Virus record (IMG/VR): IMGVR_UViG_3300042197_003558 | Span: 1 to 26,480 of that record | DNA: 26,480 nt | DNA from: a virus | Strand: one strand, 5' to 3' | In this document: positions 1 to 26,480 of the stretch, one piece after another | How the letters are laid out: each line of letters begins with the position of its first letter | How positions within the stretch are numbered: the first letter of the stretch is position 1 | Made by a program: the position numbers and the translations under genes | The notes under the pieces: generated by a model | Seen by the model: only the letters and a program-made list of their open reading frames with translations | Told to the model about the DNA's origin: nothing | The model's database searches: none

Positions 1-110
1 TTGTATCCACTTTTGAAATCTTTAGATTCGTCTTTAAGATAATGATGAGTATAAAGAAGTTCTTTGACTTCCTTTTTACCCACTTTATCTATAAAATACT
101 CACTCTTCAT
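1..110 (-). CDS. Partial conserved phage protein, N-terminus only
   Basis: This is the first 36 codons of a minus-strand gene that runs off the left edge. It starts at ATG (110-108) and begins MKSEYFIDKVGKKEVKELL, followed by a His-His-Tyr segment. A short basic or amphipathic N-terminus followed by 'HHYL' is reminiscent of small Mom/GNAT-like proteins seen in cyanophages, but too little is visible to assign a family. It lies 10 bases downstream of the neighbouring small gene, so it is probably in the same transcript. Function unknown. Confidence 0.6.
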   Translation of the reverse strand, partial: MKSEYFIDKVGKKEVKELLYTHHYLKDESKDFKSGY

Positions 111-120
111 TTAAGTATTT

Positions 121-294
121 TTACTCAATTTGTTTGCATTCTAAAATATATTCTACAGTATTTGCTACATCATTCATAGCATCACGAAGAAATGGTTGTT
201 GCCCCGATTCTTGTCTTATCACTGGACGGGAATCTTGAGTTAATACCCATCTCCACTGACTCATTTCTTTACAATACCAAAGATTAATCTTCAT
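121..294 (-). CDS. Small conserved cyanophage protein (57 aa)
   Basis: This is a 57-residue protein, MKINLWYCKEMSQWRWVL at its start and a Glu-rich amphipathic tail at its end (DVANTVEYILE). The open frame extends to 333, but the ATG at 294 is preferred. It fits the usual short overlap with the upstream gene (11 bases), whereas the longer start would bury 50 bases inside it. The sequence resembles an unnamed small protein common in T4-like cyanophages (recalled, not searched). There are no catalytic motifs, signal peptide or membrane segment. Function unknown. Confidence 0.7.
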   Translation of the reverse strand: MKINLWYCKEMSQWRWVLTQDSRPVIRQESGQQPFLRDAMNDVANTVEYILECKQIE

Positions 295-493
295 TCTTAA
301 AGTGCTCCAGTTTAATCCAGTTGATAAGAGCATTCAATTCCATTATAAAAGAATTATTGACTTTTACCTCTGGCAAATCTTGATACACTTCTTTAAGTTC
401 TTTGAATGCTTCTTCTTTTCTTAATGTGTCATCACGATAATATTCTAATGCTTCAATGACAAGTTTGCGATCTTTTTGTGAAAGTAAAGACAT
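284..493 (-). CDS. Small conserved phage protein (69 aa), helical
   Basis: This 69-residue protein is predicted helical and charge-rich, starting MSLLSQKDRKLVIEALEYY. It is probably a small alpha-helical accessory protein of the early region. It lies just downstream of the tRNA-Thr gene and overlaps the next gene by 11 bases, which points to translational coupling. No Shine-Dalgarno sequence is obvious upstream of the ATG at 493. No known domain is recognised and function is unknown. Confidence 0.7.
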   Translation of the reverse strand: MSLLSQKDRKLVIEALEYYRDDTLRKEEAFKELKEVYQDLPEVKVNNSFIMELNALINWIKLEHFKNED

Positions 494-516
494 AAGAGTT
501 GTAATAGAAACTCAAG

Positions 517-588
517 AGCCCCCGATCTGATTTGAACAGACGACCGATGGTTTACAAAACCATTGCTCTACCACTGAGCTACAAGGGC
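517..588 (-). tRNA. tRNA-Thr (anticodon UGU)
   Basis: The minus strand folds into a 72-nt cloverleaf. The acceptor stem is GCCCTTG/CGGGGGC (two G-U pairs), the D arm is GCTC/GAGC, the anticodon stem is ATGGT/ACCAT around the loop TTTGTAA (anticodon TGT), the variable loop is 5 nt, and the T arm is GTCTG/CAGAT with loop TTCAAAT. The discriminator base is U and CCA is not encoded. It decodes ACA, an A-ending codon likely to be frequent in this AT-rich genome, so it probably supplements host tRNA supply. Confidence 0.95.
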
Positions 589-591
589 AAA

Positions 592-861
592 TTAATCAAC
601 AGGCAACATTTCAGGATTTTCCAGTTCAACGTCAAATAACATTGGATGGCACTCTTCATCAATCAAGTAGAATGATGTTCGGTACAAATCTTCTGGATCG
701 TACCTTAACTGTTGGTCTGCTAAGTGAATAACTTCCAAGTCTTGCATCGCACAATCGGGAAGTTCATCAAAAGTAAATGGAATGTGATTTATAAAGTACA
801 TTAGAACAATTTGAGTTCCTTTATCGTACCAACAATATGCGGCATCAATTTTGTACTTCAT
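592..861 (-). CDS. Conserved hypothetical phage protein (89 aa)
   Basis: This 89-residue acidic protein starts MKYKIDAAYCWYDKGTQIV. It has alternating hydrophobic and polar stretches suggesting a small alpha/beta fold and no recognisable motif. It sits between the two tRNA genes. A good ribosome binding site (TAGGAG) lies about 10 bases before the ATG at 861, and a late-promoter-like octamer lies 17-30 bases further upstream. It may therefore be expressed late in addition to any read-through from the early promoter at 1468-1496. Function unknown. Confidence 0.75.
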   Translation of the reverse strand: MKYKIDAAYCWYDKGTQIVLMYFINHIPFTFDELPDCAMQDLEVIHLADQQLRYDPEDLYRTSFYLIDEECHPMLFDVELENPEMLPVD

Positions 862-883
862 AGGATCTACTCCTACTTTTGTT

Positions 884-891
884 TATTTAGA
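884..891 (-). promoter_or_regulatory. Late-promoter-like octamer TCTAAATA
   Basis: The minus-strand octamer TCTAAATA resembles the T4 late promoter TATAAATA (6 of 8 bases). It lies upstream of the 89-residue protein gene in the gap after tRNA-Leu. With T4-like spacing, transcription would begin near 878, giving a leader of about 17 nt that includes the TAGGAG ribosome binding site. Assignment is by motif only. Confidence 0.4.
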
Positions 892-904
892 GGTTAAACT
901 CTAA

Positions 905-977
905 TACCTGTGGTGAGATTCGAACTCACGCTTGAACGATTTTAAGTCGTTTGCCTCTTCCGCTGGGCTACACAGGC
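905..977 (-). tRNA. tRNA-Leu (anticodon UAA), short variable loop
   Basis: The minus strand folds into exactly 73 nt. The acceptor is GCCTGTG/CACAGGT (closing G1-U72), the D stem is GCC/GGC, the anticodon stem is AACGA/TCGTT with loop CTTAAAA (anticodon TAA), the variable loop is CAAGC (5 nt), the T arm is GTGAG/CTCAC with loop TTCGAAT, and the discriminator is A. CCA is not encoded. It would decode UUA. Bacterial tRNA-Leu normally has a long (class II) variable arm; this one is class I in shape, which is unusual. A73, the main leucine identity base, is present. Confidence 0.9.
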
Positions 978-986
978 AAGAAAATC

Positions 987-1196
987 CTACTCCTGAACGT
1001 AGGATTTAGGATGATACTTTAAGTATTCAAAGAAAGTTAATCGCATTTCTTTTTGTGTCATACCACAGTGATTTGCTGCTGCAGGAAGAGTCATTTTAGA
1101 ATAAAACAAACCTTCATTTGCCTCTTCAACATTTTGTGGTGTTGTTTTCACGGGAGGTTCCCAAAGATTTGTTAGATTAATTTTAAATGGATTCAT
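987..1196 (-). CDS. Small conserved phage protein with helix-turn-helix-like C-terminus (69 aa)
   Basis: This 69-residue protein starts MNPFKINLTNLWEPPVK. Its C-terminal half (roughly residues 32-62: LPAAANHCGMTQKEMRLTF) reads like a helix-turn-helix, with a Gly in the turn and a conserved-looking CGMTQKEM recognition segment. A DNA-binding role is possible but not shown. The open frame continues upstream to a TTG at 1250, but that extension lies inside an intergenic element repeated elsewhere in the window (1202-1265), so the ATG at 1196 is preferred. It lies in the early small-gene cluster between tRNA-Leu and the 60-residue gene. Confidence 0.7.
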   Translation of the reverse strand: MNPFKINLTNLWEPPVKTTPQNVEEANEGLFYSKMTLPAAANHCGMTQKEMRLTFFEYLKYHPKSYVQE

Positions 1197-1201
1197 ACTT
1201 T

Positions 1202-1265
1202 TCAAAAAAGTATCGTGCGTAAAATTTTTGTCGGAATTTTTATTGCCCAAAAATGGAACTTAAAG
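1202..1265 (-). repeat. Intergenic repeat, copy A
   Basis: This 64-bp block fills the gap between two small genes, from the stop codon of one to near the start of the next. It matches copy B at 23067-23128. On the minus strand the shared cores are CTTTAA, CCATTTTTGGG, AAAATTCCG, AAAAATTT and ACTTTTTTTGA-like sequence in the same order and nearly the same spacing. Both copies are in the same orientation relative to transcription. Function unknown; see findings. Confidence 0.75.
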
Positions 1266-1442
1266 TGGATTTGCGTATGAGAGAGTCTCTTCATCCACGG
1301 TGTTGCGAACAAAGTCTAATACATTCATAAACTCTTCAACAGTATCACAGGACACTTGCTTTTCTGCACCTTCATTGGAATACAGATACACGGTGCGCTT
1401 CACAGGATCAACCACGCATCGTGTTAGGTACTCGTCTCGCAT
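1260..1442 (-). CDS. Small conserved cyanophage protein (60 aa)
   Basis: This 60-residue protein starts MRDEYLTRCVVDPVKRTVYL and ends in an acidic helix-like tail. It resembles an unnamed protein that is widespread in T4-like cyanophages (recalled, not searched). It is the first gene after a strong sigma-70-type promoter (1468-1496), with a leader of only about 20 nt and no clear Shine-Dalgarno sequence. It is therefore probably an early gene. No enzymatic motif is seen. Function unknown. Confidence 0.75.
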   Translation of the reverse strand: MRDEYLTRCVVDPVKRTVYLYSNEGAEKQVSCDTVEEFMNVLDFVRNTVDEETLSYANPL

Positions 1443-1467
1443 TAGTTCGTTTGTTGACTACCCAGTT

Positions 1468-1496
1468 ATCATAGCATGATCAGTCTGCCCTGTCAA
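1468..1496 (-). promoter_or_regulatory. Early sigma-70-type promoter
   Basis: On the minus strand, TTGACA (1496-1491) is followed by exactly 17 bases and TATGAT (1473-1468). The -35 box overlaps the last codons and stop of the fibre-like gene at 1480. Transcription would begin near 1461, about 20 bases before the 60-residue gene, and would continue through the small genes and both tRNAs. It marks the border between the late tail block and the early small-gene cluster. Confidence 0.85.
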
Positions 1497-2136
1497 CTCC
1501 CTTTGCGCCATAGTCATATCCAGAAATAGAGTACTGAGATGAATCTCCTGGATAATCTGCTGGTGTCCCTCCTTCATATTCAACAATTAAAGGTTCTCCA
1601 TCAACACGAGCAGCATGAATTACATAGTAACAATCAATATTAGCTCCTGTTCCAGATTTGATAATAACATTTTTACCCCACTCAATTTTTTCAATAATCA
1701 AGTCCTGAGAATAACCAATTTGAGTAAGAGAAACTGTAATTGTTTCTGGATTAATCAATCCATTCCAATAATCAGGAAGTTCAATGACATTAGAGTCTTT
1801 AAGTCTTCCTCTATAATAAACACCAGCTTCTGGACCCTCTAAGCAAATATGTCTCAAACGATGATTTGATTTATTTGGGTGTTTAATATCGAATCCTTTC
1901 CAAGATTGAACATTAATGGTTCCCTGAAAATTACCAAAAGCAGTTCCATTGACTTGGAGATTATCAATCTGAGCATTTCCATGATACCAAGGACGACATG
2001 CTTCGGATGGATAATCATCATCTCCAGTGGTGGGTTTTACAATGTAATCATATCTCTGCGATTTTCTTACACCAGAAAATCCATCATCACAATTTTTATT
2101 CCCATCTCTTCTTGGTACAAAGTTATATTCCGTCAT
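1480..2136 (-). CDS. Tail-fibre-like virion protein, paralogue 2 (218 aa)
   Basis: This is a probable structural protein of the distal tail or baseplate. Residues about 80-218 form a domain with landmarks FDIKHPNK, LRHICLEGPEAGVYYRGRL, IELPDYWNGL, VSLTQIG and PADYPG. It is shared with the C-terminal half of the gene immediately upstream (2139-2924), so the two are tandem duplicates. This domain type is recalled from fibre-like structural proteins of T4-like cyanophages. The N-terminal 80 residues are unique and probably attach to a partner. A strong ribosome binding site (AAGGAG) overlaps the end of the upstream gene, so the two are translationally coupled. Receptor binding is an inference from the family and position. 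Confidence 0.8.
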   Translation of the reverse strand: MTEYNFVPRRDGNKNCDDGFSGVRKSQRYDYIVKPTTGDDDYPSEACRPWYHGNAQIDNLQVNGTAFGNFQGTINVQSWKGFDIKHPNKSNHRLRHICLEGPEAGVYYRGRLKDSNVIELPDYWNGLINPETITVSLTQIGYSQDLIIEKIEWGKNVIIKSGTGANIDCYYVIHAARVDGEPLIVEYEGGTPADYPGDSSQYSISGYDYGAKGVDRAD

Positions 2137-2138
2137 TA

Positions 2139-2924
2139 CTATTCTCCTTTTTTATCATAGTGGTATCCAGATACAGAATACTCGTCATTATTTCCTGGAT
2201 AATCAGCAGGACTCTCTCCTTGGTATTCTGGAATTAGCGGTTCCCCATCCTTTCTTTCTCCAAATACATGATAAAAGCAATTGATTGGCATTCCACCTTT
2301 TGTTTGCAAATATATTTTTTCTGAATCAATTCTTTTTACAATCACATCTTGATGGGCTCCGATAGGAGTTAAAGAAACACTCACAGTGTCTTGATCAACT
2401 AGATCTTTCCAATATTCTGGAAGTTCAATCTCAGTTTTATTCAAAACTCTTCCTCTTACATACACATCATTTGTTGGACCTTCTAAACACGTATGACGTA
2501 ATCTCCATCCAGGTTTATTTGGATGAGGTATATCAAAGTTTTTCTTAGCTGATAAGATATGTCCTCCACAGCGAGATACTACTTCTCCTTGAGCAATGAC
2601 ATTGTTTCCGGCATAAACATTTCTACTTACATCACAGTTATCAAAAACTGCAGCATCTCCAGAAACAACAAGAGAATATGGAGAATTGTTCATTCCACAT
2701 ATAGATCCTGTAACTGGAAGTTGTTGAGCATCGCCATTTGTCAAAGGACCAACCATTAGAGTTCCATAAACTCCTGGAAATGCTCCTGCAGAACCAACGA
2801 TCTGAGGTCCTTCAATGAAAGCAGCTCCTCTAATTTTTGTAGGACCTACACCTAAAGCAATTGGAGAACCAGCCCCACACATAAGTTGCCCGCCAGCGGC
2901 AACATCGTCCATCAAAAATGACAT
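2139..2924 (-). CDS. Tail-fibre-like virion protein, paralogue 1 (261 aa)
   Basis: Residues about 1-120 are rich in Gly, Ala, Ser and Val with repeated turns (AGSPIALGVGP, VVSGDAAVFDNCDVSRNVYAG), typical of beta-rich fibre shafts. Residues about 126-261 carry the domain FDIPHPNKP, LRHTCLEGP, VYVRGRV, IELPEYWKDL, VSLTPIG and PADYPG, shared with the neighbouring 218-residue protein. A GGGAG ribosome binding site precedes the ATG. It lies in one late operon with the beta-helix-like protein upstream. It is probably part of the adhesion or baseplate periphery; receptor specificity cannot be read from the sequence. Confidence 0.8.
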   Translation of the reverse strand: MSFLMDDVAAGGQLMCGAGSPIALGVGPTKIRGAAFIEGPQIVGSAGAFPGVYGTLMVGPLTNGDAQQLPVTGSICGMNNSPYSLVVSGDAAVFDNCDVSRNVYAGNNVIAQGEVVSRCGGHILSAKKNFDIPHPNKPGWRLRHTCLEGPTNDVYVRGRVLNKTEIELPEYWKDLVDQDTVSVSLTPIGAHQDVIVKRIDSEKIYLQTKGGMPINCFYHVFGERKDGEPLIPEYQGESPADYPGNNDEYSVSGYHYDKKGE

Positions 2925-2936
2925 TGATTTTTCTCC

Positions 2937-3560
2937 CTAACCTTGTTGTTTACTTTGGAAATTTTTACCACCAACTTTAGAATCTTTATTTGCCACAGCG
3001 TCTGTCACTCCTCGAATAACAGAACTATAAATGTTCATACAACTATTTGCAACAATCTCTGCTGTACCAGGAGTAGCTAATCTATATAGAGACTTAGCAT
3101 CAACTACAATTTTTTTACCTGTAATTTCAACTAATTCAGTTGCAGCCATTCGAATATTTCCCTTGCTGCCACCTTCACCCACTGCTTTGATGATAACATC
3201 TTCTGCCTGTAGAATAATCTTACCTTTTGTCGCAACTAAATGGATATTTCCATTTACAGCATTAATCCAGCAAGTATCTTCAGCTTCAACTTTATCATCA
3301 CCACAACGAAGAGCAAAATTACCAGGAGCAGCTATAATAGTTGATCCTTTTCTTTTATCCCCATCTTTTTCTAAAGTGATATGATGCCTACCATCAGAGG
3401 CTTGTAAAAGAACATCAGAAGTTACATCACCTGGCTTATGAAGATGTCCAAAACTAATTGATCCATGATCATTTCCAAAGCGAGTTGCAGTGTAATTTTT
3501 TCTGGAAGTTAAACTCTTTCCACCTACTCTCGTATTTCTTCTATTTTGAGGAGTTGCCAT
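2937..3560 (-). CDS. Beta-helix-like virion protein, possible spike component (207 aa)
   Basis: The central region (about residues 50-160) is a run of short beta-strand repeats of the type GNIHLVATKGKIILQAEDVI, with small or Gly residues at regular turns. This resembles the C-terminal beta-helix of T4 gp5 and VgrG-type spikes. The ends are Lys/Arg/Asn-rich and probably disordered. In this phage gp5 (7315-8838) has the OB-fold but no obvious beta-helix or lysozyme, so this separate protein may provide the needle; that is an inference. It lies upstream of, and 12 bases from, the first fibre-like paralogue. An alternative is a general structural protein of the baseplate. Confidence 0.7.
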   Translation of the reverse strand: MATPQNRRNTRVGGKSLTSRKNYTATRFGNDHGSISFGHLHKPGDVTSDVLLQASDGRHHITLEKDGDKRKGSTIIAAPGNFALRCGDDKVEAEDTCWINAVNGNIHLVATKGKIILQAEDVIIKAVGEGGSKGNIRMAATELVEITGKKIVVDAKSLYRLATPGTAEIVANSCMNIYSSVIRGVTDAVANKDSKVGGKNFQSKQQG

Positions 3561-3572
3561 TAGATATTACAA

Positions 3573-3589
3573 CATTTATACTATTTACC
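3573..3589 (-). promoter_or_regulatory. Late-promoter-like motifs TATAAATG and GGTAAATA
   Basis: Two minus-strand octamers lie upstream of the beta-helix-like gene: TATAAATG (3580-3573, 7 of 8 matches to the T4 late consensus) and GGTAAATA (3589-3582). The second touches the TAG stop of the 1227-residue gene. Either would give a short leader (about 7 or 16 nt). Confidence 0.5.
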
Positions 3590-6500
3590 TAGGTTTCTGA
3601 TATTGTGTCAGGAGTTCCTGGGATATTAAGTTGAGGATTGTTACTTGCAACGTCAGTGCCAACTCTAGGAATAGCACTTTGGGTAGTAGTGATTCTACCT
3701 TCAATGCTTTCTTGAAGTGTATCAAAGACTTGTACTTGTTTTCCTGGAGTTTCATAGTAACCAGCAAATTTGCGTCCATCTTTATAGAAGACTGCTCCAT
3801 AATATGCTCTACCCTCAATATATCCTGTTTGTTTGAGTCCAACTAAATCTGTAACTTGAATGATTTGATCTGCTGGAGCTTCAATTGGATCACGAACAAT
3901 TTCAAAAATAGGAGAGAACTCTACGTTTACACCCGTATCTGAGGGCATGGTAATTGAAGGATATGCGGTGAATCCGCTCCCTTTATTCAGCACTGTTATG
4001 GAATTAATTCTCCCAAATGAATCGCAACTATAATCAAGTTCAACTCCATTATTAGGAGTAACAACAATTTGATCTACTCCACAATTATAATTGATCCCTG
4101 AGTTTTTTACAACAACTTCTTTTAATCTTATAATTACAGGATAGTTATTAGCATCTGGAGCAGGAGTTAAATATCCATTTCCAGGATCTTCAACAATCAC
4201 ATCAACAACAACTCCCTTTCCACTTCTTTTTCTTCTACATGGTGGTGGAATCATTACAGCAGATACTCCCATTGGATTTTGAGTCCAAGATTTTGCCGAA
4301 ACTGAAGTGGAAGATAATGGTATTACAGTAGTAATTTCTGCAAATCCAACGACAGGATTTTGTTGAAATCCTGTTCCAGGAATACTAATATTAGACAATT
4401 GAAGTTCAACAACTTTAAATCCCTTTGTGGCAGTAAAAGTTGTTTTTTTTCTGCCCTCGAAAACTGTTGATCGTCCTACAATTATACCATCGATCTTAAT
4501 AATCAATTCATCATCAGCTTGAGATTCTAAAGTATACTGCCCATCAACAGGAAAATTGACACTACTCCATCTAAATAACCAACTTTTCCCTTGTATTTCC
4601 TCATTTGGAGTTGCGTTCACATTTTGAAGAGCTGGAGAAATGAAATCATCTCTATAATTTACAATTGCAGTAGGACCTTCATAGACAACATTAGCGGCAG
4701 TAGCAGATTGTCTTATATCTTCATACACTACGGGTGCTGGAAGTAACTTAACAAAACTCATTTCGAATTTTATCGCATCATCTACTGTTATTGAAACCTC
4801 ATAATCACCCTCTTCACTTAATTGAACATTACTCCATTCGATATTTGTTATGCTATTATCTTTAACATTTTCTGGAAAAACCCCACTTCTTTTTAAGAAA
4901 TCTTTGCTTTCCTGAGAATTCTTGGCAAACTCTTCTAAATCAATCTCACCGGACGAGACTGGAATTAATTTAATATTTGCCCCATTAATACTTTGAAGAC
5001 TATTGAAAACTACCCTCCCATTTGCTTTATTTTTTATTTCAATCGCAAGTCCTGTTGGACCAACATCTTGTTTATATTCAACATATATTTTGTAAATACC
5101 CGCTTTAAAATTATAAGGGAGATTTCTAACTCCATCATATGCTGTTTCAATTTTAAGAGGATTTTGAGGTGGTATTTGTCTCTCTACAACTTTAGGTCTA
5201 AACAACCAATCTTTTGTGCTAAAGATTTTTTGATTTATATTTGTTATACTTGTAATATTAATTGGTTGATTATAAACTTCTACTTTTATTTGATGCTGTC
5301 CTTTTCTAATAAATTTTTTAATTATGCTTGGGTTTTCTTTTTTAAATCCATCAAGATCTTTAATTTTTTCCTCATCAATAAATATTGCTCCTTTATTATC
5401 TGCAGTTCCTTTAAATCCATAATATCCGTCATATGGAATATCAACAGTCCATGTATTGTTGTATGTTATGCCTGCATTGTCACTACCAGGAGTATCTAAA
5501 GGTTGAACAGGTGAAATTGCATAGCGATTTGTAAATTTACTCCAAGAATTTCTCCTCGTAAATATCACAGGATACCAAGATTCGGAAGATCCAGGAAATC
5601 TGGTAGTCCATATTGGACTTGGTGGACAAGGACCTTCTTGAGTCGGGAGTGGTTCTTTAGGAACTGGAGGCGGAGGTGATTGAATTATAACAGCAATTGC
5701 CATTGGATTTTGATTCCATGATGCGCCAATAGTAGGATTTCCACTTGAAGGTTTACTTGCAATTGTCGCATTAAAAACTACTGGATTAGTTTTAAAAGTG
5801 CTTGTCGAATTTCCTGGAATATTGTATATTTCCATTTCAACTGTCTTATTTCCACCTGTTGTTTCAAATGTAAAGGTTCTTACCCCATCAAATACTTTAG
5901 CTTTTCCAATTTCTTTTCCATCTATTCTTACAATTACATAATCATCAGCCTGTGCTTTTAATTCATAGACACCCGCAAATGGAAAATTTACGTTTCTCCA
6001 ACGTAAATTCCAAGTTTTATCCATATTGTTTGCTCGATAATCTTCATCGCTAGTGAATTTTGGAGTTAAAAATGGACCTAAAGTTCCATCCGCATAACTA
6101 CTCAGAGCAGGACCTTCATAAGTTACATTCACATTTCTTCCTGTTTTTGTTGAAGATAGCCAATCAGCAGTATCAAAGATTTTTACAATCTCATTAACAT
6201 TAATAGGTTTGTTGAGAAGTTCTAATTTAACAGTATGATTTCCTTTTTTATAGGGTTTTTTTATGGATGTAGGACTATCTGCAAAAGATCCTAAATTTGT
6301 AATTAGATCCCCATCAACATATACCTTCCCGACATTATCACAACATCCAAGAAAGGTATAATCTCCATCATAAGGGAATTCTACAATGTACTCAAAATTA
6401 AATGTTACATTTGCATAATCCGATCCAGGAACATCTGAAGGAGGAACTGGAGAAATTGCATAAGACTCAATAAATGATCCCCAAGCAGAAGATCCATCCG

Positions 6501-7272
6501 GTTTTCTGACTGGACAATTGCTAATATCATACTTGGAAGAAATTGTATCTCCTCTCGAAGAACTGATAAGAATTGGTTTATTCTTTCTTGTTGTAAAAAA
6601 TGGATTATTTTCAGTCAGTAAGAATTTTTGATACTTTTCAATTTCTTTCCTAATAGGATCTTCGTAAGTATTTGTGTACTGATTTGGATCCCACGGTCCT
6701 ATTTCTTCTCCATTAGGACCCCAAACAGTCCCATAACCTTCTTCTGTATCATCACATATCTCATACTCTTCAAAATCTTCTTCATCAGTAAAAACTTCAA
6801 ACTCATCAATAGTAGTTCCAAGAACTGCAACAAGTTTCCCTCCACTACCATAGTTGCAATCATCTTTAATACTGACTAGTGGTTCATATTTATATCCAAA
6901 TCCACCCGATACTAAGTCTACTCCAAGAAGAGCTCCATCAGATCCTATGATTGGATTAGCAGATGCACCAAGTCCTCCACCACCATAAAATTGAATTTTT
7001 GGTGGACCGCATTCTTTAAATGTTTGTATTCCAGCACACGAATCAATGTCTGTTGTTAAGACTTGATCTGCAGTTAACCTATTGACTTCGTTAATTTTTA
7101 AAAATTTTAATATAGATCTATTTACTGTAATTATAAATGTTGTTCCTGGATTTTTTTGTGCATAAGCATTAGCCTCACAAATAGAAACACTGTCAATAAA
7201 TCCCAACAAAGGATCTACATATCCTATTCTGATTTGATCTCTATTTAATGGGGCATTGATATTGCTTGACAT
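3589..7272 (-). CDS. Giant virion structural protein with duplicated PA14-like repeats (1227 aa)
   Basis: This is the largest gene in the window. Two repeat types each occur twice. Type A (about residues 266-360 and 582-675) has YAISPV, PGSD, PYDG and a DN-G-VYVDG core. Type B (about 428-530 and 903-1007) has the landmarks NFP..G.Y.L..QADD, I.IDG, NPVV and SW.QNPM. Both resemble PA14-like or carbohydrate-binding beta-barrels, in which the G-Y-x-F...DD...V-x-x-DG pattern is typical. The N-terminus (GGFGYKYEPLVSI) and C-terminus (GNGYLTP, GSGFTAYPSITM) carry Gly-rich turns common in cyanophage structural proteins. It sits between gp5 and the fibre genes, so it is probably part of the baseplate, perhaps a short fibre or a glycan-binding sheath. 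The precise role is unknown. Confidence 0.8.
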   Translation of the reverse strand: MSSNINAPLNRDQIRIGYVDPLLGFIDSVSICEANAYAQKNPGTTFIITVNRSILKFLKINEVNRLTADQVLTTDIDSCAGIQTFKECGPPKIQFYGGGGLGASANPIIGSDGALLGVDLVSGGFGYKYEPLVSIKDDCNYGSGGKLVAVLGTTIDEFEVFTDEEDFEEYEICDDTEEGYGTVWGPNGEEIGPWDPNQYTNTYEDPIRKEIEKYQKFLLTENNPFFTTRKNKPILISSSRGDTISSKYDISNCPVRKPDGSSAWGSFIESYAISPVPPSDVPGSDYANVTFNFEYIVEFPYDGDYTFLGCCDNVGKVYVDGDLITNLGSFADSPTSIKKPYKKGNHTVKLELLNKPINVNEIVKIFDTADWLSSTKTGRNVNVTYEGPALSSYADGTLGPFLTPKFTSDEDYRANNMDKTWNLRWRNVNFPFAGVYELKAQADDYVIVRIDGKEIGKAKVFDGVRTFTFETTGGNKTVEMEIYNIPGNSTSTFKTNPVVFNATIASKPSSGNPTIGASWNQNPMAIAVIIQSPPPPVPKEPLPTQEGPCPPSPIWTTRFPGSSESWYPVIFTRRNSWSKFTNRYAISPVQPLDTPGSDNAGITYNNTWTVDIPYDGYYGFKGTADNKGAIFIDEEKIKDLDGFKKENPSIIKKFIRKGQHQIKVEVYNQPINITSITNINQKIFSTKDWLFRPKVVERQIPPQNPLKIETAYDGVRNLPYNFKAGIYKIYVEYKQDVGPTGLAIEIKNKANGRVVFNSLQSINGANIKLIPVSSGEIDLEEFAKNSQESKDFLKRSGVFPENVKDNSITNIEWSNVQLSEEGDYEVSITVDDAIKFEMSFVKLLPAPVVYEDIRQSATAANVVYEGPTAIVNYRDDFISPALQNVNATPNEEIQGKSWLFRWSSVNFPVDGQYTLESQADDELIIKIDGIIVGRSTVFEGRKKTTFTATKGFKVVELQLSNISIPGTGFQQNPVVGFAEITTVIPLSSTSVSAKSWTQNPMGVSAVMIPPPCRRKRSGKGVVVDVIVEDPGNGYLTPAPDANNYPVIIRLKEVVVKNSGINYNCGVDQIVVTPNNGVELDYSCDSFGRINSITVLNKGSGFTAYPSITMPSDTGVNVEFSPIFEIVRDPIEAPADQIIQVTDLVGLKQTGYIEGRAYYGAVFYKDGRKFAGYYETPGKQVQVFDTLQESIEGRITTTQSAIPRVGTDVASNNPQLNIPGTPDTISET

Positions 7273-7308
7273 CTTATTGTTGTATCAATCCTTCCAGATT
7301 AGTAAGAT

Positions 7309-7316
7309 TATTTATT
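7309..7316 (-). promoter_or_regulatory. Late promoter AATAAATA for the 1227-residue gene
   Basis: The minus-strand octamer AATAAATA matches 7 of 8 bases of the T4 late consensus. It overlaps the TAA stop of gp5 (7317-7315). Predicted start of transcription is near 7303, about 31 bases before the ATG at 7272. Confidence 0.6.
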
Positions 7317-8838
7317 AGAACAGAGCGAGATCCCCTTGATCTGTAGATGGAGATGCAAAATCCAATTCCGTAAATTGTGGTGGCGAAGTATCTTTGAATT
7401 TTGAAAAAGATTTGTCAATATTTCCCAAAAGAGGAATACTCGTTCTTGGAGTAGAAGCTCCACCAGATTGAAGTTGATAGTAATCTGCAACACTACAATC
7501 GGGACTTAAATCACAACCAAAAAATGATAGTTTTGTATTTACGAAACTTAAAGCTGCTGTTATTGATGAGCTAATGTTGCCGATAGTTTGACTAATGGAT
7601 GAAAGAAATTGTCCTGCTTCTCCTAAAGATTGTTGAGCATCCGTCAAAAAAGAATTCATATTCGCAAGAAAAGAATCTACAGTATCAGTAATCTCTTGAC
7701 TATTTTGTGCCATGACTCTTGATACAAGTTGTTCAACAGAACACATTTGAGTATTTACGACATATCCATTACCAGATCCATTACTAGATCCAGGATCGTT
7801 AAATTCTACTACACCAGATCCATTGCTGGGGTAAGTTTGTTCAGTATTCAACAGATCATTAAGTTGTGCATCAATTTGTCCACAAAGACTATTCATAATA
7901 TTATTAAACAAACATGTAATTATCTTTACAAAAGAATTTTTCAAATCCAAAAATTGATTTCTTTTATTTGGTTGAAGTAAATCTGCTGTTGGTGCTAAAG
8001 ATTTGTTTGTCAACTTTAAAATATATTCCATTAATTTATCAAATAAAATTTTCATGTATTTTGCAATTTCACATGCAGCAATAGAAATAAGTTTTTGAAT
8101 ATCAGATATTAGGGATGAAGCTGCGTCAATATAATCTTGTGCTGTTTGTAAAATTTTATCAATACCTTTTGTAAGTTCATCTAGAATTGTTTGTATTGCC
8201 TTCATTGCAGATCCTGGGAGATCACATACGTTTACCAATACAGTTTTTTTCAAATATAAATCATTCCTTTTTACATCTGCGATACTCGTTTGGTGAACAG
8301 CATCAACATTTTCTTTTGTTGTTCCTTCAGAAGAATCAACAGTTAACCCTTCATCAGGAACTTTAATATTTGGATCTTTAGTTCCTGTTGCTGGTTTTGC
8401 ATATCCACTTGTGGAAGAGTAATTTGTGTTTGTAGTTTTTATGGTGGATGACAACGCTGTTTGAGAGTTGCTACCCAGAACTCCCATGATCACTGGAACT
8501 TGTTGCTCTTGTCCATCTAAAAAGAATCCAAAAACAAAATTTCCCTGTCTTAATTGGGAAGTTGCTCCAGCGTTTGCTTGTCCACCACCACCCGTGACGG
8601 GATACATGATCTGAGCCCATGGAAGTTGATCTGCAGGAATCGTTGTTTCCTCTTGATCGTGCAGTCCGATAATTCTTACTTTATATCTACGTCCCCACCC
8701 AGGTGTTTCATTTTTTCTAGCATATTTACCGGGAATGATATTGTCTCTCCAAGTATCATCACTAGCAATTTGCCCTACCCACCAATGAAAACCACCAGCG
8801 CCTAAAAATCCAGGATTATAAAGAGAACTTTCTTCCAT
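7315..8838 (-). CDS. 5: Baseplate central spike / hub protein gp5, lysozyme-less (507 aa)
   Basis: The N-terminal region (about residues 16-125) matches cyanophage gp5. It has the landmarks GGFHWWVGQIASD, RYKVRIIGLHD, LPWAQIMYP and GNFVFGFFLDG..QVPVIMGVLG, the OB-fold typical of gp5 and VgrG proteins. The part after about residue 130 is low-complexity, then helical (ILDELTKGIDKILQTAQDYI), with no lysozyme motif and no obvious triple-stranded beta-helix. T4 gp5 carries both, so the tail lysozyme must reside elsewhere (see the 978-residue protein). It is expected to sit at the tip of the tail tube below the gp27-like hub. The start codon overlaps the stop of the upstream small gene (TAATG). Confidence 0.85.
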   Translation of the reverse strand: MEESSLYNPGFLGAGGFHWWVGQIASDDTWRDNIIPGKYARKNETPGWGRRYKVRIIGLHDQEETTIPADQLPWAQIMYPVTGGGGQANAGATSQLRQGNFVFGFFLDGQEQQVPVIMGVLGSNSQTALSSTIKTTNTNYSSTSGYAKPATGTKDPNIKVPDEGLTVDSSEGTTKENVDAVHQTSIADVKRNDLYLKKTVLVNVCDLPGSAMKAIQTILDELTKGIDKILQTAQDYIDAASSLISDIQKLISIAACEIAKYMKILFDKLMEYILKLTNKSLAPTADLLQPNKRNQFLDLKNSFVKIITCLFNNIMNSLCGQIDAQLNDLLNTEQTYPSNGSGVVEFNDPGSSNGSGNGYVVNTQMCSVEQLVSRVMAQNSQEITDTVDSFLANMNSFLTDAQQSLGEAGQFLSSISQTIGNISSSITAALSFVNTKLSFFGCDLSPDCSVADYYQLQSGGASTPRTSIPLLGNIDKSFSKFKDTSPPQFTELDFASPSTDQGDLALF

Positions 8839-9053
8839 TAGTCTTCATAAATTCTACATTCTGATGCATCTGGATGTTCGTCACAATACATCTCAAATGC
8901 AGTTGGATCATGCTCTTCATCTGGATGATTTGCTTGATATTTTTCTAAATGATCTAATTCATCTTCAATATGACGACGACGTTGAGAGCTGATACTAGAA
9001 TTATCTAGTTCATCTTTGTCATCATTAATATGCTGTTGAAGTGTTCTGTCCAT
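8838..9053 (-). CDS. Small acidic cyanophage protein next to gp5 (71 aa)
   Basis: This is a very acidic, hydrophilic protein with the motif DPTAFEMYCDEHPDASECRIY at its C-terminus; the two Cys in that segment could form a disulfide or bind metal. It lies between the hub gene and gp5 and shares one base with gp5 (TAATG). I recall similar small proteins at this place in other T4-like cyanophages. It could be an assembly factor for gp5 or the hub, by position only. Confidence 0.7.
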   Translation of the reverse strand: MDRTLQQHINDDKDELDNSSISSQRRRHIEDELDHLEKYQANHPDEEHDPTAFEMYCDEHPDASECRIYED

Positions 9054-9078
9054 ATGAACACGCTAAATGTATTAAGTT

Positions 9079-9086
9079 TATTTATC
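9079..9086 (-). promoter_or_regulatory. Late promoter GATAAATA
   Basis: The minus-strand octamer GATAAATA (7 of 8 matches to TATAAATA) overlaps the TGA stop of the gp27-like hub gene. Predicted start near 9073 gives a leader of about 20 nt to the 71-residue gene, and gp5 follows. Confidence 0.6.
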
Positions 9087-10395
9087 AAGCTTGTCTACCA
9101 AATGATTCTCGAACGATATTTGCACTTGTGTACGTTTCATTTTGAGTAATGTAATGACAGACATGAGAAATTAAATACTTACCACCATATTGCTGATTCA
9201 CATCGTTGTTTTTTGAGTTTTCAATTTTTGGGCTGTCAATAAAGATTGTATCCCCTGCACTTAACTTGAATAGTCCTGGTATAGTCACACTCACCTGTGT
9301 AGAGAAGAGATTGTTATATCTCATTGTTGCCTGATTTAAAATATCAGTTTCCTCAAAATTTTTACTTGTTGATTTTGAAAGTTGCTGTTGAGTTGTACCT
9401 GTGGGAAGAGTTCCAGTATCAATCAAAACATAATTTGTTTTAGTCGCTGCATTATTTTCTTTATTTGGAAACTCTTTATCATTTAGTTTGGGAAGTTTTT
9501 TTCCTCCAGTTTCATATGAATCGGATGATTGTTTATTGATAACTTCATAATAACAAGTAAAAGGATCAAATTTTATAATTTTTGTATTATAAAGTCCCAT
9601 TTTCATTTTTTCAGAAATATTATTAGCAGCCGTGTCTACATTATAGTCTATGATTTTGCCATCATATCCTGGAGGAATTTTTGTCCCCTGACTATCTACG
9701 TTTGAATTATATATTAATTTTGATTTTGGTTGTTGCTTCATTAAAGAATCAATAGATTTATATTTAAATCCAGAATCTGTTTCAAAGAAAAAATATCCAG
9801 CAGTTTCTCCTTTGCCACCGCCAGTAGAAGGAATAGATTTTTTGGATAACCAAGTACAAACATATAATGGTTTTCTATTATTTCCAATAAAATTATATAA
9901 GTTAACTGTTTGTTCAATGTCAAGTTTCTTTTGAGTTTTCAACCCAAATGGAGGAGAATCTGTCAAAATTTTTCTAACATGATCAGACAATTTTCCGTCA
10001 TATCTTTTTCTAACTCGTATTTGTTGATTTAAAATAAATTCTTTTGAAACTAAGTCAAGAGCAACTACTTGCTTGTTTGTATCATTATATTGTGGATGAA
10101 CGGAATTTACGTATAAAGTAATCTTCTTTTTTCCCTGTAAATTATCAACTATTTCCAATTCAACTCTTTCTTGTCCAACAATTGGAAGTCCTTCTAAGAC
10201 TGTAGTGTCTTTTATGCTTCCTTTGGAGTCAACATAAATTATTGTAACCCTAACAGTGTCCTGAAGAATACTCTCATAATATTTTAATTCAAATATTCCA
10301 GGAATCAAATTTATTTCTCCGCCTTCATTACCGTATATTTTACAGGTAACAATATTCGAAGATAAAGTTGATTTTGAAATTGCAGGTGTTGTCAT
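9085..10395 (-). CDS. Baseplate hub protein, gp27-like (436 aa)
   Basis: This is probably the hub ring on which gp5 is mounted. The N-terminal region has the beta-rich pattern of gp27/VgrG/gpD-type hub proteins (IFELKYYESILQDTVRVTI, then GQERVELEI and a KKITLYVNS strand). Middle residues contain FILNQQIRVRKRYDGKLSDHV, which fits the 'hub insertion' segment preceding the second barrel. The C-terminal segment (VSVTIPGLFKLSAGDTIFID, then GGKYLISHVCHYI) is a characteristic last domain of such proteins, in which the tail tube contact forms. T4 gp27 is 391 residues, so the length fits. The assignment rests on pattern and on its position upstream of gp5; cyanophage homologues are often left as 'virion structural protein'. 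Confidence 0.7.
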   Translation of the reverse strand: MTTPAISKSTLSSNIVTCKIYGNEGGEINLIPGIFELKYYESILQDTVRVTIIYVDSKGSIKDTTVLEGLPIVGQERVELEIVDNLQGKKKITLYVNSVHPQYNDTNKQVVALDLVSKEFILNQQIRVRKRYDGKLSDHVRKILTDSPPFGLKTQKKLDIEQTVNLYNFIGNNRKPLYVCTWLSKKSIPSTGGGKGETAGYFFFETDSGFKYKSIDSLMKQQPKSKLIYNSNVDSQGTKIPPGYDGKIIDYNVDTAANNISEKMKMGLYNTKIIKFDPFTCYYEVINKQSSDSYETGGKKLPKLNDKEFPNKENNAATKTNYVLIDTGTLPTGTTQQQLSKSTSKNFEETDILNQATMRYNNLFSTQVSVTIPGLFKLSAGDTIFIDSPKIENSKNNDVNQQYGGKYLISHVCHYITQNETYTSANIVRESFGRQA

Positions 10396-10407
10396 TCTTT
10401 TTACTTT

Positions 10408-10415
10408 TATTTACC
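10408..10415 (-). promoter_or_regulatory. Late-promoter-like octamer GGTAAATA
   Basis: The minus-strand GGTAAATA contains the TAA stop of the 978-residue gene and lies 13 bases before the ATG of the gp27-like gene. It is a weaker match to the T4 late consensus than its neighbours, but the same octamer recurs at 3582-3589 in the same relation to a stop codon. Confidence 0.4.
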
Positions 10416-13347
10416 CGGGTAAGCGATCAAGAATTTCAAATGGATCACTCCCACCACTAGATGATGAGACTTGCATCATTAATCCTTGACTATTCATACT
10501 TTGAGATTGATAATCAATTGGTTGATTGTCCTCAATTAAAATTTCTTGAGATGCTGCACTGTCATATGAAGCATACGCTTGAATTACTCTCAGAACACTT
10601 GAAATATTTGATGCTGAATTTAAAGATTCAAGAAATCCTGGTAAGGCAGCTCTGACTGTTTCTGTAGTGTCACTGTCAAAAACAAACTCTCTTCCACGTT
10701 CTCCAAGCATTGCATAAGTAACTCCATCAATCAATCCTCCCTTTGCATATGCAACGTGAACATGATCTCCATGTCCAGCAGGATCGGTTCTACCCGTTAT
10801 GAGTTCAACAGGTTTTAACCCTTTCATTCTATTGAATTCTGCAATAACATTTAAAATAGGTCCTTGTTCGTGAGTATATGCGCCAATATCGAGTGCCCTA
10901 CCAGAATAGTGATAAGAACCAGGGGCATGTCTTCCACGAACTCCTCCATGCTCAGGGTGTTCTGTAACAGCTTGAAATTGTTGTGGACTTTTTAATCTGG
11001 ATTTAATAAATCTACCCAATTCTCCAGCAATTTTACTTCCTTCGCTTCCATATCCAGATCCTAGTGCTATTCCAGGTCCTCCTGCTCCACCACTAAAACT
11101 AGCAAGAGCATCCGCTGCAAATTGATATCTACGAGGATAATTTGGAACACCTGCTCTCTCCATCTCACGTTCAAAAATTTCTACTGCTTTTTTATATGAT
11201 GTTACACCTTTAATACGATTATATGTTCCATAATCTTTCATCTCTTTAATCATCCACTCAACTTGAGTTTCAAGTGCCCAAGGATCTTTTCCAGAATTCT
11301 TTGCCCATGCACTTAATGATGCCCATCTCTCAGTTTCTGTCCATTGCATAATACCCCTACCAGGACCTCCACCAAGTTGTCTAGACTTTGGATTTACTCC
11401 AGATTCTTGCATCAAGTTACCAATGATTCCTGCTGCCGCCTCTGGAGTAAATCCTTCTTTATCAACCAAATATCTAAAGACTTTTTCTGCATTTGTATTG
11501 CCAGTTAAAGTTGGAGATCCTGTTGGTTCACCTTCCGCCCCAGGTCCTTCTCCTGGTTCCTTTCCTCTATCAATTTCTCTTAAAGTCAGTTGCATTTGTA
11601 AATTTTTAAGGACATCATCCGCTCTTTTTGAAATGCTTTCCTCAACAGATTTTGCAATTACGTTTGTAAGATCTTCACCGTTCATAAACATCTCTGAATT
11701 CACTTCTCCGCCACCAGCAAAGGCACCAAATGTTCTCATAGATTCCGTATTAAAAGTAGTATTCAACCAAGAATTCAATCCTGAACCAATGTTAATATAA
11801 TCTATGTTAGATGGTTTTTCTCCAACCAATAATTTTGATACTATTCCAAATAAAGGTCCAAAGAAAGGTATTTTTGAAGTAGAATCATAGGTTGTTTCAA
11901 TATATCCAAGAGGATTTACCGTATCTGGACGTGTTGATTCTGGAAAAACTTTTTCTATTTTTTGTGATCCACCAATATCTTTTCCTGGAGATATTTTTGT
12001 TGGTTGTATCGTAATTGATCTTTTTGTTGTTGGTTTTTTAATTCTTCTTTTAGCACCACCTTGAAACTTCCCTCCTCTGGTTATACCACCACCTGCCATC
12101 TTGCTCACCATTTCTTTTTGAGCACCCTGATTACCATAGATATTTCCAAATGATCCCTTTTCTTTAAATGCAAGTCCAAGAGTGAGCATATTAAATGCTC
12201 TTCTCAAATCTTCACGAATTCTTGCATCAAATTTTGCTAAATTAGTTGCTTGAGTTTTCTTATCGTTTTCGTTTAAAAATGGATAGCGAATTAATTCTAT
12301 CGCATATCTAAATGGGGATCCTACAACATCAAGTAAAAATCCAGCAGTTTGGAATATACCAAAAAGAGGTCTAATCATATTAAGGATGATTCCCCTACCT
12401 ATTTTTGTAAGAGGATTCTTGTCTTTTCTATAATCGTTTTCAAGATTCTGAATGGGTTTTATTGCAAATTTTCTTAATTGAAATGCACCTTCACCCAAAG
12501 CAGATGCGAGTAGTCCAGCGCCAGAAACAATTGCAGCAGCAGCTCCTGCGCCCACTCCACCTGCCTGAGCAGCTGCCCCTCCTGCCTGACTTGCAGCACT
12601 AGTTGCTGCCTGTTGTGCCCCCCTCTTAAGCACTCTATCACTGACAATATCCATTCCAACATCAAAAACTCCACCTTTGCCTTGACTTCCAAGAACTACA
12701 GCAGTTGTAATAGCAGCTTCTATAACCTTTCCTACTGCACCATTGAAAGTATCAAAAACTTTAACAAAATTTTCTCCACCAAAACTTTTTAATTGCTTCC
12801 TAGTAAAATCATATGCTTTATAACCCCAGTCTATAAAGGTAACTAATCCATCTAATAGTTTTCCACTAAAATCAATAAAGAAATCAACTGCTGGAGCTAG
12901 AATCTTCAGGAAGTTTGCAATTTTTGGAAGATGATCTATAAGTCTAAACGCAATGAATCCTAAAATCATATTGACTATGAATTTTTTGATTCCATCTAAA
13001 AATCCAAGTTTAGGTAAAGATGGTATGTTAGGTAATTTTTCGTCTGCTTTTGGTTTATCCTCTAATTTTTCTTCCCTCTTCTTTCTCTTAGATTGTTCTG
13101 CTAGTTTATCTTCTTCTCTTTGTTTTTTTACATCTTCAACATACTTTCTATTGATAAGATTTTCAATCTTAATAACTTGTTTTTTTATTATCATCATTTG
13201 AGATGAACGATTTCTCGTTGGATTCAAAATTTGAGAATCTGTCTTAAATGAATAGTTACTAGATGTTGATATCTTTTTGGCAGTCTCCTTTGAAACAAGA
13301 GCACTAGATTTAGAAGATGGTAATAATTTTCCAGCGTTAATTGCCAT
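10411..13347 (-). CDS. Tape-measure-like tail protein with lysozyme and M15-like peptidase domains (978 aa)
   Basis: Residues about 55-110 are a charged coiled coil. Residues about 118-345 have long hydrophobic helices (FIVNMILGFIAFRLIDHL; an Ala/Gly-rich stretch about 245-285) as in tape-measure proteins. Residues about 616-750 match phage tail lysozyme: PEAAAGIIGNLMQESGVNP with probable catalytic Glu648, then GRGIMQWT. Residues about 790-870 look like an M15/LAS-type metallopeptidase: SYHYSGRALDIG (His813, Asp820) and GHGDHVHV (His862, His864) as metal ligands. The C-terminus (GLIDGVTYAMLGERGREFVF) is tape-measure-like. It would be ejected through the tube and cut both glycan and peptide in peptidoglycan. 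An excellent ribosome binding site (GAGGAGGT) overlaps the end of the upstream gene. The protein may be a hub-bound lysozyme rather than a true ruler. Confidence 0.75.
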   Translation of the reverse strand: MAINAGKLLPSSKSSALVSKETAKKISTSSNYSFKTDSQILNPTRNRSSQMMIIKKQVIKIENLINRKYVEDVKKQREEDKLAEQSKRKKREEKLEDKPKADEKLPNIPSLPKLGFLDGIKKFIVNMILGFIAFRLIDHLPKIANFLKILAPAVDFFIDFSGKLLDGLVTFIDWGYKAYDFTRKQLKSFGGENFVKVFDTFNGAVGKVIEAAITTAVVLGSQGKGGVFDVGMDIVSDRVLKRGAQQAATSAASQAGGAAAQAGGVGAGAAAAIVSGAGLLASALGEGAFQLRKFAIKPIQNLENDYRKDKNPLTKIGRGIILNMIRPLFGIFQTAGFLLDVVGSPFRYAIELIRYPFLNENDKKTQATNLAKFDARIREDLRRAFNMLTLGLAFKEKGSFGNIYGNQGAQKEMVSKMAGGGITRGGKFQGGAKRRIKKPTTKRSITIQPTKISPGKDIGGSQKIEKVFPESTRPDTVNPLGYIETTYDSTSKIPFFGPLFGIVSKLLVGEKPSNIDYINIGSGLNSWLNTTFNTESMRTFGAFAGGGEVNSEMFMNGEDLTNVIAKSVEESISKRADDVLKNLQMQLTLREIDRGKEPGEGPGAEGEPTGSPTLTGNTNAEKVFRYLVDKEGFTPEAAAGIIGNLMQESGVNPKSRQLGGGPGRGIMQWTETERWASLSAWAKNSGKDPWALETQVEWMIKEMKDYGTYNRIKGVTSYKKAVEIFEREMERAGVPNYPRRYQFAADALASFSGGAGGPGIALGSGYGSEGSKIAGELGRFIKSRLKSPQQFQAVTEHPEHGGVRGRHAPGSYHYSGRALDIGAYTHEQGPILNVIAEFNRMKGLKPVELITGRTDPAGHGDHVHVAYAKGGLIDGVTYAMLGERGREFVFDSDTTETVRAALPGFLESLNSASNISSVLRVIQAYASYDSAASQEILIEDNQPIDYQSQSMNSQGLMMQVSSSSGGSDPFEILDRLPG

Positions 13348-13352
13348 TTATA

Positions 13353-15788
13353 TTACCTCCTCAACCCAAGAGTTGCTTCTTTATTTCTTGTCCCTGCTGG
13401 ATGAGAAGCAGAAATCTTAGGACTAGTTGATCTAGTTGATTGATTAATACCAGATCCCATAAGATCTGCTTTTGATCTTTTTGTTACCTTAACTGGTTTT
13501 TTTGGTAAAGGTTGAACACCCTTTGATAATGGTTTTGCTTTAATTTGTGCAGCGTTTGCTTTTGCAGCAAGTTGCAGTTCTTGTCCCCTATAATCTTTTC
13601 CTAAATTTGAAACTCCCCTTGCATTTTGTGCTCTCATAATATTAGAGGTAGAATATTGTGCCATTCCTGCTTGTTGTCTTATCTGATTATCTCTCTTAAC
13701 TCTTTTTTCTTTTGCTGCTAAATCATTTCTGGCTTGTTTTGGATCAACTCCAAGTTTTTTAAGTTGCTTATCAATATTGGCATCAGTCATTCCAATTTTC
13801 TTATAATAAGATAGAGAATCAATAGCAGACATTCTCATTCCTTTCTTTCTTAAATTATCTTCTCTCGCTTTAGATCCACCTGGATTGAAGAAGTCAGAAA
13901 TATTCTCTAAAAATCCTTTTTGTCTTGCTCCAGGTCTTTGATAAACAGGTTTTCCGCCCTTGAATGATAGATGTCCCACAAACGCTCTGCCATCAGGACC
14001 TGTCATTATTTGAGTTTTGGGTAAGGATCTTCTATCAATAGTGCCTGCACCCATCAGTTCACCACCAGATCCTTGATATTTTGATCTATTTGATATATCA
14101 CCAGAAAGATTGATACCTTGAGTAGACATTAACCTTGATTGATGTGCTGCAAGAGCATCATTGTAATTAGCATAGAATTTATTATCAGAAGAGGATCTGT
14201 ATCTCTTTTCTTTCCATGTATTTCCCTTACCACTTCTTGTCACGTCTACCATACCAGCAAACGTTCCTTTTAATCTATTTCTAACTTGGGATGCATTTGC
14301 TTTAGATGAAAGTTGAAGTTCTTGCCCTCTATATCCAGCGCCCATGCCACCTACACCACGATTTTTATAATAATTTCTCTCTTGAGCACGATGAGATGTG
14401 CTAATAATATCTTCTACACTAGGTCTTAACCCTTTTTCTGGTGGTTTCTCTTTGAGATCTGGACTATTTCCAATCTGTCCACCACCTTTAGCAAAAGTTG
14501 TTCCTTTAACAATTTTGGGTTTATTAGTTCCTCCACCAGCAGCATTCATTGCTTCGAGAACATCTACGCCATATTTCTGTACAGCACCACGAGACATTAC
14601 AAATTCACCATCAGACAACATTGCAGGAATTTTATCTACTCCTTTTTGTCCATTTATCAATCCAGCAGTTTGTTCTCTAAATCGCTCAAATCCAAGCATT
14701 TCGCTCAGGGATCCGATCATATTATTAGATCCCATTTTGAATAGAGATCCTAGATCAGCAAGTCCACCACCAGCAAATTTAGGTGTAGTTGGTTTTTCTT
14801 TAGAATCATTACCTATTCCACCAAAACTTTCAAGTCCTCCACTGAGAGCCATTGTAGCTCCTACAGTGGTTGCTGCCTCTAATCCTGCAACAGCAAGTTT
14901 TCCATATTTTCCACCAAGAAATCCTGCAACTTTACCTGCTTTTCCAACTCCTGCCTTTGCTAATAAAATAGCAGTAGCTCTAGCAAGTGCTGCTCCACCT
15001 TTAATGACAATAGAAATCAATCCTCTAGCAAACTTCCCAAAGGAAGTTCCGAACATAATGTAGAGACTTAATAGTTTAGCCCAATTATCTCCTAAGAATC
15101 TAAAAACAGACTTTAATTTGTCTTGATTTTTTGGATCAGCTAACCATTCTAAAAGTTTGTAAACCACCCTCCCCAAAAACATCTTCATAAAAAAGTCAAT
15201 AATTGAAGATAAAATGGTTTTAACAGGAGCAATTACTTTAAATACAGCTTTTTTGACTAGCGAAAATCCTTTCTCTAGTTTAGATTCCTCACCTTCCCTC
15301 TTTGCCCTTTCTCTCTCTAATCTTTTCTTTTCTGAACTTTTCTTTTCTAATTGAATACTTGAATTCAGAATCTTTATAATGTTTCCAAGAGATTCTGAAA
15401 TACTTTTTAAATATGAAGTTGAACCAGCAGCAATAGGAGATAATTCTCCTCCAGGAAGATATGACTGTGTTTGAGTTCCTGGAAGTAATTTTTCACTTTT
15501 AATTTTTTTGGGTACAATTTTTACTTTTCCAATACCAAAAGATTGTGTATTTATTTTTTTATTTTTAACTTTAAATCTACCAGATTTTCCTCTTATTCTT
15601 TTCCTCTCATTGGCAAGAAGAGCCAGTTCTTCATCTGGAAGTTTATTTTTTCCAAAAGAATTTTTTACTATTGCTTCTTTTAAAAGAATTAAGTACGTAT
15701 CATAATCAAGGTCAAATACATCTTCTAGCCCTAATAGCCTTAGAATTCTTGAATCTATCGTCTCTTTTACATTAGAAGAATTGGGCAT
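13353..15788 (-). CDS. Tail tape-measure-like protein (811 aa)
   Basis: After a basic N-terminal region comes a coiled coil (about residues 150-180, Glu/Lys/Arg-rich) and strongly hydrophobic helices (about 188-330, including GKFARGLISIVIKGGAALA). The Gly-rich segment GGGLADLGSLFKMG follows, and then SDGEFVMSRGAVQKYGVDVL, a signature I associate with cyanophage tape-measure proteins. The C-terminal third is basic and contains two copies of YRGQELQL..KANA.Q. The open frame reaches a TTG at 15821, but the ATG at 15788 is preferred; either way it overlaps the preceding small ORF. Placed directly after gp26 and the small ORF, it is in the usual position of a tape measure. Which of this and the 978-residue protein sets tail length is not clear. 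Confidence 0.75.
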   Translation of the reverse strand: MPNSSNVKETIDSRILRLLGLEDVFDLDYDTYLILLKEAIVKNSFGKNKLPDEELALLANERKRIRGKSGRFKVKNKKINTQSFGIGKVKIVPKKIKSEKLLPGTQTQSYLPGGELSPIAAGSTSYLKSISESLGNIIKILNSSIQLEKKSSEKKRLERERAKREGEESKLEKGFSLVKKAVFKVIAPVKTILSSIIDFFMKMFLGRVVYKLLEWLADPKNQDKLKSVFRFLGDNWAKLLSLYIMFGTSFGKFARGLISIVIKGGAALARATAILLAKAGVGKAGKVAGFLGGKYGKLAVAGLEAATTVGATMALSGGLESFGGIGNDSKEKPTTPKFAGGGLADLGSLFKMGSNNMIGSLSEMLGFERFREQTAGLINGQKGVDKIPAMLSDGEFVMSRGAVQKYGVDVLEAMNAAGGGTNKPKIVKGTTFAKGGGQIGNSPDLKEKPPEKGLRPSVEDIISTSHRAQERNYYKNRGVGGMGAGYRGQELQLSSKANASQVRNRLKGTFAGMVDVTRSGKGNTWKEKRYRSSSDNKFYANYNDALAAHQSRLMSTQGINLSGDISNRSKYQGSGGELMGAGTIDRRSLPKTQIMTGPDGRAFVGHLSFKGGKPVYQRPGARQKGFLENISDFFNPGGSKAREDNLRKKGMRMSAIDSLSYYKKIGMTDANIDKQLKKLGVDPKQARNDLAAKEKRVKRDNQIRQQAGMAQYSTSNIMRAQNARGVSNLGKDYRGQELQLAAKANAAQIKAKPLSKGVQPLPKKPVKVTKRSKADLMGSGINQSTRSTSPKISASHPAGTRNKEATLGLRR

Positions 15789-15948
15789 TAGATGCTTGCT
15801 GTTTAGTTTGTTCTTCCTCAATATGTTGCTTTAATAATTCAACATAGATATCCCTTTCCCAAGGAATCATATTTTCAAGTTCTGTCAAACTATATTTATG
15901 ATACTGCATTAATGAAAAATTAAGACGAAAATAGTTTTCAAGATCCAT
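15772..15948 (-). CDS. Small ORF after gp26, probable frameshift extension / gp51-like chaperone part (58 codons)
   Basis: The frame starts at ATG 15948, begins MDLENYFRLNFSLMQYHKYS and contains MIPWERDIYVELLKQHIEEE. It ends at TAA 15772 after overlapping the tape-measure gene by 17 bases. The 'PWER.IY..LL...IEEE' pattern is typical of the C-terminal part of tail-assembly chaperones (lambda T-like) and of the small protein found here in T4-like cyanophages. No Shine-Dalgarno sequence precedes the ATG. The frame is open upstream, through CGC ATA GCC CTA GTC CAC, to the slippery site in gp26 at 15966-15972, so it may be translated mainly as a gp26 fusion of about 302 residues. Re-initiation after the gp26 stop is the alternative. 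Confidence 0.8.
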   Translation of the reverse strand: MDLENYFRLNFSLMQYHKYSLTELENMIPWERDIYVELLKQHIEEEQTKQQASNAQFF

Positions 15949-15959
15949 GTGGACTAGGG

Positions 15960-16679
15960 CTATGCGAAAAAACTTGCTAGCCCCTCTAGAACAACCTCAC
16001 TTTCTACATTAGTGTCGGGATTTTTTACCTTGATTTTGTGAGATAATTTGGGCATTGTTTCAAAGAAACTTTCAATTTGTTTGAATTGATTTGAATTCAT
16101 CTGATCCAAGAAATCACTAAGTTCTTTCTTGGTTACATCAGAAGCAACCCAAACCTCCTCTTCTGTATAAATCTTACTAATACATGAAGCAATCAAATCA
16201 AAAGACTGCTCCATTGCATTTTCATTTGTAAAATCAAAATTTGATTTAATGAATTGATCTAAAGATGGATACTTCATTTCCATCATAATATTTTTATCTA
16301 CACGAATTTGATTCGTGTGCTCCTCATTTTTTTGTACTTGAATGGAGTCGATATCAATTTTAACAAGCACTTGTGTTACTTCATCATCTGGACAGATAAT
16401 ATTGACTTCTATTTGCTCTCCAACTGACTTGCCACGAATGTTCAGAAACAAATATTCAATATCAAATGTGGGCAAAATTTCTACCTTAATATTTTTTGTT
16501 AAGATACAATTTTTGATGACTGTCTTAATCGCTGTTGTGATTTGCTTCGTGTCTTCACTCTCCAAAGCAATCACAAGAAGTTTTTCTTCTTTAACTAAGA
16601 ATGGTCTGAATTGAACTGTTTCTCCAGTAGAAGGCAATTCCAACTCATAAGTTGGCGTAGCAATTTTTGGTAATGGCAT
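15960..16679 (-). CDS. 26: Baseplate hub assembly protein gp26 (239 aa)
   Basis: The N-terminus MPLPKIATPTYELELPSTG and the following RPFLVKEEKLLVIALESED, plus FDIEYLFLNIRGKSVGEQI, identify cyanophage gp26 (T4_baseplate family; T4 gp26 is 208 residues). In T4, gp26 works with gp51 and gp28 in assembling the hub and the tape measure, although it is minor in or absent from the virion; this matches the role of lambda gpG. It lies directly upstream of the small ORF and the tape-measure-like gene. It ends SFFA*, with the heptamer T TTT TTC two codons before the stop. A late-type promoter (16708-16715) precedes it, without a clear ribosome binding site. Confidence 0.85.
   Translation of the reverse strand: MPLPKIATPTYELELPSTGETVQFRPFLVKEEKLLVIALESEDTKQITTAIKTVIKNCILTKNIKVEILPTFDIEYLFLNIRGKSVGEQIEVNIICPDDEVTQVLVKIDIDSIQVQKNEEHTNQIRVDKNIMMEMKYPSLDQFIKSNFDFTNENAMEQSFDLIASCISKIYTEEEVWVASDVTKKELSDFLDQMNSNQFKQIESFFETMPKLSHKIKVKNPDTNVESEVVLEGLASFFA
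15966..15972 (-). other. Putative -1 ribosomal frameshift site T TTT TTC in gp26
   Basis: On the minus strand the gp26 codons read AGT TTT TTC GCA TAG, so the heptamer T TTT TTC is in the X XXY YYZ register. A one-base backward slip gives TTC then CGC ATA GCC CTA GTC CAC ATG GAT, joining the small ORF 15772-15948 without a stop. The arrangement mirrors the lambda G/GT chaperone. No convincing stimulatory hairpin was seen just downstream by eye. Confidence 0.65.
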
Positions 16680-16706
16680 AATAACATATAGTATGTTTCG
16701 GTGTGA

Positions 16707-17549
16707 TTATTTATTAAGTGTAGACGAACCTCCAAAGTTTGACTTTACATCAAAAGAGTTTCCTGAAGAAGATGATGATGGGAATGTTACCCCACCAGTC
16801 GTAGTGTATTCTCCATAATTAAGTCCAATACTCTTTCCTCCCCATGCCGCTTGATTAATAGCGGCAAGTTGACTTGGAGTAAGAGAACTAAATTTAGAAG
16901 TTTCTGATGGTGAAGAGCTCTTTAGAGTCCCACCAAGTTGAGAAACATAGTAACGAATATATGAGAAAGAAATTGTAATCTTTAGTAAATTAGCAATATC
17001 ATACGAAATTGGCATCGATGTAATACTTATTGGAAAAACATTAACAAACTTATAAGTTAAAAGATCAATATAGGTATCTCTTTCAAACTTTGTGATTTCC
17101 AACCCACCATAATACTCTTTTGGATATTTCATTTGATAATAAAAGTATGGCGAAGTTATGCTATTATCTTCTCCCGCAATACTTTCATTCGTAGTGTATT
17201 TAACCCATGATTCAAAAAATTTGATAACATTATATCCATCATTTTGAACATAAAAAGAAAGATCTATTCTATCATCATAAATTCTGCGATGAGCATGTCT
17301 CTCTGTTACGCCAACAAAATCTCCATTAATTTCTGACGTTGCTAAATTAGAACCAGGAAGAATCGCATCAGAACAAGCTAATTGTAAATTGTCTTGAGAC
17401 TCGGCATTAAAACTAACTCCATTTTTTCCAAGATATGTTATAAAATCTCCAGGAGGAGGAGAAATAATAACTTCATAATGACTTGTTAATGCAGGTTTCA
17501 GAACTCCTTTTTTTATTTGATCTACTGTTCTTCTGGTTGGCGCAGCCAT
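16707..17549 (-). CDS. 54: Baseplate tail-tube initiator gp54 (280 aa)
   Basis: It begins MAAPTRRTVDQIKKGVLKPA and carries the pattern SDAILPGSNLATSEINGDFVG, VTERHAHRRIYDDRIDLSFYV, GLEITKFERD, VNVFPISITSMPISYD and ISFSYIRYYV. That pattern is characteristic of the gp19/gp54 tail-tube family in cyanophages. gp54 tops the baseplate and starts polymerisation of the gp19 tube; T4 gp54 is 320 residues. The C-terminal 70 residues are Ser/Gly-rich and likely flexible. It is transcribed leftward from the divergent intergenic region it shares with gp4. The main alternative is a tail-tube protein gp19 paralogue. Confidence 0.75.
   Translation of the reverse strand: MAAPTRRTVDQIKKGVLKPALTSHYEVIISPPPGDFITYLGKNGVSFNAESQDNLQLACSDAILPGSNLATSEINGDFVGVTERHAHRRIYDDRIDLSFYVQNDGYNVIKFFESWVKYTTNESIAGEDNSITSPYFYYQMKYPKEYYGGLEITKFERDTYIDLLTYKFVNVFPISITSMPISYDIANLLKITISFSYIRYYVSQLGGTLKSSSPSETSKFSSLTPSQLAAINQAAWGGKSIGLNYGEYTTTGGVTFPSSSSSGNSFDVKSNFGGSSTLNK
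16708..16715 (-). promoter_or_regulatory. Late promoter AATAAATA for gp26
   Basis: The minus-strand AATAAATA overlaps the stop codon of gp54 (TAA, 16709-16707). With T4 spacing, transcription begins near 16702, giving a 23-nt leader to gp26. Confidence 0.6.
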
Positions 17550-17550
17550 C

Positions 17551-17558
17551 TATAAATA
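17551..17558 (+). promoter_or_regulatory. Late promoter TATAAATA (perfect T4 consensus) for gp4
   Basis: The octamer TATAAATA lies in the 39-bp divergent gap between gp54 (minus) and gp4 (plus), giving a leader of about 25 nt to the gp4 ATG at 17589. The minus strand of the same spot reads TTTAAATA (17564-17557), a possible but weaker late motif for gp54, so the two promoters would overlap almost completely. Confidence 0.75.
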
Positions 17559-17588
17559 TTTAAACTTATATATTATGTATTAAAGATA

Positions 17589-18038
17589 ATGGCAGAAAGT
17601 TTAAAAAGCAAGTACAAGCCATCCTATCCACAAAAATACAAAGGAGATTCAAATAATATCATTTGTAGAAGTAGTTGGGAAAGAAAATTTTGCCGCTGGT
17701 GCGATCTCAACGAAAGTGTTTTGGAATGGGGGAGTGAAGAATTTTCAATTCCTTATCTTTCTCCTTTAGATGGAAGAATACACAAATATTATCCAGATTT
17801 TATCATCAAAGTGCAAGAGCAATCTGGAAAAATTAAAACATATGTAATTGAGGTAAAACCAAAAAAACAAACCGCTCCACCAAAACAAAAGTCCAGAGTT
17901 ACCAAATCATACATTTATGAGGCAAAGACATATGCTGTAAATCAAGCAAAATGGAAAGCAGCTGTGGAGTGGTGTGCTGATAGATTATTAGAATTTAAAA
18001 TTATCACCGAAGAGGAACTTTTTGGGTTTTCTAAATAA
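17589..18038 (+). CDS. 4: Head completion protein gp4 (149 aa)
   Basis: This is the cyanophage form of T4 gp4 (150 residues in T4), which closes the filled head before tail joining. The landmarks are YKGDSNNIICRSSWERKFCRWCDLN, then KYYPDF (Asp70) and YVIEVKPKKQ (Glu88, Lys90). The last two form a PD-(D/E)XK nuclease-like core (PD...ExK), in agreement with the idea that gp4-type proteins are nuclease-related. It is the first gene of the only plus-strand operon here. It ends with the run TCTAAATAATAAC, where a late-type motif overlaps the stop. Confidence 0.85.
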   Translation: MAESLKSKYKPSYPQKYKGDSNNIICRSSWERKFCRWCDLNESVLEWGSEEFSIPYLSPLDGRIHKYYPDFIIKVQEQSGKIKTYVIEVKPKKQTAPPKQKSRVTKSYIYEAKTYAVNQAKWKAAVEWCADRLLEFKIITEEELFGFSK

Positions 18039-18054
18039 TAACAGAGAATAAATA
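18030..18054 (+). promoter_or_regulatory. Tandem late-promoter-like motifs before the homing endonuclease
   Basis: TCTAAATA (18030-18037) overlaps the gp4 stop codon, and AATAAATA (18047-18054) lies just 7 bases before the ATG at 18062. The second would give an almost leaderless message (about 2 nt), while the first gives about 19 nt. Confidence 0.45.
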
Positions 18055-18061
18055 ATTCATA

Positions 18062-18712
18062 ATGAATGATTATTATACATATGCATATTTAAGAGAAGAT
18101 AGAAATCCATATTACATTGGAAAAGGAAAAGGAAATAGATTGTATTATAAGTATGGAAAGAACTGTAAACCACCAAGAGATAGAAGTAGGATAATTAAAC
18201 TCAAACAAAACTTAACCGAAGAAGAAGCATTCAAGCACGAAATCTATATGATTGCTGTTTTTGGCAAAAAATGTGATGGAACTGGTATTTTGATGAATAT
18301 TGCTGATGGTGGTAATGCTCCACCAGTATACTATGGAGAAAATCATCCGGCAAAAAGATCAGAAGTTAAAGCAAAAATTGGTGCTGCAAATAAAAAAAGT
18401 TTAAAGGGAAGAAAAATTCCAGAAGATGTGAAAAGGAAGTTATCAAATACTTGGAAAGAAAAATTAAAAAATAATCCAAGACCATTATCTTATTATGAAA
18501 AAAATTTAAAAAAGATGGCAGAAAGAAATAAGACAGATAAAGAGAAGCATAAAAAGCATAGCGAATTTATGAAGAACCAATCTTATGCATCTAAACCAGT
18601 AGAATATAATAATAAAACATATAAATCTATGACAGAAGCAATAAAAGAAACAGGACTTTCCAGATATCTTATCCTTAAGCAAGGTGGAAAAATTATTAAA
18701 GGTATCAAATAA
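18062..18712 (+). CDS. GIY-YIG homing endonuclease, free-standing (216 aa)
   Basis: The N-terminal GIY-YIG nuclease domain has YTYAYL (residues 5-10), YYIGKG (17-22), Arg26 and catalytic Glu60 (in HEIYMI). DNA-binding modules follow: a NUMOD3-like stretch (about 94-130, with GENHPAKRSEVKAKI and GRKIPEDVKRKL) and an IENR1/NUMOD1-like helix-turn-helix (about 180-210, KTYKSMTEAIKETGLSR). Such selfish genes cut an allele lacking them and are copied by repair. It is wedged between gp4 and a conserved gene with a TAATG overlap to the latter. Its Lys/Asn-rich, AT-rich coding style fits recent transfer. The nearest analogues are the T4 seg genes. Confidence 0.85.
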   Translation: MNDYYTYAYLREDRNPYYIGKGKGNRLYYKYGKNCKPPRDRSRIIKLKQNLTEEEAFKHEIYMIAVFGKKCDGTGILMNIADGGNAPPVYYGENHPAKRSEVKAKIGAANKKSLKGRKIPEDVKRKLSNTWKEKLKNNPRPLSYYEKNLKKMAERNKTDKEKHKKHSEFMKNQSYASKPVEYNNKTYKSMTEAIKETGLSRYLILKQGGKIIKGIK

Positions 18713-19101
18713 TGTCAGAAGGTTTTGGAGAATACGTTGGAAAGATTCCACCAAGAATCAAAGAAATCAGAAAAAGAATAGATCAAACTGGAGCAAAAGA
18801 TCCTGAGGATTTAATGATCATTATTATTGATGTATTGAAAGAAGAAGTGCTGTATCCAGAACCAGGCAAATTTTACACTTTCATTTACAATCCCAAAACA
18901 CCAGAAATAGAATATGATCAGCACCCTCTAATTGCTTGCACCTCGTTAGAAAGATGGGGATTTAAAGCGATCAATTTTCATTGGAGACAGGGAAGACAAT
19001 ATACTTGGGAAGAGGTTGCAGGAAAATTGCATGTAGTTAGATATGAAGAATTGGATGATTTACTTAGCATACGATATGCAAAATTCCGTCTAAATAAATA
19101 A
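18712..19101 (+). CDS. Conserved cyanophage protein between gp4 and gp48 (129 aa)
   Basis: This 129-residue protein starts MSEGFGEYVGKIPPRIKEIR, with an Asp/Leu-rich helix (EDLMIIIIDVLKEEVLYP) followed by the pattern GKFYTFIYNPKT, YDQHPLIACTSLERWGFKAINFHW and YTWEEVAGKLHVV. The 'INFHWRQGRQYTWEEV' segment recalls an unnamed protein conserved at this place in T4-like cyanophages. Its position, between head completion and tail-tube cap genes, suggests a structural or assembly function, but nothing specific is visible. The homing endonuclease next door overlaps its start by one base, so the original spacing to gp4 has been replaced. Confidence 0.75.
   Translation: MSEGFGEYVGKIPPRIKEIRKRIDQTGAKDPEDLMIIIIDVLKEEVLYPEPGKFYTFIYNPKTPEIEYDQHPLIACTSLERWGFKAINFHWRQGRQYTWEEVAGKLHVVRYEELDDLLSIRYAKFRLNK
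19093..19100 (+). promoter_or_regulatory. Late promoter AATAAATA for gp48
   Basis: AATAAATA (with a preceding overlapping TCTAAATA at 19089-19096) runs into the TAA stop at 19099-19101 of the upstream gene. Predicted start near 19106 leaves only about 11 nt before the gp48 GTG. Confidence 0.6.
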
Positions 19102-19116
19102 AAATCTCCCATAAAC

Positions 19117-20457
19117 GTGGCATCCCCAACATTTTCTAGCGGTGTAGGACAAGTAAACACGATTAGCTCTCCATTTATTTTAAATGGAGTTAAGTACAGA
19201 ACAGAAACTATACCTACATTAGAGAATGGTAGAGTTGTAAGTTCTGAGGTTAGACTTCAGAAAGCAGTGGGAGCAAAAGGCACTCCAAATTATCCAGATT
19301 ATGCTGTAAGTAGAGATGGAGGAAGAACTTGGGTAACCCCAGGAACTGGAAGAGGAACAAACGAAAATAAACCACTGACAACTGCAAATTCTGGTTTAAG
19401 TGCTGCCGAAATAAAAGGACTTCAACCAGGAGGATCTCTAAACAAAGCATCCTTAGACTCTGCGAATAAAGCAGTTAAAAAAGCAGGGGCAACACCAGAA
19501 CAAACAAAAGCTTCTTTAGCTGGAAATCCACAAAGTCCATCAAAAGATGATAAATCATCGATAGATATTTCAAAACAACTTGAAAAAGATATTGGGGGAA
19601 CAAATTCAGGATTGCCCGGCGCTGGATCTAATGCTCTTAAGTATCCAGTTAATTTAAATCCTAGACAAGATCATATTCTTTTTACACAAGTAGAATATTC
19701 ACCAAAACCTCTGACTGATACATCTACTACCACTGGAGGCAATCCCTTAGCACTTGGAAAAAGATCAGATAACAGAAAAATTTTAGGAAAAGTTATCCTA
19801 CCTATTCAAAGCGGAATACTGGATGGAAATACTGTTGTTTGGGGCGAAGATAAAATGAATGCTCTGGATCTTTTTCAAATTAATGCAATGAAAGCTGGAA
19901 TAACAAAAGGATTCGAAGCTGCCTCCAAAACGACAGAAGCTGCAGCGTCTAAACTAAGTTCAGATGCTGCTTCAGAAAAAGCGGCATTTGGTGCTTTAAT
20001 TACTCAGGCACTCACTCAAAAAAACGCTCTCGCAAGATCTACAGGACAAGTTGTTAATGATAATAATGAACTTTTATTTCAAAGCCCTTCTCTTAGAAAT
20101 TTTAGTTTTACATTCAAACTCTCTGCAAGAGAAGCATCTGAAGCAAAAACAATTGCCAATATCATTAGATTTTTTAAGCAAGGAATGGCACCAAAAAGAA
20201 CTCAAAATTCATATTTCTTAAAAAGTCCAAATACATTTTTAATTGAATATAGACATAATAATGGCAATCATCCAGGAGTCAATAAAATAAAAGAATGTGC
20301 TCTAATGAATTGCTCTGTAAATTATACTCCAGATGGATATTACACAGCACACGCTGATGGTTATCTCGTAAGTTATGACATGACAATGCAATTCCAAGAA
20401 CTTGAGCCAGTGTTTAATGATGAATATGCTGAGTTAAATAATCAAATAGGATACTAA
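19117..20457 (+). CDS. 48: Baseplate tail-tube cap gp48 (446 aa)
   Basis: The C-terminal region is characteristic of T4 gp48 (364 residues in T4): PRQDHILFTQVEYSPK, then FKLSAREASEAKTIANIIRFFKQGM, FLKSPNTFLIEY, MNCSVNYTPDGYYTAHADG and YDMTMQFQELEPVF. gp48 caps the baseplate and together with gp54 forms the platform for the tail tube. The N-terminal 190 residues are low-complexity, Gly/Ser/Ala/Pro-rich and longer than in T4. The start is GTG (19117), with no clear ribosome binding site; no other in-frame start lies close. It lies two bases before gp53 in the same operon. Confidence 0.85.
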   Translation: MASPTFSSGVGQVNTISSPFILNGVKYRTETIPTLENGRVVSSEVRLQKAVGAKGTPNYPDYAVSRDGGRTWVTPGTGRGTNENKPLTTANSGLSAAEIKGLQPGGSLNKASLDSANKAVKKAGATPEQTKASLAGNPQSPSKDDKSSIDISKQLEKDIGGTNSGLPGAGSNALKYPVNLNPRQDHILFTQVEYSPKPLTDTSTTTGGNPLALGKRSDNRKILGKVILPIQSGILDGNTVVWGEDKMNALDLFQINAMKAGITKGFEAASKTTEAAASKLSSDAASEKAAFGALITQALTQKNALARSTGQVVNDNNELLFQSPSLRNFSFTFKLSAREASEAKTIANIIRFFKQGMAPKRTQNSYFLKSPNTFLIEYRHNNGNHPGVNKIKECALMNCSVNYTPDGYYTAHADGYLVSYDMTMQFQELEPVFNDEYAELNNQIGY

Positions 20458-20459
20458 TC

Positions 20460-21131
20460 ATGGCAAAACCGTATTTCAGACAAGTTCCCAATTTAGATTA
20501 TGTAAGTAGAATCAAAGATGCTAAACAAATTTCTAATTACGTCCAAGTCAAGAATCTTTTTAAGAGAGTAAAACTTCGTCCAGACATTTATCAAAACACT
20601 GGTTATTTTGATCAGTACATAATTAGGGGTAATGAAAGACCTGATAATGTTGCACATAAAGTGTACCAAGACGCAACTTTAGATTGGGTAATTTTACTTT
20701 CCAATAATATTCTCAATGTTCAAACAGAGTGGCCGATAAGTCAAACAGATTTTGATTCATATTTAATAGGAAAATATGGAATATATGAAAAATTATATGA
20801 AATTCATCATTATGAGACGACAGAAATTGTCAACTCTGAAGGAACAGTTCTCATGCCAAGTGGACTTATTGTAAATTCAGATTTCTCATTTTCATATTAT
20901 GATGAAATTACAGGAAATCAAGAAGTTGCTTCAAACTTTTTAAAGGAAGTGACTAATTATGATTATGAGACTGAATTAGAAAACAAAAAAAGAGAGATAT
21001 ACGTTCTAAAACCAGATTATTTGAGAATTGTATTTGATGACATTGATAGACTCATGCCATATAAAAAAGGTTCCAGCCAATATGTGACTGAAACCTTAAA
21101 GAGAGGCGATAATATCAGACTTTACAGTTGA
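20460..21131 (+). CDS. 53: Baseplate wedge protein gp53 (223 aa)
   Basis: Landmarks of the gp53 family are clear: MAKPYFRQVPNLDYVSRIKD at the start, then YFDQYIIRGNERPDNVAHKVYQDATLDWVILLSNNI, WPISQTDFDSYLIGKYG, and the C-terminal KPDYLRIVFDDIDRLMPYKKGSS. T4 gp53 (196 residues) is a wedge subunit linking the wedges and the hub. The longer length here comes from a middle insertion (EGTVLMPSGLIVNS). Its stop TGA (21129-21131) abuts the stop of the convergent gp32 gene with no base between. Confidence 0.9.
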   Translation: MAKPYFRQVPNLDYVSRIKDAKQISNYVQVKNLFKRVKLRPDIYQNTGYFDQYIIRGNERPDNVAHKVYQDATLDWVILLSNNILNVQTEWPISQTDFDSYLIGKYGIYEKLYEIHHYETTEIVNSEGTVLMPSGLIVNSDFSFSYYDEITGNQEVASNFLKEVTNYDYETELENKKREIYVLKPDYLRIVFDDIDRLMPYKKGSSQYVTETLKRGDNIRLYS

Positions 21132-22079
21132 TCACTCTTCAGCAAGACGCTGGAAGTAAGCAAGAGCATCATCTTCATCTTCATCTGATTCCTGAGTAAT
21201 CTTAGGAAGAGAAGGAGTCTTAGAACGAGCATAAGATTGCTCTAGTTCTTCAACGACACGATCTTGAACAGATGAGGTTTGCTCATATTCCTCAAGATTA
21301 TCTTCCTGCTCCAAAACAGCACGAGACTGAGTGGGAGATGTTTTTTGTCCAAGAACCATCTTCAAACGACGCTCAAGTTCGTCATAAGACTTAAATTGAT
21401 CGGGAGCAGTTACAGCAGCGAGAGAATACTCTTTCTTCCAGATTGCTTCCAGAGCATCATCATCGTCCAGCAGAGGTTCTACGGAACCAAATTCGGACTT
21501 GTCGTAGTTCCAATAACCATCTTTTTTTACAATCTTCAGTTTGAAGTTTGCACCTTGCCAGAAGTCAAAAGGATTGATAGGAGTTTCATCTTCAAATTCA
21601 GGTTGCATGGCTTCCATAACCTTATCAAAGATTTTTTTACCATACTTAAAGAGGAAGACTTTACCTTCGTTTGAAGGATTTGTAGGATCCTTTACGACAT
21701 AGATGTTGCTGTAGTAAGACAGTTTACGCTTCTGCTTACGAACAGTTTCTTTATTTGCTTCAGAACCAGTATTCCACAGTTCGCGGTTGTGCTCACCTAA
21801 AGGATCTTTCTGTCCAATAGTTGTCAGAGAGTTTTCAATATACCAACCACCAGGACCTTGAAAGGCATGGGAATACATTTTTGCCCAAGGAAGATCTTCA
21901 CCTTCAGGGGCAGGGAGAAAACGGATAACTGCAAAACCGTTACCAGTCTTATCCATTTCGGGTTTCCAGAGACGCTCATCTGCGCCACCAGAGGTTGTGC
22001 TCATCTTCTCTACTTCTTTAACCAGTTTCTGCGTAAGAGAACCCAGAGAAGATTGCTTCTTAAGATCTTTAAAAGACAT
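21132..22079 (-). CDS. 32: Single-stranded DNA-binding protein gp32 (315 aa)
   Basis: The start ATG 22079 follows a good ribosome binding site (GAGGT, 8 bases away), so the longer frame to 22154 is rejected. The sequence carries MSFKDLKKQSSLGSLTQKLV (basic N-terminal cooperativity region), then FAVIRFLPAPEGEDLPWAKM, YIENSLTTIGQKDP, SYYSNIYVVKDP, GKVFLFKYGKKIFDKV and NPFDFWQGANFKLK (OB-fold core), then an acidic C-terminal tail (DEDEDDALAYFQRLAEE) for binding replication partners. The whole protein contains no Cys, so the zinc site of T4 gp32 is absent. A sigma-70 promoter (22126-22154) lies just upstream. It is central to replication and recombination, with gp59 nearby. Confidence 0.95.
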   Translation of the reverse strand: MSFKDLKKQSSLGSLTQKLVKEVEKMSTTSGGADERLWKPEMDKTGNGFAVIRFLPAPEGEDLPWAKMYSHAFQGPGGWYIENSLTTIGQKDPLGEHNRELWNTGSEANKETVRKQKRKLSYYSNIYVVKDPTNPSNEGKVFLFKYGKKIFDKVMEAMQPEFEDETPINPFDFWQGANFKLKIVKKDGYWNYDKSEFGSVEPLLDDDDALEAIWKKEYSLAAVTAPDQFKSYDELERRLKMVLGQKTSPTQSRAVLEQEDNLEEYEQTSSVQDRVVEELEQSYARSKTPSLPKITQESDEDEDDALAYFQRLAEE

Positions 22080-22125
22080 TAGATTACCTCGTATTTGTAC
22101 GGATTTGGCTTTTGTGTACTTCGTT

Positions 22126-22154
22126 ATTCTACAGATCGGAACCTGTTTTGTCAA
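22126..22154 (-). promoter_or_regulatory. Early sigma-70-type promoter of gp32
   Basis: On the minus strand TTGACA (22154-22149) is followed by 17 bases and TAGAAT (22131-22126). The -35 box is inside the last codons of the DUF1825 gene. The predicted start near 22119 gives a leader of about 40 nt, in which a translational control site could lie, since T4 gp32 represses its own mRNA. Confidence 0.85.
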
Positions 22155-22473
22155 TCTGTGTTTTCATCACCTCAAGCATCTTAGTCATATTCGAAAAGAT
22201 GACATTCATATCAACACCTGGAGGAAGCCCCATCATTGTAGCGGATTCAGAAATTTTTTGTTTCATCTCCTTTGCTTCAGGGTCATCAGATAAACTCATT
22301 CTGGTATACAGAATTTTTTGCTTATCCAAAAGTTTTTCTAAAAGATTTACATGTCTAATTTTATCATCTTTTGTCATTGAATGAAATTTAAACACACTTG
22401 TATAAATTTCCTCTTGAAGTTCAGAGATTTCTGCCATCTCTGCACGAACGACTTCGGAACTAAAAAAACTCAT
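22129..22473 (-). CDS. DUF1825-like protein (114 aa)
   Basis: The pattern MSFFSSEVVRAEMAEISELQ, then LLEKLLDKQKILYTRMSLSDDPEA and MMGLPPGVDMNVIF, matches the DUF1825 family of small helical proteins, known from cyanobacteria and their T4-like phages. It is largely helical with no enzymatic motif. The start overlaps the stop of gp59 by 4 bases (ATGA), with GGGAG before it, so the two are translationally coupled. Membership in the replication cluster suggests a replication or transcription accessory role, but the family's function is not known to me. Confidence 0.8.
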   Translation of the reverse strand: MSFFSSEVVRAEMAEISELQEEIYTSVFKFHSMTKDDKIRHVNLLEKLLDKQKILYTRMSLSDDPEAKEMKQKISESATMMGLPPGVDMNVIFSNMTKMLEVMKTQIDKTGSDL

Positions 22474-23066
22474 TGTTCTCCCAGAATTACTTCTTTCAAA
22501 ATTTTACGATAACAAAATACATCAATATTTAGAAACGGATTATATTTTTTTATTCTTTTACTTACAGTTTCCCACACAGGATCCTTAAGTTTTTCATCAA
22601 ACGTATTCCCGAACAGGAATATTCTATCACAAATAACTAGAGTTTCTAGGCTAATTTTACCGCTCAGGAACATTTTTAAAATTGGAGGGTGTCCCTTTGA
22701 ACAATTGAAAACTTCTTTAAATTTATGAGTATCGAATAATTGTTGCACTTCATCTTTAAAGAAATAAGATAATGACTGAATTTTCTTTTGCCATTGCTGG
22801 TATCTTCCCTCACCTTCTTTTATCATCTCACCAATCCAAAGTGTTTCTGGATCCGGACAAGAGACAAAATTAGCTACAAAAAAATCTACAACTTCTTTGT
22901 CTGATTTTTGTCGTGCCACTTTTTCAAACCACATTCTATCTTTACGTTTATAGAATGATTGAACACTTGCACGACTTTTACCACAATACTTATGATAATC
23001 GTAATTATCTTTCGTGAAGTGATTTTTTAGCGAAAGATATTCTTTATATGCGTCGTATGGCATCAT
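22470..23066 (-). CDS. 59: Helicase loader gp59 (198 aa)
   Basis: The pattern MPYDAYKEYLSLKNHF, YDYHKYCGKSRASVQSFYKRKDR, then LWIGEMIKEGEGRYQQW and the C-terminal LKDPVWETVSKRIKKYNPFLN is that of gp59 (T4 217 residues). It loads the gp41 helicase on gp32-covered forked DNA. Two adjacent ATG codons (23066 and 23063) could start it. It is separated from gp33 by the repeat element at 23067-23128, which supplies all of the upstream region. It overlaps the DUF1825 gene by 4 bases. Confidence 0.85.
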   Translation of the reverse strand: MMPYDAYKEYLSLKNHFTKDNYDYHKYCGKSRASVQSFYKRKDRMWFEKVARQKSDKEVVDFFVANFVSCPDPETLWIGEMIKEGEGRYQQWQKKIQSLSYFFKDEVQQLFDTHKFKEVFNCSKGHPPILKMFLSGKISLETLVICDRIFLFGNTFDEKLKDPVWETVSKRIKKYNPFLNIDVFCYRKILKEVILGEQ

Positions 23067-23128
23067 TCAAAAAAAGTAATATAAGGAAATTTTTACCGGA
23101 ATTTTTTCCACCCAAAAATGGATTAAAG
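23067..23128 (-). repeat. Intergenic repeat, copy B
   Basis: This 62-bp block fills the gap between gp33 and gp59 and matches copy A (1202-1265). On the minus strand the order is CTTTAA, CCATTTTTGGG, a variable 6-7 bases, AAAATTCCG, AAAAATTT, and a T-run followed by GAA. In this copy GGAA-AAAA-TTCC could form a small hairpin inside an ATTTTT/AAAAAT outer pairing. Confidence 0.75.
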
Positions 23129-23380
23129 AGGTAATTTTGCTCTGGAGCTCCTTTTGAGGAAGTTTAATTCCATTGCTTCGTATTTAATCTTCTCTTTTAA
23201 AGGCTTTGAGATAAGTTTTGGAACAGACTCTACATCAATGCTATTCTGCTCACAAAAATATATAATTGCATCGATGTAATTCATGTCTGCATTAACCTGC
23301 ACAAGATTTTCGATCTCTTGTGCGAATCTTGATGGGCAAAAGAATTTGCTCTCTAGAACCTTCTCTAATTCATTCTCCAT
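23123..23380 (-). CDS. 33: Late transcription co-activator gp33 (85 aa)
   Basis: The pattern MENELEKVLESKFFCPSRFA, then MNYIDAIIYFCEQNSIDVES, VPKLISKPLKEKIKYEA and the ending LKRSSRAKLPL is that of cyanophage gp33. In T4, gp33 binds host RNA polymerase, and its hydrophobic C-terminus binds the gp45 sliding clamp; here the end LPL may do this. The frame continues to 23404, but ATG 23380 is preferred because this gives a short (11-base) overlap with the exonuclease gene and matches the recalled family start. A sigma-70-type promoter lies 53 bases upstream, inside the exonuclease gene. Confidence 0.85.
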   Translation of the reverse strand: MENELEKVLESKFFCPSRFAQEIENLVQVNADMNYIDAIIYFCEQNSIDVESVPKLISKPLKEKIKYEAMELNFLKRSSRAKLPL

Positions 23381-24050
23381 CTTGCCTAGTATTGTGACGT
23401 ACAAATTCTTTAATATATCGAACTAATAACTTAATATAATCCCCTTTGTTTCTTTTGTCAAATACTTTGACTTCACCACTAGGAGTTACCATGATGGTGA
23501 TAAGTTTTACAGGAACAATATCCGTTAGTTCGTAGTATGCAGCAGCATAGAACGTTTCTTGAACAAAGTAGTTTTCAATCCATTCTTCTGGTTTGATTTT
23601 TTCTGAAGTCTTAAAGTCAATGACTGCGAGTTCGCCGTCATATTCAGCAATGCAATCTACTCTTCCTGCCAATCCAAGATACTCAGAGTAAAGTGTTCGT
23701 TCAATTGCATGAATATTATTTATCTTATCAAGATAAGGTTTTGCATGAAAAAACATAAACTTTGTCATTGGTTGGTAATTATTCCAATCCAATTCTTTAT
23801 TCTCAAGATAATCTTGACAGACTTGGTGAAAATCAGTTCCTCTTGCTGTTGCTTTCTTCGTGATGCGATTTGCTTCTTCAAGCCCAACACGCTCACGCCA
23901 CTTCGCAAAAATTTGGCGATTATAGAATGAGGTGACTGAAGTAATAGAAGGCACCCAGTCCCCATTCGGAAGATTGTAGAGACGGATGCCATTCTGTTCT
24001 TTCTTTTCTAGTTCAAGTTCACCTAAGTAATTACAATGAATAAAACTCAT
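23370..24050 (-). CDS. PD-(D/E)XK exonuclease (226 aa)
   Basis: The nuclease core is visible: TARGTDFHQVCQDYLE (His75 region), GLAGRVDCIAEYDGE (Asp132) and LAVIDFKTSEK (Asp145, Lys147), the order of the RecB/MGME1-like PD-(D/E)XK family (GxxGxxD...xDxKT). A later ENYFVQETFYAAAYYEL is the QxxxY-like motif of that family. It is probably a DNA exonuclease used in replication, recombination or degradation of host DNA. Its start overlaps the PhoH stop by 4 bases (ATGA). Confidence 0.85.
   Translation of the reverse strand: MSFIHCNYLGELELEKKEQNGIRLYNLPNGDWVPSITSVTSFYNRQIFAKWRERVGLEEANRITKKATARGTDFHQVCQDYLENKELDWNNYQPMTKFMFFHAKPYLDKINNIHAIERTLYSEYLGLAGRVDCIAEYDGELAVIDFKTSEKIKPEEWIENYFVQETFYAAAYYELTDIVPVKLITIMVTPSGEVKVFDKRNKGDYIKLLVRYIKEFVRHNTRQDGE
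23433..23461 (-). promoter_or_regulatory. Intragenic sigma-70-type promoter for gp33
   Basis: On the minus strand TTGACA (23461-23456), 17 bases, TATATT (23438-23433), lying inside the exonuclease gene. The predicted start near 23426 gives a leader of about 46 nt to gp33. Because it lies in coding sequence it could be chance, but it has the same -35 hexamer and the same N17 spacing as the three intergenic examples. Confidence 0.65.
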
Positions 24051-24802
24051 ACACCAACTTCCATTTTTGCTAGGATATATTCTTTCACTAATCCAGAGCG
24101 AACAATATCTTCAACGCCAAACTCTATTATATCAAAGGATGGCATTACACGCAAGACCTTCATAAAATCAGTGATTCCATTCTTCTCATTTGTTCGAATC
24201 AAATCCGACTGAGTTGCATCACCACAGAAAATAATCTTAGAGTTTTCACCAACACGAGTAATAATCGAATCGAGTTCATGGAAGTTTAGATTTTGAAACT
24301 CATCAACGATAATGATTGAGTTGTCTAATGTTGTTCCACGAATGAATGATGTACTCCAAAAACTTACTGTTCCTTGAGTTTTAAGATTGCCATAAAGCAT
24401 TTCAAACGAAGATTCATCTGGCATCTCAAACATGTACTTCACCATGTTCTTATAAGGAATTTGGTAAAGAGAAGATTTGTCTTCATGATCTCCAGGAAGA
24501 AATCCAATCTCTCTAGTCGCAACAAGAGATCTTACGATATAAATTTTTTCATATGGAGTCTTTTCATTTAATACATCTCGAAGTGCATTATATAATGCGA
24601 TGAAGGTTTTGCCTGTTCCAGCACAACCATATGCAACAATGTTTTGCTCCATTTTATACGATTTAAAAAATTCTTCTTGATTGTCAGTGAGAGGCTCAAT
24701 GCTTCTCATTAACTCCGTATTGATTGGTTTTTTACGTTGCATTTGCTTATTACTCATTCCAAAAGGAACGGGTGATGCTGGTTGGTTTCTTTTTCTTGGC
24801 AT
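24047..24802 (-). CDS. phoH: PhoH-like ATPase (251 aa)
   Basis: Walker A GCAGTGKT (residues 59-66) and Walker B IIIVDEFQN (Asp167, Glu168), followed by IFCGDATQSD (sensor-like). Between them SLVATREIGFLPGDHEDK is characteristic of PhoH. The protein is a RecD-like P-loop ATPase. It is part of the phosphate-starvation regulon in hosts, though its role in phages is not established; RNA or nucleic-acid remodelling is suspected. The first 45 residues are Lys/Arg/Gln/Asn-rich. No Shine-Dalgarno sequence is seen before the ATG at 24802, which lies 2 bases after the stop of the HNH gene. Confidence 0.9.
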   Translation of the reverse strand: MPRKRNQPASPVPFGMSNKQMQRKKPINTELMRSIEPLTDNQEEFFKSYKMEQNIVAYGCAGTGKTFIALYNALRDVLNEKTPYEKIYIVRSLVATREIGFLPGDHEDKSSLYQIPYKNMVKYMFEMPDESSFEMLYGNLKTQGTVSFWSTSFIRGTTLDNSIIIVDEFQNLNFHELDSIITRVGENSKIIFCGDATQSDLIRTNEKNGITDFMKVLRVMPSFDIIEFGVEDIVRSGLVKEYILAKMEVGV

Positions 24803-24804
24803 AT

Positions 24805-25044
24805 TTAAGTTTTTTGTAAATGATTTGCGATTTTTAAAATATGTTTTGTGAATAAAGATACATCCATATCACTTTTCATATAGTTGCATTTAGTACAGCA
24901 AGATACACAGTTATCAATTTTATATCCAACATTACTATCTATTCTATCAATCCCATTATAAGGAACTGGAACTCCTACATATTTTCCTTTACCTCTATGA
25001 GGTTGTTTTAATTCTGGTTCTGAACCACAATAATAACATAGCAA
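24805..25044 (-). CDS. HNH endonuclease, small free-standing (79 aa)
   Basis: The HNH/zinc pattern is present: LCYYCGSEP at the start (Cys pair), YNGIDRID and GYKIDNCVSCCTKCNYMKSDM (second Cys pair and the N of HNH). This is the GIDR-type HNH common in cyanobacteria and their phages. The only possible start is TTG (25044), with no ribosome binding site, so expression may depend on coupling to the gene ending at 25049. It sits between a conserved small gene and PhoH and is probably a homing-type invader. A small trimmed copy cannot be excluded, as the protein ends soon after the domain. Confidence 0.75.
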   Translation of the reverse strand: MLCYYCGSEPELKQPHRGKGKYVGVPVPYNGIDRIDSNVGYKIDNCVSCCTKCNYMKSDMDVSLFTKHILKIANHLQKT

Positions 25045-25048
25045 GGTT

Positions 25049-25297
25049 TTATACTTTTTTTACTTTAGATCCCGGAACACGCGAAGTTTTATCCAAAATT
25101 TCATTCCACCCAGGGTGAGATTTCTTAAGTTTGTCATAGATCTCACCAATTTCTCCTGCAGAAGGACACGTTGATGGATCACTCCAATCCCTATCCCACT
25201 CGGGGTTATTTTTTTTCCACTGATCCCAGTCGTGAACGCTCATCGTTACTTCTTTCTGTTCACCAGTGGTTTTATTATAAACTGGATACGTTGCCAA
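25049..25297 (-). CDS. FmdB-like small conserved phage protein (82 aa)
   Basis: It starts MATYPVYNKTTGEQKEV, then MSVHDWDQWKKNNPEW and DWSDPSTCP. The N-terminal pattern (PxY...TGE...xxMSVxExxxW) resembles that of FmdB-type small regulators, but the Cys pairs of a zinc ribbon are missing, so this is a fold guess at best. Cyanophage homologues of unknown function are recalled. The start is TTG at 25297, backed by GGAG 10 bases upstream. A late-type promoter overlaps the thyX stop just before it. Confidence 0.7.
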   Translation of the reverse strand: MATYPVYNKTTGEQKEVTMSVHDWDQWKKNNPEWDRDWSDPSTCPSAGEIGEIYDKLKKSHPGWNEILDKTSRVPGSKVKKV

Positions 25298-25323
25298 AGT
25301 TTTTACTCCATTTTGTATGAAAA

Positions 25324-25331
25324 TATTTATT
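25324..25331 (-). promoter_or_regulatory. Late promoter AATAAATA after thyX
   Basis: The minus-strand AATAAATA contains the thyX stop codon (TAA at 25329-25327). The predicted start near 25318 gives a leader of about 21 nt with a GGAG ribosome binding site, leading to the TTG-started FmdB-like gene. Confidence 0.6.
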
Positions 25332-26016
25332 CAAGAGTGATAGAGGGAGCATCCACACATTCATCACATCCTTCACGAGTCCAACCAAGGGCTTCGGACA
25401 CAGCAGGAAACTGGCAGGTAAAAATGCAACGAATTGCTTCTGCAATTTCCATATGTTCCTTCTGCGTACCGTGTGCGGAACGAAGATCAATATAGTGTAT
25501 CCAAGAACGCACAGAGCCCGTCATATAGAGGCGTGTGGGGGTTGCTAAAGGCAGTACGAACCTTGCACACTCTTTTGCCACACCCTTATCTAGAAGACGA
25601 TTGTAGATGCTCTGAGAGTGCTCAAAAAGCACACGAATGTCTTCAAGTAAAACCAACTTCAAATAATCAGGAATGTCATCAATACTGTTTTGACGATTTT
25701 TAGTATCTTGCCTACGAAGTTCGGGGAGAGGAATGGATTTACTTAAAAGTCCAGTATCAGCATATCGTTGAGAAAACTCTTGAAAAGTAAAACTACGATG
25801 CCTCAAAATTTGTGCTGCAATGCCTCTTGTAGTATTAATCTCTACAGTCATCGATGCCTGCTCAAAGATCGACCAGTGCTGGTGTTGAATGCAATACTTC
25901 AGTAGTCCAGAAAACTTTTCGTTCTCTTGATTATTGGGATTACTTACCCGAGCACAATATGCCATATGCTTTTCAGCATCTGGAGTGACACTAATGAGTT
26001 TTACTTCTGGTTTCAT
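25327..26016 (-). CDS. thyX: Flavin-dependent thymidylate synthase ThyX (229 aa)
   Basis: The ThyX motif reads LRHRSFTFQEFSQRYAD (RHRS at residues 72-75), with HWSIFEQASMTVEI before it and the helical VLPLATPTRLYMTGSVRSWIHYIDLR and HGTQKEHMEIA later (substrate and flavin contacts). It converts dUMP to dTMP using folate, FAD and NADPH, feeding phage DNA synthesis. The open frame reaches 26058, but ATG 26016 (MKPEVKLISVTP) is preferred; it leaves 10 bases after the previous gene and matches the usual start of cyanophage ThyX. It is expressed from the sigma-70 promoter at 26228-26256. Confidence 0.95.
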   Translation of the reverse strand: MKPEVKLISVTPDAEKHMAYCARVSNPNNQENEKFSGLLKYCIQHQHWSIFEQASMTVEINTTRGIAAQILRHRSFTFQEFSQRYADTGLLSKSIPLPELRRQDTKNRQNSIDDIPDYLKLVLLEDIRVLFEHSQSIYNRLLDKGVAKECARFVLPLATPTRLYMTGSVRSWIHYIDLRSAHGTQKEHMEIAEAIRCIFTCQFPAVSEALGWTREGCDECVDAPSITLE

Positions 26017-26026
26017 AAATTCAAAC

Positions 26027-26212
26027 TCAGTCGGGATATCCATCATCATCTCCATCATAAAATACTTCGTCGTAATCAGTAATGTAAGGTGCTACTTCTT
26101 CATAATTTGGTTTGTATGAATCTACATCAGAATAAACTTCTGACTTTAAACATTCAACTAGAGATTCTAGGTTTCTAACAATCAGTTTGAGTTTCTCTTT
26201 ATCCATTTTCAT
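26027..26212 (-). CDS. Small acidic protein ahead of thyX (61 aa)
   Basis: This 61-residue protein starts MKMDKEKLKLIVRNLESLVE with a helical N-terminus and ends in a run of acidic and aromatic residues (VFYDGDDDGYPD). It is the first gene after the strong promoter at 26228-26256. Either ATG 26212 or ATG 26206 may start it, giving leaders of only about 9 or 15 nt and no Shine-Dalgarno sequence, so translation may be nearly leaderless. Found ahead of thyX in other cyanophages by recollection. Function unknown. Confidence 0.7.
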   Translation of the reverse strand: MKMDKEKLKLIVRNLESLVECLKSEVYSDVDSYKPNYEEVAPYITDYDEVFYDGDDDGYPD

Positions 26213-26227
26213 AATACTGACACAGTA

Positions 26228-26256
26228 ATTATAGATAAAAAAAGAGAGGGTGTCAA
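26228..26256 (-). promoter_or_regulatory. Perfect sigma-70 promoter embedded in a terminator
   Basis: On the minus strand TTGACA (26256-26251), 17 bases, TATAAT (26233-26228): both hexamers are exact consensus. The -35 hexamer comprises the last stem base, the TGAC loop and the first returning stem base of the intrinsic terminator at 26237-26263, and the terminator's T-run lies within the spacer. Confidence 0.9.
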
Positions 26257-26263
26257 CCCTCTC
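26237..26263 (-). terminator. Rho-independent terminator after the 32-aa gene
   Basis: On the minus strand the stem GAGAGGGT/ACCCTCTC (8 bp, perfect) with a TGAC loop is followed by seven T. It ends the transcript carrying the two small genes upstream (26270-26480) and immediately overlaps the next promoter. Confidence 0.9.
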
Positions 26264-26269
26264 AGAATA

Positions 26270-26368
26270 TCAGCGCATTGCCATTGCTAATTTTGCTTGA
26301 TGTTTACGTTGTTCTTTTTCTTTTTGTTGCTTGATTAAAACAAGTTGCCAGTTGTTTTTGTTTTTCAT
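26270..26368 (-). CDS. Very small basic protein (32 aa)
   Basis: A 32-residue frame, MKNKNNWQLVLIKQQKEKEQ at the start, rich in Lys, Gln and Glu and ending AMAMR. It is well placed: an ATGA overlap with the upstream gene, a GGAAGGG ribosome binding site, and a strong terminator 7 bases after the stop. It resembles tiny helical proteins in cyanophages by recollection. Function unknown. Confidence 0.7.
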   Translation of the reverse strand: MKNKNNWQLVLIKQQKEKEQRKHQAKLAMAMR

Positions 26369-26480
26369 TTTTGCCCTTCCTTTACAAACTTAACACCACG
26401 ATAGGTTTCGTTGTATGCTTGAGGCTGTTGCTGTTGTTGTGCCTGTGCTTGGCGACGAACTTCGGTGTCATATGCGACAC
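26365..26480 (-). CDS. Partial protein, C-terminus only, possible DUF4278-type
   Basis: The last 37 residues of a gene that enters from the right edge. They read VAYDTEVRRQ, a Gln-rich linker, then YNETYRGVKFVKEGQK. The duplicated 'YRGV' style and 'GVAYDT' are reminiscent of the cyanobacterial DUF4278 small proteins, which have repeated YRGxxY motifs. This is tentative because most of the protein is outside the window. Its stop overlaps the next start by 4 bases. Confidence 0.6.
   Translation of the reverse strand, partial: VAYDTEVRRQAQAQQQQQPQAYNETYRGVKFVKEGQK

Follow-up and report, generated by a model that had tools for sequence, protein, structure and literature searches.

Do gp26 and the small open reading frame (ORF) that follows it in the DNA of this marine T4-like cyanophage constitute two genes, or a single chaperone gene that is decoded in two ways? 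Both lie on the minus strand of the window, i.e. the whole stretch of 26,480 nucleotides analysed here (IMG/VR record IMGVR_UViG_3300042197_003558). gp26 (15960..16679) encodes 239 residues that match PF12322 T4_baseplate (E 5.6e-75) and phrog_150 (E 1.2e-77), and the small ORF, as given in the ORF list, encodes 58 residues from an ATG (15772..15948). By profile match, the 58-residue ORF corresponds to phrog_634, the baseplate hub assembly catalyst gp51 (E 4.7e-26); a Pfam scan of this gp51 domain returned chance-level matches only. The ORF also matches columns 242-280 of phrog_150, the profile of the gp26 family, indicating that some members of this family hold both parts in one chain.

The two reading frames meet at a candidate site for -1 frameshifting. 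The gp26 gene ends with CTA GCA AGT TTT TTC GCA TAG, in which T TTT TTC (15966..15972) stands in the X XXY YYZ register, the zero-frame codons TTT and TTC being followed by GCA and then by TAG; direct reading confirms what an earlier note on this DNA had stated in this respect. From the CGC at 15966, the -1 frame reads CGC ATA GCC CTA GTC CAC ATG GAT... and stays open for 64 codons before a stop (15772..15966), giving a gp51-like extension of 64 residues (RIALVHMDLENYF...QFF) within which the 58-residue ORF lies. The predicted fusion has 238 + 64 = 302 residues, in agreement with the 64 further codons and the approximately 302-residue product proposed in the note, and its junction in the window phage reads ...SFFR then IALVHMDLENYFR, with SFFRIALVH as the junction peptide. 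The comparisons described below support the frameshift reading put forward in the note, to which we add the identification of the small ORF as a gp51 homologue, and on this sequence evidence we consider it very probable that gp26 and the small ORF are one chaperone gene decoded in two ways via a -1 slip on T TTT TTC. The note had also pointed to the missing ribosome binding site of the small ORF; it is true that there is no Shine-Dalgarno-like stretch upstream of the ORF (15948..15772), but because gp26 itself and several neighbouring genes of the window likewise have none, the absence is uninformative, and we rejected it as evidence for frameshifting.

In the mechanism that we infer, most ribosomes would end at the TAG and yield gp26, the putative short form of 239 residues (the counterpart of TAC-N and lambda gpG), and a minority would slip by -1 on T TTT TTC and yield a gp26-gp51 fusion of about 302 residues, the putative long form, whose extension would be the counterpart of TAC-C and lambda T. 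In most relatives, a hairpin 6-10 nt downstream would aid the slip. The analogy with lambda gpG/gpGT suggests that the tape-measure protein would be coated by the gp26 part and that subunits of the tail tube or of the hub would be brought in by the gp51 part, after which both would leave. The locus sits between a gene for a tail tube-type protein of 280 residues (16707..17549; PF23849 Phage_TTP_2, E 5e-16; phrog_45 tail tube, E 2e-26) and a tape-measure-like gene with weak profile matches (13353..15788; phrog_23013, E 2.7e-5; phrog_25241, E 0.004), both on the minus strand. The product of the latter, 811 residues when counted from the ATG at 15788 (the ORF list starts the gene at the TTG at 15821), contains hydrophobic segments and is likely the client of the gp26/gp51 chaperone. 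Large tape-measure-like proteins are encoded twice in succession in the window (10411-13347 and 13353-15821), and a tail lysozyme domain (PF18013, E 1.5e-30) is present in the first of these, of 978 residues.

Across the compared sequences, the -1 phase pattern is real and deeply conserved. Searches of IMG/VR with six different gp26 queries, together with annotated phages, yielded 288 homologous junctions. In 264 of the 288, T TTT TTN precedes the stop by 2, 3 or 4 codons; the gp51 domain is detectable at 284 junctions and lies in the -1 frame at all 284, and every heptamer-bearing locus with a detectable gp51 domain (262/262) has an open -1 frame. Once the proteins are clustered at 70% identity, the heptamer is present in 42 of 49 clusters, the -1 phase is found without the heptamer in six, and one (T2) has neither. 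The pattern spans cyanophages and phages of Methylophilales, Sinorhizobium, Stenotrophomonas, Vibrio, Pseudomonas and Acinetobacter. Because in-frame slippery heptamers occur elsewhere in gp26 at only 0.0033 per codon, the heptamer at the junction is not due to chance. Moreover, the base ahead of the two slippery codons is T in 264/264 cases, compared with approximately 61% T-ending serine codons elsewhere in gp26, and this constant T is a constraint beyond a protein-level explanation. The earlier note had suggested looking in relatives for a conserved heptamer and for an open -1 frame ahead of the ATG; these counts bear out the former, and no relative has a -1 stop upstream of the ATG.

That the small ORF is an independent gp51 gene, translated from its own ATG, perhaps by termination-reinitiation, with an incidental slippery run, would fit three observations: gp51 has an annotation of its own in public records, an ATG stands at the domain in the window and in many relatives, and a TAATG stop/start overlap occurs in some Ackermannviridae. 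We consider this very unlikely, because conservation at the amino acid level starts right past the heptamer and ahead of the ATG: the -1 codon periodicity begins there directly, and over the first 18 nt the second codon position of the -1 frame (0.61 bits) is far more conserved than the third (1.38 bits). Within 60 nt, stops in the -1 frame occur in 0/135 dereplicated loci, compared with 135/135 for frame 0 and 122/135 for frame +1. In 86 loci, the conserved gp51 domain is preceded by no ATG between it and the slip site, and many of these also have no GTG or TTG, so that a shift, or an odd start, is needed to make the domain. Furthermore, the phase is always -1 with the heptamer kept, and the hairpin described below is located over the ATG. 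Altogether, the 58-residue ORF is probably not a gene of its own. Since the ATG is retained in many relatives, some separate translation of gp51 may nevertheless occur, and frameshifting to the fusion could be accompanied by a free gp51 peptide in the ATG-bearing lineages, which is a version of our explanation and does not exclude it. We regard such a combination as rather unlikely: the window and many close relatives retain the ATG at the domain, but the position is not kept as an ATG across the family, and the genes of T4-type phages encode no form other than the short one and the fused one. In S-RSM4 and Melnitz-2 (L082 and L084), the public gp51 start is annotated inside the conserved domain, probably because no proper start exists.

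The junctions without T TTT TTN are those of the Ackermannviridae, the rearranged T2 and one IMG/VR locus, L147 (IMGVR_UViG_3300049043_000112, 1501-2391), where a T run with one base fewer (TCT TTT TGG) puts gp26 and gp51 into a single continuous frame. Homopolymers are prone to error, and L147 with its one T fewer might be taken to indicate that the run of six Ts is a sequencing artefact and that the true gene is a single in-frame fusion. The likelihood of this is close to negligible, given that hundreds of independent contigs, as well as the genomes of cultured phages, share this run length and the -1 phase. L147 stands apart from them and is more likely to be the erroneous or derived case, through an indel error or as a lineage whose only product is the long form.

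Downstream of the heptamer, relatives contain a conserved RNA hairpin, which was absent from the earlier note. In close relatives, a 5-bp stem with an AUAU-type loop is formed by the bases 10-23 nt past the heptamer (GGUCC-AUAU-GGACC, GGUUC-AUAU-GAACC, GAUCC-AUAU-GGAUC). Among 74 relatives, 85.4% of the cells in the stem alignment are paired versus 78.7 +- 0.9 in shuffles, and double-sided changes are found in 44 cells versus 11.9 +- 4.2 in shuffles, a control that retains shared ancestry; none of the slid versions of the stem approaches the actual stem in this covariation test. Folding energies of 134 dereplicated loci show, relative to dinucleotide shuffles, a single sharp minimum of -3.53 +- 0.32 kcal/mol in the 32-nt segment beginning 6 nt past the heptamer, and relative to synonymous codon shuffles in the -1 frame the excess is -3.33 +- 0.27 at 8 nt and approximately 0 from 26 nt on. 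Because the excess is seen against both dinucleotide and synonymous shuffles, the shape of the RNA itself appears to be selected. Different stems occupy roughly equivalent positions in other clades, for example in MED4-213, SH-Ab 15599 and Astolliot, where the z-scores lie between -3.7 and -4.2. A single stem position common to all lineages was rejected, as stems vary by clade, most starting approximately 6-12 nt past the heptamer. The candidate hairpin of the window (AGTCC-ACAT-GGATC; 15942..15955, minus strand), which is proposed from the covariation and the folding-energy peak in relatives, begins 10 nt past the heptamer and surrounds the ATG of the 58-residue ORF; it is weak, with four pairs only compared with five in most close relatives, and is not significant against dinucleotide shuffles. 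We tentatively propose, at somewhat less than even confidence, that the hairpin over the gp51 ATG sets the ratio of short to long form and suppresses separate translation of gp51, and that this signal gave way to T7-like sites in the Ackermannviridae and to gene duplication in the T4 group.

In the Ackermannviridae (Salmonella phage Marshall, Serratia phage MAM1, Vibrio VP-1 and K351; loci L089, L090, L093, L094 and L272-L289), the gp51 domain is kept in the -1 frame, with A ATT TTC, G GTT TTC, C GTT TTT or A CTT TTC in place of T TTT TTN. G GTT TTC is the site of T7 gene 10, which A ATT TTC and others of these sites also resemble. Because the potential starts are mixed, with the TAATG overlap in some of these phages and ATT or ATC instead of ATG in others, -1 shifting is the simpler reading of their sequences, although not an established one. 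The records of Marshall and MAM1 carry no annotation for the gp51 domain.

The T4 group contains the same domains in a different arrangement. The gp51 protein of T2, of 249 residues, has a PF12322 domain at residues 1-201 (E 4.3e-55) and, after it, a C-terminal homologue of the small ORF (hhalign E 2.5e-4 against the small-ORF profile), and aligns with phrog_150 over columns 13-280 of 282 (E 7e-88). T2 gp26 consists of the first, PF12322, domain only, and the two genes are divergently oriented. As gp51 of T2/T4 is thus a gp26-like protein with the C-terminal domain in frame, T4 gp26 and gp51 correspond to the two predicted frameshift products, gp26 to the short form and gp51 to the fusion. By homology, T4 has as two genes what the cyanophage would make from one by slipping; the domain families are common to both, whereas in T2/T4 the forms come from two divergent genes and a frameshift is not needed. 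T4 gp26 and gp51 have been listed as hub assembly chaperones, with gp51 absent from the particle (PMC3004832).

Frameshifted chaperones encoded upstream of the tape-measure gene are classical, the example being lambda G/GT, and a 2016 review still excepted T4 (PMC5009743). The locus described here resembles lambda gpG/gpGT in that a single -1 slip close to the end of its first gene would give two forms, short and long, and in the flanking tube and tape-measure genes (PMC5009743), but differs in the T TTT TTN site, the PF12322 domain and the contractile T4-like tail, and no significant sequence similarity of gp26/gp51 to lambda gpG/gpGT was found. The analogy with lambda drawn in the earlier note therefore holds in gene order and in the logic of short and long forms, and weakly in the fold. 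With the natural in-frame fusion L147 standing in for the fusion of the window, structure prediction gave a mean pLDDT of 85.9 overall, with a well-predicted gp26 part and an all-helical gp51 domain. Compared with solved structures, the three highest probabilities were obtained with HK97 gp13 2OB9 (0.51 and 0.44) and 3FGX (0.47), all with E > 1; 2OB9 and 3FGX are described as tail assembly chaperones (PMC9603447), and these matches are a hint of a chaperone-like fold in the model of gp26. A sequence search of solved structures returned no relatives of the gp26 part or the gp51 part.

Our finding is ordinary in kind and, as far as sequences go, well supported by comparison. Vladimirov, Gautam and Davidson reportedly described in 2022 frameshifting in several T4-like groups and treated genes 26 and 51 in T4. 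That study (Virology 2022;566:9-15, pmid 34826709) identified the tail assembly chaperones of T4-like phages and, as summarized in two later papers, comprises poly-T frameshift signals in T4-like TAC-N genes (PMC12846349) and, in some T4-like phages, a short gene together with a fused long gene (PMC10885494). By these citing papers' summaries, the genes are the same as those studied here, so the frameshift mechanism in T4-like chaperones is already known, having been published in 2022, and the statement in the earlier note that no frameshift had been described for T4-type gp26 has been overtaken. Possibly new details may be the conserved hairpin, the 86 loci without an ATG, the T7-like sites of the Ackermannviridae and the breadth of the survey. 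A conserved -1 frame and a poly-T motif ending the short chaperone gene have likewise been described in the Vandenendeviridae/Andersonviridae (phage Adele), which differ in the motif, GTTTTT, and in being other phage families (PMC12846349).

Decoding of one gene in two ways would account for the finding that gp26 and gp51 of cyanophages always adjoin in the -1 phase, and would correct a widespread annotation that treats gp51 as a small gene in its own right, frequently starting it within the domain, or that leaves it out altogether. It would also connect gp26 and gp51, the T4 hub assembly proteins that have long been puzzling, with a chaperone system of the lambda type, and the hairpin would offer a direct target for measuring the ratio of short to long form in phages that are among the most abundant in the ocean. 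Finally, we note by eye three other features of the window: a GIY-YIG type homing endonuclease-like ORF among the structural genes (18062-18712, plus strand), a small ORF that resembles HNH endonucleases and contains CxxC motifs (24805-25044, minus strand), and a protein of 1227 residues with apparent repeated PA14-like segments (3589-7272, minus strand).
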